Below, piece after piece: positions 1-64,000 of a DNA stretch of 64,000 nucleotides. Source of the DNA: Prescottella equi. GTDB taxonomy: Bacteria; Actinomycetota; Actinomycetes; Mycobacteriales; Mycobacteriaceae. Below the pieces are notes generated by a model, which made no database searches, was not told where the DNA came from, and was given only the letters and a program-made list of their open reading frames with translations. Both the position numbers and the translations under genes were made by a program. The stretch's first letter is position 1. Every line of letters starts with the position of its first letter. Location: NCBI RefSeq assembly GCF_002094305.1, contig NZ_LWTX01000007.1:62001-126000 (forward strand), written 5' to 3'.

Positions 1-11
1 GTACCCCGTCG

Positions 12-740
12 ATGATCTCCATGAAGGAGGTCAACAAGCACTACGGGGACCTGCACGTCCTCAAGGACATCGACCTGGAGATCCCGAGCGGCCAAGTGGT
101 CGTCATGCTCGGCCCGTCCGGGTCGGGCAAGTCGACCCTGTGCCGCACGATCAACCGCCTCGAACCGATCGATCGCGGCTCCATCACGATCGACGGCGTA
201 CCGGTGCCGGCCGAGGGACGAGCCCTCGCCAAGCTGCGCTCGGATGTCGGCATGGTCTTCCAGAGCTTCAACCTCTTCGCCCACAAGACGGTCCTCGAGA
301 ACGTCATGCTGGCGCCGGTGAAGGTCCGCAAACTGGACAAGGCGGAGGCCAGGAAGCGCGCCCACGCACTGCTCGAGCGGGTCGGCATCGACTCGCAGGC
401 CGACAAGTACCCGGCCCAGCTCTCCGGCGGACAGCAGCAGCGCGTCGCGATCGCGCGATCCCTCGCGATGGACCCCAAGGTGATGCTCTTCGACGAGCCC
501 ACCTCGGCCCTCGACCCCGAGATGGTCAACGAGGTCCTCGACGTCATGGTCAACCTCGCGAAGGAAGGCATGACGATGATCGTGGTCACCCACGAGATGG
601 GATTCGCGCGCAAGGCCGCGGACCGGATCATCTTCATGGCCGACGGGTCCATCGTCGAGGACACCGACCCCGACACGTTCTTCACCGCTCCGGAGTCGGA
701 CCGCGCCAAGGACTTCCTCGGCAAGATCCTCGGACACTGA
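12..740 (+). CDS. gluA: Glutamate-type ABC transporter ATP-binding protein (GluA/GlnQ family)
   Basis: Cytoplasmic ATPase of a polar amino-acid importer. In 242 residues it shows Walker A GPSGSGKS at about 34-41, the signature LSGGQQQR at about 137-144, and Walker B VMLFDE followed by PTSALD at about 157-168. The usual length for this family is about 240 residues. It is first of four genes on the same strand (ATPase, lipoprotein, two permeases), the order of corynebacterial gluABCD. The reading frame stays open to the window edge, so translation may begin a few codons upstream. Substrate (glutamate, possibly also glutamine or aspartate) is inferred from family and gene order only. Confidence 0.93.
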
Positions 741-757
741 CGGGGACGGACCACATC

Positions 758-1603
758 ATGAAACGCATACGCATCCGAGCGCCGCGCGCGCTCGCACTCG
801 CCGCCGCCGTCACCGCGGTCGTCCTCACCGCCTCCGCGTGCGGCAGCAGCGAGCCACGGGACGTGCTGGCCGACGCCGCCGAGGGGCAGCTGACCATCGG
901 CACCAAGTACGACCAGCCGGGTCTGGCCCTGCGCGAACCCGACAAGACCATGACGGGGTTCGACGTCGAGGTCGCCAAGTACATCGCGAACTACCTGGGG
1001 GTACCCGAGAGCGGGATCACCTGGCGCGAGGCGCCGTCGGCGCAGCGCGAGAACCTCATCAAGAACGGTGAGGTCGATTTCGTCGTCGGCACCTACTCGA
1101 TCACCGACAACCGCAAGAAGGTGATCGACTTCGCCGGTCCGTACTACGTGGCGGGGCAGTCGCTGCTGGTCCGCGCCGACGACGACTCCATCACCGGAGC
1201 GGAGTCCCTCCAGGGCGGCAAGAAGCTGTGCTCGGTCTCGGGATCGACACCCGCCCAGAAGATCGCGAAGTCGTACCCGGGCGTCCAGCTGCAGCAGTTC
1301 GACAGCTACTCGTCGTGCGTCGAGGCGCTGCACCGAGGCAAGGTCGACGCACTGACCACCGACGACATCATCCTCGCGGGTTACGCCGCGCAGTATCCGG
1401 GCGAGTTCAAGCTCGCCGGCCAGCCGTTCACCACCGAGTTGTACGGCGTGGGCCTGCCGAAGGGCGAGACCGAGGCGCGCATGAAGATCAACGACGCCAT
1501 CGAGGACATGATCGCGACCGGCGCCTGGCAGCGAGCACTCGAAGAGACCATGGGCGACTCCGGCTACGCGCTGCCCGCGCCGCCGTCGGTCGACCGGTAC
1601 TGA
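758..1603 (+). CDS. gluB: Glutamate-binding lipoprotein of the ABC importer
   Basis: Periplasmic-type solute-binding protein (family 3) tethered as a lipoprotein, 281 residues. The ATG at 758 is chosen because it gives a lipoprotein signal: a basic start (MKRIRIRAPR), a hydrophobic run and a lipobox ending TASAC with the acylated cysteine at residue 28. The mature part carries typical SBP_bac_3 stretches such as MTGFDVEVAKYIA and the region around VDFVVGTYSIT. It starts 17 bases after gluA stops and is followed 15 bases later by the first permease, so it is in the same operon. The same frame is open far upstream, but that part overlaps gluA and is an artefact. Confidence 0.92.
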   Translation: MKRIRIRAPRALALAAAVTAVVLTASACGSSEPRDVLADAAEGQLTIGTKYDQPGLALREPDKTMTGFDVEVAKYIANYLGVPESGITWREAPSAQRENLIKNGEVDFVVGTYSITDNRKKVIDFAGPYYVAGQSLLVRADDDSITGAESLQGGKKLCSVSGSTPAQKIAKSYPGVQLQQFDSYSSCVEALHRGKVDALTTDDIILAGYAAQYPGEFKLAGQPFTTELYGVGLPKGETEARMKINDAIEDMIATGAWQRALEETMGDSGYALPAPPSVDRY

Positions 1604-1618
1604 TGCGGAGGAGGTGAC

Positions 1619-2302
1619 ATGGGACTGATCGATACTTACGGTGACCAGCTCGTCAGTGCATTCTGGACGACGGTGCAGCTCACCTTCTGGTCGGCGCTCG
1701 GCGCCCTGATCTGGGGCACGATCCTCGCCGCGATGCGGGTCTCCCCCGTTCCGATCCTGCGGATCTTCGCGACCTGGTACGTCAACATCTTCCGCAACAC
1801 GCCGCTGACACTGATCATCGTGTTCTGCTCGGTGGGCCTTTACCAGAACCTCGGCGTGCACTTCGCGCCGGAGGATTCGTCGACGTTCATCGACCAGAAC
1901 AACTTCCGCCTGGCAGTGCTCGGTTTCGTCGTCTACACCGCCGCGTTCGTGTGCGAATCGCTGCGCTCGGGCATCAACACCGTGCCGATCGGACAGGCCG
2001 AGGCCGCGCGGTCGCTCGGCCTCACCTTCACCCAGGGCATCCGGATGATCGTTTTGCCGCAGGCATTCCGAGCGGTCATCGCGCCGCTCGGCAGTGTGCT
2101 GATCGCCCTGACGAAGAACACCACGATCGCCTCGGCCATCGGTGTGGCCGAGGCGTCCCTGCTGATGAAGACGATGATCGAGAACGAGGCGGACAAGCTG
2201 TTCCTGGTCTTCGGCATCTTCGCCATCGGCTTCATGATCCTGACGCTCCCCGTCGGATTCCTGTTCGGTTACCTCGGCAAGCGTCTGGCGGTGAAGCGAT
2301 GA
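1619..2302 (+). CDS. gluC: Glutamate ABC transporter permease 1
   Basis: Inner-membrane permease of the HisM/GlnP type, 227 residues with about five hydrophobic segments. The conserved cytoplasmic coupling loop (the EAA region, around [20 protein letters not shown], then LPQAFR) sits at about 124-150 and contacts the ATPase. The ATG at 1619 follows GGAGGTGAC closely. The stop codon overlaps the start of the second permease in ATGA, which indicates translational coupling and a heterodimeric membrane channel. Confidence 0.92.
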
Positions 2303-3222
2303 CCCAGCAGTCGAGCGTTCTCTTCGACATTCCGGGCCCCCGCGCCCGGATCCGCAACCGGATCATCGCAATCGTCTTCGGCATCGTGCTGGTTGCGCTC
2401 GCGCTGTACGTGCTCAACGTGCTGGCCGACAACGGGCAGCTCGAGGCCGACAAGTGGTCGCCGTTCCTGGACCACTTCACGTGGACGACGTATCTGCTGC
2501 CGGGCCTCAAGGGCACGCTGCTGGCGGCGGCGTTGTCGATCGTCTTCGCCCTGATCCTGGGTGCGATCCTCGGCATCGGCCGGCTGTCCGACCACCGCTG
2601 GGTCCGCTGGCTCAGCGGGGCGATCGTCGAGTTCTTCCGTGCGATCCCGGTGCTGATCCTGATGATCTTCGCCTACCAGGCGTTCGCGCAGTACGGCGTC
2701 TTCCCGTCCAGCCAGTTGGCCCTCGCGGCCGTCGTGGTGGGTCTGACGCTCTACAACGGCTCGGTGATCGCCGAGATCATCCGCGCCGGCATCCTCTCGC
2801 TACCCAAGGGCCAGACGGAGGCCGCGTCCGCGCTCGGTATGCGCAAGAGCCAGATGATGCGGTTGATCCTGCTGCCGCAGGCGATCACCACGATGCTTCC
2901 GGCTCTGGTGTCGCAGATGGTCGTGGCGCTGAAGGACTCGGCGCTGGGCTACCAGATCGGCTACATCGAACTGATCCGCAGTGGTCAGCAGGCGGCGTCC
3001 TACTACCGCAACTTCTTCGCCGCGCTGATCGTGGTCGGCGTGATCATGGTGATCATCAACTTCGCGCTGACGTCGTTCGCGACATGGCTCGAGAAGCGCC
3101 TGCGCACCGGCGGCAAGAAGGGCGGGCGACCCGCCGTCGTCCCGATCGACACCAACGAACTGGACGGCGCGCCCGGCATCGACGACTTCAGCGATACCGT
3201 GCAGTCGCGGCAGCCGCGCTGA
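2299..3222 (+). CDS. gluD: Glutamate ABC transporter permease 2
   Basis: Second permease, 307 residues. The start at 2299 is the ATG inside the ATGA overlap with gluC; upstream in-frame codons overlap gluC and are not used. It has an extra N-terminal membrane span (about residues 20-40), then the permease domain with an EAA loop near [20 protein letters not shown] and [12 protein letters not shown]. The C-terminal tail of about 35 residues is polar and not part of the fold. It is the last gene of the operon, followed 15 bases later by a strong hairpin. Confidence 0.91.
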
Positions 3223-3236
3223 GCCACCCCGAGCAT

Positions 3237-3285
3237 CCGAAGGGCTCGCAGAGGATTCCGATCCTCCGCGAGCCCTTCGGTTTTC
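3237..3285 (+). terminator. Rho-independent terminator after gluABCD
   Basis: A near-perfect hairpin. The left arm is at 3237-3256 and the right arm at 3261-3280, with a 4-base loop and one mismatch at 3250/3267. TTTT follows at 3281-3284. It lies just downstream of the gluD stop and before the next gene at 3313. Confidence 0.9.
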
Positions 3286-3312
3286 GGCCCCGAACTGCCG
3301 CATACTCGAGGC

Positions 3313-3882
3313 ATGGCCGCCGACTTCTCCTGGACGCAGTTCCTGTGGAACGTCTTCATCTTCGTGGGTGTGCCCGGCTTGTTCGGTGCTCGAGTCGTCC
3401 GATCCGTCTGGCGATCGGAGCGTGCCGAACTGGGTGGCCCGATCCCCGGGCGCACGGGCGGCCGGCTCGGGCTGTGGGCGACGGGACTGGTTGCGTCGGC
3501 ACTGGGATTCCTGGCCTGTGCGGGCTGGCTCAGCTGGTCGGCCGACTCCGCGGGTGAGTTCCGCGGACCGGCGCTTCCCGCGCCGAACAAATTCCCGACC
3601 TGGCAGGTAGTGGCGTGCGGCGCCACAGTGGTGCTGGCGTGTTTCGTTGCCGCTCACCTGTCGCGTTGGACGAAGGCGGGAGGCCTCGCCGCCGCCATGG
3701 GTACGACAGCGGGATTCACGACCGCGTTCGCCGTCGACGCGAGTCGGACGATCGCCAGCCAGGAGGGAGTGGGGCTGGCGTTCTCGGTGCTGGGATGGGG
3801 CATCGGCCTGGGTGTGCTGATGACTCTCAGGGGCATCTGGTTGACCAGCCGGTACGGCCGGAGAAGACAGCGCGGGCTCTGA
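3313..3882 (+). CDS. Hypothetical multi-pass membrane protein
   Basis: Unrecognised 189-residue membrane protein. Hydrophobic segments fall at about residues 10-26, 55-78, 97-115, 122-140 and 150-170. The N-terminal region has a basic loop (RVVRSVWRSER) and the protein ends in a basic tail. It has its own start after the gluABCD terminator and ends 17 bases before the convergent recX stop. No motif suggests a function. The ATG at 3313 is the first in frame and gives a sensible membrane N-terminus. Confidence 0.75.
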   Translation: MAADFSWTQFLWNVFIFVGVPGLFGARVVRSVWRSERAELGGPIPGRTGGRLGLWATGLVASALGFLACAGWLSWSADSAGEFRGPALPAPNKFPTWQVVACGATVVLACFVAAHLSRWTKAGGLAAAMGTTAGFTTAFAVDASRTIASQEGVGLAFSVLGWGIGLGVLMTLRGIWLTSRYGRRRQRGL

Positions 3883-3899
3883 CCGGCGCGGGCGAGAGC

Positions 3900-4589
3900 T
3901 CAGAGATCCGGAAGCTCGCCGGTGTCCGCCCCCAGTTCGGCCAGCTCCGCCTTGACGACCGTAAACGACAGACCCGCCGGATATCCGCGACGCGCGAGCA
4001 TGCCGACGAGCCGCCGCATCAACCGTTCCCGGTCGTCCCGGTCGGAGATGTCTGCCGACGTGGTTCGGAGAAGCTTCTTGCGGACCAGCTCGGCGGCCCG
4101 CTCGCGCTCGTCGTCGGCGCTGATCTGCGACAGCGCCTCATTGGACGTACTGTCGTCGATTCCCTTGCGGCGCAGCTCGGTTGCCAGCGCCCGCCGCCCC
4201 TTCCCGGAGTAGGTGTGCCGGGAGTGGACCCACTGCTCGGCGAAGGCTGCGTCGTCGACCAGCTTGACCTCGGTGAGTCGGTCGAGGACCGTGTCGATCA
4301 CCGCCTGCGGGTAGCCCTTCTGCGCGAGCTTCTGCTCGAGTTCCGCGCGACTGCGGGCACGGTCCGTCAGCAGCCGCAGGCACACGTCCTTCGCCCGTGC
4401 CGCCAGCGTCTCCGGGCTGCCCTTCAACTCGAATGGCTCACCGTTCTCCCCGACCCGCCGTCCACGGCCTCTGTTCGAGGCACGTCGCCGGCCGGTGGTG
4501 ACGTCGTCACTGCCGTACCGGTCGTACTGACTGTCGCCGTCGCGGTGGTCGGCGGAACTGCTGTCGGCGTGGCTGCTGTGGTCGCTCAT
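3900..4589 (-). CDS. recX: Regulatory protein RecX
   Basis: Modulator of RecA filament growth, 229 residues. The RecX fold of helical triplets runs from about residue 60 to the end, including LTDRARSRAELEQKLAQKGY, VDDAAFAEQWVHSRH and GKGRRALATELRRKGI. The first 60 or so residues are a charged, low-complexity extension rich in Ser, Asp and Arg, as is common in actinobacterial RecX. It lies 59 bases downstream of recA on the same strand, with a hairpin in between, so some transcripts probably read through from recA. Confidence 0.93.
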   Translation of the reverse strand: MSDHSSHADSSSADHRDGDSQYDRYGSDDVTTGRRRASNRGRGRRVGENGEPFELKGSPETLAARAKDVCLRLLTDRARSRAELEQKLAQKGYPQAVIDTVLDRLTEVKLVDDAAFAEQWVHSRHTYSGKGRRALATELRRKGIDDSTSNEALSQISADDERERAAELVRKKLLRTTSADISDRDDRERLMRRLVGMLARRGYPAGLSFTVVKAELAELGADTGELPDL

Positions 4590-4600
4590 AGCTGAGGCTT

Positions 4601-4636
4601 CGTCTCCGGTCCGGCACTACGGCTGGACCGGAGACG
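4601..4636 (-). terminator. recA-recX intergenic hairpin
   Basis: A perfect 12-bp stem (4601-4612 with 4625-4636) and a 12-base loop, between the recA stop and the recX start. There is no T-run after it. It is a likely attenuator that keeps recX expression below recA. A terminator with partial read-through at this point is known in Escherichia coli; the same role here is inference. Confidence 0.6.
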
Positions 4637-4648
4637 TGCGTCGTCGAC

Positions 4649-5686
4649 CTAGAAGTCGGCCTGCTCGGCGTCCTCGTCGGTCAGGACGGCGCCGATGCCG
4701 AGCTTCTCCTTGATCTTCTTCTCGATCTCGTCACGAATGTCGGTGTTCTCGAGCAGGAACTTGCGGGCGTTCTCCTTGCCCTGGCCCAGCTGGTCACCCT
4801 CGTACGTGTACCAGGAGCCCGACTTGCGGATGAAGCCGTGCTCGACACCCATGTCGATCAGCGAGCCTTCCTTGCTGATGCCCTGGCCGTAGAGGATGTC
4901 GAACTCGGCCTGCTTGAACGGCGGCGACACCTTGTTCTTGACGACCTTGACGCGGGTGCGGTTACCGACCGCGTCGGTGCCGTCCTTGAGGGTCTCGATG
5001 CGCCGGACGTCGAGGCGGACCGAGGAGTAGAACTTGAGCGCCTTACCACCGGTCGTGGTCTCGGGTGAGCCGAACATGACGCCGATCTTCTCGCGCAGCT
5101 GGTTGATGAAGATCGCGGTGGTGCCCGAGTTGTTGAGGGCACCGGTCATCTTGCGCAGCGCCTGGCTCATGAGACGGGCCTGCAGACCGACGTGGCTGTC
5201 GCCCATCTCGCCCTCGATCTCGGCTCGCGGTACCAGCGCGGCGACCGAGTCGATCACGATGATGTCGAGAGCGCCGGAACGAATCAGCATGTCCGCGATC
5301 TCGAGCGCCTGCTCACCGGTGTCGGGCTGCGAGACGAGCAGTGCGTCGGTGTCGACGCCCAGCTTGCGGGCGTACTCCGGATCCAGCGCGTGCTCGGCGT
5401 CGATGAACGCCGCGACGCCGCCGTTGGCCTGAGCATTGGCGACCGCGTGGAGCGCAACCGTCGTCTTACCCGAGGACTCCGGGCCGTAGATCTCGACGAC
5501 GCGACCGCGCGGCAGACCGCCGATACCGAGCGCCACGTCCAGCGCGATCGATCCGGTGGGGATCACGGCGATGGGCTGACGAGCCTCCTCACCCAGACGC
5601 ATCACCGAACCCTTGCCGAAGCTCTTGTCGATCTGAGCAAGCGCCAGTTCGAGCGCCTTGTCGCGGTCGTGTGCCTGTGGTGCCAT
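4649..5686 (-). CDS. recA: Recombinase RecA
   Basis: ATP-dependent DNA strand-exchange protein and SOS co-protease, 345 residues and full length. Walker [10 protein letters not shown] lies at about 68-76, and the L2-type region [14 protein letters not shown] with [10 protein letters not shown] is intact. The frame is uninterrupted: there is no intein, unlike recA of Mycobacterium tuberculosis. The acidic C-terminus ends DEDAEQADF. The ATG at 5686 follows an AAAAGGGGA ribosome site. Two damage-responsive elements lie upstream (5729-5751 and 5827-5841). Confidence 0.98.
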
Positions 5687-5728
5687 CGTGGTCCCCTTTT
5701 CGAAGTCTCGTCCAGCGATCTGAGGTTC

Positions 5729-5751
5729 AGGTTAGAGCTCGGTACCGACAA
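5729..5751 (-). promoter_or_regulatory. RecA-NDp (PafBC-type) damage promoter of recA
   Basis: Read on the minus strand this is TTGTCGGTA, 8 bases, then TAACCT. The mycobacterial RecA-independent damage promoter consensus is tTGTCRGTG-N8-TANNNT, so the match is 8 of 9 positions in the upstream block, the exact spacer, and the -10 pattern. In mycobacteria such promoters are activated by PafBC. The -10 lies about 43 bases before the recA ATG. Confidence 0.75.
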
Positions 5752-5826
5752 CTTCGCCGGCGCGAACGTTCCGAACCGCCACGATCAGCCGCTACCCGTG
5801 GACGCATCGGATACCACCAGCATAAG

Positions 5827-5841
5827 CGAACACGTGTTCGA
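5827..5841. promoter_or_regulatory. LexA (SOS) box upstream of recA
   Basis: CGAACACGTGTTCGA matches the actinobacterial/Gram-positive SOS box GAAC-N4-GTTC with the flanking CG. It is about 140 bases upstream of the recA start and presumably serves a second, LexA-repressed recA promoter. Confidence 0.85.
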
Positions 5842-5880
5842 GTCAATCACCGGAGCCGTTCGCTCGCGCGGCGGCGCGAT

Positions 5881-6075
5881 CTATCGGCGCTGCGCCGGGA
5901 CGTCGAACTCGTCGCACAGCGCGCGCCACACCGCCTTGGGGTCCACTCCCGCCTCGATCGCGTCGGCGGCGGTCTTCCCGCCCAGGCTCAGGATCACGTG
6001 GTCGACGAGGATGGAGTCGCCACGGACCTGCCCGAACTCGTCGCGGACGAGATCATTGAATTCGGTCAGTCGCAC
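5881..6075 (-). CDS. DUF3046 family protein
   Basis: Small 64-residue protein of unknown function that sits next to recA across Mycobacteriales (Rv2738c in M. tuberculosis). The GTG at 6075 is chosen because family members begin MRLTEFNDLV; the longer in-frame extension has no family similarity. The sequence contains LVDHVILSLGGKTAADAIEAGVDPKAVWRALC, a small helical fold. No catalytic motif is visible. Confidence 0.85.
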   Translation of the reverse strand: MRLTEFNDLVRDEFGQVRGDSILVDHVILSLGGKTAADAIEAGVDPKAVWRALCDEFDVPAQRR

Positions 6076-6115
6076 ACATGCCACCGTAGTCGAATCGGGC
6101 GCTCGGCTCCGCGGC

Positions 6116-7264
6116 TCACCCGGCGACCGAGCGGCACACCTCGACGGCGTCGGCGACGTCGGCAACCCCGTCTGCAGCCCGGCGTGCGGCGGCCGCGAAG
6201 GTGGGATCGCCGAGGACGCGTCGCACACCGTCTCGGAGAGCGTCCACGGTCAACGGCCGGATCAGGACACCGCTGCCCTGCCGGACGACACGATTGGCCA
6301 CCTCCCACTGGTCGCCGCCACCGGGCACGGTCACCAGCGGCACCCCGGCCAGCAGTCCCTTCGCGAGCACGCCGTGACCGGCGCCGCACACCAGCGCGGA
6401 CGCGTGCCGCAGCATCTCGTCCTGCCGGCCGTAACCGGCGCGCACCCAGTCGGGCAGTTCGATATCGGGCGTCTCGAACAACGTGACCAGCATCCGCACA
6501 CCCAGGCCGTCGAGGGCGCGGATCGCGGTGTCGAGCATGCCGCCGGCCCCGGTGGACGCCGTGGACGGCGCGAGCACGATCAGCGGGCCCTCGCCCGGCG
6601 GCGGCTCGAGGACATTGTCGGCGGGCTCCCATACGAGCGGACCCACGACATACGCATTCGCGGGCCAGTCGGGCCGGGGAACCTCGAGCGCGGGCAGCGT
6701 CGCGACCAGCCTGGCCGCCGGCCCCGGGTCGTCGAACGGTAGGCCGACACTCGCGCGTGCCTCACCACGCTGGTCCCTGCCCTTGCGGATAGCGGGCGCC
6801 GTCATCGCCCGCAGCACCGTGTCGCGGACCCGGCCACGCATCCCCGTGCCGGGAGCGAGTCCGGAACCGATGGGCGGCAAGCCCTTCGACGGCAGGTACA
6901 GCGGATGCGGCGACAACTCCACCCACGGGACCCCCAACCGTTCGGCCGCCATGCCACCACCGACGGTGATGACGTCGGAGACCACCAGGTCAGGCGCGAC
7001 GGCCCGCAGGTCCGGCAACAGTGCGGTGGAGACGTGCGCGGCCCGGCCGTGGATCTTCGACCCCGAGTCGGTGTCGTCGTCGAACTCGCGCGGTGCGAGA
7101 CCGCCCAGCTTGCGGGCCTCGATCCCACTGTCGCGGGCGACATCGAGCCACCGTCCGTCCGAGAAGAACACCGGATGGTCGCCCGCGGCAACGAGTTTGC
7201 GGCACAACGCAAGGGCCGGGACCGCATGTCCGGCTTCGGGTCCGGCGACGACTGCTACGCGCAT
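6116..7264 (-). CDS. Glycosyltransferase, MGT/GT1 family
   Basis: 382-residue nucleotide-sugar-dependent glycosyltransferase with a GT-B fold. The N-terminus MRVAVVAGPEAGHAVPALAL is the typical Rossmann start, which fixes the ATG at 7264. The donor-binding C-terminal motif is clear: HASALVCGAGHGVLAKGLLAGVP then LVTVPGGGDQWEVANRV, as in UGT/MGT enzymes. It lies next to DUF3046 and recA as Rv2739c does. The acceptor is unknown; lipid or secondary-metabolite glycosylation is possible. Confidence 0.87.
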   Translation of the reverse strand: MRVAVVAGPEAGHAVPALALCRKLVAAGDHPVFFSDGRWLDVARDSGIEARKLGGLAPREFDDDTDSGSKIHGRAAHVSTALLPDLRAVAPDLVVSDVITVGGGMAAERLGVPWVELSPHPLYLPSKGLPPIGSGLAPGTGMRGRVRDTVLRAMTAPAIRKGRDQRGEARASVGLPFDDPGPAARLVATLPALEVPRPDWPANAYVVGPLVWEPADNVLEPPPGEGPLIVLAPSTASTGAGGMLDTAIRALDGLGVRMLVTLFETPDIELPDWVRAGYGRQDEMLRHASALVCGAGHGVLAKGLLAGVPLVTVPGGGDQWEVANRVVRQGSGVLIRPLTVDALRDGVRRVLGDPTFAAAARRAADGVADVADAVEVCRSVAG

Positions 7265-7299
7265 CCGGACAGCGTGCCACACCCGCTGCCCGGCACGGT

Positions 7300-8283
7300 T
7301 CAGCCGCGCACGAGCGGCCCCAGGGTGCGCCCGGCCAGTTCGACGATGCCCGGCTGGTGCCCGTTGGCGACGAGATTGACGATGACGCCGTCGATGCCGG
7401 TGTCGAGCACGCGTGTCTTGATCTGCTCGGCGACCTCGTCGGGGCTGCCGACGAACTGACGGTCGGTTGCCACCGCACGTTCGGCGACGGACAGCGCAGA
7501 CAGATCGATGCCCCGGGCCAGGAGGAACTCCCGCTGCATCGCGCGGGCCTTGTCGCCGTCCTCGTCGATCATCACGAACGCGAGAAAGCTCGTCTCGAGG
7601 GTCGAACGGTCCCGGCCGGCCTCCTCGCAGCGCTGTGCGAGCGCCTCGAGCTTGCGAGGCAGTTCGACGGCGTTGGCAATGATGTTGAGGTGGTCGGCGT
7701 AGCGCGCGGCCAGCCCGAAAGTCTTCTTCTCGCCGCCACCACCGAGCAGGATCGGCAGGTCGTTGCGGATGCGCGGCTCGTTGACGGCGTTCTCGACGCG
7801 GTACCACTTGCCCTCGAACGTGGGCCGCTCACCGTGCAGCATCGGGGCGATGATCTGCAGCGCCTCGTCGAGCCGTTCGAATCGGTCGGTGAACGTACCG
7901 AACTCGAATCCGAGCTGCTGGTGTTCGAGTTCGAACCAGCCGGCTCCGATACCCAGGACCGCCCGACCGCCGCTGACGACGTCGAGCGCCGACACGGTCT
8001 TCGCGAGCATCGCCGGGTTCCGGTAGGTGTTGCCGGTGACGAGCGCGGACAGCTGGATGGACTCGGTCGCCGTGGCGATTCCGGCGAGCGACGTGTACGC
8101 CTCGAGCATCGGCTCGTCGGGCTCGCCGATGCCGGGGAGTTGATAGAAGTGGTCCATCACGAACACGGCATCGAACCCGGCCGCCTCGGCCTCGCGCGCC
8201 TGGGTGATGACAGTCGGAAACAGGTCCCGTACAGGTGTCGAGTAACTGAAATTCGGAATCTGGTAGCCCAGTCGAATACCCAT
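7300..8283 (-). CDS. LLM-class F420-dependent oxidoreductase
   Basis: 327-residue TIM-barrel oxidoreductase of the luciferase-like monooxygenase family, F420-type. The ATG at 8283 gives the family start MGIRLGYQIPNF; the longer frame is untranslated leader. Recognisable stretches are AGFDAVFVMDHFYQLPG, LVTGNTYRNPAMLAKTVSALD, SGGRAVLGIGAGWFELEH and PILLGGGGEKKTF. F420 as cofactor is inferred from family. It ends 35 bases before the glycosyltransferase start, so the two may be co-transcribed. Substrate unknown. Confidence 0.88.
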   Translation of the reverse strand: MGIRLGYQIPNFSYSTPVRDLFPTVITQAREAEAAGFDAVFVMDHFYQLPGIGEPDEPMLEAYTSLAGIATATESIQLSALVTGNTYRNPAMLAKTVSALDVVSGGRAVLGIGAGWFELEHQQLGFEFGTFTDRFERLDEALQIIAPMLHGERPTFEGKWYRVENAVNEPRIRNDLPILLGGGGEKKTFGLAARYADHLNIIANAVELPRKLEALAQRCEEAGRDRSTLETSFLAFVMIDEDGDKARAMQREFLLARGIDLSALSVAERAVATDRQFVGSPDEVAEQIKTRVLDTGIDGVIVNLVANGHQPGIVELAGRTLGPLVRG

Positions 8284-8498
8284 GTGGGTCGACGCTACGC
8301 CGATTCCGCCGATCGGCACTTCGAATGCGTTACCACCCAGACGAATTCCGACCTCTGATGTCGCGTATGCCGTTGTCGTCGCGTATTGCGCGCAACCTGT
8401 GGACCTGGGTGGTCCTCCTCGGCCCGACCGGCCGAACGAACTGGACGGGCGCGAACAGGTACTTCGACGTGCTCGACCCACAACCCCCTGGTGAACGC

Positions 8499-10010
8499 TC
8501 AGTGCCCGCCCAGCGCGCGCTCGGCGGCCGGAAGCGCCCGCTCACGGTCTGCTGCAACGAGACCGATCCGGGTGCGCCTGTCGAGGAGATCGTCGATGTC
8601 GAGCGCGCCCTCGTGGCTGACCGCGAACGCCAGTTCCGCGTGGGTGACGTCGATGCCGTCGGCGACGGGGGTGAGCTCGCCGCAGTCGGCGACGAGGCCG
8701 GCCTCGCTGCCGTACCGCGCCACCAGCGAGGCCGGCAGGTTGCGCGGCGCGGTCCGGTCCGCGCCCACCGCCCGCAGATCCGTCGTCACGCACGGGCCGG
8801 CGGTCAGCCCGCCCGCCGCGATCGCGGCATCGACCGCGTCCTGCGCCATCTTGCGGTAGGTGGTGAGCTTGCCGCCCACGACACCGACGACGCCGTTCGA
8901 CGAGCGGAGTACCGCGTGGTTGCGGGACAGGTCCGCCGTCTCCCCCTCGCCGGTGTCGAGCAGCGGTCGCAGCCCCGCGAACGTGCCGAGCACGTCGGAG
9001 CGGGTGACGGGCGTCGCGAGCGCAGTGTTGACGGTGTCCAGCAGAAAGTCGATCTCGCTGTCGGAGGCGACCGGGACATCGGGAATCGCACCGTCGACGG
9101 CCTCGTCGGTGAGCCCCAGATAGACCCGCCCCAGTTGGGCGGGCAGCGCGAACACGAAACGGTTGGTCTCCCCCGGGATCGGCACGGTCAGTGCGGCGGT
9201 GGGGTTGCCGAGTAGTTCGGCGGGCAGCACCAGGTGGGTGCCGCGGCTGGGCTTGAGACGGATGTCTGGGTCGACCTCGCCGGCCCACACCCCCGCAGCA
9301 TTGACGACGGCACGTGCCCGGATCGTCAGTTCCTCGCCGGTCAGCTCGTCGCGCAGACGGGCCGAGTCGCCGGTGACGTCGTAGGCGCCGACGCGGGTGA
9401 GGACGGTGGCGCCGTGCGCCGCGGCGGTGCGGGCGAGCGCGACGACGAGCCGGGCGTCGTCGACGAGTTGCCCGTCGTACGCGAGCAGGCCACCACGTAG
9501 TCCGTCGCGCCGCACGGCCGGAGCGAGCTGCGCGGCGCGCTCGGCGTCGACCCGGCGGGACCGCGGCAGCACCGACGACGGCGTCCGGGCGGTGACGCGC
9601 AGCGCGTCGCCGGCGAGGAATCCCACCCGGACCAGCGACTTCTCGAACATGCTCACCGACGGCAGCAGCGGCACCAGCTGCGGCAGCGCCCGCACCAGAT
9701 GCGGTGCGGTACGGGTCATGAGGATGCCGCGTTCGACGGCGCTCTCGCGGGCGATCCCGACGTTGCCGGACGCCAGGTAGCGCAGTCCGCCGTGCGCCAG
9801 TTTGGAGCTCCAGCGGCTCGTGCCGAAGGCGAGGTCGTGTTTGTCGACCAGAACCGTGCGCAGCCCCCGCGACGCCGCGTCGAGCGCGGTGCCGACCCCG
9901 GTGACGCCGCCACCGATCACGAGGACGTCGACGTCACCGCGGTCGCCGAGGCTGTCCAGCTCGCGCCGGCGCCGGTCGGCATGGAGCGCGGACTTCGGGT
10001 TGTCCTGCAC
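8499..10010 (-). CDS. glpD: Glycerol-3-phosphate dehydrogenase (FAD-dependent)
   Basis: Respiratory glycerol-3-phosphate dehydrogenase, 503 residues. It oxidises glycerol 3-phosphate to dihydroxyacetone phosphate and passes electrons to quinone at the membrane. The FAD-binding GGGVTGVG motif is at about 33-40, followed by DKHDLAFGTSRWSSKLAHGGLRYL, characteristic of GlpD. The GTG at 10010 has a good AGGAGGAACC ribosome site. It lies 37 bases downstream of the TetR gene and is probably co-transcribed with it; the arrangement equals glpD1-Rv2250c in M. tuberculosis. Confidence 0.95.
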   Translation of the reverse strand: MQDNPKSALHADRRRRELDSLGDRGDVDVLVIGGGVTGVGTALDAASRGLRTVLVDKHDLAFGTSRWSSKLAHGGLRYLASGNVGIARESAVERGILMTRTAPHLVRALPQLVPLLPSVSMFEKSLVRVGFLAGDALRVTARTPSSVLPRSRRVDAERAAQLAPAVRRDGLRGGLLAYDGQLVDDARLVVALARTAAAHGATVLTRVGAYDVTGDSARLRDELTGEELTIRARAVVNAAGVWAGEVDPDIRLKPSRGTHLVLPAELLGNPTAALTVPIPGETNRFVFALPAQLGRVYLGLTDEAVDGAIPDVPVASDSEIDFLLDTVNTALATPVTRSDVLGTFAGLRPLLDTGEGETADLSRNHAVLRSSNGVVGVVGGKLTTYRKMAQDAVDAAIAAGGLTAGPCVTTDLRAVGADRTAPRNLPASLVARYGSEAGLVADCGELTPVADGIDVTHAELAFAVSHEGALDIDDLLDRRTRIGLVAADRERALPAAERALGGH

Positions 10011-10047
10011 GGTGGTTCCTCCTGATCGTGGTGCTGGGGATGCCGCG

Positions 10048-10635
10048 TCAGCGCGGCGCGAGGTAGGTGTCGACCGCGACCGCCAGTTCTGCGGTCAGGG
10101 CTTCCGGGGGCAGCACCTCGGCCACCATCCCGGCCGACTGAACGGCCGACTGCGCGATCAACAGCACCATCGCGGCGATGTGGACGGGATCGCCCGCGCG
10201 GATCGATCCGTCGATCTGGCCCGCGGCAACCGCCTGCGAGACCCGCTCGACGATGGCTCGCTGGCTCGTGCCGAGGCGGTCGACGATGTAGGTCATCAGC
10301 AGGTCCGGATCCGACCGCAGGATCTTCACGAACAACGGGTGCTCCCGCATGCCGGTGGCGACCTCGACGACGGCGCGCACCAACTGGACCCGGGCGGGCT
10401 CGTCGCCGTCCATGTCGGGGATGACGACGCGGATCTCCCGTGTCAGCAGGTCGGCGACGACGGCCCGGGTGTCGGGCCAGCGCCGGTACACGGTGGGACG
10501 GCTGACGCCCGCGCGGCGCGCCACCTCGGCGAGCGTCGTGCGGCGGAGACCGAAGTCGAGCACACACGAGCGCGCCGCGTCCAGGATCTGGTCGTCGACG
10601 CTGGGAGCGTCCGAAAGCTCGTTACAGATAGACAT
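10048..10635 (-). CDS. TetR-family regulator of the glpD/FAD-oxidase divergon
   Basis: One-component repressor of about 195 residues. The N-terminal helix-turn-helix reads RRTTLAEVARRAGVSRPTVYRRWPDTRAVV at about 30-60, followed by a helical ligand domain. The ATG at 10635 is chosen; an in-frame GTG at 10647 is an alternative that would leave only 8 bases to the divergent gene. GTTAC/GTAAC repeats between the two starts are the likely operator. The ligand is unknown; a glycerolipid precursor would fit the neighbours. Confidence 0.88.
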   Translation of the reverse strand: MSICNELSDAPSVDDQILDAARSCVLDFGLRRTTLAEVARRAGVSRPTVYRRWPDTRAVVADLLTREIRVVIPDMDGDEPARVQLVRAVVEVATGMREHPLFVKILRSDPDLLMTYIVDRLGTSQRAIVERVSQAVAAGQIDGSIRAGDPVHIAAMVLLIAQSAVQSAGMVAEVLPPEALTAELAVAVDTYLAPR

Positions 10636-10653
10636 CGTGTGTAACACTGTAAC
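10621..10653. promoter_or_regulatory. Candidate TetR operator
   Basis: Inverted repeat GTTACAG (10621-10627) and CTGTAAC (10647-10653), with an extra GTAAC at 10641-10645. It covers the start codons of both divergent genes, so a bound regulator could block both. This is inferred from position and symmetry. Confidence 0.55.
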
Positions 10654-10655
10654 GC

Positions 10656-12284
10656 ATGTCCGACGCCTTCGTCCCCGAGTCCCCCACCACCCCCGCCCCC
10701 GCCATGGAGTGGGACGCCTGGGGTGTCACAGAGTTCCGGCGCCACCTCTCGCCGCAGGTCACCGCACTGCTCCAGCAGGCGCTCGGAGTGTCCGCCGAGC
10801 AGTCCCCGCCACCGGAGGAATCCGACGCGATCGTGCGCGAGAGCGCGCTCGGCGCCCCGCTCGTCCACGCCCTCGAGGACCTCCTCGGTGTCGACAACGT
10901 CCGCACCGACGGCCCCACCCGCCTGCGCCACGCCGGCGGCAAGAGCACGCCGGACCTGTTGCGCCGCAAGTCGACCGGCGAGCAGGACGCCCCCGACGCA
11001 GTGCTGCTGCCCGGCACGCACGACGAGGTTCTCGCCCTGCTGCGGTTCTGCGCGGCCGAGGGCATCGCTGTGGTGCCCTTCGGTGGCGGCACCAGCGTCG
11101 TCGGCGGCGTCGACCCGGTCCGCGGCCGCTTCGGGTCCGTCGTGGCACTCGACCTGCGCCGCCTCGACGCGCTCGTGGACCTCGATGCGGTCTCCGGCGT
11201 CGCGACCCTCCAGGCGGGGGTGACAGGTCCGCAGGCCGAACAACTGCTCGGCGAGCACGGCTTCTCTCTCGGCCACTTCCCCCAGAGCTTCCAGTTCGCG
11301 ACCATCGGCGGGTTCGCCGCGACCCGGTCGTCCGGCCAGGCGTCCGCCGGCTACGGACGCTTCGACGACATGGTCGAGTGGCTGCGCGTCGCGACGCCGT
11401 CGGGCACCCTCGACCTGGGCCGCGGTCCCGCCTCCGCGGCCGGCCCCGACCTGCGTGAACTCTTCGTCGGCTCGGAGGGCACGCTCGGCATCATCACCGA
11501 GGTGGGTCTGCGCGTGCACCCGGTCCCGGAACGCACCGCCTACCAGGCGTGGTCGTTCCCCGACTTCGAGACCGGTGCCGCCGCACTGCGGGCCGTCGCC
11601 CAGTCGGGTTCCGCGCCGACCGTGATGCGGCTGTCCGACGAGGCCGAGACCGGGATCAATCTGGCCCTGTCCGGCGACGTCGGCGGCGACAGTCCGACGT
11701 CGGGCTGTCTGGCGATCACGACCTTCGAGGGCACCGATGCGCACGTCGACGCCCGCTACACCGAGGCCACGGCACTGCTGGCCGCCGCCGGCGGCACCGC
11801 CCTCGGGGAGGCTCCGGCGCAGGCCTGGGAGCACGGCCGCTTCAACGCCCCGTACCTGCGGGACGCACTGCTGAACGCCGGCGCGATCGCCGAAACCCTC
11901 GAAACCGCCACGCGCTGGTCCAATCTGACCAACCTCCGCTCGGCCGTCACCACGGCGCTGACGGAATCACTTGCCGCGCAGGGCACCCCGGGGATCGTGA
12001 TGTGCCACATCTCGCACACCTACCCCACCGGCGCATCGCTGTACTTCACGGTGGTCTGCGCCCAGGCCGCGGATCCACTGGCTCAGTGGGCCGCCGCCAA
12101 GCGCGCGGCGGGCGACGCGATCGTCGCCGCCGGCGGCACCATCACCCACCACCACGCAGTCGGCGTCGACCACCGTCCGTGGATGGGCAGCGAGGTGGGC
12201 GATCTCGGCGGCCGGGTCCTGCGGGCAGTCAAGGACGCAATCGATCCCGCCGGAATCCTCAACCCTGGCAAGCTGATCCCATGA
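10656..12284 (+). CDS. FAD-binding oxidase, alkyl-DHAP synthase-like
   Basis: 542-residue flavoprotein of the VAO/PCMH family, related to alkyldihydroxyacetone-phosphate synthase and homologous by position to Rv2251. The FAD-binding region has VVPFGGGTSVVGGVDP at about 128-143 and FATIGGFAATRSSGQASAGYGRFDDMV. The C-terminus HHHAVGVDHRPWMGSEVG is typical of the AGPS-like branch, and the end GILNPGKLIP of the wider family. The start has no ribosome site and is possibly leaderless. Its stop overlaps the kinase start in ATGA. Ether-lipid chemistry is inferred; a D-lactate or glycolate oxidase role is not excluded. Confidence 0.88.
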   Translation: MSDAFVPESPTTPAPAMEWDAWGVTEFRRHLSPQVTALLQQALGVSAEQSPPPEESDAIVRESALGAPLVHALEDLLGVDNVRTDGPTRLRHAGGKSTPDLLRRKSTGEQDAPDAVLLPGTHDEVLALLRFCAAEGIAVVPFGGGTSVVGGVDPVRGRFGSVVALDLRRLDALVDLDAVSGVATLQAGVTGPQAEQLLGEHGFSLGHFPQSFQFATIGGFAATRSSGQASAGYGRFDDMVEWLRVATPSGTLDLGRGPASAAGPDLRELFVGSEGTLGIITEVGLRVHPVPERTAYQAWSFPDFETGAAALRAVAQSGSAPTVMRLSDEAETGINLALSGDVGGDSPTSGCLAITTFEGTDAHVDARYTEATALLAAAGGTALGEAPAQAWEHGRFNAPYLRDALLNAGAIAETLETATRWSNLTNLRSAVTTALTESLAAQGTPGIVMCHISHTYPTGASLYFTVVCAQAADPLAQWAAAKRAAGDAIVAAGGTITHHHAVGVDHRPWMGSEVGDLGGRVLRAVKDAIDPAGILNPGKLIP

Positions 12285-13171
12285 CGCGATCGGTCACCGT
12301 CCTGACCAACCCCGCCGCGGGCAGCGGCCATGCCTCGTGGGCGTCCGCCGCTGCCGTCACCCGACTGCGCGAGCGGGGCGTCGCCGTCACCGAGATCGAG
12401 GGCAGCTCCGCGGAGGAGGCGCTCGATCTGGCACGCAAGGCCGTCGCCGAGGGCACCGACGCTCTCGTCGCCGCCGGCGGCGACGGTGTCGTCAGCATCG
12501 CGTGGCAGGCCCTGGCGCAGACCGGAACGCCGCTCGGAATCGTTCCCGGAGGCACCGGCAACGACCATGCGCGCCTCTTCCACATCCCGGTCGACGATCC
12601 GGTGAAGGCCGCAGACATCGTCGCGGCGGGCGAGGTCGCCACCGTCGATCTCGCCCGCGCCGGTGAACGCTGGTTCGGCACCGTGTTGTCGAGCGGGTTC
12701 GACGCGCTCGTCACCGACCGCGCGAATCAGATGCGATGGCCCAAAGGCCCGATGCGGTACAACCTCGCGATGATCGTGGAACTCGCGCAACTGAAGCCGA
12801 TCCCCTACCGGATCGTCCTCGACGACCGCACGATCGAACTCGACGCGACCATGGTGTCCGTCGGCAACGGGACGTCGTACGGCGGCGGCATGCTCATCAC
12901 GCCGCACGCGAAGCTCGACGACGGGTTGCTCGACGTCACGGTCGTGAAGTCGGGCGGCCGGTTCAAGCTGGTGCGGCTGTTCCCGACCGTCTACAAGGGC
13001 ACCCACGTCGAACTCGACGAGGTCGAGACGTACCGCACCCGGAAGCTGCGACTCGAGACCGGCATCCCGGTCACCTCGTACGCCGACGGCGAGTTCGTCG
13101 GGCAGTTGCCGATCGACGTCGAGGCCGTCCCGGGGGCCGGACGCGTCATCGTCGGTGCGCCGCTCGGCTGA
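12281..13171 (+). CDS. dagK: Diacylglycerol/lipid kinase (DagK family)
   Basis: 296-residue lipid kinase that phosphorylates diacylglycerol or a related lipid from ATP. Motifs are NPAAGSG at the N-terminus, AAGGDGVVSIAW (nucleotide-binding GGDG) at about 62-73, and GIVPGGTGNDHAR at about 86-98. Later VSVGNGTSYGGGMLITPHAKLDDGLLDV is the second domain signature. It matches Rv2252, which in M. tuberculosis is linked to phosphatidylinositol mannoside synthesis. It is translationally coupled to the FAD oxidase, giving a glycerolipid module with glpD. Confidence 0.92.
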   Translation: MTRSVTVLTNPAAGSGHASWASAAAVTRLRERGVAVTEIEGSSAEEALDLARKAVAEGTDALVAAGGDGVVSIAWQALAQTGTPLGIVPGGTGNDHARLFHIPVDDPVKAADIVAAGEVATVDLARAGERWFGTVLSSGFDALVTDRANQMRWPKGPMRYNLAMIVELAQLKPIPYRIVLDDRTIELDATMVSVGNGTSYGGGMLITPHAKLDDGLLDVTVVKSGGRFKLVRLFPTVYKGTHVELDEVETYRTRKLRLETGIPVTSYADGEFVGQLPIDVEAVPGAGRVIVGAPLG

Positions 13172-13174
13172 GCG

Positions 13175-13888
13175 TCAACCGCCGAAGACGTACAACTCGA
13201 ACCCGACGGCGCGTTCGGCATCGAAGCCCGGTCGGGGCGCGGTGGCCATCTCGATCTGGCGGGCCGCCTGCTCCAGGACCGGTTCGGCGCTGAGGGCCGT
13301 GAGGTACGCGTTGTGCTCGCACAGCGACCGAACCGCCCGTTCGACGGTGGCGGTGACGTCCACCGCATGGGTGATCCCGACCATCGCATTGACGGCTGCC
13401 CAGCGCGCGCCCGTCCAGGGCGGCTCGACGAGTTCCGGGAAGATCCACTCGTTGGCGGCGTCGGCGACGGCGTCGAGCACCGCGAGCCCGACGGCGCGGT
13501 GGTCGGCGCTGTTGAGGACGCCCGGGCCCCACGTCTCTCGGAAGTTCGCCGTGACGACCATCTCGGGCCGATGCTGCCGGATGACCCGTGCGAGGTCCAT
13601 CCGCAGCTGCGGCCCGTACTCGACGGTGCCGTCGGGATAACCGAGGAATTCGACCTCGGTCACGCCCACCACGGCGGCCGAGGCTCGCTCCTCGTCCTCG
13701 CGCAGCGGGCCGCACTGCCGGGGGTTCAGGCCCGCGATCCCCGCCTCGCCACTGGTCACCAGGACGTACCGGATGTCCTTGCCCTGGTCGGTCCAGCGGG
13801 CCACCGCCGCGGCAGCGCCGTATTCGATGTCGTCGGGGTGGGCGACGATCACCAGCCCACGCTGCCAGTCCTCGGGAATCGGCTCCAT
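13175..13888 (-). CDS. PIG-L family deacetylase
   Basis: 237-residue zinc-dependent N-acetyl-sugar deacetylase of the LmbE/MshB family. The metal-binding AHPDDIEYG motif is at about 16-24 and the third ligand is in NSADHRAVG at about 127-135. It converges with dagK with a 3-base gap and lies 4 bases downstream of an MFS transporter gene, so the two are probably co-transcribed. Substrate (mycothiol-type or cell-wall sugar) cannot be read from the sequence. Confidence 0.88.
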   Translation of the reverse strand: MEPIPEDWQRGLVIVAHPDDIEYGAAAAVARWTDQGKDIRYVLVTSGEAGIAGLNPRQCGPLREDEERASAAVVGVTEVEFLGYPDGTVEYGPQLRMDLARVIRQHRPEMVVTANFRETWGPGVLNSADHRAVGLAVLDAVADAANEWIFPELVEPPWTGARWAAVNAMVGITHAVDVTATVERAVRSLCEHNAYLTALSAEPVLEQAARQIEMATAPRPGFDAERAVGFELYVFGG

Positions 13889-13892
13889 GAGG

Positions 13893-15110
13893 TCAGCATG
13901 CCCCGACCGGGGTGCTCGTGCGCGCCGAAATCCGCAGATCCAGCCACCACACGACGAGGACCGCGACCGACAGGCCGACGCCCGCCCAGCACACTCCCAC
14001 CCAGCCGTGAGTGGCCCACAGCAGCGAACCGAGCGCCGATCCGGCCGCGCCGCCGACGAAGTAGCCGGTCATGTACACCGCCGTGACGCGGGAACGCGCT
14101 TGCGGCGCAAGGGCGTAGATGACGCCCTGATTGCTCACGTGCACGCACTTGAGCGCCACATCGGAGATCAGCACCGCGAGTACGAACGCGATCAGGCTGC
14201 TCGCCCCGAGACCGAACAACGCCCACGACGCGATCAGCACCGCTGCCCCGACGCCGGCCGTGGCGCGGGCGAAGCCGCGGTCGGCCAGGCGTCCGGCGAC
14301 GTTCGCCATCACCGCGCCCGCCACACCGGCGAGGCCGACGAAACCGATCGCGACGTCGTCGAGCCCGAACGGCGGCGCGGCGAGCACGAAGGCCATCGCG
14401 GCGAACACCGTGCTCGCGGCGGCGAAGCTCAGGGCACTCATCGCGGTCGCGGTACGCAGCCGCGGATGTTGCCGCAGCAGTGTGCCCATCGACGCGAGGA
14501 TCGCGCCGTACCCCAGTCCGTGGTCGTCGCGCGACGTCGGCAGTGCACGCCACAACAGTGCGGCGATCAGCAGCATCGCTACCGCGCTCACGCGGTACAC
14601 CGTCTGCCAGCCGCCCAGCGGGGTGAGCAGTCCGGCCACGCTGCGGGCCAGCAGGATTCCGACCATGAGACCGCTCATGACCGTGCCGACCGCCGTGGCG
14701 GCCCGTCCGGGTTCGGCCAGTGCCGCCGCGAACGGGACCAGAACCTGCGCCGCCACCGAGAACAACCCGGCCGTCGCGGTCCCGATCATGAGCCAGCCGA
14801 TCGAGGGCGCGAACCCGCACACCCCCTGCCCGAGCGCGGCGAGAACCATCAGACCGACGCTCAGCCGCCGACGGTCGACCAGGTCACCCAGCGGGACGAG
14901 GAAGAGCAGCCCGAGACCGTAGAACACCTGCGACAGCGTGACGGTGACGGCCGCCGTGGACTGCTCCACGCCGAGCGCACCGGCGATCGAGTCGAGCAGC
15001 GGCTGGTTGAAGTAGTTGCCGCCCACGCACAGTCCGCACGCGACGGCCATGACGAGCAGCAGTCCGGGAGACAGTGTGGGGCGGGGGATTCGGCTTTCGA
15101 TGACGCTCAC
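13893..15110 (-). CDS. MFS transporter (exporter type)
   Basis: 405-residue major facilitator with about 12 transmembrane helices. The loop 2-3 motif is LVPLGDLVDRRRLSVGL, and YFNQPLLDSIAGALG in helix 1 is typical of the NimT/YgaY-like branch. The GTG at 15110 gives MSVIESRIPRP before the first helix. It is divergent from a LysR regulator that starts 88 bases away, suggesting control by that regulator in the classic LysR arrangement. Cargo unknown. Confidence 0.88.
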   Translation of the reverse strand: MSVIESRIPRPTLSPGLLLVMAVACGLCVGGNYFNQPLLDSIAGALGVEQSTAAVTVTLSQVFYGLGLLFLVPLGDLVDRRRLSVGLMVLAALGQGVCGFAPSIGWLMIGTATAGLFSVAAQVLVPFAAALAEPGRAATAVGTVMSGLMVGILLARSVAGLLTPLGGWQTVYRVSAVAMLLIAALLWRALPTSRDDHGLGYGAILASMGTLLRQHPRLRTATAMSALSFAAASTVFAAMAFVLAAPPFGLDDVAIGFVGLAGVAGAVMANVAGRLADRGFARATAGVGAAVLIASWALFGLGASSLIAFVLAVLISDVALKCVHVSNQGVIYALAPQARSRVTAVYMTGYFVGGAAGSALGSLLWATHGWVGVCWAGVGLSVAVLVVWWLDLRISARTSTPVGAC

Positions 15111-15147
15111 CGAGCAATTCTTTACCCCCGATAATCATCTGTCTAAC

Positions 15148-15160
15148 ATCTGAATCAGAT
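15148..15160. promoter_or_regulatory. Candidate LysR operator
   Basis: Perfect palindrome ATCTGA-A-TCAGAT between the divergent MFS and LysR genes, 38 bases before the LysR start. Position and symmetry suit a LysR-type recognition site. A second, looser dyad (GATC...GATC) follows at 15158-15170. Confidence 0.5.
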
Positions 15161-15198
15161 CGACCCGATCTCTGGTTGCGATCAATCGAAGGAGAGCT

Positions 15199-16083
15199 AT
15201 GGAACTACGACAGTTGCGCTACGCGATCGCCGTGGCCGAGGAGCGACACTTCACCCGCGCCGCGAACCGGCTCCACGTCGCCCAGTCCGCGCTCAGTCAC
15301 CAGGTGCAGCAACTCGAACACGAACTCGGCACTGCGTTGTTCACGCGGACGAGTCGCCGCGTGGAACTGACCGACGCCGGCGAGGCGTTCGTGCTGCGCG
15401 CTCGCGAGGTACTCGCCGCTACCGAACGACTGCGCGGCGACGTCGCCTCGACCGCGGAGGCGGTCACCGGCACGTTGCGGATCGGCACCATCACGACGCT
15501 CACACAGATCGACCTGGCCGCACACCTGCGTTCGTTCCTCGATACACATCCCGGAGTGGACGTGCACGTCGTCTCGGCTATGAGCGAGTCGATAGTGGCG
15601 CAGGTCGAGGCGGGCGAACTCGACCTCGGATTCATCGGCCTGTGGCACACCCGACCGCGTGCCGGGCTCACCGCGCGCGTGCTCGGCACCGAGCAACTCG
15701 TCGCGGTCGTCGCACGCGATCACCCGTGGGCGACGCGCACCACCGTCACCCTCCTCGACCTGGCGAGTGTGCCGACCGTCGACTTCCCGGAGGGCACCGG
15801 GGCCAGGCGGCAGAGCGACGACGCGTTCGCCATGGCCGGGCTTCCCCGCAAGGTCGTCGCGCAGGCCGGGTCGGCGAGCCTGGTCGCCGCGCTCACCGAA
15901 GCCGGCACAGGCGTGGGCTTCCTCCCGGAGTCCGATGCCGTCACCCGGCCCGGCCTGCACCTGCTGCGTATCGCCGACGCCCCTATTCGCACCGTGCACA
16001 TGATCAGCAAGCCGACGCTCGTCACGCCGCCGGGCCGCGCCTTCGCCGATCTGGTCGAGCGACACCTCGGCGGCGACAGCTAG
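15199..16083 (+). CDS. LysR-family transcriptional regulator
   Basis: 294-residue LysR-type regulator. The N-terminal helix-turn-helix begins MELRQLRYAIAVAEERHFTRAANRLHVAQSALSHQVQQLE. The effector-binding domain starts at about residue 90. The start has a strong GAAGGAGAGCT ribosome site. It is divergent from the MFS gene it probably controls. Its TAG stop overlaps the stop region of a convergent small gene by 4 bases. Confidence 0.92.
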   Translation: MELRQLRYAIAVAEERHFTRAANRLHVAQSALSHQVQQLEHELGTALFTRTSRRVELTDAGEAFVLRAREVLAATERLRGDVASTAEAVTGTLRIGTITTLTQIDLAAHLRSFLDTHPGVDVHVVSAMSESIVAQVEAGELDLGFIGLWHTRPRAGLTARVLGTEQLVAVVARDHPWATRTTVTLLDLASVPTVDFPEGTGARRQSDDAFAMAGLPRKVVAQAGSASLVAALTEAGTGVGFLPESDAVTRPGLHLLRIADAPIRTVHMISKPTLVTPPGRAFADLVERHLGGDS

Positions 16084-16256
16084 AACCGCGAGTTGTCGGA
16101 CCGCTCGGACGATCCCGACATCGCCTTGAACAACATGTAGAGCCCGAAGACGATCGCGCTCACCACGAGGATCCCGAACAGCCCCTTGACCAGGGCTCCG
16201 ATCAACGCGAAGGCGATCCAGACCACTGCCACGGCGCCGACGATCTTCCAGAACAC
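16080..16256 (-). CDS. Small one- or two-span membrane protein (58 aa)
   Basis: A 58-residue ORF starting MFWKIVGAVAVVWIAFALIG. The GTG at 16256 has an AGGAGG ribosome site (16264-16269) at normal spacing. Hydrophobic stretches lie at residues 5-22 and 25-43; the tail SGSSERSDNSRF is polar. The stop overlaps the LysR stop by 4 bases, tail to tail. It resembles small conserved actinobacterial membrane proteins of unknown function. Coding is supported by the ribosome site and the amphipathic layout. Confidence 0.68.
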   Translation of the reverse strand: MFWKIVGAVAVVWIAFALIGALVKGLFGILVVSAIVFGLYMLFKAMSGSSERSDNSRF

Positions 16257-16482
16257 GATGTGCCTCCTGTGGTTCCTCTCCGACGATCCTACGACCGCCG
16301 CACCATGATGCTGTCACGGCGCATACCGGAAAGCAGCAGCTCAGCGCCAAGATCGGGGAAAGATGGGGGAAGACCCTGAGAGCGCCGAGCGGGAGGGAAT
16401 GCGCCCGCACCCGTCGCTTGACATAAGCTCGCCAGGTTGACCCCGATCCCGTCCCGCGAACCACGAGGAGCAGTAGGTAGCC

Positions 16483-17094
16483 GTGTCGTCGACCTCCACC
16501 ACGGGCACTCCCCGGAACACCGCGCGCGATCTCGCGCAGATCGCCGTCTTCGCGGCACTCATCATCGCGCTGGGCCTGCCCGGGACGATCAACGTCGGCG
16601 GGTCCGCGGTTCCGATCACCCTGCAGACCCTCGGGGTCATGCTCGCCGGCGCACTGCTCGGCCCCCGCAAGGGCACCCTCGCGGTCCTCACCGTGATCGT
16701 CCTCGGCCTCGCCCTGCCGGTCCTCGCCGGTGGTCGCACGTCGCTCGTGTCGCTGTCGAGCCCCACCGCGGGCTTCCTGATCGGGTGGCTTCCCGCGGCC
16801 GCTGTGATCGGCTGGCTGAGCTATCGGATGCTCCCCCGGTACAACGTCTTCGGCGGCGTCGCCATCAACCTCCTCGGCGGCATCGTGGTCCTGTACGCGT
16901 TCGGTATCCCCGGCATGCTTCTGAAGACGGATCTGACGGTGTCGGCGGCCTTCGCCGCGAACCTGACGTACCTGCCCGGCGACGTGATCAAGGCGGTCGT
17001 CGCCGCGGTCGTCGCCGCCCAGGTCCATCGCGCGTACCCGGCCCTCGCCGCCCGGAGCCTGCCCACGGCCCCGGTTCGCGTCGACGCCGTATAG
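16483..17094 (+). CDS. bioY: Biotin transporter substrate-binding component BioY
   Basis: 203-residue S-component of an ECF transporter that captures biotin in the membrane. BioY features are IAVFAALIIALGLPG, then VPITLQTLGVMLAGALLGPRKG and PTAGFLIGWLPAA. Five to six hydrophobic segments are visible. The GTG at 16483 is the first plausible start. It is followed 15 bases later by the ATPase and then the EcfT gene, forming a complete bioYMN unit. No biotin ligase or BioQ gene is in the window. Confidence 0.94.
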   Translation: MSSTSTTGTPRNTARDLAQIAVFAALIIALGLPGTINVGGSAVPITLQTLGVMLAGALLGPRKGTLAVLTVIVLGLALPVLAGGRTSLVSLSSPTAGFLIGWLPAAAVIGWLSYRMLPRYNVFGGVAINLLGGIVVLYAFGIPGMLLKTDLTVSAAFAANLTYLPGDVIKAVVAAVVAAQVHRAYPALAARSLPTAPVRVDAV

Positions 17095-17109
17095 GGCCGT
17101 ACCTGCGCG

Positions 17110-17790
17110 ATGAGCGAGATCCGGTTCGAGGCTGTCCACCACTCCTACGGTGAGCGCACGGTGCTCGCGGGGATCGACCTCACCCTCACCGAGCGCCGGA
17201 TCGGCGTCGTCGGCGCGAACGGCAGCGGCAAGTCGACGCTGGCGAGGATGATCAACGGGCTCGTGACCCCCACGTCGGGAACGGTGTCCGTGGACGGGCT
17301 CGACGCCGCCCGCAAGGGCCGGCAGGTGCGCAAGAAGGTCGGGTTCGTGTTCACCGATCCCGACCACCAGATCGTCATGCCGACCGTGTCGGAAGACATC
17401 GCGTTCTCGCTGCGCCGCAGCGCGCTGAGCAAGGCCGAGCGCGCCGACCGGGTCACCCAGGTACTCGCCGACTTCGGCCTCGACGGGCATGCCGACCACC
17501 CGACGCACCTGCTCTCCGGCGGCCAGAAACAGCTGCTGGCCCTGGCTGCGGTGATGGTGACCGACCCCGACGTCCTGGTCGCGGACGAGCCGACGACGCT
17601 GCTGGATCTCCGCAACGCGCGGCTCATGCGCTCGACGTTGGCCGCCCTCCCGCAGCAGCTCGTCGTGGTCACCCATCACCTCGATCTGCTCGACGACTTC
17701 GACCGGGTGATCGTGATCGACGGCGGCCGGGTCGCCGCGGACGGCGCACCCGGAGAGGCGATCGCCCACTATCGCGGGTTGATCGGATGA
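17110..17790 (+). CDS. bioM: ECF transporter ATPase, biotin (BioM/CbiO)
   Basis: 226-residue energy-coupling ATPase. Walker A GANGSGKST is at about 38-46, the signature LSGGQKQL at about 137-144, and Walker B VLVADEPTTLLD at about 156-167. DHQIVMPTVSEDIAF is the Q-loop region typical of CbiO-type ATPases. Its stop overlaps the EcfT start in ATGA (17787-17790). It is dedicated to BioY by gene order. Confidence 0.93.
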   Translation: MSEIRFEAVHHSYGERTVLAGIDLTLTERRIGVVGANGSGKSTLARMINGLVTPTSGTVSVDGLDAARKGRQVRKKVGFVFTDPDHQIVMPTVSEDIAFSLRRSALSKAERADRVTQVLADFGLDGHADHPTHLLSGGQKQLLALAAVMVTDPDVLVADEPTTLLDLRNARLMRSTLAALPQQLVVVTHHLDLLDDFDRVIVIDGGRVAADGAPGEAIAHYRGLIG

Positions 17791-18392
17791 CCACGCTCGG
17801 CCTGTACACCCCCGGCACGTCGCTCCTCCACCGCCTGTCGCCCGGCGTCAAGTTGGTCGCGATGGTGCTGGCGATCACCTCCGTCACGATTCTCGTGCGA
17901 GAGCCGTGGCACCTGGTGCCCGCAATCGTCGTCGTCGCAGCGCTCTACGCCGTCGCGCGCATCCGTGCGCGGGTGGCGCTCGCTCAGTTGCGGCCGCTGC
18001 TGTGGGCTCTGGTCTTCATCGGAGCGTTCCAGGTGATCTTCACCGGCTGGGCCCGTGCGACCGTGGTGTGCGGCACGATCGTGCTCGCCGTCTCCCTGGC
18101 CGCGCTCGTCACGCTCACCACGCGGGTCACCGACATGCTCGACACCGTGAGCCGGGCACTGCACCCGCTGCGCCGGATCGGGGTGAACCCGGAGCGGGCC
18201 GGGCTGGTCCTCGCGATGACGCTGCGCTGCATTCCACTGCTCACCGGCATCGTGCAGCAGGTCTCCGACGCCCGCAAGGCCCGCGGCCTCGGCTTCTCGT
18301 TACGTGCGCTGGCCGTGCCCGCCGTCGTGTCCGCGCTGATGACCGCAGAAGCGATGGGCGATGCGCTCGCCGCACGCGGCGTCGACGACTGA
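17787..18392 (+). CDS. bioN: ECF transporter transmembrane component, biotin (BioN/EcfT)
   Basis: 201-residue EcfT protein linking BioY to the ATPase. The N-terminus has the conserved PGTSLLHRLSPGVKL; the two coupling motifs with Ala-Arg-Gly are ARKARG (about 166-171) and ALAARG near the C-terminus. About five hydrophobic segments. It is the last gene of bioYMN, ending 12 bases before the convergent pspM stop. Confidence 0.93.
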   Translation: MTTLGLYTPGTSLLHRLSPGVKLVAMVLAITSVTILVREPWHLVPAIVVVAALYAVARIRARVALAQLRPLLWALVFIGAFQVIFTGWARATVVCGTIVLAVSLAALVTLTTRVTDMLDTVSRALHPLRRIGVNPERAGLVLAMTLRCIPLLTGIVQQVSDARKARGLGFSLRALAVPAVVSALMTAEAMGDALAARGVDD

Positions 18393-18404
18393 CCTGTTCC
18401 GGCG

Positions 18405-19274
18405 TCAGCGGCGGAAGCGCCGGTCGATCTCGTCGACCTCGCCCAGCGCGTCCGCCCAACCCTCCAGACGATCCGACGCCGACAGCAGCTCCTCGCGCTG
18501 GCGATCGAGCATCGTGTACGACGACGACTGTGCGGGCGCCGTCATCCGCGCGGCGGCGGCGACCAGCCCCTCGTACTGCACGACGCCGTCGGCGAGTTGC
18601 TGCTCGGCGTTGCGGACGGCGTGCTCGAGATGGGGGGCGGCCGCCGCGGTCCCCCGACCGGCGTTCTCCATGGCGACGACGTCCGACGCGACGGACCGCA
18701 ACGCTGCGGAAGCCGCTCTCGCGGTCTCGCCCGTGTGATCGAGTTCGTCGACGTCCACGACCGAGGACCGGCCCAGGACCCCGAGGATCTGGTTCAGGCT
18801 GCTCTCCGCGGCCGCCAGTCGCTCCATGGGTGCCCGCGCCGCCGACCCGGCCGGCGGCAGGGGTTGGCGCGTCACCGTGGGCGCCGGCAGTGGCGTCGCG
18901 GTCAGCCGGCGGTAGGTGCCGACGGCGACGACGGCGGGTACTGCGAACAGCGCGGCGGCACCGCCGGTGGCCACGACGGACCAGTCGGGCGCCGACGCGA
19001 CCGCGAGCGACGCCCTGCCCACGACACCGGCACCCGACGCGATACCGAACCGGGTGGCCCGCTTGCGGGCCCGACGCCGCTTGCGCAGCATCCGTTCACG
19101 GGGATCCGACCACCGGCGGACCTTGTCGGCGACACTGCCGCCCACCTCACGCAGCACGTTCTGCGCGCTCGTCACTGCCGACGTCGCGCTGTCTGCCAGC
19201 GTCGACGCGTCTCCGAATACAGAGCCGGCCGGCCGGGATCGTCTCCCGGACCGGCCGTCTCGTGCGTTGCTCAT
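18405..19274 (-). CDS. pspM: PspM-like envelope-stress membrane protein
   Basis: 289-residue protein encoded directly after pspA, the position of Rv2743c (PspM), the membrane partner of PspA in M. tuberculosis. Residues about 68-75 are very basic (RKRRRARK). Hydrophobic spans follow at about 80-92 and 100-122. The C-terminal half (about 150-289) is helical with repeated Ala/Glu/Arg heptads. Identification rests mainly on gene order clgR-pspA-pspM and topology, not a recognised catalytic motif. No PspN homologue follows; bioYMN converges instead. Confidence 0.8.
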   Translation of the reverse strand: MSNARDGRSGRRSRPAGSVFGDASTLADSATSAVTSAQNVLREVGGSVADKVRRWSDPRERMLRKRRRARKRATRFGIASGAGVVGRASLAVASAPDWSVVATGGAAALFAVPAVVAVGTYRRLTATPLPAPTVTRQPLPPAGSAARAPMERLAAAESSLNQILGVLGRSSVVDVDELDHTGETARAASAALRSVASDVVAMENAGRGTAAAAPHLEHAVRNAEQQLADGVVQYEGLVAAAARMTAPAQSSSYTMLDRQREELLSASDRLEGWADALGEVDEIDRRFRR

Positions 19275-19307
19275 CGAACCCGTCTTCGTGTTCGCCGCGA
19301 AGCGTTC

Positions 19308-20132
19308 CTACTGCGCGGAGGTTTCGCCGTTGGCGGAGGCCGCCGGCGGCTCGGGGGCGGCCGCGGGCTGCGCCGGGGTGGCGGTGGCACCACCCGAGGG
19401 AAGGGCGTCGCCCTTCATGGAGGCGCGGATCTGCTCGAGACGGCTGTGGCCGGCCATCTGGATGCTCGCCTGCTGGACCTCCATCATGCGGCCCTGCACG
19501 GAGTTCTGGGCCAGCTCCGCAGCGCCGAGCGCGTTGGCGTACCGCTGCTCGATCTTCTCGCGGACGGCGTCGAGGCTCGGGGTGTTGCCCGGGGCGGCCA
19601 GGGTCTGGTCCATCGACCGCAGCGAGTCCGACACACGTTCCTGCATCTTGGCCTGCTCGAGCTGGCTGAGCAGCTTGGTGCGCTCGGCCACCTTCGACTG
19701 CAGTGTCATGGCGTTCTGCTCGACGGCCTTCTTCGCCTGAGCGGCCGCCTGCAGTGCCTGGTCGTGCAGCACCTTCAGATCCTCGACGGACTGCTCTGCG
19801 GTGACGAGCTGCGCCGCGAACGCCTCGGCGGCGTTGGTGTACTGGATGGCCTTCTCGTTGTCCCCGGCAGTGGCGGCCTGGTCGGCGAGCGTCACGGCCT
19901 GGCGCGCATTCGCATTGAGCTTCTCGACCTCGTCGAGCTGACGGCTCAGCTTCATCTCCAGCTGGCGCTGATTGCCGATGACCGACGCCGCCTGCTGGGA
20001 CAGGGCCTGGTGCTGGCGCTGCGCGTCCTCGATCGCCTGCTGAATCTGAACCTTGGGGTCGGCCTTCTCATCAATCTTGGAATTGAAGAGCGCCATCAGG
20101 TACTTCCATCCCTTGACGAAAGGATTAGCCAT
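19308..20132 (-). CDS. pspA: Phage shock protein A homologue (PspA/IM30)
   Basis: 274-residue membrane-stress effector. The ATG at 20132 gives [26 protein letters not shown], the amphipathic N-terminal helix region of actinobacterial PspA (35-kDa antigen). A long coiled coil follows (about 30-220, with [23 protein letters not shown]). The C-terminus is Ala/Pro-rich and disordered, unlike short proteobacterial PspA. It is downstream of clgR and probably co-transcribed. Confidence 0.95.
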
Positions 20133-20303
20133 GGGTTGATCCTGCCTCCATCTGGTGCGCCGCGCCATGCGCGACCCGATGCGCGACCGTCGCACATCGA
20201 ACTCGAGTTCTGCCCCTCCGGTCGGCCGCCGCGAGCCGCCTGGCTCGCGGCATCCGACCGTCTACCTGTGAATCTATCGGTTCGTGCGTATCGGATGCAC
20301 GGC

Positions 20304-20666
20304 TCAGGCAGCCGCCAGTGCACGCGCCGTGGGCGCCGGGATCACGACCCTGGTGTCCTGCGCGATGCGCCCGCCGACCTGCTGCGTGACCTGCTGCGCC
20401 GCCCCGGTGACCGCCTCGGCGGTTTCCGGAGGCTTGACCGCCAGCGACTCGCTGACGTCGACCAGCACCTCGGACAGCGGGACCTCGAGCGCGTCGCAGA
20501 TGGCGGCGAGCAGTTCACTCGACGCTTCCTTGCGACCCCGCTCGATTTCGGAGAGGTAGCCGAGACTGACGCGGGCGCTGTTCGACACCTCACGCAGCGT
20601 CCGGCTCTGCGACACGCGTGTGCGCCGAAGACTGTCACCGATTGCCTCACGCAATAGCAGCGCCAT
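20304..20666 (-). CDS. clgR: ClgR transcriptional activator
   Basis: 120-residue XRE-type regulator of Clp protease and psp genes. The helix-turn-helix is [35 protein letters not shown] at about 19-53. The ATG at 20666 follows AAGGAGGAG and starts [17 protein letters not shown]; the longer upstream frame runs into cinA. The C-terminus ends ARALAAA, resembling the alanine tail that marks ClgR for Clp-dependent turnover in Streptomyces. It heads the psp operon. Confidence 0.93.
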
Positions 20667-20705
20667 CTCGCTCCTCCTTCTTCCGACACCCCACTCGTGA
20701 ATACA

Positions 20706-20733
20706 AACGCACGAACGTGAGCGATTGGTTCCC
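20706..20733 (-). promoter_or_regulatory. Candidate SigE-type promoter of clgR
   Basis: On the minus strand GGGAACCA (-35), 17 bases, then GTT (-10 core), close to the mycobacterial SigE pattern GGGAACY-N15-16-GTT. It lies between the cinA stop and the clgR start, about 40 bases upstream of the ATG. The spacing is one base longer than the usual range. Confidence 0.45.
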
Positions 20734-20739
20734 GAAACC

Positions 20740-21228
20740 CTATCGCGCCAGTCGATCGAGCAAACCGGACACCGCCGCTCGGACACAGCCGAACCGTATA
20801 TCCCATCGCTCCCCGGTCAGCTGTAGGGCCGTGACCTCGGTACCGTCCGGTCCGCTCAACCCGAGGAACACGGTCCCCGGGGCGTGACCGTCCTGCGGGT
20901 CGGGTCCGGCCACCCCGGTCAGCCCGATGCCCCAATCGGCACGGCAGCGTTCCCGCGCCCCATCCGCGAGCTGCGCGGCCGTCGTCGGTGCGACGGGGCC
21001 GTCCGACGCGAGCACGGCCGGGTCGACGCCCGCGAGGCTGCCCTTGAGATCGGTGGCGTAGACGACGAACCCACCCCGCAGCACGGCGCTCGCACCGGGC
21101 ACCCCCGCCACGGTCGCGGCGAGTAGTCCCGCAGTAAGTGATTCCGCGGTGGCGAGCGTCTGCCCCCGACCGACCAGCGCGTCGACCAGTTCGCGGGCGG
21201 GCACCGCTGCCGTCAGTGGATCCGTCAT
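20740..21228 (-). CDS. CinA C-terminal domain protein (nicotinamide-nucleotide amidase)
   Basis: 162-residue stand-alone CinA_C domain, the PncC-type amidase that deamidates nicotinamide mononucleotide in pyridine nucleotide recycling. Conserved stretches are [24 protein letters not shown] and [25 protein letters not shown]. The N-terminal MoCF-like domain of full CinA is absent, which is normal for this subfamily. Its start overlaps the pgsA stop by 4 bases. Confidence 0.9.
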
Positions 21229-21860
21229 GCGCCGGTGCGCCGCACCCCGGCGCGCAAGCGCACCGCCTGGATCACGTAGTCGAGCCCCGTGGCGACCGTC
21301 AGCACGACGGCGAATCCCATCAACGTGGCACTCACCGGTGCGAACCCGTCCGGCAGCGGGGCCAGATAGAAGCCGATCGCCACGGACTGCACGAGCGTCT
21401 TGAGTTTGCCGCCGCGTCCGGCCGGGATCACTCCGTGCCGGAGCACTGCGAAGCGCATCAGCGTGATGCCCAGCTCACGCGCGGCGATGATGCCGGTCAC
21501 CCACCACGACAGGTCACCGAGCAGCGACAACCCGACGAGGGCGGCCCCGATCAGTGCTTTGTCGGCGATCGGATCCGCCATCTTCCCGAAATCGGTGACG
21601 AGTCCGTGCTTGCGGGCCAACTGACCGTCCACCCGGTCGGTCAGAGCCGCGATCGCGAAGATCGACGTAGCGGCGATCCGCCACCCGGTGGAATGACCAC
21701 CGTCGACGAACAGCGCCACGAGAAAGACCGGCACCAGCACGATGCGCAGAATCGTGAGGATGTTCGCGATATTCAGCAGAGGCACCGGGGTGTGCGGGGC
21801 GATGCCGATCCCGGGCTGCGCGTCGGGCGCTGCTGCCGTCTCACGGCGCGGACTGCTCAT
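21225..21860 (-). CDS. pgsA: CDP-alcohol phosphatidyltransferase (PgsA-type)
   Basis: 211-residue membrane enzyme, probably phosphatidylglycerophosphate synthase. The catalytic motif D-x3-DG-x2-AR-x8-G-x3-D-x3-D is readable in TDRVDGQLARKHGLVTDFGK then MADPIADK at about 88-115. Five or so hydrophobic segments. The ATG at 21860 gives MSSPRRETAAAPDAQ before the first span; the longer frame overlaps the divergent gene. The position equals pgsA3 (Rv2746c). Substrate assignment within the family is by synteny. Confidence 0.88.
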   Translation of the reverse strand: MSSPRRETAAAPDAQPGIGIAPHTPVPLLNIANILTILRIVLVPVFLVALFVDGGHSTGWRIAATSIFAIAALTDRVDGQLARKHGLVTDFGKMADPIADKALIGAALVGLSLLGDLSWWVTGIIAARELGITLMRFAVLRHGVIPAGRGGKLKTLVQSVAIGFYLAPLPDGFAPVSATLMGFAVVLTVATGLDYVIQAVRLRAGVRRTGA

Positions 21861-21965
21861 GTCCGCTCCGATCCGACGGTTCGCCCAGGCACGCCCGAGA
21901 CGAACGGGACGTGATGAGGGGCGACGGATCGGGGCGGCACACTGCTCACAATATCGGTTCGGGGG

Positions 21966-22517
21966 ATGACTACTGTGCACCACATGACTTCTGGAACTCC
22001 GACAGCTGGAACGAACGAGGCTGAAGGGATGAAGGTGCGACGCGCGCGCACCTCGGACGTGCCGGAAATCAAGCGACTCATCGACATCTACGCCGGAAAG
22101 ATCCTGCTCGAGAAGAACCTCGTGACCCTGTACGAGGCGGTCCAGGAGTTCTGGGTGGTCGAGGACGCCGGCACCGTCGTCGGCTGCGGCGCCATGCACG
22201 TGCTGTGGTCCGACCTGGGCGAGGTTCGCACGGTCGCGGTGGACCCGTCGGTCAAGGGCCGGGGCGCGGGCCACCTGGTGGTGGCCAAGCTGATCGAGGT
22301 GGCGCGCGACCTCGAACTCGAGCGACTGTTCGTCCTGACCTTCGAGGTCGATTTCTTCGCCAAGCACGGCTTCGCGGAGATCGAGGGCACGCCGGTCACC
22401 GCGGAGGTGTACGCCGAGATGTGCCGGTCCTACGACACCGGTGTGGCGGAGTTCCTGGACCTGAGCTATGTCAAGCCGAATACGCTGGGCAATACCCGCA
22501 TGCTGCTCACGCTCTGA
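21966..22517 (+). CDS. argA: Amino-acid N-acetyltransferase (ArgA-type GNAT)
   Basis: GNAT acetyltransferase of about 165-183 residues, matching Rv2747, which makes N-acetylglutamate for arginine synthesis. Motifs: KVRRARTSDVPEIKRLIDIY at the N-terminus, VDPSVKGRGAGHLVVAKL (acetyl-CoA binding), and the distinctive end SYVKPNTLGNTRMLLTL. The start is uncertain: ATG at 21966, 21984 or 22029 are in frame; the last begins at the family core and is preceded by GAAGG. Confidence 0.88.
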   Translation: MTTVHHMTSGTPTAGTNEAEGMKVRRARTSDVPEIKRLIDIYAGKILLEKNLVTLYEAVQEFWVVEDAGTVVGCGAMHVLWSDLGEVRTVAVDPSVKGRGAGHLVVAKLIEVARDLELERLFVLTFEVDFFAKHGFAEIEGTPVTAEVYAEMCRSYDTGVAEFLDLSYVKPNTLGNTRMLLTL

Positions 22518-22546
22518 GCCTTCCGGACTTCGGGATCGAGGAAAAC

Positions 22547-22831
22547 ATGCCCCTGTTCGCCGTCCAGTACACGTACGCGCCGGAGAAGTCCGCGGAGCGC
22601 GACGATCATCGCACCGACCACCGCGCGTGGCTGGCCGATCTCGTTCGCCGGCACATCGTCCAGTCGTCGGGACCGTTCGCCGACGGCAGCGGCGCCCTCA
22701 TGATGGTCGAGGCCGCGACCGCAGACGACGTGATCGCGCTGTTCGACCAGGATCCGTTCGCCAAGCGCGGCCTGGTGGCAGCACGCCTCGTCCGGGAGTG
22801 GATCCCGGTCTTCGGTGTCTTCGTGAAGTGA
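22547..22831 (+). CDS. YciI-like protein
   Basis: 94-residue dimeric alpha-beta barrel protein of the YciI family. It begins MPLFAVQYTYAPE and has the conserved His and Asp pattern in DHRTDHRAWLADL and VQSSGPFADGSGALMMVEA. The ATG at 22547 follows GAGGAAAAC. It sits 29 bases after argA on the same strand, the position of Rv2749. Function is unknown; YciI folds often act as small hydrolases or dehalogenase-like enzymes. Confidence 0.85.
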   Translation: MPLFAVQYTYAPEKSAERDDHRTDHRAWLADLVRRHIVQSSGPFADGSGALMMVEAATADDVIALFDQDPFAKRGLVAARLVREWIPVFGVFVK

Positions 22832-22832
22832 C

Positions 22833-22873
22833 CTGCGACGCCGGCCGGACGATGCACCCGGCCGGCGTCGCAG
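22833..22873. terminator. Bidirectional terminator hairpin
   Basis: Perfect 16-bp GC-rich stem (22833-22848 with 22858-22873) and a 9-base loop between two convergent genes (YciI and terC). No long T-run follows, as is common in actinobacteria. Confidence 0.8.
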
Positions 22874-22880
22874 TTCCCGA

Positions 22881-23879
22881 CTAGCTGGAGACCGGCGTGT
22901 TGTCGGACTTGTCGTTGCGCGTCTTGATCAGGCTCGCGACGGTCGTCACGACGAGCACGCCCATGATCACGCTCAGCGACATCACGGTGGAGATCTCCGG
23001 CACCGAGACGTGCTCACCTCCGTTGATGAACGGCAGCGTGTTCTCGTGCAGCGCGTGCAGGACAAGCTTCACACCGATGAACGCCAGGATGATCGACAGA
23101 CCGTAGGACAGGTACACCAGACGCTCGAGCAGGCCGCCGATGAGGAAGAACAGCTGCCGCAGCCCCATGAGCGCGAAAGCGTTGGCCGTGAACACGAGGT
23201 ACGGCTCCTGGGTGAGGCCGTAGATCGCGGGGATCGAGTCCAGCGCGAACAGGACGTCGGTGAAGCCGATGACGACGAGGGCGAGCAGCAGCGGCGTGAC
23301 CACGCGCTTGCCGTCGATCTTCGTGATCAGCTTGTCGCCGTCGTACTCCTCGGTCGTCGGCAGAACGCGCTTGACGAGGCGGACGAGCTTGTTCTCGCGG
23401 TCCTGTTCGGCCTCGGCTCCGTGGTCGGCGTCCTTGATCAGCTTCGCTGCGGTGTAGATGAGGAACGCACCGAACAGGTAGAAGACCCAGCTGTAGGTGT
23501 TGATCGCGGCGGCGCCGACGGCGATGAACGCGCCGCGCATCACCAGTGCCATCACGATGCCGATCAGCAGCACCTTCTGCTGGTATTCGCGAGGCACCGC
23601 GAACGTGGACATGATGATCACGAAGACGAACAGGTTGTCGACCGACAGCGCCTTCTCCGTCACGTAGCCGGCGAAGTACTCACCGCCGAACGTCGTGCCC
23701 CAGTTGGCCATGACGAACAGCCCGAACACGACCGCCAGTCCGATGTACACCGCCGACCAGAAGGCCGACTCCCGGAACGTCGGTGCGTGCGGCGTGCGCA
23801 CGTGCGCGAAGAAGTCGAAGACGAAAAGCCCGAGGATCACCACGCACGTGACGATCCAGACGAGTGGGGAGACATGCAT
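22881..23879 (-). CDS. TerC/Alx family membrane protein, riboswitch-linked
   Basis: 332-residue integral membrane protein with about nine hydrophobic segments. It has the TerC signature acidic spans: EKALSVDNLFVFVIIMSTF at about 75-95 and FTDVLFALDSIPAIYGLTQEP at about 205-225. It belongs to the branch whose genes follow yybP-ykoY riboswitches (TIGR03718). Such proteins are linked to manganese export and metallation of secreted enzymes. The upstream element at 23891-24040 fits manganese control. The ATG at 23879 lies 11 bases after GGAGG. Confidence 0.92.
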   Translation of the reverse strand: MHVSPLVWIVTCVVILGLFVFDFFAHVRTPHAPTFRESAFWSAVYIGLAVVFGLFVMANWGTTFGGEYFAGYVTEKALSVDNLFVFVIIMSTFAVPREYQQKVLLIGIVMALVMRGAFIAVGAAAINTYSWVFYLFGAFLIYTAAKLIKDADHGAEAEQDRENKLVRLVKRVLPTTEEYDGDKLITKIDGKRVVTPLLLALVVIGFTDVLFALDSIPAIYGLTQEPYLVFTANAFALMGLRQLFFLIGGLLERLVYLSYGLSIILAFIGVKLVLHALHENTLPFINGGEHVSVPEISTVMSLSVIMGVLVVTTVASLIKTRNDKSDNTPVSS

Positions 23880-23890
23880 CAGCTAATTGC

Positions 23891-24040
23891 CCTCCGGTAG
23901 GTACGTTTCACCACCGGAGGTCTCTCCCACCGATCGGGCGGCAGTGCCGCTTCCGATCAGCCGACAGACCCGGACCGGCAACGGTGCCGATCGTGTTGAC
24001 GTATCTGCCGCAGGATTGGGGATACTCCCCTCCACAGTGC
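23891..24040 (-). promoter_or_regulatory. yybP-ykoY (Mn2+) riboswitch upstream of terC
   Basis: On the minus strand the region contains the family blocks in order: GGAGGGGAGTATCC, then ATACGTCAACACG, then GGTGGGAGAGACCTCCGGT. These correspond to the conserved loops of the yybP-ykoY aptamer as found before actinobacterial terC genes. Immediately after comes a hairpin (23913-23920 with 23891-23898) whose 3' arm contains the terC Shine-Dalgarno GGAGG (23891-23895). A translational switch is therefore likely, with manganese binding freeing the ribosome site. Confidence 0.85.
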
Positions 24041-24090
24041 TTTCCATTCAACCACAGGCGCGCCGTCGCCGCGGAATCCCGACAGAACGG

Positions 24091-26808
24091 TCAGTCGTCG
24101 CTCGCGGGTGCCGCCTCGGGATCGCCGCCCCGGATCGACCACAGCAGGCTCTCCAGTTCGTCCGGCTTGATCAGCACCTCGCGCGCCTTCGATCCCTCGC
24201 TCGGCCCCACGACGCCGCGGGTCTCCATGAGGTCCATGAGCCGGCCGGCCTTCGCGAAGCCCACGCGGAGCTTGCGCTGGAGCATCGATGTGGACCCGAA
24301 CTGGCTCGACACCACCAGTTCGACCGCCTGCAGCAGCACGTCCATGTCGTCGCCGATGTCGGGGTCGACGTCCTTCTTCTCCCCGGCCTTCGCCGTCGTG
24401 ACGCCCTCGGTGTATTCGGGCTCGGCCTGGTTCTTGGTGAAGTCCACGACCGCGGCGATTTCCTCGTCGGTGATGAACGCGCCCTGCATGCGGATCGGCT
24501 TGCCTGCGCCCATCGGCAGGAACAACCCGTCTCCCATGCCGATCAGCTTCTCGGCGCCCGGCTGGTCGAGGATGACTCGCGAGTCGGTCAGCGACGACGT
24601 CGCGAAGGCGAGACGCGACGGCACGTTGGTCTTGATCAGGCCGGTGACGACGTCGACCGAGGGCCGCTGCGTCGCGAGCACCAGATGGATGCCGGCGGCG
24701 CGGGCCTTCTGGGTGATGCGGACGATCGCCTCTTCGACGTCGCGCGGCGCGGTCATCATCAGATCGGCGAGCTCGTCGACGATCGCGAGGATGTACGGGT
24801 AGGGCCGGTACACCCGCTCGCTGCCGAGCGGCGTGGTGATCTCCCCGGACTTGACCTTGGCGTTGAAGTCGTCGATGTGCCGCACGCGGCTGGCCTGCAT
24901 GTCCTGGTAGCGCTGCTCCATCTCCTCGACGAGCCACGCGAGTGCCGCCGCGGCCTTCTTCGGCTGCGTGATGATGGGAGTGATCAGGTGCGGAATGCCC
25001 TCGTAGGGGGTGAGCTCGACCATCTTGGGGTCGATGAGGATCATTCGGACCTCGTCCGGCGTCGCGCGAGTGAGCAGCGAGACCAGCATCGAGTTGACGA
25101 AGCTCGACTTACCGGAACCGGTGGAGCCGGCGACGAGCAGGTGCGGCATCTTCGCGAGGTTCGCGCTGACGAAGTCGCCCTCGATGTCCTTGCCGAGGCC
25201 GATCACGAGCGGATGGTGGTCCTTGCGGGTCGACGGCGCCACGAGGACATCGGACAGTCGCACCATCTCGCGGTCCGAGTTGGGCACCTCGATACCGACC
25301 GCGGACTTGCCCGGGATCGGCGCGAGCAGCCGCACGTTGTCGGTGGCGACCGCGTACGCGATGTTGCGGGCGAGCGCGGTGATCTTCTCCACCTTCACGC
25401 CCGGCCCCAGCTCCACCTCGTAGCGGGTGACCGTCGGACCCCGGGTGTACCCGGTGACCGCAGCGTCGATCTTGAACTGCTGCAGGACCTCGGTGATGGC
25501 CTCGATCATCGCGTCGTTGGCCTTGCTGCCCAGCTTGGGCGGGTCCCCCTCGACCAGGAGCGACAGCGGAGGCAGCGCGTAGTCGCCCTCGACGACGCGG
25601 TCGGGGATCAGTGTTTCCATCTTCGCCGCGGGCTCTGGCTCCGGCTTCGGCGCGGGGGCCGCCTTGGCGCGCGGCTTCGCCCGCGCCGGGGCCGGCACCG
25701 GTTCCGGCTCGGGTTCGGGCTCCGGTTCCGGCGCCGTGGGTACGGGATCACCCGGATCCCAGAGGCCGAGGACCTCGGTGGCCGCCTCGGGATGAACCTC
25801 GTCGGTCGGGTAGTTCAGTTCGGGAGCGCTCCGGCGCCGCCGCGGCGTGCGGCGGGCCGGTCGGCCGGTGTCGACCGGGTAGCCGTCGGCGTCGAAACCT
25901 GCCGGGTCGTAGTCGGCCGCGCCGTAGTCGTCGTGCTCGTCGTCGAAGTCCGGATCGTGGGCGTGGTCGTACTCGTCGTCGTCGTAGGACGTGCCGAAGT
26001 ACGAGCGGAAGCGTTCGGGCACCTCACGCACGGTTGTCCCGGTGAGCAACAGGACGCCGAAGAACATCGCCATCAGCAACAGGGGTGCGGACAGCCAGGC
26101 AGTGACCCCGCTGGTGAGCGGGCCTGCCACGACGTAGCCGACCACGCCGGCCGCCGACGGCCAGCCGCTCGACGTCGTGGGCGCCCCGGCGGCGATGTGC
26201 CACAGTCCGACCGCGGGCAGACCCACCAGGAGTGAGCCGAGGACGATGCGGGGGCGGATGTCCGGCTTGGGCTCGGTGCGCATCAGGACGACCGCGATGC
26301 CGATGCCGAGGAGGGGCAGTACTGCCGCGACCGCGCCGACGACGGCGCGGACCGCAGTCTCGATCCACTCCCCCACCGGTCCGCCCGCCGAGAACCACAT
26401 TCCGCCGGCGATCACGACACTGACGGCGATGAGGCCGAGCGCGATGCCGTCCCGTCGATGCCCGTGCTCGATCTCGGCAGCCTTGCCGACCGTGCGGGTC
26501 GTGGCGCCCACGCCCTTGGCGACCATCGACCAGCCGGAACCAATGCCCTTTCCGATCGACGCGAGGGCGCCACCTCCGCGCGAGTTCTTCTTGGCGGCGG
26601 GACGACGACCGCCCGCGCCGCCCCGCGAAGCGGCAGGCTTGCGCTGCGCCGGTGCCCGGCGGGTGGAGGCGGACTTGCGCGCCGCTGTCTGACCGCTGCT
26701 GCGCCCGGACCCTCTGGAACCACCCGAGGTGGAGGCCGACGAGCGCGCACGGGTCCGCGACGTTGATGCTGTCGAACTCGTACCGCGGGCGCTCGTCTTA
26801 CCTGCCAT
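24091..26808 (-). CDS. ftsK: DNA translocase FtsK
   Basis: 905-residue septal DNA pump for chromosome segregation. The N-terminus is Ser/Arg/Lys-rich (about 1-110), then four membrane spans (about 115-265), an acidic/Pro-rich linker (about 285-440), the motor with Walker A GSTGSGKS, Walker B-like [12 protein letters not shown], and a C-terminal winged-helix gamma domain ([20 protein letters not shown] region) that reads KOPS sites. The ATG at 26808 gives [12 protein letters not shown], as in relatives. Gene order with terC and pgsA is conserved near Rv2748c. Confidence 0.96.
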
Positions 26809-26904
26809 ACAGGTCAGGTTAGTCGCTCGGGCACCATCCGGACCATCTGCAACACTCGCCACACCCGTCGAACCGCCCTGACATGCGCCCCTGCCTCCCG
26901 GGCG

Positions 26905-27528
26905 TCACAAACTGCGGTCGAGTCCGGTGACGGCGGCCACGTCCTCGGCCGAGCCTACGAACTCCACCCGCACCTGATCACGACCGAATGCGTGCAGCAG
27001 CAGTTCGGCCGGCTCGCCGCGCAGCGTGACCGTCCGGTCGCCGGCCTTCCGGACGCCGACGCGGTCGCCGCCCGGCCGCTCGAGGACGACGCCGACCGGC
27101 GAGTGTCGGTAACTGCGGCGGCCGATTCCCGTCGTGAGCTTCCACAGTTTGTCCTGCATTCCGGCGGGCAACGTGCGGACCGACCAGTCGTCGTGCGCTC
27201 GGCGGACGTCCTCGTGATGGACGAACATCTCCGCGAGGTTGGCCTGCTCGTCGACCCAGTGGAACGGCGACCAGATCGGCGGACCGGACTCCACGTCGCC
27301 GAGAAGCGCGTTCCACTCCCGGGCCGCGATGCTCCGCTGAACGCGCTCGGTGTAGCCCTCGAGTGCCGAGACCATGATTCCCGGCGCCGCGTCGAGTCGG
27401 CGCTCGCGCAGCACGAGATGCGCGGCGAGGTCGCGGGCGGTCCAGTCACCGCACAGAGTGGGGGCGTCGGGGCCGACGGCGCGCATCGACTCGACGAGGG
27501 CGTGGCGTTCGTCACGGGCGTAGGGCAC
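26905..27528 (-). CDS. TIGR03085 family protein (DinB/mycothiol-transferase-like)
   Basis: 207-residue actinobacterial protein of the TIGR03085 family, related to the mycothiol-dependent maleylpyruvate isomerase fold. It contains TLCGDWTARDLAAHLVLRERR at the N-terminus and FVHHEDVRRAHDDW in the middle. The His residues of these segments are those that bind metal in DinB-like enzymes. The GTG at 27528 gives MPYARDERHALVESMR. No partner gene indicates its substrate. Confidence 0.83.
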   Translation of the reverse strand: MPYARDERHALVESMRAVGPDAPTLCGDWTARDLAAHLVLRERRLDAAPGIMVSALEGYTERVQRSIAAREWNALLGDVESGPPIWSPFHWVDEQANLAEMFVHHEDVRRAHDDWSVRTLPAGMQDKLWKLTTGIGRRSYRHSPVGVVLERPGGDRVGVRKAGDRTVTLRGEPAELLLHAFGRDQVRVEFVGSAEDVAAVTGLDRSL

Positions 27529-27635
27529 ATCTCACCGTAACCGGATCGCCACCCGAACGCGCGAGGTTGTCGGTCCCGGCCTCTAGCGTGGAAGGTGAGC
27601 ACACTCTCGGCGACGCAGACTGTGAGGAGCGACGA

Positions 27636-28067
27636 ATGTCCAAGACCACCATGTCCGCTCACGAACGCGAGGAGTTCCTCGCCGATCTCCACGTCGGGGT
27701 GATCGCCGCCGACCGTGACGGCCGGGCACCGCTGGCGGTACCCATCTGGTATCACTACGCGCCCGGCGGCGACGTCGTGGTGTGGACCGAGCGCGGGACG
27801 GTGAAGGAGAAACTCATTCGCGCGAGCGGGCGGTTCAGCCTGTGCGCGCAGCAGGAAGACCCGCCCTATCGGTACGTGAGCGTCGAGGGCCCGGCGACGT
27901 TCCAGGACGAGGTCACCCCGGACGACATTCGGCCACTCGTGCGCCGCTACCTTCCGGAGGAGGAGGCCGAGAAGTTCATCGCGGACTCGTTCAACGATCG
28001 CGCAGTCGTGATCCGGATGCGCCCCCAGCGGTGGTACACCGTCGACTACGGCAAACTCGAGGCTTGA
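27636..28067 (+). CDS. Pyridoxamine 5'-phosphate oxidase-like (FMN/F420 split-barrel) protein
   Basis: 143-residue split-barrel protein. It reads FLADLHVGVIAADRDGRAPLAVPIWYHY, then VVWTERGTVKEKLIRASGRFSLCAQ, typical of PNPOx-like/F420-binding families. The ATG at 27636 follows GAGGAG at good spacing. It is divergent from the TIGR03085 gene and converges with a DUF1992 gene 4 bases away. Cofactor and substrate are not evident. Confidence 0.85.
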   Translation: MSKTTMSAHEREEFLADLHVGVIAADRDGRAPLAVPIWYHYAPGGDVVVWTERGTVKEKLIRASGRFSLCAQQEDPPYRYVSVEGPATFQDEVTPDDIRPLVRRYLPEEEAEKFIADSFNDRAVVIRMRPQRWYTVDYGKLEA

Positions 28068-28071
28068 TGCC

Positions 28072-28659
28072 TCAGCCGCGATCCGCTTTCCGGCGACGCC
28101 CGAACGGCCACAGTCGGCGGATCGTTATCCGTCGCGGCCGATCGACACGCACCTGTCCCCGACGGACCTCCGCGTAGCCGGCCGCGGCGAGCGCAGCGCT
28201 CGCCTGCGCGCGCCGAATCCGACGTTGCTCCTCGTCGATCCTTTCCACCTCGACGGGAGGCGCCGTGGACCGCTCGATGCGCCAGCGCTCGACGACCTCG
28301 TCGGCGTCCACACGCCGAATCGGGACCTGCGGCCCCGACGGGTTGCGCAGCCACGCCGCGATCCGACGGTTCAGCCCGGCGACCTCGTCGCGCACCTCAC
28401 GCTCGGTGCGGGCGCCGCGCACCACGTCGCCCAGCCGTTCGATGTCCTTGCGCAGCCGCAGAGGTTCGGGCAGCAGGTCGTCGGCAGACAGCCCTTCGCG
28501 ATCGAGGTATCCCCGCACCCACCAGTCGTCGCCGTCGCGAGCGGGGATGGGCTTGCCCGCGCCCTCGAGGTTCTCGAACTCGCCGCGCTCGTAGGCGCCG
28601 CGAATCTGGGTCTCGACCCACGATTCGAAGGTCGCGCGCAGCGGCTTCCGCTCGACCAT
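28072..28659 (-). CDS. DUF1992 (DnaJ-homologue C28 domain) protein
   Basis: 195-residue protein with the DUF1992 domain in the first 75 residues: ESWVETQIRGAYERGEFENL, then EGAGKPIPARDGDDWWVRGYLDREGL. The rest is Arg-rich and ends in a basic tail, suggesting nucleic-acid or membrane contact. The function of this family in bacteria is unknown. The start ATG at 28659 is the first in frame and gives the domain intact. Confidence 0.85.
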   Translation of the reverse strand: MVERKPLRATFESWVETQIRGAYERGEFENLEGAGKPIPARDGDDWWVRGYLDREGLSADDLLPEPLRLRKDIERLGDVVRGARTEREVRDEVAGLNRRIAAWLRNPSGPQVPIRRVDADEVVERWRIERSTAPPVEVERIDEEQRRIRRAQASAALAAAGYAEVRRGQVRVDRPRRITIRRLWPFGRRRKADRG

Positions 28660-28706
28660 GACGAGGCGACCTCCTCACCCGCCGCGCGCGACCACGTCGA
28701 ATCGGG

Positions 28707-31597
<2,891 letters not shown>

Positions 31598-32350
31598 TCA
31601 GACGACCGCTGCGAACTCGCTCGTCGCCACCTCGGAACCGTCGGGCAATGTGAGGATTTCGAAGTCGCCGAACACATTCGGCGCCGCCACCTGCAGTTGC
31701 CGCAGGCACTCGATCGCGACGTGCCGGATCTCGACGTCGGCGTGCTCGGTGGCCCGCATCTCGACGAAATGTCGCCAGGCCCGGTAGTTGCCGGTGACCA
31801 CCACGCGGGTCTCGGTGGCATTCGGAAGCACCGAACGCGCCGCCTGCCGCGCCTGCTTGTTGCGGACGGGACCGTTGGGCTCGTCGGCGAGCTTCTCCTC
31901 GAGCGCTTCGAGCAGTTCGGCATACGCGCCGCGGCTGGCCTCGGTCGCCTTCGCGAACAGAGCCTCGAGCCGGGCGTCGCCGGCGATCGCGGGCGGAATC
32001 ACGACGTTGGCGTCGTTCTCGCGAACGAAGCGCTGCGACAGCTGCGAATAGGAGAAGTGCCGGTGCCGGATCAGCTCGTGCGTGCACGATCGGGAGATGC
32101 CGCTGATATAGAAGCTGACGCTGCCGTGTTCGAGGACGGACAGGTGGCCGACCTCGAGCAGGTGGCGCAGATACCCGGCATTGGTCGCGGTGCGCGGGTT
32201 CGGCTTGGACCAACTCTGGTAGCACGCCCGCCCCGCGAACTCCGCGAGTGCCTCACCGCCGTGGGCGTCGGTTTCCCACGGGATGTCCGAGGGCGGGAAG
32301 AACTCCGTCTTCGCGACGAGTTGAACCTTCAGGGGCACCGCGTTGGGCAC
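31598..32350 (-). CDS. thyX: Flavin-dependent thymidylate synthase ThyX
   Basis: 250-residue enzyme making dTMP from dUMP with FAD and methylenetetrahydrofolate. The ThyX motif RHR-x7-S is present in [16 protein letters not shown] at about 94-109. The dUMP-site region [21 protein letters not shown] is at about 190-210. The GTG at 32350 gives [17 protein letters not shown]. It is followed by dapA 66 bases on, on the same strand, as in M. tuberculosis. Confidence 0.96.
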
Positions 32351-32529
32351 TGCACATCCTCCGGGGATCGTCCTTCACCTTTGCCCGACCCTATGCCGTG
32401 CACGTCGCGAGCGGCGCGGCGACACAACACCCGACCCCCGCACCCGCAATCTGGGACGATGTTCCTCGGGCCGCCGGGACTGGGACGAGCCCCACCCCGC
32501 GGTCCACAACTTCGGCGAGGGGAATTCGC

Positions 32530-33324
32530 ATGCTGATCGACCTGTCCGATCGCACGGCTCTGGTCACCGGTTCCACCCAGGGCATCGGCTATGCCATCGC
32601 GACCGGTCTCGCCCGCGCGGGTGCGCGCGTCGTCCTCAACGGCCGCAGTGAGGAACGAGTCGATGCAGCGGTCCGCACGGCGCGCGCGGAGTCCGGTAGC
32701 GAAGCCGTCGTCGGAGCGGTGGGCGACCTGGCGACCGCGGACGGCGCCGCCGCAGTCGTCGATGCCGAGCCCGCCGTCGACATCCTCGTCAACAACCTCG
32801 GCATCTTCGGGTCCGCTGCCCCGTTGGAGATCGACGACGAGGAGTGGCGCCGCTACTTCGAGGTCAACGTGCTCTCCGCCGTCCGGCTCATCCGCGCCTA
32901 CCTGCCCGGGATGACGGACCGCGGCTGGGGACGGGTCCTCAACCTCGCCAGCGATTCGGCGGTGGCCGTTCCCGCCGAGATGATCCACTACGGCATGACG
33001 AAGACCTCTCTGCTCGCGGTGAGCCGTGGATTCGCCAAGGCCGCCGCCGGCAGCGGTGTCACGGTCAACTCCGTCATCGCCGGACCGACGCACACCGGCG
33101 GAGTCGAACAGTTCGTGCGCGAACTCGTGGGCGACGAGTTGCCCTGGGACGAGGCCCAGCACCGGTTCATGGTCGAGTACCGGCCCCAGTCGCTGCTGCA
33201 GCGTCTGATCGAACCCGAGGAGATCGCCAACATGGTGGTCTATCTCGCCTCGCCCTTCGCGTCCGCCACGACCGGCGGCGCCGTGCGCGTCGACGGCGGT
33301 TACGTCGACTCGATCCTGCCCTGA
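32530..33324 (+). CDS. Short-chain dehydrogenase/reductase
   Basis: 264-residue classical SDR with NAD(P)-binding TGSTQGIGYAIA at about 14-25 and NNLGIFG at about 87-93. The catalytic Ser-Tyr-Lys residues are in LASDSAVAV, MIHYGMTKT. The ATG at 32530 has no strong ribosome site, but the Rossmann start follows directly. Its end is 17 bases before the first palindrome of the regulator array. Substrate unknown; Rv2750 is an SDR near the same position in M. tuberculosis. Confidence 0.9.
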   Translation: MLIDLSDRTALVTGSTQGIGYAIATGLARAGARVVLNGRSEERVDAAVRTARAESGSEAVVGAVGDLATADGAAAVVDAEPAVDILVNNLGIFGSAAPLEIDDEEWRRYFEVNVLSAVRLIRAYLPGMTDRGWGRVLNLASDSAVAVPAEMIHYGMTKTSLLAVSRGFAKAAAGSGVTVNSVIAGPTHTGGVEQFVRELVGDELPWDEAQHRFMVEYRPQSLLQRLIEPEEIANMVVYLASPFASATTGGAVRVDGGYVDSILP

Positions 33325-33341
33325 GCCACCCCGAAACCTCG

Positions 33342-33393
33342 TGACGTCAGGTCGGCCTTGAAATGACGTCACACTGGCGTCATGCTGACGTCA
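33342..33393. promoter_or_regulatory. Phased palindrome operator array over the RHH gene promoter
   Basis: TGACGTCA occurs at 33342-33349, 33364-33371 and 33386-33393, with a one-mismatch copy TGGCGTCA at 33375-33382. The last three are exactly 11 bp apart and the first is 22 bp upstream. The array overlaps a promoter: -35 TTGAAA at 33358-33363, a 17-base spacer, -10-like CATGCT at 33381-33386, and the ATG six bases later. Such phasing puts the sites on one face of the helix. Confidence 0.8.
33358..33393 (+). promoter_or_regulatory. Probable leaderless promoter of the RHH gene
   Basis: TTGAAA, 17 bases, CATGCT, then GACGTC and the ATG at 33393. No Shine-Dalgarno precedes the ATG, so the transcript probably begins at the start codon. 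The second to fourth palindromes lie within or just after this promoter. Confidence 0.55.
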
Positions 33394-33893
33394 TGGATCT
33401 CACCGAGTACACGGCCCGCCTGCGCGACGACCTCACCGCCGCCGCTGCACTCGGGGACGAACAGACACAGAAGATTGCCTCGGCACTCGCGGCGGCGGTG
33501 GAACGTTCGGCGCAGCTGATGCTGGTGTCCGCGCTGTCCGACCTCGCCCGGGAGGCATCGGAGGAAATGGGCGACCGGACACTCCACGTGCGTTTCGACG
33601 GCACCGAGGCCACCGTCGAGTCGGCCCGTCGTCGGCCCGGCCATTCCACCGGAACCTCCGAACGCTCGGGCGACGACCGGGACCCCCGGGACTCTTCGGA
33701 TGCGTACCGCACGCTCGAGGACGTCACCGGCGACATCAGTCGCGTCACCCTGCGCCTGGTCGATCAGATCAAGTCGCGCGCCGAGGAGGCCGCCCTGCAG
33801 GACGGAATGTCGCTCAATTCCTGGGTGTCCCAGGCCGTTCAGGGAGCGCTGCGCGATCAGATGCGCCGGAGCCGCTCCGACGGCGATCGGTGA
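33393..33893 (+). CDS. Ribbon-helix-helix (Arc/HicB-type) DNA-binding protein
   Basis: 166-residue protein. The C-terminal part reads VTLRLVDQIKSRAEEAALQDGMSLNSWVSQAVQGALRDQ (about 122-160), a typical ribbon-helix-helix sequence of the HicB-antitoxin or Arc type. The N-terminal half is helical and acidic, with a disordered middle (about 80-108, Arg/Ser/Asp-rich). No HicA or other toxin gene is adjacent. The phased TGACGTCA array over its promoter suggests autorepression by cooperative binding, as MetJ does on AGACGTCT boxes. The target set beyond itself is unknown. Confidence 0.82.
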   Translation: MDLTEYTARLRDDLTAAAALGDEQTQKIASALAAAVERSAQLMLVSALSDLAREASEEMGDRTLHVRFDGTEATVESARRRPGHSTGTSERSGDDRDPRDSSDAYRTLEDVTGDISRVTLRLVDQIKSRAEEAALQDGMSLNSWVSQAVQGALRDQMRRSRSDGDR

Positions 33894-33997
33894 CGACAGC
33901 ACCTCTCTTCGACGCCACCTGCCGGAATCGCGGCGCCGGTAATGGTCTAATTGCGTCTCGTCGTTCACTGTTTTCACAGCGTTGAGGAGTGGAGAGC

Positions 33998-34432
33998 ATG
34001 GCTGTTTCCGGGGCAAAGGAATTCCAGGTCGAGGCCGCGCCGGCCGATGTGATGGCAGCGATCGCCGCCGTCGACCGTCTGCCCGAATGGTCGTCCGCTC
34101 ACAAGAAGGTCATCGTCGAGAGCACGCATGCGGACGGGCGGCCCTGCCGCGTCCGGATGACCGTGTCCATCATGGGCATCAACGACGAGCAGGTCGTCGA
34201 CTACTCGTGGGACGGCGACACCGGCATGTCCTGGACCCTGGTCGAGAGCACGCAGCAGAACAGCCAGGACGGTTCCTACACGCTCACCCCGAAGGGCGAC
34301 GGCACACTCGTGAAGTTCGCGCTCACCGTCGATCCCAAGATCCCGTTGCCGGGGTTCCTGCTGAAGAAGGCCCAGAAGATGGCCCTCGAGACAGCGAGCC
34401 AGGGCCTCACCAAGTTCGTCGACGGCAAGTAG
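33998..34432 (+). CDS. SRPBCC family protein (polyketide cyclase/START-like)
   Basis: 144-residue helix-grip protein with a hydrophobic ligand pocket. It begins MAVSGAKEFQVEAAPADVMAAIAAVDRLPEWSSAHKK, typical of the mycobacterial polyketide-cyclase/dehydrase group. The ATG at 33998 is chosen with GAGGAG upstream; a GTG at 33989 is also in frame. It is 104 bases downstream of the RHH gene and may share its transcript. The ligand, probably a lipid or polyketide, is not known. Confidence 0.87.
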   Translation: MAVSGAKEFQVEAAPADVMAAIAAVDRLPEWSSAHKKVIVESTHADGRPCRVRMTVSIMGINDEQVVDYSWDGDTGMSWTLVESTQQNSQDGSYTLTPKGDGTLVKFALTVDPKIPLPGFLLKKAQKMALETASQGLTKFVDGK

Positions 34433-34443
34433 GACCGACCCCC

Positions 34444-35100
34444 GTGCGGGCTACCCTCCGGGTCGCGGCGGCAAGCGCGTTCGTTCTCGTCGCCGCCGGC
34501 TGCGGCCACACCGTCGAAGGTGCCGCGGTCGCGAATCCGTTCGCGCCGACGGCCGACAATCCCGATCCGTCGCTCGGGATAGAGGGCATCACGGTCGTCG
34601 AGTACCCGGTGGGGCTGCATGTCGGGGCGGATCAGCGGGTGGCTTACGACCGCACTCCCCCGTTCGGCGGCCCGCACGACGCGGTGTGGGCGGCGTGCAC
34701 GGGCACGGTGTACGACCGGCCGATCCGCAGCGAGAACGCCGTGCATTCACTCGAGCACGGCGCGGTGTGGATCACCTACGACCCGGCGCTGGTCACCGGA
34801 GCTGCACTCGACCAGCTGGTCGATCGCGTCGACGGCCGCCCGTATCTGATGATGTCGCCGTATCCCGGTCTGTCCGTTCCGGTCTCGCTCCAGTCCTGGG
34901 GACACCAGCTGGTGGTCGACGGGCCGACCGATGCGCGGATCGATCACTTCGTGGACGCGCTCCGCTTGAACCGCAACACGTTTCCCGAGCCGGGCGCGAC
35001 CTGCGCCACGCTGCCGGACGTCTTCGACGTAGACGATCCCCCGCCGTTCCAGGCGGGTCCGCCGGACCGGTCGGATCCGAACACCGTCCCGATGAACTGA
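34444..35100 (+). CDS. DUF3105 lipoprotein
   Basis: 218-residue secreted lipoprotein. The GTG at 34444 opens a signal sequence MRATLRVAAASAFVLVAAGC with the lipidated cysteine at residue 20. The mature domain contains the DUF3105 features YDRTPPFGGPHDAVWAACTGTVYD and ENAVHSLEHGAVWITYDP; the two His-rich segments resemble a metal or haem site. It follows the SRPBCC gene by 11 bases. The function of DUF3105 is not established. Confidence 0.88.
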   Translation: MRATLRVAAASAFVLVAAGCGHTVEGAAVANPFAPTADNPDPSLGIEGITVVEYPVGLHVGADQRVAYDRTPPFGGPHDAVWAACTGTVYDRPIRSENAVHSLEHGAVWITYDPALVTGAALDQLVDRVDGRPYLMMSPYPGLSVPVSLQSWGHQLVVDGPTDARIDHFVDALRLNRNTFPEPGATCATLPDVFDVDDPPPFQAGPPDRSDPNTVPMN

Positions 35101-35102
35101 TC

Positions 35103-35579
35103 TCAGAGGTCGCCGGCCACGGTGACCGCGACGGTGGCACCGAGTTCGTAGCAGCTCTCGCGCACGGCCGCGTCGATCGGACCGGTGATCTCGACGATCC
35201 CGGCCGCCTGCACCAACTCCAGGCCGGTGACGATCTTCTGGACCGATTTCACCGCGCCCGCGGTGTCGTTGTTGCCGTGCACCCACAGCCCGAACGGACG
35301 TCCGGCGACCGCGTCGAGGCACGGGTAGTAGACGGTGTCGAAGAAGTGCTTGAGCGCCCCCGACATGTAGCCGAAGTTCGCGGACGTCCCGAACACGTAG
35401 CCGTCGGCGGCGAGGACGTCGACGGCCGTCGCGTGCAGCGCCGGGACGGACCGGACCGTCACACCGGTGATCTCGGGGTCGTGGGCGCCGGCCAGCACTG
35501 CCTCGAGCAGCTCCCGGGTCGCCGGGGAGGACGTGTGGTGCACGACCAGCAGTGTCTTGCCCGGGGACCCGTCAGCCAT
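35103..35579 (-). CDS. Flavodoxin-like NAD(P)H-dependent oxidoreductase
   Basis: 158-residue flavodoxin-fold protein. It begins KTLLVVHHTSSPATRELLEAV, the phosphate-binding loop, and has YVFGTSANFGYMSGALKHFFD, the FMN isoalloxazine region of WrbA/NQO-like proteins. It lies 3 bases after a small membrane protein gene that is coupled to dapB, giving a three-gene unit like Rv2771c-Rv2773c. Physiological partner unknown. Confidence 0.86.
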   Translation of the reverse strand: MADGSPGKTLLVVHHTSSPATRELLEAVLAGAHDPEITGVTVRSVPALHATAVDVLAADGYVFGTSANFGYMSGALKHFFDTVYYPCLDAVAGRPFGLWVHGNNDTAGAVKSVQKIVTGLELVQAAGIVEITGPIDAAVRESCYELGATVAVTVAGDL

Positions 35580-35582
35580 GGG

Positions 35583-36856
<1,274 letters not shown>

Positions 36857-36898
36857 CTACGATGCGGCGGTCCGCGGCCCGCATCCGACGCTCGACCG

Positions 36899-37771
36899 TC
36901 AGAGGCGAACGGCGGTGATGAACAGACTCGAACGCGACGGGTCCCCGTTCGGGCTCTCGAGCGGCCGGCCGAACCGTTCGGCGACGTCCGCCGAGCGCTC
37001 GGCCTCGACATCCCATCCGTGCTCGGTCAACCATGCCGCGGGATCGAACGGTCCGTCGTCGGGCCACAGCGATTCGATGTCGACACCGAACAGGTCGCGC
37101 GCACGCTGCGCCGACTCCTCCTGCATCATGGCGCGGACGTCGTCGATGTGCTCCACCTCGAATCGGCTCCCGGGCGCGGACAACTCGGTCACCGACCGGC
37201 AGAGCCGCTCCTTCGCGGCGTTGGGAAGGAACGGCAGCAATCCCTCCGCCAGCCACGCCGACGGCTGCGCGCGATCGAAACCCTTCTCCTGCAGTGCTTG
37301 CGGCCAGTCCTCACGCAGATCGACCGCCACCACCCGCCGGTCGGCGCGCACACGCGCATCCTCGGCGGCCAGGACGTCGTCCTTGAAGGACAGCACTTTC
37401 GGAGCGTCCAGTTCGTAGATCGTGGTGCCGTCCGGCCAGTCCAGACGGTAGGCGCGGACGTCCAGGCCCGCGGCGAGCAGGACCATCTGGCCGATGCCCG
37501 CCCGACCGGCCGCACCGAAGTAGTCGTCGAAGTAGCGCGAGCGCACCCCCATGTAGTCGGCCATCGACCGCCACGGCATTTCACGGCCGTCGGCATCCTC
37601 GAGCCGCGTCGGCATCGGGGCCGGTGGCGCCGCGGCTTCGACGAATGCCGCCGCGTACGGATCGGAGACGAGACCCCCGTCCCGATTCGTCTCCATCGCC
37701 CGGCCTGCCGCCACCCCCAGTGCCGTGATCCCGACACCGGTCACGATGTCCCACTCCGCCAGTTCGTCCAT
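36899..37771 (-). CDS. SAM-dependent methyltransferase (TIGR00027/leucine carboxyl methyltransferase type)
   Basis: 290-residue methyltransferase of the large actinobacterial TIGR00027 family (Rv2751-like). Typical stretches are ITALGVAAGRAMETNRDGGLVSDPYAAAFV at the N-terminus, RSRYFDDYFGAAG, QMVLLAAGLDVRAYRLDWP (SAM site) and SAWLAEGLLPFLP. The ATG at 37771 gives the family length. Substrate unknown. It is divergent from the sulfatase gene. Confidence 0.9.
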   Translation of the reverse strand: MDELAEWDIVTGVGITALGVAAGRAMETNRDGGLVSDPYAAAFVEAAAPPAPMPTRLEDADGREMPWRSMADYMGVRSRYFDDYFGAAGRAGIGQMVLLAAGLDVRAYRLDWPDGTTIYELDAPKVLSFKDDVLAAEDARVRADRRVVAVDLREDWPQALQEKGFDRAQPSAWLAEGLLPFLPNAAKERLCRSVTELSAPGSRFEVEHIDDVRAMMQEESAQRARDLFGVDIESLWPDDGPFDPAAWLTEHGWDVEAERSADVAERFGRPLESPNGDPSRSSLFITAVRL

Positions 37772-38019
37772 GTCCCGTCAGCCCCGTCCCTGCCGTCGCT
37801 GCGATCTCGGAATTCGATGCCGGACAGTCATTTCGGGCGCCGACGGCGGCACCGACCACGGATCGGACAGGCGCCCGATCCCACCGACCGACGCAATTTC
37901 GAGGCTACCCCCGTCCACGGAACCGAAGGCTGGGATTCCGCTGCGAAGCACGACGAGCGGACCGTACCGTCGAGGGAGGGGGCACCGACGGCACGTCGAT
38001 CGTCAGAAGGGTCGTCCCG

Positions 38020-40404
38020 GTGGGCGCAGCGAGCGGAAACCGCGAATCCGGTGACTTCGGCCGGCAGATCCTGCCGATTCCGGACCGGACGCATGCCGGC
38101 ACCGTGCTGTACGACGCGAAGGACCCGGACTCGCGATTCACCCCGCTGCGCCCGCTGCGTCCGCCGGACGGGTCACCGAACGTGCTGATCGTGTTACTCG
38201 ACGACGTGGGTTTCGGGGCGTCGAGTGCGTTCGGCGGGCCGGCTCAGACGCCGACCGCGCAGCGCCTCGCCGACGACGGCCTGAAGTACACCCGGTTCCA
38301 TACGACCGCACTGTGCTCACCGACGCGGGCGGCCCTGCTCACCGGGCGGAACCATCACACGGTGGGAATGGGCAGCATCACCGAGATGGCGACCGCCGCG
38401 CCCGGCTACACCTCCGTCCGGCCGGACACGTGCGCGCCGCTCGCCGAGATCCTCAAACTCAACGGTTACGCCACCGCGCACGTCGGCAAGTGCCACGAGG
38501 TCCCGATCTGGGAGACCAGCCCGGTGGGGCCGTTCGACCGCTGGCCGTCACCGGGTAACGGCTTCGAGTACTTCTACGGCTTCCTCGGCGGCGAGACCGA
38601 CCAGTGGTATCCCACCCTGCACGAGGGCACCGGCCGGGTGGAGCCGTGGGGCACCCCGGAAGAGGGCTACCACCTCACCGAGGACCTGGCCGACAAGGCG
38701 ATCGCGTGGGTGCGGCAGCAGAAGGTCCTCACACCCGACAAGCCGTTCTTCCTGTACTTCGCCCCCGGCGCCACACACGCTCCGCACCACGTTCCGCAGC
38801 AGTGGGCCCAACGGTACCGGGGACGGTTCGACGACGGTTGGGACGTGCTTCGGGAGCGGATCTTCGCGCGGCAGAAGGAACTCGGCGTCGTGCCCGCGGA
38901 TGCCGAACTCACCCGTCGGCACGACGCGATTCCCGCCTGGGACGAGATGGACGAGAGGTTGCTTCCGGTCCTGCGGCGGCAGATGGAGAACTACGCGGGG
39001 TTCCTCGAGCACACCGACCACCAGGTCGGTCGCGTGGTCGAGGAGATCGACCGGATCGGGGCCCTGGACGACACGCTGGTGTTCTACATCATCGGCGACA
39101 ACGGCGCGTCGGCCGAGGGCACGCTCCAGGGCACGTCCAACGAACTGATCAGCCTCAACGGGATGGCGGGCATCGAGACGCCCGAGTTCCTGCTGGGTGC
39201 GCTGGACAAGCTCGGCGGCCCCGACTCGTCCCCGCACTACGCGGTGGGCTGGGCGCACGCGATGGACACCCCGTACCAGTGGACCAAGCAGGTCGCCTCA
39301 CACTGGGGCGGGACCCGCAACGGCACGGTGGTGCACTGGCCGCGCGGATTCGCAGCGCGCGGCGAGGTGCGCAACCAGTTCCACCACGTCGTCGACGTCG
39401 CCCCGACAGTCCTCGCGGCCGCCGGGATCCCGGCGCCGACGACGGTGAACGGCGTCCGGCAGCACCCGCTCGAGGGTGTCGACATGGCATACAGCTTTCA
39501 CGACGCGGCGGCGCCCGAGCGGCACGTGACGCAGTACTTCGAGATGCTCGGCAACCGTGGGATCTACCACCGGGGCTGGTCGGCGGTCACCAAGCACCGG
39601 ACGCCGTGGCAGATTCCCGGCGGCCCAGGCATCGCGTTCGACGACGACGTGTGGGAGCTGTACGACGGCGCCGCCGACTGGACCCAGGCGCGTGACCTCG
39701 CGAAGGAGTACCCCGAGCGGCTGCGCGAGCTGCAGCGGCTGTTCCTGATCGAGGCGACCCGGTACAACGTGCTGCCGCTGGACGACCGCACCTTCGAGCG
39801 CGTGCTGCCCGGGCTGTCGGGCAAACCGCGGCTCGTACCCGGCAATCGGCAGGTGCTGCTGCCCGGGATGCAGGCGCTGCTCGAGATGCACATCGTGAAC
39901 TGCCGCAACCGATCCTGGTCGCTCACCGCGCAGGTCGACGTCCCCGACGGCGGTGCCCGCGGTGTGATCCTCAACCTCGGCGGGCACGCTGGCGGCTGGT
40001 CGTTCTACTTCAGGGACGGCCGACCTACGTTCTGTTACAACCTGTTCGGGATCGAGCGCAGCTACATCCGAGCTCCCGACACGGTCGGCGTGGGGCTGCA
40101 CCAGGTGCGCAGCGAGTTCGCGTACGACGGCGGCGGACTCGGCAAGGGCGGCACCGTGACACTCTTCGTCGACGGCACCGCCGTCGCGGAGGGTCGTGTC
40201 GAGCGGACCGAGCCGATCGGTTTCGGCTACGAGTTCTCCGATGTCGGCCGAGACAGTCTGTCCACCGTCACGCCGGAGTATCCGACGGGCGACAACGCGT
40301 TCACCGGCCGGATCGACTGGGTGCAGATCGAGGCCGGAGAGGACGGTCACGATCATCTGGTCGATCCCGCGGACGTCGTGCGGGTGGCGATGTACCGGCA
40401 GTGA
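38020..40404 (+). CDS. Arylsulfatase (formylglycine-dependent)
   Basis: 794-residue type I sulfatase that hydrolyses sulfate esters. The formylglycine motif CSPTR is at 99-103, the metal-binding DD at 61-62, and the later LYFAPGATHAPHH and IIGDNGASAEG segments complete the active site. It is large for the family; the C-terminal 200 residues (about 610-794) look like an added beta-sandwich (LNLGGHAGGWSFYFRDGRP region), as in mycobacterial AtsD. No signal peptide is seen. The maturation enzyme (FGE) is not in the window. Start GTG at 38020. Confidence 0.9.
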   Translation: MGAASGNRESGDFGRQILPIPDRTHAGTVLYDAKDPDSRFTPLRPLRPPDGSPNVLIVLLDDVGFGASSAFGGPAQTPTAQRLADDGLKYTRFHTTALCSPTRAALLTGRNHHTVGMGSITEMATAAPGYTSVRPDTCAPLAEILKLNGYATAHVGKCHEVPIWETSPVGPFDRWPSPGNGFEYFYGFLGGETDQWYPTLHEGTGRVEPWGTPEEGYHLTEDLADKAIAWVRQQKVLTPDKPFFLYFAPGATHAPHHVPQQWAQRYRGRFDDGWDVLRERIFARQKELGVVPADAELTRRHDAIPAWDEMDERLLPVLRRQMENYAGFLEHTDHQVGRVVEEIDRIGALDDTLVFYIIGDNGASAEGTLQGTSNELISLNGMAGIETPEFLLGALDKLGGPDSSPHYAVGWAHAMDTPYQWTKQVASHWGGTRNGTVVHWPRGFAARGEVRNQFHHVVDVAPTVLAAAGIPAPTTVNGVRQHPLEGVDMAYSFHDAAAPERHVTQYFEMLGNRGIYHRGWSAVTKHRTPWQIPGGPGIAFDDDVWELYDGAADWTQARDLAKEYPERLRELQRLFLIEATRYNVLPLDDRTFERVLPGLSGKPRLVPGNRQVLLPGMQALLEMHIVNCRNRSWSLTAQVDVPDGGARGVILNLGGHAGGWSFYFRDGRPTFCYNLFGIERSYIRAPDTVGVGLHQVRSEFAYDGGGLGKGGTVTLFVDGTAVAEGRVERTEPIGFGYEFSDVGRDSLSTVTPEYPTGDNAFTGRIDWVQIEAGEDGHDHLVDPADVVRVAMYRQ

Positions 40405-40413
40405 CGGCCAGGT

Positions 40414-41754
40414 CTATCGGACGATTCCCCGCACCGACGCCGGCAGGTCCCGCTTGCGCCGGTACGGTCCGACGACGGCGGCCGCGAACGGACGCCGCAG
40501 CAGCACCCGCGCCACCTCGCGCACCTCGTCGGTGGTGACCTCGTCGATGCGCGCGAGCGTCTCGGAAACCGACTGGTGGTTGCCGTAGTTCAGTTCACTG
40601 CGCCCGATCCGGGTCATCCGCGAACCCGAGTCCTCGAGGCCCAGCACCAGCGATCCGCGCAACGATCCCTTCGCCCGCGCGCACTCGGCGTCGGTGATGC
40701 CGTCGGAGGCGACGTTGGCGAGCACCTCGCGGATCAAAGTCGCCACTTCGCCGAGATTCTCGGGTTGGCATCCGGCGTACACCGAGAACGCACCGGTGTC
40801 GGCGAACGTGTCCACCCCGGAATAGACCGAGTACGCCAGCCCCCGCTCCTCGCGAATCTCTTGGAACAGACGGGAACTCAGGCCGCCGCCGACGGCCGCG
40901 TTGAGCACCGACAGTGGCCATCGGTGGCCCTCGTGCCGACCGAAGGCTCGCACACCGAGCGCCAGATGCGCCTGCTCGCTGTCGCGCTTGGTCAGGCTCA
41001 GGGTCGGTGCCGTCCGCAGCCGGATCGCGCCACCGCGCCGGGGCGCGGGATCGACGTCACGGTCGAGGTGCCCGGAGAACGCCGCCCGCACCAACTCCAC
41101 GGTGTGCTCGTGTTCGACGTTGCCGGCGACCGCGACCACCATCCGCTCGGGGGTGTAGCGGCGCACGTGGAAGGAGTGCAGCTGGCTCCGCGTCATCGAC
41201 TCGATGGAGTCGACGCTGCCGATCACGGGACGCCCCACCGGGTGGTCGCCGAAGAGCGCGGTCAGGAACGCGTCGCCGAGCAGGTCCTCGGGATCGTCGT
41301 CCCGCATCGAGATCTCCTCGAGCACCACCTGGCGCTCGACGTCGACGTCGACTGCGCGGCAGCGGCCCCGCAGCACCACGTCGCTCACGAGGTCCACGGC
41401 GAGCGGCAGATCGTCGTCGAGCACGTGCGCGTAGAAGCACGTGTGTTCCTTCGACGTGAAGGCGTTGAGTTCGCCGCCGACACCGTCCATCACCTGCGCG
41501 ATGTCGAGCGCCGTCCGGGTCGGGGTGGACTTGAACAGCAGGTGTTCGAGGAAGTGCGCGGCGCCCGCGACGGACGGCTGTTCGTCGCGTGAGCCCACAC
41601 CGACCCAGACGCCGACGGACGCCGAACGAACGCCCGGCACGTGTTCGGTGACGACCCGGAGGCCGCCGGGGAGGACGGTGCGCTGGACGCCGGTCTGCGG
41701 GCGGGTGTTCGGTGCGGAGCCCCGTCGGGGCTTCTCGCGAAGGGATTGAGCCAT
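40414..41754 (-). CDS. pepR: M16 family zinc metallopeptidase (PepR)
   Basis: 446-residue processing peptidase-like protease. The inverted zinc motif HFLEH is within AAHFLEHLLFKST at about 70-82, and the third Glu lies further down near ELNAFTSKEHTCFYAH. The ATG at 41754 gives MAQSLREKPRRGSAPN; an upstream extension has no family similarity. It converges with the sulfatase (9-base gap). It lies downstream of pnp as Rv2782c does, separated by a terminator hairpin. Confidence 0.92.
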   Translation of the reverse strand: MAQSLREKPRRGSAPNTRPQTGVQRTVLPGGLRVVTEHVPGVRSASVGVWVGVGSRDEQPSVAGAAHFLEHLLFKSTPTRTALDIAQVMDGVGGELNAFTSKEHTCFYAHVLDDDLPLAVDLVSDVVLRGRCRAVDVDVERQVVLEEISMRDDDPEDLLGDAFLTALFGDHPVGRPVIGSVDSIESMTRSQLHSFHVRRYTPERMVVAVAGNVEHEHTVELVRAAFSGHLDRDVDPAPRRGGAIRLRTAPTLSLTKRDSEQAHLALGVRAFGRHEGHRWPLSVLNAAVGGGLSSRLFQEIREERGLAYSVYSGVDTFADTGAFSVYAGCQPENLGEVATLIREVLANVASDGITDAECARAKGSLRGSLVLGLEDSGSRMTRIGRSELNYGNHQSVSETLARIDEVTTDEVREVARVLLRRPFAAAVVGPYRRKRDLPASVRGIVR

Positions 41755-41873
41755 ATGGCGGTTCGTGTTTCCTCGAGGCCGGGAGAGTCTGCGACAGCGG
41801 GCGAGTCTGCGACAGTCCGGACATGTGCCGGAAGGGGTGGTGAACGTCGATCCACGATACACCGCGGGCCAAA

Positions 41874-41914
41874 CGCCTCGGCCCCGCACGGACGAACCGT
41901 GCGGGGCCGAGGCG
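41874..41914 (-). terminator. pnp terminator hairpin
   Basis: Perfect 18-bp GC-rich stem (41874-41891 with 41897-41914) and a 5-base loop, 16 bases after the pnp stop. No clear T-run. It would insulate pepR from pnp. Confidence 0.8.
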
Positions 41915-41930
41915 CAGTGCTGTGACCGGC

Positions 41931-44189
41931 CTACTCGGCGGGGGCGTCACCCTCGGCGGGGGCGGCGGAGCCTTCCGCAGCATCCTCCACGGGGATCAGC
42001 GAGATCTTGCCGCGGTTGTCGATGTCGGCGATCTCGACGCGGAGCTTGGAGCCCACGTTGACGACGTCCTCGACCTTGGCGATCCGCTTGCCGTTGCCCA
42101 GCTTGGAGATGTGCACCAGTCCGTCGCGGCCCGGGAGCAGCGAGACGAACGCGCCGAAGGCGGTGGTCTTGACGACCGTGCCCAGGAAACGCTCGCCCAC
42201 CTTGGGCAGCTGCGGGTTGGCGATGGCGTTGATCTTGTCGATCGCGGCCTGCGCGGACGGACCGTCCGCGGCACCGACGTACACCGTGCCGTCATCCTCG
42301 ATGGAGATGTTGGCGCCGGTCTCCTCGGTGATCGAGTTGATCATCTTGCCCTTGGGGCCGATGACCTCACCGATCTTGTCCACGGGCACCTTGATGGTGG
42401 TGATCCGCGGCGCGTACGGGCTCATCTCGTCCGGGGCGTCGATGGCCTCGGCCATGACCTCGAGGATCGTGGTGCGGGCGTCGTGGGCCTGCGACAGCGC
42501 GCCGGCGAGAACCTGCGACGGGATGCCGTCGAGCTTCGTGTCGAGCTGCAGGGCCGTGACGAAGTTCTTGGTGCCCGCAACCTTGAAGTCCATGTCGCCG
42601 AAGGCATCCTCGGCACCGAGGATGTCGGTGAGCGCGACGTACCGGGTCTCCCCGTCGACCTCGTCGGAGACCAGGCCCATCGCGATGCCGGCGACGGGAG
42701 CCTTGAGCGGCACACCGGCGTTCAGCAGCGACAGCGTCGAGGCGCAGACCGAGCCCATCGAGGTGGAACCGTTGGAGCTCAGTGCCTCCGAGACCTGACG
42801 GATCGCGTACGGGAACTCTTCCTGGCTCGGCAGCACCGGCACGAGGGCGCGCTCGGCGAGTGCGCCGTGGCCGATCTCGCGACGCTTCGGCGAACCGACG
42901 CGACCGGTCTCACCGGTCGAGTACGGCGGGAAGTTGTAGTGGTGCATGTAGCGCTTGCTGGTCTCGGGACCGAGCGAGTCGACCTGCTGCGCCATCTTGA
43001 CCATGTCGAGGGTGGTGACACCCATGATCTGGGTCTCGCCACGCTCGAACAGCGCCGAACCGTGGGCCCGCGGGATCACGGCGACCTCGGCGGACAGCGA
43101 CCGGATATCGGTGATGCCACGGCCGTCGATGCGGAACTGGTCGCGCAGGATGCGCTGGCGCACAAGCTTCTTCGTCAGCGAGCGGAACGCTGCGCCGATC
43201 TCCTTCTCGCGCCCCTCGAACTGCGGTGCGACCTGCTCGAGGACCTCGGCCTTGACCTCGTCGGTCTTGTCGTCGCGTTCCTGCTTGCCGGCGATGGACA
43301 GCGCCTCGGAAAGCGGAGCGGCCGCAGCCTTCTCCACCGCGGCGTACACGTCGTCCTGGTACGCCGGGAACAACGGGTACTCGCCGGTGGGCTTGGCGGC
43401 CTTCTCGGCCAGCGCCTGCTGCGCGCCGCACAGGCTCGCGATGAACGGCTTGGCGGCCTCGAGGCCCTCGGCCACGATCGCCTCGGTGGGCGCCTGGGCG
43501 CCACCGTCGATCAGGCTGATGACGTTCTCGGTGGCCTCGGCCTCGACCATCATGATCGCGACGTCACCGGACTCGACCACGCGGCCCGCGACGACCATGT
43601 CGAAGACGGCGCTCTCGAGCTGCTCGACGGTCGGGAACGCGACCCACTGGCCCTTCTTGTTCTCCTCCGAGGTGAGCAGCGCAACGCGCACGCCACCGAC
43701 GGGACCGGAGAACGGCAGACCGGCGATCTGCGTCGACGCGGATGCCGCGTTGATCGCGACGACGTCGTACAGATCCTTGGGATCGAGACTCAGGACCGTG
43801 ACGACGACCTGGATCTCGTTGCGGAGGCCGTCGACGAACGACGGGCGCAGCGGCCGGTCGATCAGGCGGCAGGTCAGGATCGCGTCGGTGGAGGGACGTC
43901 CCTCACGACGGAAGAACGAGCCGGGGATGCGACCCGCGGCGTACATACGCTCCTCGACGTCCACCGTCAGCGGGAAGAAGTCGAAGTGTTCCTTGGGCTG
44001 CTTGCTGGCCGAGGTGGCCGACAGCAGCATGGTCTCGTCGTCCAGGTAGGCAACGACGGCGCCGGCGGCCTGCTGCGCGAGGCGCCCGGTCTCGAAACGA
44101 ACGGTGCGGGTGCCGTAGCTCCCGTTGTCGATGACGGCGGTGGACTCGAACACGCCCTCTTCGACCTCTACTGCGGAATTGTCTGTCAT
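41931..44189 (-). CDS. pnp: Polynucleotide phosphorylase/guanosine pentaphosphate synthetase
   Basis: 752-residue 3'-5' phosphorolytic exoribonuclease. Two RNase PH domains are visible ([21 protein letters not shown] at the start; ISRSCL-like core replaced by [12 protein letters not shown] in the second), then KH ([25 protein letters not shown]) and S1 ([31 protein letters not shown]) domains. The acidic/Pro C-terminus is short. The ATG at 44189 is chosen ([15 protein letters not shown]) over an in-frame start 13 codons upstream. It is preceded by rpsO. Confidence 0.96.
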
Positions 44190-44383
44190 TGCTTCTCTTC
44201 TCTTCCCTCTCGTCTTTTGCCGCTCCACATCGGCATGTGCCCGTGGTGGTCGCGGCTGTTCACCCCAGCGCGGAGGCGGCCGTCGATCGAAGCCGGCCGG
44301 AACTCGTCCGGATGGCCACTACCGAAGACCGACGCCACGGCTACGGGGACGGGTGGCAGTCGTACACACCCTGGTGGTGCAAA

Positions 44384-44435
44384 CACCGATAGCCAACGAG
44401 GCTCAGTCTAAACAGTGCCTCGTTGGCTATCGGTG
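44384..44435 (-). terminator. rpsO-pnp intergenic hairpin
   Basis: Perfect 19-bp stem (44384-44402 with 44417-44435) and a 14-base loop, 32 bases after the rpsO stop, followed on the minus strand by TTT. It is a likely terminator or RNase III processing hairpin between rpsO and pnp. Confidence 0.8.
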
Positions 44436-44467
44436 AGGTCGGCGAAGCGATTCGCCGGACGACCGTC

Positions 44468-44737
44468 TTATCGGCGCAGGCCGAGACGCTCGATGAGCGA
44501 GCGGTAACGGTTGATGTCGACCTTCTGGACGTACTTCAGCAGACGACGACGACGTCCGACCAGCAGCAGCAGGCCGCGGCGGGAGTGGTGGTCGTGCTTG
44601 TGCATCTTCAGGTGCTCGGTGAGATCGACGATGCGCTTGGTGAGCATGGCCACCTGCGCCTCCGGCGAACCGGTGTCGGTCTCGTGCAGTCCGTACTCGC
44701 CGAGGATCTGCTTCTTCTGCTCGGTGGTCAATGCCAC
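44468..44737 (-). CDS. rpsO: 30S ribosomal protein S15
   Basis: 89-residue ribosomal protein, the standard length. The GTG at 44737 gives [33 protein letters not shown]; the core [21 protein letters not shown] is intact. It lies between ribF and pnp on the same strand. Confidence 0.98.
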
Positions 44738-44869
44738 TTGGTGCACTCCTGTAACTGACGTCCGCGTGAAAGGAACCGGATCTCGCAGGTCTCCCCGCAC
44801 ATCCGACGGTGTGGCCGCCGCGAACCGCAGCACACACCAGCGGTAGAGCCTACCAGGCCGCCCAGGCCG

Positions 44870-45841
44870 TCAACGATCGGCCGCCTCCGCGAGGATGGCG
44901 CGGGCCTTCTCGGCGTCGCGGCCCATCTCCTCGATGAGGGCCTCGACCGAGTCGAACTTCTCCATCCCACGCACCCGCTGGACGAAGTCGACCGCCACGT
45001 GCTGGCCGTACAGGTCCGCCTCCCGGTCGAGGACGAAGGCCTCCACCGTCCGGGTGCGGCCGGAGAACGTGGGGTTCGTGCCGACCGACACGGCCGCGGC
45101 GTACCGCTTGCCGGGTTCGACCGTGCCCTCCACGGGGCCGGGCCCCAGCACCGTGAACCAGGCCGCGTACACGCCGTCGGCAGGAATCGCGGAGTACATC
45201 GGCGGCGCGATGTTCGCAGTCGGGAACCCGAGCCCGCGACCACGGCCGTCCCCGTGCACGACGACACCCTCGACGCGGTGCGGGCGCCCCAGAGCCTCGG
45301 CGGCCGCCGCGACGTCCCCGGCGTCGACGCACGAGCGGATGTAGGTCGACGAGAAGGTCACCGCGTGCTCCGCGAGCAGGTTCACACCGTCCACCGCGAA
45401 GCCGAACCGCGCGCCGGTCCGGCGCAGCAGATCGACGTTCCCGGCCGCTTTGCGTCCGAACGTGAAGTTCTCTCCCACCACGACCTCGGAGACGTGGAGC
45501 CGCTCGACGAGGATCTCGTGGACGTACCGCTCGGGCGAGAGTTTCATGAACTCGGTGGTGAACGGCATGACGCAGAAGACGTCGATACCCAGCTCCTCGG
45601 CCAGCTCGGCCCGCCGCGGCAGCGTCGTCAACTGCGCCGGATGACTACCCGGCCGCACCACCTCAGCGGGATGCGGATCGAATGTCATCAGGACACTGGG
45701 GATTCCACGCTCTCGGGCCGCGTCGACCGCACGGGAAATCAGTTGCGCGTGCCCACGATGCACGCCGTCGAAAACGCCGATCGTCAGGACGCAACGCCCC
45801 CAGTCCGCCGGCACATCGTCCAGACCTCGCCATCTCTGCAC
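44870..45841 (-). CDS. ribF: Bifunctional riboflavin kinase/FAD synthetase
   Basis: 323-residue enzyme converting riboflavin to FMN and FAD. The nucleotidyltransferase domain has GVFDGVHRGHAQLI at about 22-35; the kinase domain has VVHGDGRGRGLGFPTANI at about 200-217 and VGTNPTF. The GTG at 45841 gives MQRWRGLDDVPADWGRCVLTIG, as in relatives. It is divergent from the DtxR-family gene. Confidence 0.96.
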   Translation of the reverse strand: MQRWRGLDDVPADWGRCVLTIGVFDGVHRGHAQLISRAVDAARERGIPSVLMTFDPHPAEVVRPGSHPAQLTTLPRRAELAEELGIDVFCVMPFTTEFMKLSPERYVHEILVERLHVSEVVVGENFTFGRKAAGNVDLLRRTGARFGFAVDGVNLLAEHAVTFSSTYIRSCVDAGDVAAAAEALGRPHRVEGVVVHGDGRGRGLGFPTANIAPPMYSAIPADGVYAAWFTVLGPGPVEGTVEPGKRYAAAVSVGTNPTFSGRTRTVEAFVLDREADLYGQHVAVDFVQRVRGMEKFDSVEALIEEMGRDAEKARAILAEAADR

Positions 45842-45937
45842 AGGTGGCAGCCTACGGCCACGGCACACACCGGTCACGTTCGGACCGACCCTGCGGCCCG
45901 AATCCGCTGATCATGTTGCGCAATCGCCGAACCGAAC

Positions 45938-45973
45938 AGGAGGTGATGTGTGTCCCACGTGACGGTTGCCTAA
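45938..45973 (+). other. Perfect Shine-Dalgarno and seven-codon micro-ORF before the DtxR gene
   Basis: AGGAGGTGAT at 45938-45947 is complementary over 10 bases to the 3' end of 16S rRNA. Six bases after AGGAGG is GTG (45950), opening VSHVTVA and TAA at 45971-45973. An overlapping ATG at 45946 opens an 11-codon frame. Neither is long enough to prove translation, but the signal is unusually strong. It may be a leader peptide. Confidence 0.4.
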
Positions 45974-45976
45974 GCT
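45971..45976 (+). promoter_or_regulatory. Candidate -10 of a leaderless DtxR-family transcript
   Basis: TAAGCT fits the actinobacterial TANNNT -10 pattern and lies 7 bases before the GTG at 45984, the usual distance for leaderless transcripts. No convincing -35 is seen. Confidence 0.45.
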
Positions 45977-45983
45977 CGTAACC

Positions 45984-46700
45984 GTGGCCACGCAGAAATC
46001 AGACGCACCCGCACCGAGCGAGGTGACGCACCCGGAGACCTTGTCGTCGGTGGCACAGGACTACCTCAAGGTCATCTGGACCGTCCAGGAATGGTCTCGG
46101 GAGCGGGTGTCGACCAAGCTCCTCTCGGAGCGGATCGGCGTCTCCGCCTCCACCGTCTCCGAAGCCATCCGGAAGCTGTCCGACCAGGGACTGGTCGATC
46201 ACGCCCGGTACGGGTCGATCGCCCTCACGGACGCCGGCCGCTCGGCCGCGGTGTCCATGGTGCGCCGACACCGGTTGATCGAGACGTTCCTCGTGAACGA
46301 GCTCGGCTACGGGTGGGACGAGGTCCACGACGAGGCCGAGGTCCTCGAACATGCGGTGTCCGACCGGATGATCGACCGGATCGACGCCAAGCTCGGCTTC
46401 CCCGAACGCGATCCGCACGGTGATCCCATCCCGTCAGCGGACGGATCGGTGCCCACTCCCCCGGCGCGGCAACTGAGCGACTACCAGGACGGCGAGTCCG
46501 GGCGGGTCGCCCGGATCTCCGACGCCGATCCGGCGATGCTCCGCTACTTCGATTCCGTCGGCATCGCACTCGACACCGACATCACGGTGATCGAGCGGCG
46601 CGACTTCGCGGGCACCGTGTCGATTCGGCTCGGCACCGACCCCGCCACCGGCAACGTCGACCTCGGCAACCCTGCGGCACAAGCCATCTGGCTGGTCTAG
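45984..46700 (+). CDS. DtxR/MntR-family metal-dependent regulator (SirR type)
   Basis: 238-residue regulator. The winged helix reads VSTKLLSERIGVSASTVSEAIRKLSDQGLVDHARYGSIALT. The dimerisation and metal-binding domain has HRLIETFLVNELGYGWDEVHDEAEVLEHAVSDRMIDRID, with the Glu/His ligands typical of MntR. A C-terminal SH3-like FeoA domain follows (about 170-238). The GTG at 45984 is chosen, with the TTG at 45966 as alternative. The position equals sirR (Rv2788). Manganese is the likelier cofactor; this is inference. Confidence 0.9.
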   Translation: MATQKSDAPAPSEVTHPETLSSVAQDYLKVIWTVQEWSRERVSTKLLSERIGVSASTVSEAIRKLSDQGLVDHARYGSIALTDAGRSAAVSMVRRHRLIETFLVNELGYGWDEVHDEAEVLEHAVSDRMIDRIDAKLGFPERDPHGDPIPSADGSVPTPPARQLSDYQDGESGRVARISDADPAMLRYFDSVGIALDTDITVIERRDFAGTVSIRLGTDPATGNVDLGNPAAQAIWLV

Positions 46701-46756
46701 GCTCGGTTCACGCACGCCGCGACCGAGGCGGGCAACCGATCGAGACGAGGTCCGCG

Positions 46757-47167
46757 ATGAGCACAGCCCTCCGCCGAACCGCCCGCATCGCCGCAGCACT
46801 GGGCGCTACCGCCGCCGTCGCCCTGGCTGGGACCGGGACCGCGTCGGCGGACGAGTGGCCGACGCCCCCGCCGTATCCCAGCCCGCTGGCACCGTTCGAC
46901 TACGACGGTTTCCTCACCCCCACCGATCTGGACTACTGGAACCCGTTCGTCAGCGCGAACCGGCTGACGTCGCCGTTCGGCACCGACACTCGCATCGTGT
47001 GCACCGGTTTCCACGGCGTCCTGCTCGAGTGCTGGCAGGCCGACCGCGAGGGGAACCCGCACAAGCTCACCAAGCTCGCACAGGACTATCCCGGATCGCT
47101 CGGGGCAGGGCTGCCCGGCGGCGGGCCCGGCCACTTCGTCTATCCCGGTTTCGTCCCGGGGAGCTGA
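46757..47167 (+). CDS. Secreted small protein, unknown
   Basis: 136-residue protein with a Sec signal peptide (MSTALRRTARIAAALGATAAVALAGTGTASA, cleaved after ASA at about residue 31). The mature part is aromatic and Pro-rich at first (DEWPTPPPYPSPLAPFDYDG), with two cysteines (TRIVCTGFHGVLLECWQ) that could form a disulphide. It was not recognised as a named family. It converges with truB with a 7-base gap. The ATG follows GACGAGG. Confidence 0.78.
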   Translation: MSTALRRTARIAAALGATAAVALAGTGTASADEWPTPPPYPSPLAPFDYDGFLTPTDLDYWNPFVSANRLTSPFGTDTRIVCTGFHGVLLECWQADREGNPHKLTKLAQDYPGSLGAGLPGGGPGHFVYPGFVPGS

Positions 47168-47174
47168 CGACCCG

Positions 47175-48101
47175 CTACCGCAGCGTCGCGGGGCGCACGA
47201 CCATCACCGAACTGGCTCGCTTACCGCGCTCCTGGATGAGTGCGATCGTGTGGCCACTCGGGTCGATGGCGGCGTAGATCTCCTTGCGGCCGATCGGCTC
47301 GAGCCAGCGTCCCTGACTGATCGACTCGGCCTCCGCGGCGCTGATCTGCCTGTGCGGGAACGCGGTCTGGGCGGCCTGGTCGATGTCGAGGCTGACGGCA
47401 GGGTCCTCGGCCAACTGCTCGAGCGTGCGGGCGTGCTCGAGCGTGAACGGCCCGACGCTCGTGCGGCGCAGCGCGGTCAGGTGCCCGCCGACGCCGAGCG
47501 CAGCGCCCAGGTCCCGCGCGAGCGCGCGGATGTAGGTGCCCGACGAGCAGTCGACGTCGACGTCGAGGTCCACGAAGCCGCCCGAATCCCCGGGGACGTC
47601 GCGGCGGGCCAGCACGTCGAAGCGTGACACCGTCACCGGACGCGCCGCGAGGGTCACCTCCTCGCCCGCCCGGATCAGTGCGTGCGCGCGCTGCCCGTCG
47701 ACCTTGATCGCGCTGACGCTCGCGGGCACCTGCTGGATGTCACCCGTCAACTTCGCGATCTCGGCGGCAATCTGCTCGTCGGTGACGGCCGATGCGTCGG
47801 CGGTCGTGAGCACCTCGCCCTCGGCGTCGTCCGTCGTCGTGGCCTGGCCCAACCGGATCGTGGCGGAATACGACTTGGTGGTCAGCGCCAGCAGGCCGAG
47901 CAGCTTGGTGGCCCGCTCGACACCGAGGATCAGCACACCGGTGGCCATCGGATCGAGGGTGCCGGCATGCCCGACCTTGCGGGTGTTCAGCAGCTTCCGA
48001 CACCGCGAGACCACGTCGTGGCTGGTCATGCCGGCTTCCTTGTCGACGATCAGCAGACCGGCGCCGACGAGACCGGAAAACGGTTTTTGAGACTTGGGCA
48101 C
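47175..48101 (-). CDS. truB: tRNA pseudouridine(55) synthase
   Basis: 308-residue enzyme making Psi55 in the T-loop of tRNA. The catalytic motif GHAGTLDPMATGVLILGVERATK is at about 44-66, with the nucleophilic Asp at about 50. The GTG at 48101 gives MPKSQKPFSGLVGAGLLIVDKEAGMTSHDV. A C-terminal domain follows. It is the last gene of the leftward convoy starting at rimP, 25 bases after pptT. Confidence 0.96.
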   Translation of the reverse strand: MPKSQKPFSGLVGAGLLIVDKEAGMTSHDVVSRCRKLLNTRKVGHAGTLDPMATGVLILGVERATKLLGLLALTTKSYSATIRLGQATTTDDAEGEVLTTADASAVTDEQIAAEIAKLTGDIQQVPASVSAIKVDGQRAHALIRAGEEVTLAARPVTVSRFDVLARRDVPGDSGGFVDLDVDVDCSSGTYIRALARDLGAALGVGGHLTALRRTSVGPFTLEHARTLEQLAEDPAVSLDIDQAAQTAFPHRQISAAEAESISQGRWLEPIGRKEIYAAIDPSGHTIALIQERGKRASSVMVVRPATLR

Positions 48102-48126
48102 GTGATGCGATTCTGCCAGCCGCCGG

Positions 48127-48798
48127 TCAGCTCACCGAAATTGCCGTGACGATCAAGCCGTCCGAGACGATCCAGCGGCCGTCGAAACTCGCGAGCGGCG
48201 CGCCGCCGTCCGTCGTGTCGCCCGGCACCAGCAGACGGGAACGGAACGTCCCGCCGATCCCGTCGGTGCTCTCGGCGCCCGCCGTGAAGGTGATGTGGGC
48301 GTCCTCGAAGCCGAGCCAGCGACCGGTGAGCGGGAACCACGCCTTGTAGGTGGCCTCCTTGGCGCAGAACAGAAGCCTGTCCCAGTGCACCGGCGCCGGT
48401 TCGGCCGACGTCAACCACTCACGCTCCGCGGGCAGGCTCACCGCGTCGAGGACACCGTTCGGCAGTGGGCCGTTCGGTTCCGCGTCGATACCGACGCTGC
48501 GGACCTGCATCGCGTACCCGAGCACTGCGGCGCGGTAGCCGTCGCAGTGGGTCAGGCTTCCCACGACGCCCCGTGGCCACACCGGAGACCCCTTGTCGCC
48601 CCGCAGGATCGGTGCCGGTTCGACGCCCAGGTCGGCCATCGCGAGGCGCGCGCAGTGGCGGGCGCCGATGAACTCGCGCCGACGCTTCTCGACCGCCTTC
48701 GCGATCAGCGATTCCTCCTGCGGGTGCGGTTGCAGGCCGGGCGGGTCCTCGAACAGTTCCGCGGACGCGACGCCGGCGGGCAGAATGCGCTCGATCAA
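48127..48798 (-). CDS. pptT: 4'-phosphopantetheinyl transferase PptT
   Basis: 223-residue Sfp-type transferase that loads phosphopantetheine from CoA onto carrier proteins of mycolate and siderophore synthesis. The Mg/CoA motif VGIDAEPN is at about 102-109 and the catalytic LFCAKEATYKAWFPLTGRWLGFED at about 142-165. The start is a TTG at 48798 with GGGGAG upstream, giving MIERILPAGVASAE. It lies 13 bases after pptH, its opposing hydrolase. Confidence 0.94.
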   Translation of the reverse strand: MIERILPAGVASAELFEDPPGLQPHPQEESLIAKAVEKRRREFIGARHCARLAMADLGVEPAPILRGDKGSPVWPRGVVGSLTHCDGYRAAVLGYAMQVRSVGIDAEPNGPLPNGVLDAVSLPAEREWLTSAEPAPVHWDRLLFCAKEATYKAWFPLTGRWLGFEDAHITFTAGAESTDGIGGTFRSRLLVPGDTTDGGAPLASFDGRWIVSDGLIVTAISVS

Positions 48799-48811
48799 TC
48801 CAACTCCCCTG

Positions 48812-49735
48812 TCAGCGCTGTGCGCGCATGCGTTCGTACTCGGCTTCCTGCTCGGCGGTGATCCGGAAATGGCCGCCGAACTTGTTGAGCGTGCCGGGCG
48901 CGTACTCGGGCACCGGCAGAATCTGCCGGAGCAGTTTGTCCGGCAGCCCGCGCCGCTGCCACTCGCGCGGGTAGCCGAGCGAGACCTCCTCGAAGCGGAC
49001 GCCGTCGTAGTAGGTGGTGCGCGGGATGTGCAGGTGGCCGTAGACGCAACACGCAGCGTTGTAGCGGGTGTGCCAGTCGGCAGTTTCGGTGGTGCCGCAC
49101 CACAGCGCGAACTCCGGGTAGTAGAGCACCTCGGTGGGCTGACGCACGAGCGGGAAATGGTTGATCAGGATCGTCGGGATCGACAGGTCCAGAGCGTCGA
49201 GCCTCGCACGGGTCTCCGCGAGGCGGGCACGGCACCACGCATCGCGCGTCGCGTAGGGCTCGGACGAGAGCAGGAACTCGTCGGTGGCGACGACGTTCTT
49301 ATCACGGGCGATCCGTAGACCGTCGGTCTTGTCGGTGGCGCCGTCGGGAAGAAAGCTGTAGTCGTACAGCAGGAACATCGGGACCACCGTGGCGGGGCCG
49401 CCGTCGCCCTCCCACACCGGATACGGATCCTCGGGGGTGAGGACGCCGATCTCGCGGCACATGTCGACCAGGTAGTCGTAGCGAGCCTTGCCGTGCATCT
49501 GCACGGGATCCTTGGCCGTGGTCCACAGCTCGTGGTTGCCGGGCACCCAGATCACCTTCGCGAAGCGACTCCTCAGCAGGGTCAACGCCCAGCGGATGTC
49601 GTCGGCCTTCTCGGATACGTCACCGGCGACGATCAGCCAGTCGTCGGGCGACTCCGGGTAGATCTCCTCGGTGATCGGGCGATTGCCCCGGTGCCCGACG
49701 TGTGTGTCGCTCACCGCCATCAGTTTCCCTGCCAC
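48812..49735 (-). CDS. pptH: Phosphopantetheinyl hydrolase PptH (metallophosphoesterase)
   Basis: 307-residue calcineurin-like phosphoesterase, positional and family homologue of Rv2795c. Metal-binding motifs: SDTHVGHRGN near the N-terminus, IVAGDVSEKADDI, GNHE in WVPGNHELW, and HFPL with YGHLH downstream. In M. tuberculosis PptH removes phosphopantetheine from carrier proteins, the reverse of PptT. The GTG at 49735 gives MAGKLMAVSDTHV. Same activity here is inferred. Confidence 0.88.
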   Translation of the reverse strand: MAGKLMAVSDTHVGHRGNRPITEEIYPESPDDWLIVAGDVSEKADDIRWALTLLRSRFAKVIWVPGNHELWTTAKDPVQMHGKARYDYLVDMCREIGVLTPEDPYPVWEGDGGPATVVPMFLLYDYSFLPDGATDKTDGLRIARDKNVVATDEFLLSSEPYATRDAWCRARLAETRARLDALDLSIPTILINHFPLVRQPTEVLYYPEFALWCGTTETADWHTRYNAACCVYGHLHIPRTTYYDGVRFEEVSLGYPREWQRRGLPDKLLRQILPVPEYAPGTLNKFGGHFRITAEQEAEYERMRAQR

Positions 49736-49739
49736 ACCA

Positions 49740-51110
49740 CTACCCTTTCGCCTCCTGCAGCTGGCGGTCGGAGCCCCCGACGGCCCAACGTCCCGATGCG
49801 GTCCGCCACAACACCGTCAGCATCCGCAACACCATGAACACGGTAAGCCCCAGCCAGATTCCGGCGAGGCCCCACTCCCACGCGAGCGACGACCAGATGA
49901 GCGGCAGAAAGCCGATCAGCGCGCAGGCCAGCGTGGCGGTCCGCAGGAAGGCGGCGTCGCCGGCCCCGAGGAGTACGCCGTCCAGCGCGAACACGATTCC
50001 GGCCACCGGCATGATGCCGACGAAGAACCACCACGCAACGGAGGTCTGGTCCAGCACCGCCGGGTCGTCGGTGAAGAACGTCGGGATCAGGGTTGCCCCG
50101 GCCGCGAACACCAGCGCCAGGACGGTCGCGAACACCGCCGACCAGCGCGTCACCCGCCAGGCCAGCCGGTTCGCGCCGCGCACGTCGCTGCGCCCGAGCG
50201 CGGCTCCGACGAGGGTCTGGGCGGCGATCGCGAGCGAATCGAGCGTCAACGCCACGAAGTTCCACAGCTGCAGCACCACCTGGTGGGCGGCGACGGATGC
50301 CGCCCCGAAGCGGGATGCGACGGCCGCGGCGGACAGGAAGCACGCCTGGAACGCGAGGCTCCGCAGGATCAGATCACGGCCGAGCACCATCTGCGCCCGC
50401 ATCACCGTCCAGCTGGGACGCAGCGGCACCCGGGCACGCAACAACGCGACACCGAACAGCGCCGCCGACGTCGCCTGGCCCGCGACGTTGGCGACCGCCG
50501 AGCCCTCCAGTTCCCAGCGCGGCGCACCGGCCACACCGTGGACGAGCAGCACACACAGGACCGCGGAGACCGCCTGACCGACGAGCACGAAGCCCAGCGG
50601 CCGCATCGTGTTCTGTACTCCCCGCATCCAGCCGTTGCCGGCCATCGCGACGAGGATCAGCGGCGCCCCGAACACGGCGATCCGCAGCCACCGTTCCGCC
50701 GCGGCCGCGATCTCGCCGTCCCCGGCGATCAGCGACGTGACCGGACCCGCGAGGACCTGCACCGCGACCACCAGGACCGCGCCGATCCCGAGCGCGAGCC
50801 ACGTCGCCTGTACACCCTCCCGGACCGCGTCCCGTTCACGCCCGGCGCCGTGCAGGCGCGACGCCCGGGCGGTCGTGCCGTAGGACAGGAAGGTCAACTG
50901 CGTGCTCACCTGCGCGAGGACGAGGCCGCCGACGGCGAGACCGGCGAGCGCGAGGGCCCCGAGCCGTCCCACGATCGCGATGTCGAGGAGTAGATAGAGC
51001 GGTTCGGCCGCCAGGACACCCAGCGCGGGTACGGCGAGACCGAGGATCCGGCGCGGGCCCGCGTCGGCCGGCCCGCGTTCGTGCGGGGTGCGGTGATCGG
51101 CGCCGGTCAA
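49740..51110 (-). CDS. dinF: MATE family efflux transporter (DinF-like)
   Basis: 456-residue multidrug/oligosaccharide-type antiporter with about 12 membrane helices; the conserved opening ILGLAVPALGVLAAEPLYLLLDIAIVGRLG matches DinF (Rv2836c). The start is uncertain. A TTG at 51110 lies one base after the nrnA stop and gives a normal N-terminus. Upstream in-frame codons (GTG at 51128 and beyond) overlap nrnA. It is 4 bases before pptH, so it is in the convoy. Cargo unknown. Confidence 0.86.
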   Translation of the reverse strand: MTGADHRTPHERGPADAGPRRILGLAVPALGVLAAEPLYLLLDIAIVGRLGALALAGLAVGGLVLAQVSTQLTFLSYGTTARASRLHGAGRERDAVREGVQATWLALGIGAVLVVAVQVLAGPVTSLIAGDGEIAAAAERWLRIAVFGAPLILVAMAGNGWMRGVQNTMRPLGFVLVGQAVSAVLCVLLVHGVAGAPRWELEGSAVANVAGQATSAALFGVALLRARVPLRPSWTVMRAQMVLGRDLILRSLAFQACFLSAAAVASRFGAASVAAHQVVLQLWNFVALTLDSLAIAAQTLVGAALGRSDVRGANRLAWRVTRWSAVFATVLALVFAAGATLIPTFFTDDPAVLDQTSVAWWFFVGIMPVAGIVFALDGVLLGAGDAAFLRTATLACALIGFLPLIWSSLAWEWGLAGIWLGLTVFMVLRMLTVLWRTASGRWAVGGSDRQLQEAKG

Positions 51111-51111
51111 G

Positions 51112-52113
51112 TCAGCCGAGGGTCTCACGCAGCGCGGTGATCGCGGACTCGACGGCGCCGGTCGCGGTGTAGCCGGCGGCGAAGCGGTGTCCGCCACCGC
51201 CGAGATGCTCGGCTACCGCCGACACGTCCACGGTGTCCTTCGACCGCAGCGACACCGACCACGATCCGGGGGTGGACTCCTTGAAGACGGCGGCGACCTC
51301 CGCCTCCGCGGTGGTGCGCACGATGTCGATCACGCTCTCGACCTCTTCCGAGCCGAGCCCGTCCGAGTCGGTGCAGCGGATGACGGCATGAACCAGGCCG
51401 CGACCGTCGGCGGCGTCGGGCACCAGCACGGCGGACGACAGCACGGCGCCCAGCATCGGCAACCAACCGAACGGGTGGGTGTCGAGCAGGCGACGCGCGA
51501 TGCCGGGCCCGTCGATCCCGGTCGCGAGCAGGCGCTCGGCGAGTTCGTGGGTGCCCGGCTGGACCCACCGGAAGGAGCCGGTGTCGGTGACCAGACCCGC
51601 GTACAGGCAGTGGGCGAGGTCGGCGTCGATCTCGACGCCCCACAGGTCGAACAGGCGGGCCAGCACCGCCGTCGTCGCCTCCGCGGAGTCGTCGATCAGG
51701 TCGAACGTCCCGTAGCGGGTGTTCGACCGATGATGGTCGATCACGAGTGAGCGCCGGGCGCCGCCGAGTCTGGACGCGAGGGCGCCGAGACGCCCGGCGC
51801 TACCGCAGTCCACCGTCACGAGCAGATCCACGGACTCGTCGACGGCGTCCGCCGGGACCAAGAGGTCCGTGCCCGGCAGTCCTGCCATCGACACCGGCAG
51901 TCGATCCGGGGACGCGAACGACACCTGCACCGGAATCCCCTTGCGCATGAGCACGATTCCGAGCGCGAGCCCGCTGCCGATGGTGTCGGCGTCAGGCTGG
52001 ACGTGACACAGGACGGTCACGGACGACGCGCCCTCCAGCACCTCGATCGTCTCCTGCAGCGGCAGGGGCTGTGACGCGAGGGCCGGGGGCGCGGTTTCCG
52101 GGCAGTGAGTCAT
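51112..52113 (-). CDS. nrnA: DHH/DHHA1 phosphoesterase NrnA (nanoRNase / cyclic-dinucleotide phosphodiesterase)
   Basis: 333-residue bifunctional phosphatase of the DHH family; Rv2837c, the homologue, degrades nanoRNA, pAp and cyclic di-AMP. Motifs: LCHVQPDADTIGSGLALG at about 35-52, TVDCGSAGRLG, and VIDHHRSNTRYG at about 125-136. The DHHA1 domain is C-terminal with HLGGGGHRFAAGY. Start ATG at 52113. It is 12 bases downstream of rbfA. Confidence 0.93.
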   Translation of the reverse strand: MTHCPETAPPALASQPLPLQETIEVLEGASSVTVLCHVQPDADTIGSGLALGIVLMRKGIPVQVSFASPDRLPVSMAGLPGTDLLVPADAVDESVDLLVTVDCGSAGRLGALASRLGGARRSLVIDHHRSNTRYGTFDLIDDSAEATTAVLARLFDLWGVEIDADLAHCLYAGLVTDTGSFRWVQPGTHELAERLLATGIDGPGIARRLLDTHPFGWLPMLGAVLSSAVLVPDAADGRGLVHAVIRCTDSDGLGSEEVESVIDIVRTTAEAEVAAVFKESTPGSWSVSLRSKDTVDVSAVAEHLGGGGHRFAAGYTATGAVESAITALRETLG

Positions 52114-52125
52114 GACGGTCTCGGG

Positions 52126-52590
52126 TCAGGCGTCCTCGTCGGCCGCGTCGTCGCCGGCCGCACGGGGCTCTTTGTACGGGTCGGCGTCGCCGGCCGGCGA
52201 CGCGTTCTCCCGCGCTCGGGCCACCGCGTCGTCCGCGGCACGCGCCCGGGCGAGGAGTTCCTCCATGTGCCGGGCCGTGTCCGGCACCGTGTCGGCGACA
52301 AAGGTCAGCGTCGGTGTGAACCGGACGCCGGTGCCCGCGCCGACCTTGGACCGCAGCACACCCTTGGCCTTCTCCAGACCCGCAGCAGCGCCGGCCAGGT
52401 CCGGTTCGGTGTCGATGTTCTCGCCCATCACGGTGTAGTACACCGTGGCGTCGTGCAGGTCGGCCGTCACCTTCGCGTCGGTGATGGTCACGAAGGCAAG
52501 ACGCGGGTCCTTGATCTCGTGGTCGATCGCCGTCGCGACGATCGTGCTGATGCGCTTCGCGAGCCTGCGTGCGCGTGCAGGATCTGCCAT
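52126..52590 (-). CDS. rbfA: Ribosome-binding factor A
   Basis: 154-residue 30S maturation factor with a KH-like fold. It begins [42 protein letters not shown], the RbfA signature, and has [28 protein letters not shown]. The C-terminal 30 residues are acidic and disordered. It is 54 bases after DUF503 and followed by nrnA, as in M. tuberculosis. Confidence 0.95.
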
Positions 52591-52644
52591 GGCAATCAGT
52601 CTCCTCTCCAGGATTTCTCCAGCGTCGCCCCGCGCCGGTCCGTT

Positions 52645-52935
52645 TCAGTCTTCGGGGCCGAAAATTCTTCGTCGAACCGCAAGTAGTTGCAGCTCGGGTC
52701 GTCCGGCGACGTGCCGCTCGCATTGATCGAGCACCTCGTGGACGTGTCCCACCCCTGAACTTGCCACGGCGACACCGATCAGCGCCCGCCGGTAGCGGTC
52801 GTGTTCGCCTGTCTCCGCGGCAGACACCCCATAGCGTCGCAGTTCGGTCAGGACCGGTCGCACCAGCGACCGCTTCTCCTTCAATGACCGCACATCGCCG
52901 AACAGGATGTCCATCTCGAGCGCGCCGAGAAACAC
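52645..52935 (-). CDS. DUF503 family protein (YlxP-like)
   Basis: 96-residue protein, the normal size for the YlxP/DUF503 family found next to infB in many Gram-positives. The GTG at 52935 follows GGAGGACTG and gives MFLGALEMDILFGDVRSLKEKRSLVRPVL. The longer frame reading from 53010 is leader. Function is unresolved; a role near rRNA or ribosome assembly is inferred from position between infB and rbfA. Confidence 0.88.
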   Translation of the reverse strand: MFLGALEMDILFGDVRSLKEKRSLVRPVLTELRRYGVSAAETGEHDRYRRALIGVAVASSGVGHVHEVLDQCERHVAGRPELQLLAVRRRIFGPED

Positions 52936-52982
52936 CAGTCCTCCCTCCGGTGTGGGACATGTCGATCCCCGGCAGAGCCGGA

Positions 52983-53023
52983 GTGTCCCTCCCCGGTGGC
53001 ACGAGGCCACCGGGGAGGGACAC
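52983..53023 (-). terminator. infB-DUF503 intergenic hairpin
   Basis: Perfect 18-bp stem (52983-53000 with 53006-53023) and a 5-base loop, 12 bases after the infB stop. No T-run. A likely partial terminator inside the long convoy. Confidence 0.75.
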
Positions 53024-53034
53024 GTTCGGAGCGA

Positions 53035-55893
<2,859 letters not shown>

Positions 55894-56121
55894 TGCTCTC
55901 CTCTACTGAGAGGTCGAGCGAGCGACTGTTGCCCGCACGACCTCGGTTATCTCCGATGGACGTTCATCGCTGGTGCTTCACGGTGTGCTCATGAGTGCTT
56001 GTGCCTGTTCTCTGAGGTACTGCTCGACATTCTCGAGTGATGTTGCAACTCGAGAGGTCTCGAGTGGTACTGCGTCCCGCGTTATCCCTGCCCGGGGTCG
56101 GACAGGTTTCGAGTGAGCCGC

Positions 56122-56436
56122 CTACGACAACTCGGTGGTCTCGACCAACCGGTCGAGTTCCGAGGAGTCCAGACTTCCGGACACCCGCAGCGCTCTGCCG
56201 AATGCTCGGCGCCGTCCTGCTTCGCTCAGGCATTTCGGATCGCGATGCAACCATGCGCCGCGCCCCGGAAGCCGTCGCCGAGGATCGGGCGTGAGAGCGA
56301 ATCCGCCGGATTCGAGTTCACGCGCCACAACCCTGAGCAGGTCGGTGGCCAGCCCTTTCCGCCTACAGCCGACGCATGTGCGCTCCGGAACATTGCCCCG
56401 GACACGCGTCGACACAGACAGTTCACGCTGAACCAT
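56122..56436 (-). CDS. ylxR: YlxR family RNA-binding protein (DUF448)
   Basis: 104-residue protein with the YlxR motif PERTCVGCRRKGLATDLLRVV at about 17-37 and GRGAWLHRDPKCLSEAGRRRAFGRALR at about 58-84. ATG at 56436 gives MVQRELSVSTRVRG. It lies between nusA and infB, the conserved location. Likely binds RNA or RNase P-related targets as reported for other YlxR proteins; not evident from sequence alone. Confidence 0.92.
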   Translation of the reverse strand: MVQRELSVSTRVRGNVPERTCVGCRRKGLATDLLRVVARELESGGFALTPDPRRRLPGRGAWLHRDPKCLSEAGRRRAFGRALRVSGSLDSSELDRLVETTELS

Positions 56437-56480
56437 CGACCACTCTACCGCTGTATCGCCGTGAATTGCGCATCCCGTTT

Positions 56481-57512
56481 CTAAGCACCTGTCGTTTCGC
56501 TACCGACCTGTGACTCGGGACCCGGTGCCGCGTCGCTACGGATGTCGATCCGCCAGCCGGTCAACCGCGCAGCCAGGCGTGCGTTTTGCCCTTCCTTTCC
56601 GATCGCCAGCGACAGCTGGAAATCGGGGACGACCACCCGCGCCGCACGAGCCTCGGGGTCGACGACAGTGACGGACACCACTTTCGACGGCGAGAGCGCG
56701 TTACCGACGAACTTCGCCGGATCCTCGTCGTAGTCGATGATGTCGATCTTCTCACCGGCGAGTTCGCTCATGACGTTCCGAACGCGCTGGCCCATCGGTC
56801 CGATGCATGCGCCCTTCGCGTTCAGACCGGGCACGCGCGAGTGGACCGCGATCTTCGATCGGTGGCCGGACTCGCGAGCGACCGCGACGATCTCGACGGA
56901 CCCGTCGGCGATCTCGGGGACCTCAAGCGCGAACAGTTTCCGCACCAGGTTCGGGTGCGTGCGCGACAGCGTGATCTGCGGTCCGCGCTGTCCACGGGAG
57001 ACACCGACCACATAGCACTTGATCCGGTCACCGTGCTCGTAGGTCTCCCCCGGGACCTGCTCGGCCGGCGGGATCAGGCCCTCGGCACCGTTGGCCTCGC
57101 TGCCGATCCGGACCACGACCATGCCGCGCGCGTTGGCGCGGGTGTCGCGCTGGATCACGCCACCGACGATCTCGCCCTCGTGCGTGGCGAACTCACCGAA
57201 GCTGCGCTCGTGCTCGGCATCGCGCAGTCGCTGCAGGATCACCTGACGGGCCGTGGTGGCGGCGATGCGCCCGAACCCCTCCGGAGTGTCGTCCCATTCC
57301 TCGCCCACCTGATTGCCGTCGGAATCGACGTCGCGAGCCATGACCCGGACGACACCGGACTTGGTGTCCACGTCGATGCGAGCGTGCGGCTGATGGCCCT
57401 CGGTGTGGCGGTACGCCGTCAGCAGAGCCGTCTCGATCGCGGCGATGATGGTGCCCGCAGAGATTCCCTTGTCCGCTTCGATAGCGCGCAGCGCTGCGAT
57501 GTCGATATTCAC
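56481..57512 (-). CDS. nusA: Transcription termination/antitermination factor NusA
   Basis: 343-residue RNA-binding elongation factor. The N-terminal RNAP-binding domain ([34 protein letters not shown]) is followed by S1 (about 100-170) and two KH domains, with [26 protein letters not shown] and [25 protein letters not shown]. The short length without acidic repeats is normal for actinobacteria. GTG at 57512 overlaps the rimP stop. Confidence 0.96.
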
Positions 57513-58078
57513 TTGTCCGACCCTTCTTCGTTCTCTTCGTTCGACGCTTCCACGTCCGCAGGCGCGACCCGACCCTCGGGGATTCCTCCCGCGAGCTCGA
57601 GTTCCTTCGCGTCCGGGCGCGAGAACTCCACCTGCACAACAGCTTTCTTGACATCCGCGAGTTCCACCCGGCGCACGACCGGACCGCCCTTCGCTTTCAC
57701 GACGAGGTCGACGCCGCCGTCGGTGAGCCGGCCGACCCGGCCGGTCACCGATTCCTCCGCGAGCTCGACGAGAACCTTGCGGCCCTGCGCACGGCGCCAG
57801 TGCCGCCCCTCGGTGAGCGGTCGGTCGATCCCGGGCGAGGTCACCTCGAGCGTGTACGGCGACTCCCCGAAGTCGGACGCCGCGTCGAAGACATCCGAGA
57901 TGACGTGGCTGAGGCGGGCAACCTCGTCGAGCTCGAGCCCCGAATCGCTGTCGACCATGACGCGCACCGAACTGTGTCGACCCGCGAGCGTGATCGTGAC
58001 ATCCTCGAGGTCGTAGCCCTCACGCCCGATGGGATCGGCGAGAAGCTCGACCACTCTCTCCCTCGACGGCACCGGCAT
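57509..58078 (-). CDS. rimP: Ribosome maturation factor RimP
   Basis: 189-residue 30S assembly factor. It has [48 protein letters not shown] and [25 protein letters not shown], the RimP signature. The C-terminal tail is acidic. The GTG of nusA overlaps its TGA in GTGA. It is first gene of the leftward convoy rimP-nusA-ylxR-infB. Confidence 0.95.
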
Positions 58079-58304
58079 CTGGGACGCTCCTCGCTTCAGT
58101 TGTGGTCATCGCTGACGTGCGGCGATCATGTTCGAGCACCGCCCTCGGCGAAGCACGACAAGACACACCACCGGGTGGACTGTGGAGCCTCAAGGGTATC
58201 GCGCCGCGGAAGTCGTCGTGACCGCCCGGGTGGACGCGGCCCGACGTCGTCCGCGCGCTGAGCTCGATGCCGCCGATCGAGCACCGGACTGGCACGATGA
58301 TCAC

Positions 58305-58799
58305 GTGCGAACGACCTTCCTCACCACCCCGCTGTCGCGGCGCGCGGCCTTGCGCGCCGCAGGCGGCGCCGCGCTGGGAACCACCGCGCTCACCCTGATC
58401 ACCGGTTGCTCGGATCCCGGCGACGCCGACACCCCGGCAGAGGTGGATGCGCTCACGGAGCAGGCGCGGCTCGCGCGCCGCGACGCCGCGAACGCGACGG
58501 CCACGATCGCCGGCCGCCCCGACCTCGCGGCCGCTCTCGGCGTCATCGCGGCGGAACGGACAGCCCACGCGGACGCACTGGACGAGGAGATCGCGCGGGC
58601 GGCGAGCACGCCACCGTCGTCGACGACCACCACGCCGCCCGCCGCCGCGCCGGTCCCCATCGATCAGCTCAGGGCCGACCTGGCCTCGGCTCAGCGAGAC
58701 GCCGGCAAACTCGCCCGGACCCAGTCCGGGTATCGCGCCGGTCTCCTCGGTTCGATCAGCGCCGCGTGCGCCGCACAGCAGGTGGTGTTGTTGCCGTGA
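58305..58799 (+). CDS. Tat-type lipoprotein next to a ferritin-like protein
   Basis: 164-residue protein. The GTG at 58305 gives a twin-arginine signal (LSRRAALRAAGGAALGTTALTLITGC) with lipidation at the cysteine of ITGC, about residue 36. The mature part is Ala-rich helices, then a Thr/Pro linker (about 108-118) and another helix. The helices contain AAERTAHADALDEEIARA, reminiscent of ferritin-like folds. The stop overlaps the next start in GTGA. The same position carries Rv2843 in M. tuberculosis. Function unknown. Confidence 0.8.
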   Translation: MRTTFLTTPLSRRAALRAAGGAALGTTALTLITGCSDPGDADTPAEVDALTEQARLARRDAANATATIAGRPDLAAALGVIAAERTAHADALDEEIARAASTPPSSTTTTPPAAAPVPIDQLRADLASAQRDAGKLARTQSGYRAGLLGSISAACAAQQVVLLP

Positions 58800-59242
58800 G
58801 TTCCACCAGTCCAGGGCCCGAACAGCAGGCCCTGCTCGACGCGCTGCAGGCCGAGTACGCGGCCGTGTTCGCGTACGGCATCGTCGCCGCCTTCTCCAAC
58901 ACCAATCGCACGGACCTCGTCGCCGCGAACACCGCGGCCCACCGCGCCCGCCGCGACGCCACGCTCGACGCGCTGGCCGCCGCCGACGTCGACGCGCCGG
59001 AGCCGGAGGCCGGCTACACGATTCCGTTCGCCGTGACGGACCCCGTCTCCGCCGCACAACTGGCGGCACAGGTCGAAACCGACACCGCCGCCGCCTGGCT
59101 GTCGGTCGTCGAACGCAGCCGATCCGAGCACACCCGCGAGGTGGGCGTCACCGCACTCACCGAGGCGGCAGTGCGCGCGGCGAACTGGCGCGCGATCCTC
59201 GGAGAAGCGCCCGCGACGACGGCATTCCCGGGCCGAGCCTGA
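58796..59242 (+). CDS. DUF4439 ferritin-like protein
   Basis: 148-residue all-helical protein of the DUF4439 family (Rv2844 type). It reads QALLDALQAEYAAVFAYGIVAAFSN, then [29 protein letters not shown], with Glu and His spaced as in a ferritin-like four-helix bundle, though the full di-iron ligand set is not obvious. It is translationally coupled to the lipoprotein. A partnership between the two is inferred. Confidence 0.85.
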   Translation: MSSTSPGPEQQALLDALQAEYAAVFAYGIVAAFSNTNRTDLVAANTAAHRARRDATLDALAAADVDAPEPEAGYTIPFAVTDPVSAAQLAAQVETDTAAAWLSVVERSRSEHTREVGVTALTEAAVRAANWRAILGEAPATTAFPGRA

Positions 59243-59341
59243 GTCCACCACCGGCGTTCTCCACTGAGCGGGAAAGCCTCGCGCGAATCGTCTTGCAGCC
59301 CCTAGGTTCTGTGACACAGATCGCAACCGAGAGGAAACCCC

Positions 59342-59833
59342 GTGATGACGGAACGCTCCATCGAACAACGCCTCGACGACCTCGAACGGATCGAGGCCAT
59401 CAAGGCACTCAAGCACCGCTACCTGCGAGCATGCGACGCGAAGGACGCGGACACCTTCCGCGCCTGCTTCATCGACCGCGGCGCCCTGATCGACTACGGC
59501 CCGCTCGGCAAGTTCGACGACGCCGACCCCATCGCCGAGGTCTTCCGCAACATCGCACTCCAGAAGGTCGACGGTAGGAACGTCATCCTCGACATGCATC
59601 ACGCCTTCCACCCCGACATCACGCTCCGCAGCGACGAACTGGCGGAAGGCAAGTGGACACTCGCCTTCCGCCAGGTCAACCTCATCGACAACACCGAGAC
59701 CGTTCGCTCCATCGAGTACGTCGACGAATACGTCGTCGAGAACGGCGAATGGAAGATGTCGAAGTGTCAGTCGATCACACTGTGGTCGATGACCCGCCCA
59801 CTCGCCGACGGCACCGTCGTCACCGAAGGCTGA
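59342..59833 (+). CDS. NTF2-like (SnoaL-like) protein
   Basis: 163-residue single-domain protein with an NTF2 fold, of the SnoaL-like group. It reads LDDLERIEAIKALKHRYLRACDAKDADTFRACF, typical of the family, with the cavity-lining DYGPLG and MHHAFHPDITL. GTG at 59342 and ATG at 59345 are both possible starts, after GAGAGGAAA. Its last 67 bases overlap the 3' end of the convergent MFS gene. Could be a lyase, isomerase or ligand-binder. Confidence 0.85.
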   Translation: MMTERSIEQRLDDLERIEAIKALKHRYLRACDAKDADTFRACFIDRGALIDYGPLGKFDDADPIAEVFRNIALQKVDGRNVILDMHHAFHPDITLRSDELAEGKWTLAFRQVNLIDNTETVRSIEYVDEYVVENGEWKMSKCQSITLWSMTRPLADGTVVTEG

Positions 59834-61278
59834 TCCGCACCTTCCGACTCCGCGGCTCGCCGCGGTGGCATCAGTGCTGCCGCGGCGACCGCCACCGCCA
59901 CGAACCCCGCCCCCACGTACAGCGCCGGTGCCAGCGCGTCCGTGTACCCGGCCGGCGTGAGACTGCCACCCGCCCCGAGGAACACGGCGGTCAGGATCGC
60001 GATACCGAGCGCCACGCCCACCTCACGCAACGTCGAGTTGATCGAGCTGGCCGTCGCGTGATCGGCTTCCCTCATGTCCGCCAGCACCGCCGTCGCCGTG
60101 GGCGCGAAGGTCAATCCCATTCCGACACCGGCCATCACGAATGCCGGGACGAGACTGGGGTACTGCACCCCGGGCTCGATCAGCCCGGCCATCCACACCA
60201 GCGACAATCCCTGCAGTACCAGTCCGGTCACCAGCAGCGCCCGCAATCCCACGCGAGGCGCGAGCAGACCCGCGATCGGCGCGACCACCATCGGCGCCGC
60301 CGTCCACGGCAGTGTCCGCAGTCCCGCCGCGAAGGGGCTGTACCCGGACACGATCTGCAGGTACTGCGACAGCAGGAACACCGCGCCCATCATGCCGAGA
60401 GTGAATGTCAGCGCAATGACGTTCGCGAGAGAGAACTGCCGGGACCGGAACAACCGCAGCGGCATCACCGGGAACTCGGCCCGCCACTCCCGCACCGCGA
60501 AGGCCACCAGCAGCAGCACCGCAGCGACGAGGGTGCCGAGCACCGACACGCTGGTCCAGCCGTCGTCGTTGCCGTGCACGATCCCCCACACTCCGAGGAA
60601 CACCGCCCCTCCGGAGAGCAGCACGCCCATCGGATCGAGCGGCTGCCGCGGGCCCGTCGACTCCCGCAGCGCGTAGAGCACCAGGGGCACCGCCAGTGCC
60701 GCAACCGGGACATTGAGCCAGAACACTGCCTGCCACGAGACCCCGTCCACCACGGCACCACCGACGACGGGACCGAGCGCGACGCCGAGTCCGGAAACTC
60801 CACCCCACACCCCGATGGCGAGAGCGCGCTTCGCGATCGGAACGGCACCCGCGAGCAGAGTCAGCGAGAGCGGCATGACCGCGGCGGCACCGACTCCCTG
60901 GACCGCCCGGGCCGCGATGAGCATCTCCGGGCTGGTCGAGAGAGCAGACGCGATCGACGCGGCCGTGAACACCGCTATGCCCCAGAGGAATACGCGACGG
61001 CGACCGAGCCGGTCGCCGAGCGTGGACAGCGACAACATGAGCGTCGCGAAGGCCAGCGTGTAGGCGTTCATGAACCACTGCAGCTGGCCGACCGACGCAT
61101 CGAGATCGTCGCGGATGACCGGCAGGGCGCTGGTCATCACGAGGTTGTCGAGCGTCGCCATGAACATCGGGACCGAGGCGGCGACGATGGCCAGCCAGAC
61201 GGGTACCGACCGGGCACGCGGCGGCACGGCGGCCGGTTCGGAAGACGGTGGATCGAGTGGATCGGAGAGGGTCGTCAT
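59767..61278 (-). CDS. MFS drug-efflux transporter (DHA2, 14-span type)
   Basis: 503-residue exporter of the EmrB/QacA family with about 14 helices. Motifs: LDNLVMTSALPVIRDDLDAS at about 44-63, motif A LGDRLGRRRVFLWG at about 88-101, and motif C-like GGVSGLGVALGPVVGGAVVDGVSW. The ATG at 61278 follows AGGAG. It is divergent from a TetR gene 132 bases away, the usual drug-pump/repressor pair. The 3' end overlaps the NTF2-like gene. Substrate unknown. Confidence 0.92.
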   Translation of the reverse strand: MTTLSDPLDPPSSEPAAVPPRARSVPVWLAIVAASVPMFMATLDNLVMTSALPVIRDDLDASVGQLQWFMNAYTLAFATLMLSLSTLGDRLGRRRVFLWGIAVFTAASIASALSTSPEMLIAARAVQGVGAAAVMPLSLTLLAGAVPIAKRALAIGVWGGVSGLGVALGPVVGGAVVDGVSWQAVFWLNVPVAALAVPLVLYALRESTGPRQPLDPMGVLLSGGAVFLGVWGIVHGNDDGWTSVSVLGTLVAAVLLLVAFAVREWRAEFPVMPLRLFRSRQFSLANVIALTFTLGMMGAVFLLSQYLQIVSGYSPFAAGLRTLPWTAAPMVVAPIAGLLAPRVGLRALLVTGLVLQGLSLVWMAGLIEPGVQYPSLVPAFVMAGVGMGLTFAPTATAVLADMREADHATASSINSTLREVGVALGIAILTAVFLGAGGSLTPAGYTDALAPALYVGAGFVAVAVAAAALMPPRRAAESEGADQPSVTTVPSASGRVIDHSVID

Positions 61279-61349
61279 GTCGGCTCCTGAGGCCTGAGGA
61301 CGGAATCGGCGTGGATCTGTCGAGCGGAGATGTACCGGAAACCACGTTT

Positions 61350-61368
61350 GTAAGCATCGAATGATTAC
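61350..61368. promoter_or_regulatory. Candidate TetR operator 1 (MFS side)
   Basis: GTAAGCATCGAATGATTAC is an imperfect palindrome (14 of 19 positions match their complement), between the divergent MFS and TetR genes. Confidence 0.5.
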
Positions 61369-61382
61369 TTAACTTCGTCGAC

Positions 61383-61404
61383 GCTAGTTATCGAGTGATA
61401 GCCT
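61383..61404. promoter_or_regulatory. Candidate TetR operator 2 and -10 (TetR side)
   Basis: The palindrome GCTAGTTATCGAGTGATAGC (61383-61402) overlaps TAGCCT (61399-61404), a -10-like element 6 bases before the TetR ATG. This suggests a leaderless, autoregulated tetR gene. Confidence 0.5.
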
Positions 61405-61410
61405 GTCAAC

Positions 61411-62022
61411 ATGTCGACGGCGGAAAAGGCGGAGAAACAGACCCGGATGAGCGCCGAGGCCCGGCGTGAGCTGGTGCTCGCCGCCGCGACACGGGCATTC
61501 GCCCGAGGTGGCTTCCACGGCACCAGCACCGACGCGGTCGCCAAGGAAGCCGGGGTGTCCCAGCCGTACGTGGTCCGAATGTTCGGCACCAAGGCCAACC
61601 TGTTCCGCGAGGTCTTCGCCCACGCCATCGGCCGGATAATGGACGCCTTCGACCCCGCTCTCGACCGCGTCGCCGAGGATCCCGAGAACGAGGAACTCTG
61701 GGCCCAAATGGGCGCCACCTACACCGAGTTGCTGGCCGATCGCGACCTGCTGCTCGTGATGATGCACGGCTTCGCGGCCGGCTCGACGCCCGAGATCGGC
61801 GCGCAGGCCCGGGACTGGATGGCCAAGATCTACACCCAGATCCGCACTCGTACCGGATGCACCCCCGAGCACGCGCGCACGTTCATCGCGAACGGCATGC
61901 TGCTCAACACCCTGGTCGCGATGGAGGCACCGCAGCACGCCGACCGGGATCCGGCGCTCGCCGAACTCTCGGTGTGCGCGTTCGGCAACAGCCTCGCCGC
62001 TGCGGTCGGCGACATCGACTGA
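61411..62022 (+). CDS. TetR-family repressor of the MFS exporter
   Basis: 203-residue regulator. The helix-turn-helix reads FHGTSTDAVAKEAGVSQPYVVRMFGTKANLFREVF at about 35-70, followed by a ligand domain. No Shine-Dalgarno precedes ATG 61411, but a -10-like TAGCCT is 6 bases upstream, so the mRNA is probably leaderless. It is the likely repressor of the divergent MFS gene and of itself. Confidence 0.9.
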   Translation: MSTAEKAEKQTRMSAEARRELVLAAATRAFARGGFHGTSTDAVAKEAGVSQPYVVRMFGTKANLFREVFAHAIGRIMDAFDPALDRVAEDPENEELWAQMGATYTELLADRDLLLVMMHGFAAGSTPEIGAQARDWMAKIYTQIRTRTGCTPEHARTFIANGMLLNTLVAMEAPQHADRDPALAELSVCAFGNSLAAAVGDID

Positions 62023-62056
62023 CTTCGTATTCGGATTGCCCGAATCAGGGGTGACG

Positions 62057-62104
62057 GGTAGGGGATTCGTCACGCATGCGGGTACCCCGGGTCGATCCCC
62101 TACC
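62057..62104 (+). repeat. Inverted repeat upstream of the 51-residue peptide
   Basis: GGTAGGGGAT (62057-62066) and ATCCCCTACC (62095-62104) form a 10-bp perfect inverted repeat; the palindrome GGGTACCC lies at 62080-62087 inside it. It may terminate the tetR transcript or fold the leader of the peptide gene. Confidence 0.5.
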
Positions 62105-62175
62105 GATCCCCCCCAATTGCCCCCTAAGCCACCACTGATCGCTCCCACGGACGGTGCGCACGGGATGCAATGGCA

Positions 62176-62197
62176 GTCGACACCGTCCGGTGTCGAC
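62176..62197 (+). promoter_or_regulatory. Leader hairpin before the 51-residue peptide
   Basis: Perfect 9-bp stem (GTCGACACC with GGTGTCGAC) and a 4-base loop, 29 bases before the ATG at 62227, just upstream of its AGGAG site. It has no T-run, so an RNA element is likelier than a terminator. Confidence 0.5.
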
Positions 62198-62226
62198 CTT
62201 GGATCGAGCGACACATAGGAGCCACG

Positions 62227-62382
62227 ATGTCCATCTCCGCGATCTTCAACGCCCTGCTCTCCGCGATGTTCGGCGCCAACTTCGGATTCGGCTCGGAAGG
62301 CGGCGACGGCATTGCCGCCGGTTCAACGGGTGGCGCGAACGGCGGCGGCCAGGGCGGCGGCGGGTTCAACTTCGGATCCTGA
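62227..62382 (+). CDS. Small glycine-rich peptide (51 aa)
   Basis: 51-residue ORF with AGGAG seven bases before its ATG. It has a hydrophobic, amphipathic start (MSISAIFNALLSAMFGANFGF) followed by a Gly/Ala/Ser tail of about 30 residues with no cysteine. No signal-cleavage site is clear, and no export or immunity gene is adjacent. I do not recognise the family. A structured leader and a terminator-like hairpin downstream support it as a real short gene. Confidence 0.6.
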   Translation: MSISAIFNALLSAMFGANFGFGSEGGDGIAAGSTGGANGGGQGGGGFNFGS

Positions 62383-62395
62383 TACCGCAGCGACC

Positions 62396-62433
62396 GGCGC
62401 CGGTGGACATCCGATACGGTGTCCGCCGGCGCT
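62396..62433 (+). terminator. Terminator hairpin after the 51-residue peptide
   Basis: A stem of about 14 bp with one G-T pair and one end mismatch (62396-62409 with 62420-62433), then the pyrimidine/T-rich CTTCGTTCTT. It lies 13 bases after the stop and before the convergent nuoN end. Confidence 0.65.
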
Positions 62434-62454
62434 CTTCGTTCTTCGCGGCTCGCC

Positions 62455-64000
62455 TCAGACCAGGAAGTGCGCCGCCTGTTCGGCGAGGTCGAGGACGGGC
62501 TGGGGCGCGATCCCGAGCACCAGCGTGACCACCGCCGCGACAGCGACCGCGGCCACCGTCGGCGCACTCGGAACCACCACGACCGGCGACGCGTCCTCGG
62601 GGGGATCCGCGAAGAACATCAGCACGATGACACGGACGTAGAACACCGCAGCGACGGCACTGCTGACGACGCCGACGATCACCAGCGGCACCGCCCCGCC
62701 GGACGCGGCGGCCTCGAACACGGCGAACTTGCTGATGAACCCACTGGTGAGCGGGATACCGGCGAACGACAGCAGCAGCAGCGCGAACGTCGCGGCGAGC
62801 AGTGGCGACGTACGGCCCAGCCCCGCCCAGCGCGCCAGGGCGGTGATTTCGGCCCCCGACGCGTCCCGCACCAGTGACACCACGCCGAACGCACCGAGCG
62901 TGCTGAAGCCGTACGCCAGCAGGTAGAACAGCGACGCGGAGATACCCTCGTCGTTGCCGGCGATCACGCCGGTGAGGATGAACCCGGCGTGTGCCACCGA
63001 CGAGTACGCGAGCATTCTTTTGACGTCGGACTGTGTGATCGCGAGCAGCGCGCCGACCAGCATGGTGACAATCGCGACCGCCCACAGCACGGGGCGCCAG
63101 TCCACGCTCAGTCCCGGCACGGCCACGTAGAAGACACGTAGCGTCGCCCCGAATGCGGCGATCTTCGTCGCTGACGCCATGAAGGCGGTGATCGGCGTCG
63201 GAGCTCCCTGGTACACGTCGGGGATCCACGAGTGGAAGGGCACCGCGCCGATTTTGAACAACAGACCCACCGACAGCATCGCCAGGCCCATCCGGGCGAG
63301 GAGCACGTCGTTCGCCTGCTCCTCGACGGCGCGGCCGATCCCCGGGAGGTCCACGGTTCCGGCGTAGCCGTACAGCAGAGCCGTCCCGAACACGAAGAAC
63401 GCCGACGAGAACGCACCCAGCAGGAAGTACTTGAGCGCGGCCTCCTGCGAGAGCAGACGTCGGCGCCGGGCCAGCCCGCACAGCAGGTACAGCGGCAGCG
63501 AGAGCACCTCGAGCGCAACGAACATGGTCAGCAGGTCGTCGGCCGCGGGAAACAGCAGCATGCCGCCGATCGCGAAGAGCGCCAACGGGAAGACCTCGGT
63601 CTGTGTCACGCCCGCCCGGACGGCCTCCCGCTCGGCATCGCTGCCCGGCACCGCCGAGGCACGCGGGGTGAAGGCATCCACGCCGCGTGCGCCCACCGAG
63701 ACGGACTCCGCCGACGCTGCGGCGCGGTCGAGTCCGCGATCGGCGACGAGCAGCGCCGACAGCAGCGATACGCACAGGACGGTGCCCTGCAGGAACAGCG
63801 TCGGCCCGTCGATCGCGACCGATCCGACCGCGGCCGATTGCCTCGTGCCCGCGAGCGCGATCACCGCGATGCCCGCCGAGCCCAGTGCGCCGAAGGTGAG
63901 CACCAGGTGGGCGGTGTAGCGCGTCCGCCGCGGCCAGAACGCCTCGACCAGCACGCCCACAACCGCCGCACCGAAGACGATCAGCATCGGCGACAGCAGG
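62455..64000 (-). CDS. nuoN: NADH-quinone oxidoreductase subunit N (partial)
   Basis: Membrane antiporter-like subunit of respiratory complex I, part of the proton-pumping arm. More than 510 residues are present with about 14 hydrophobic spans; the conserved core includes KYFLLGAFSSAFFVFGTALLYG and KRMLAYSSVAHAGFILTG, which carry the key Lys residues. The 5' end runs off the window: the codons before the first in-window ATG (63987) continue LLSP, as in full-length NuoN. No other nuo gene is visible here. Confidence 0.94.
   Translation of the reverse strand, partial: LLSPMLIVFGAAVVGVLVEAFWPRRTRYTAHLVLTFGALGSAGIAVIALAGTRQSAAVGSVAIDGPTLFLQGTVLCVSLLSALLVADRGLDRAAASAESVSVGARGVDAFTPRASAVPGSDAEREAVRAGVTQTEVFPLALFAIGGMLLFPAADDLLTMFVALEVLSLPLYLLCGLARRRRLLSQEAALKYFLLGAFSSAFFVFGTALLYGYAGTVDLPGIGRAVEEQANDVLLARMGLAMLSVGLLFKIGAVPFHSWIPDVYQGAPTPITAFMASATKIAAFGATLRVFYVAVPGLSVDWRPVLWAVAIVTMLVGALLAITQSDVKRMLAYSSVAHAGFILTGVIAGNDEGISASLFYLLAYGFSTLGAFGVVSLVRDASGAEITALARWAGLGRTSPLLAATFALLLLSFAGIPLTSGFISKFAVFEAAASGGAVPLVIVGVVSSAVAAVFYVRVIVLMFFADPPEDASPVVVVPSAPTVAAVAVAAVVTLVLGIAPQPVLDLAEQAAHFLV

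Follow-up and report, generated by a model that had tools for sequence, protein, structure and literature searches.

What binds the four short palindromes that run through the promoter, and into the start codon, of a ribbon-helix-helix (RHH) gene in the 64-kb stretch of DNA analysed here (the window)? We consider it probable, at about 0.8 by our own estimate, that the protein made from this gene uses the array as its operator, where it would repress its own synthesis as stacked dimers. The features on which this reading is built are as follows.

33342..33349, no strand: distal TGACGTCA box at -51; the following box begins 22 bp (two turns) further on
33358..33363, + strand: putative -35 element TTGAAA; over 252 loci, T 88%, T 63% and G 65% at -35 to -33
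33364..33371, no strand: box TGACGTCA at -29, abutting the -35 element
33375..33382, no strand: box TGGCGTCA at -18, whose final two bases, CA, open the -10 element
33381..33386, + strand: putative -10 element CATGCT (pattern CANNNT); over 252 loci, C 86%, A 89% and T 90% at -12, -11 and -7
33386..33393, no strand: box TGACGTCA at -7, ending on the A that begins the ATG
33393..33893, + strand: gene for a 166-residue RHH protein
33732..33866, + strand: RHH domain, residues about 114-158 (Pfam HicB, Arc profile and PHROG matches)
33738..33758, + strand: codons of the predicted DNA-reading beta-strand SRVTLRL (R117, T119, R121), from the Arc alignment and conservation

The initial annotation had reported the four boxes and their spacing together with TTGAAA, a 17-base spacer (33364-33380), CATGCT and the ATG (33393-33395), and all of these are confirmed to the base. 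Perfect palindromes make up three of the four boxes, and these three are the only copies of TGACGTCA in the window. As a bare count this is chance level (3 against 1.58 expected, with 20 of 100 shuffles reaching 3), and the genome holds 57 sites against 59 for the reversed control word; the array finding thus depends entirely on the spacing. When all 256 8-bp palindromes are compared, none but TGACGTCA forms a triple at 11-bp steps in the window (at most one mismatch per copy), and its 11-bp triple appeared in none of 200 simulated 64-kb sequences (first-order Markov). No box pairs at an 8-bp step occur in the window. The matches listed, which cover 50 of the 57 genomic sites, speak against the repeats being equally common elsewhere in the genome: among them the three array copies alone lie within 100 bp of each other, and the next-nearest pair is 787 bp apart. 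The phased box array is real.

The boxes interleave with the -35 element, the -10 element and the ATG, so that operator, promoter and start codon have bases in common. The putative -10 is supplied by the CA that ends the -18 box and the T that opens the -7 box, and its letters, doubling as box letters, are not independent evidence of a -10. Since the preferences at the -10 across loci coincide with box letters, the -35 alone provides independent evidence of a promoter. The closeness of the -10 to the ATG implies a leaderless mRNA for the RHH gene, with its predicted start at the ATG itself. A longer reading frame is possible from 33363; homologues begin at the position of 33393.

The C-terminal part of the protein matches Pfam HicB barely (21.4 bits against a cut-off of 21), and this match is confined to the RHH part of the 166 residues. 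A profile of nine family members, compared with solved structures, found Arc (1b28) as its best match (E 0.001), and a PHROG Arc-like repressor was also matched (E 0.00077). The RHH fold claimed at the outset is thus supported, as a prediction, at the C-terminus. In the alignment with Arc, RVTLR falls on QFNLR, placing R117, T119 and R121 opposite Q9, N11 and R13; among 41 aligned sequences, R117 and R121 are invariant and T119 is conserved in at least 90%. The N-terminal ~110 residues gave no match above a curated cut-off, and a PADLOC scan gave no match to anti-phage defence.

To place the locus among its relatives, we gathered the best 80 of 401 confirmed named loci, and added protein searches of 151 genomes of the family, 296 of the phylum, 394 of the class and 199 of another class in the same phylum. 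These gave protein matches in 81, 49, 150 and 46 genomes, respectively, in sets that overlap slightly. From the searches, 273 loci with the gene were drawn, a subset of the matches made up of at most 30 loci per search together with 60 stretches hand-picked for diversity. Of these, 4 lacked a start codon close to where it was expected, 2 had no strand that could be recognised and 15 were duplicates; taking them out left 252, of which 59 were hand-picked. All loci were selected by protein similarity. Judged by these matches, the family is widespread in Actinomycetota.

Within the genus, the RHH orthologue is present in all 14 genomes searched, and the proposed association of the array with orthologues, now tested, bears out. 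An exact TGRYRYCA box stands at -7 in 13 of the 14, at -18 in 12, at -29/-30 in 13 (the remaining one, L028, has a single mismatch) and at the distal position of -49 to -52 in 12; all three promoter-proximal boxes are exact in 11. The bases between the boxes and in the flanks vary. Across the 252 loci, at least one TGRYRYCA box lies within 90 bp before the start in 245, at least three in 184, and 231 have two to five. The control stretches, about 600-690 bp upstream at the 188 loci with enough upstream DNA, contained one box in 3 cases and two in none. Counted by register, 212 of the 252 loci have exact TG....CA edges at -7, 193 have them at -18, and 177 at the most favourable of -29 to -31. 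At the off-register positions -12 and -24, no locus of the 252 has even three of the four edge letters, and at -40 five have three and none has four. Seven loci lack an exact box; one of them, L154, has near-boxes, and the other six are distant homologues or have uncertain starts.

The layout is constant and the palindrome is not. The initial annotation had assumed one operator word, a view that has to be given up, as paralogues use other words in the same layout. A paralogue in the same genome (locus L036), 31% identical, keeps this layout and has TGGTGCCA/TGGCACCA as its word; 4 of all 76 genomic TGGTGCCA sites fall within the 83 bp up to its start, and the sole other close pair among all 76 lies at C2:104051 and 104138, 87 bp apart. 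As a separate observation, TGGTGCCA is rare genome-wide: the two strands together hold 76 sites, compared with 413 of its reversed control. Nine same-genus genomes have both genes. In the eight compared, the paralogue, whose reading strand is RINLRL, always has G-majority words, and the T-type gene, with RVTLRL, has A-majority words in seven and is tied in the eighth, L022. G003, the remaining genome, was set aside because its paralogue is split over two frames (L038, L039); its paralogue boxes look the same as those in the other genomes.

The same association of word and reading strand holds across the family. We called a locus scorable if two or more of its boxes had A or G at position 3 (only such boxes were counted) and there was no tie; this left 211 of the 252, the other 41 comprising 24 ties and 17 loci with fewer than two boxes. 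All 48 scorable loci with Asn at the middle reading position have a G majority at box position 3, and 160 of the 163 with Thr, Ser or Ala have an A majority, the exceptions being L259, L280 and L287. Counted by half-site, the third letter is A 820 and G 230 for Thr, A 139 and G 41 for Ser, and A 56 and G 276 for Asn. Individual slots show the pattern less cleanly than loci taken whole: of the 168 Thr loci, 85 carry A and 61 carry G at -18, and of the 53 Asn loci, 9 carry A and 42 carry G. A careful 96-row tree, from which the strand columns were removed, has two changes to Asn, only one of them forced by well-supported branches; a quick 252-row tree gives six changes with one well-supported pair. 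Many independent switches of word and strand were considered and are not supported by the trees, and independent-pairs tests had too few pairs. As a description, then, the word-strand pattern is strong, and it reflects few independent events (one or two well-supported changes). That Thr or Asn itself causes the choice of word is our inference, supported by the place of this residue in the Arc alignment.

A third pairing of strand and word occurs with the strand RTTLRL, where a mixed pair of TGACACCA and TGGTGTCA, 11 bp apart, was found in 7 of 7 loci (at -29/-18 in five and at -30/-19 in two). These loci (L202, L250-L253, L277 and L278) look like one clade, and the two words together make an inverted repeat of about 19 bp. 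In L166, with the strand RFALRL, TGATATCA occurs twice, 11 bp apart, a possible further word in a single locus. The -29 and -18 boxes were also tested, over all loci, for a larger mirror symmetry that joins them; 36 of 142 pairs are exact reverse complements, against a shuffled mean of 17.1 and maximum of 28. The symmetry is clear in T-type loci with DUF4097, where on average 3.38 of the 4 core letters agree in inverted and 1.95 in direct comparison (21 pairs). For the clade of the window gene (2.79 inverted and 2.69 direct, 68 pairs) we do not claim it.

A DUF4097-like gene lies within 1.3 kb downstream on the same strand in 144 of the 252 loci, a count in which five loci had under 600 bp of downstream sequence. 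Of the Asn loci it accompanies 51 of 53, of the Ser loci 29 of 30 and of the distant Thr loci 62 of 64; among the 104 Thr loci whose protein closely resembles the window protein (local alignment scores above 300) only 2 have it, and the window gene has none. The gene downstream of the paralogue is a Pfam Toastrack DUF4097 (E 9.6e-9) and, by eye, an apparent start of an ABC transporter gene comes after it. The window gene therefore sits on a branch without the partner, in a family whose members mostly precede a DUF4097/Toastrack gene. This corrects its description as a free-standing regulator. The tree is unrooted, and we prefer loss over late gain: most likely the window lineage lost its Toastrack partner and kept the regulator with its operator.

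The window gene is instead flanked by a short-chain dehydrogenase gene upstream and, about 100 bp downstream, by a polyketide-cyclase-type (SRPBCC) gene. Ahead of the latter, at 33941-33959, stands AATGGTCTAATTGCGTCTC, which recurs in same-genus loci; its counterpart is GAGACGCAATTAGACCATT in L017, L018 and L021, with variants in L019, L025, L027 and L029, and it is probably the SRPBCC gene's own promoter. No toxin gene was recognised beside the RHH gene, in agreement with the initial annotation.

These neighbours bear on the origin of the protein. It could be an orphan HicB-type antitoxin whose operator is a relic of a toxin-antitoxin system, a reading to which the Pfam HicB match just at threshold lends something, as does the one plasmid-borne homologue found, a distant Streptomyces match that carries the annotation "HicB family antitoxin". 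That match spans the RHH part only, however, no toxin gene is adjacent, and the usual partner in relatives is DUF4097/Toastrack, so we regard the relic as very unlikely. Carriage on plasmids was considered too and is rejected, the distant Streptomyces match being the sole instance. An intact HicAB toxin-antitoxin system is rejected by the neighbours (dehydrogenase and SRPBCC genes here, DUF4097 in most relatives outside the window's clade). The probability that the array is a chance or mutational repeat, or a site that serves the upstream dehydrogenase gene, is negligible. The chance frequency of TGACGTCA as a single word is in its favour, yet the 11-bp triple is absent from the simulations, and the array is kept with the RHH gene where the upstream sequence differs (L016, L020 and L028); its conservation across orthologues refutes chance.

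Two further readings accept the array as a binding site and dispute either the protein that binds it or the outcome. A different, global regulator could occupy the boxes while the encoded protein acts elsewhere, and the 57 genomic occurrences of the single word TGACGTCA would suit such a protein. We find this quite improbable, since the word tracks the encoded strand between two paralogues of the same cell while the layout stays constant, and no other cluster of three exists among the matches listed for TGACGTCA (50 of 57) or among all 76 TGGTGCCA sites. The gene's own product might also bind the array as an activator or an architectural protein and not as a repressor. A position such as -51 is one where activators can bind, and the distal box fits it. 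Some RHH proteins, AmrZ for example, are described as both activating and repressing (PMC3325190). The three proximal boxes, on the other hand, overlap the -35 and spacer, the -10 and the start codon, and a protein bound there should block polymerase; activation is an unlikely outcome here.

Self-repression, the reading that we prefer, could work as follows. An RHH dimer would insert its two-stranded beta-ribbon, with R117, T119 and R121 on each strand, into the major groove at each 8-bp box, and the one-turn spacing would let dimers stack on one face of the DNA as two Arc dimers do. Occupied boxes would then mask the -35, the -10 and the start of the leaderless mRNA, and the protein would shut its own promoter in a graded, cooperative manner. 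Duplicated regulators in one cell may be insulated from each other by differing words within a common layout, with TGACGTCA-like words pairing with Thr or Ser, and TGGTGCCA-like words with Asn, at the middle reading position.

That relatives keep the layout and differ in the letters of the palindrome together with the reading strand suggests a self-regulation switch with changeable wording. In its most general form, this would be a fixed layout (8-bp boxes, 11-bp phase, fused leaderless promoter) with the word set mainly by the strand, where at box position 3 Thr or Ser goes with A and Asn with G, and RTT goes with the mixed TGACACCA/TGGTGTCA, giving naturally insulated self-repressing switches within one cell and a readable beta-ribbon code. 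We put forward this generalization tentatively, at slightly less than even odds. A family with a plasmid member annotated as an antitoxin seems rather to consist of self-repressors whose operator is conserved and modular. Its paired words and strands make the specificity of DNA reading by a beta-ribbon testable by single substitution, and they supply candidate orthogonal promoters for actinobacteria. The family also links Toastrack genes to a DNA-binding partner; a role in sub-membrane signalling under envelope stress has been proposed for those genes (PMC11237479). Among the matches listed, no title or abstract describes this operator, although subscription journals are thinly covered and this is not proof of absence.

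Several known systems resemble parts of this arrangement. AmrZ of Pseudomonas aeruginosa is an RHH protein that represses its own gene and reads half-sites through a strand with K18, V20 and R22 (PMC3325190). Its amrZ1 site, in the portion of that study available, consists of two 5'-GGC half-sites, with no phased palindrome array (PMC3325190). Ravi et al. 2024 mention an operon in Actinobacteria that combines Toastrack and ABC transporter genes with an RHH transcription factor (PMC11237479). The paralogue locus, an RHH gene and then DUF4097, resembles it; the accessible text of that work describes no operator or promoter for the regulator (PMC11237479), and the window gene differs in having no partner.

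The initial annotation had likened the array to a MetJ operator, and this likeness is limited to the word and the strand. In MetJ, the methionine repressor of E. coli, the boxes abut each other and the reading strand is K-x-T. The R-x-T strand of the window protein resembles the latter, whereas its boxes follow an 11-bp phase with 3-bp gaps, a spacing like that of Arc. The MetJ word, AGACGTCT, is an 8-bp palindrome in tandem repeats (PMC4239095), and the window boxes have the same word length and the same GACGTC core. S-adenosylmethionine is the co-repressor of MetJ, and nothing in the present data points to it for the window protein. MetJ is absent among the 13 structure-profile matches up to E 5 and among the Pfam matches, and spacing and sequence rule out membership in its family.

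The window protein is not listed for the Pfam Arc family, where its paralogue scores 19.7 against a cut-off of 20.4. The Arc operator has a phase of 11 bp. The window system is like it in its 11-bp box spacing and in the predicted use of its strand, with R117, T119 and R121 aligned to the Arc contact residues. In Arc of phage P22, Q9, N11 and R13 contact bases, and two dimers occupy adjacent major grooves of a 21-bp operator (PMC12645479). In contrast, arrays in the family of the window protein mostly have two to five 8-bp boxes, the RHH domain is C-terminal, behind a region of ~110 residues, and the operator forms one unit with the promoter of its own gene, which appears to be leaderless.
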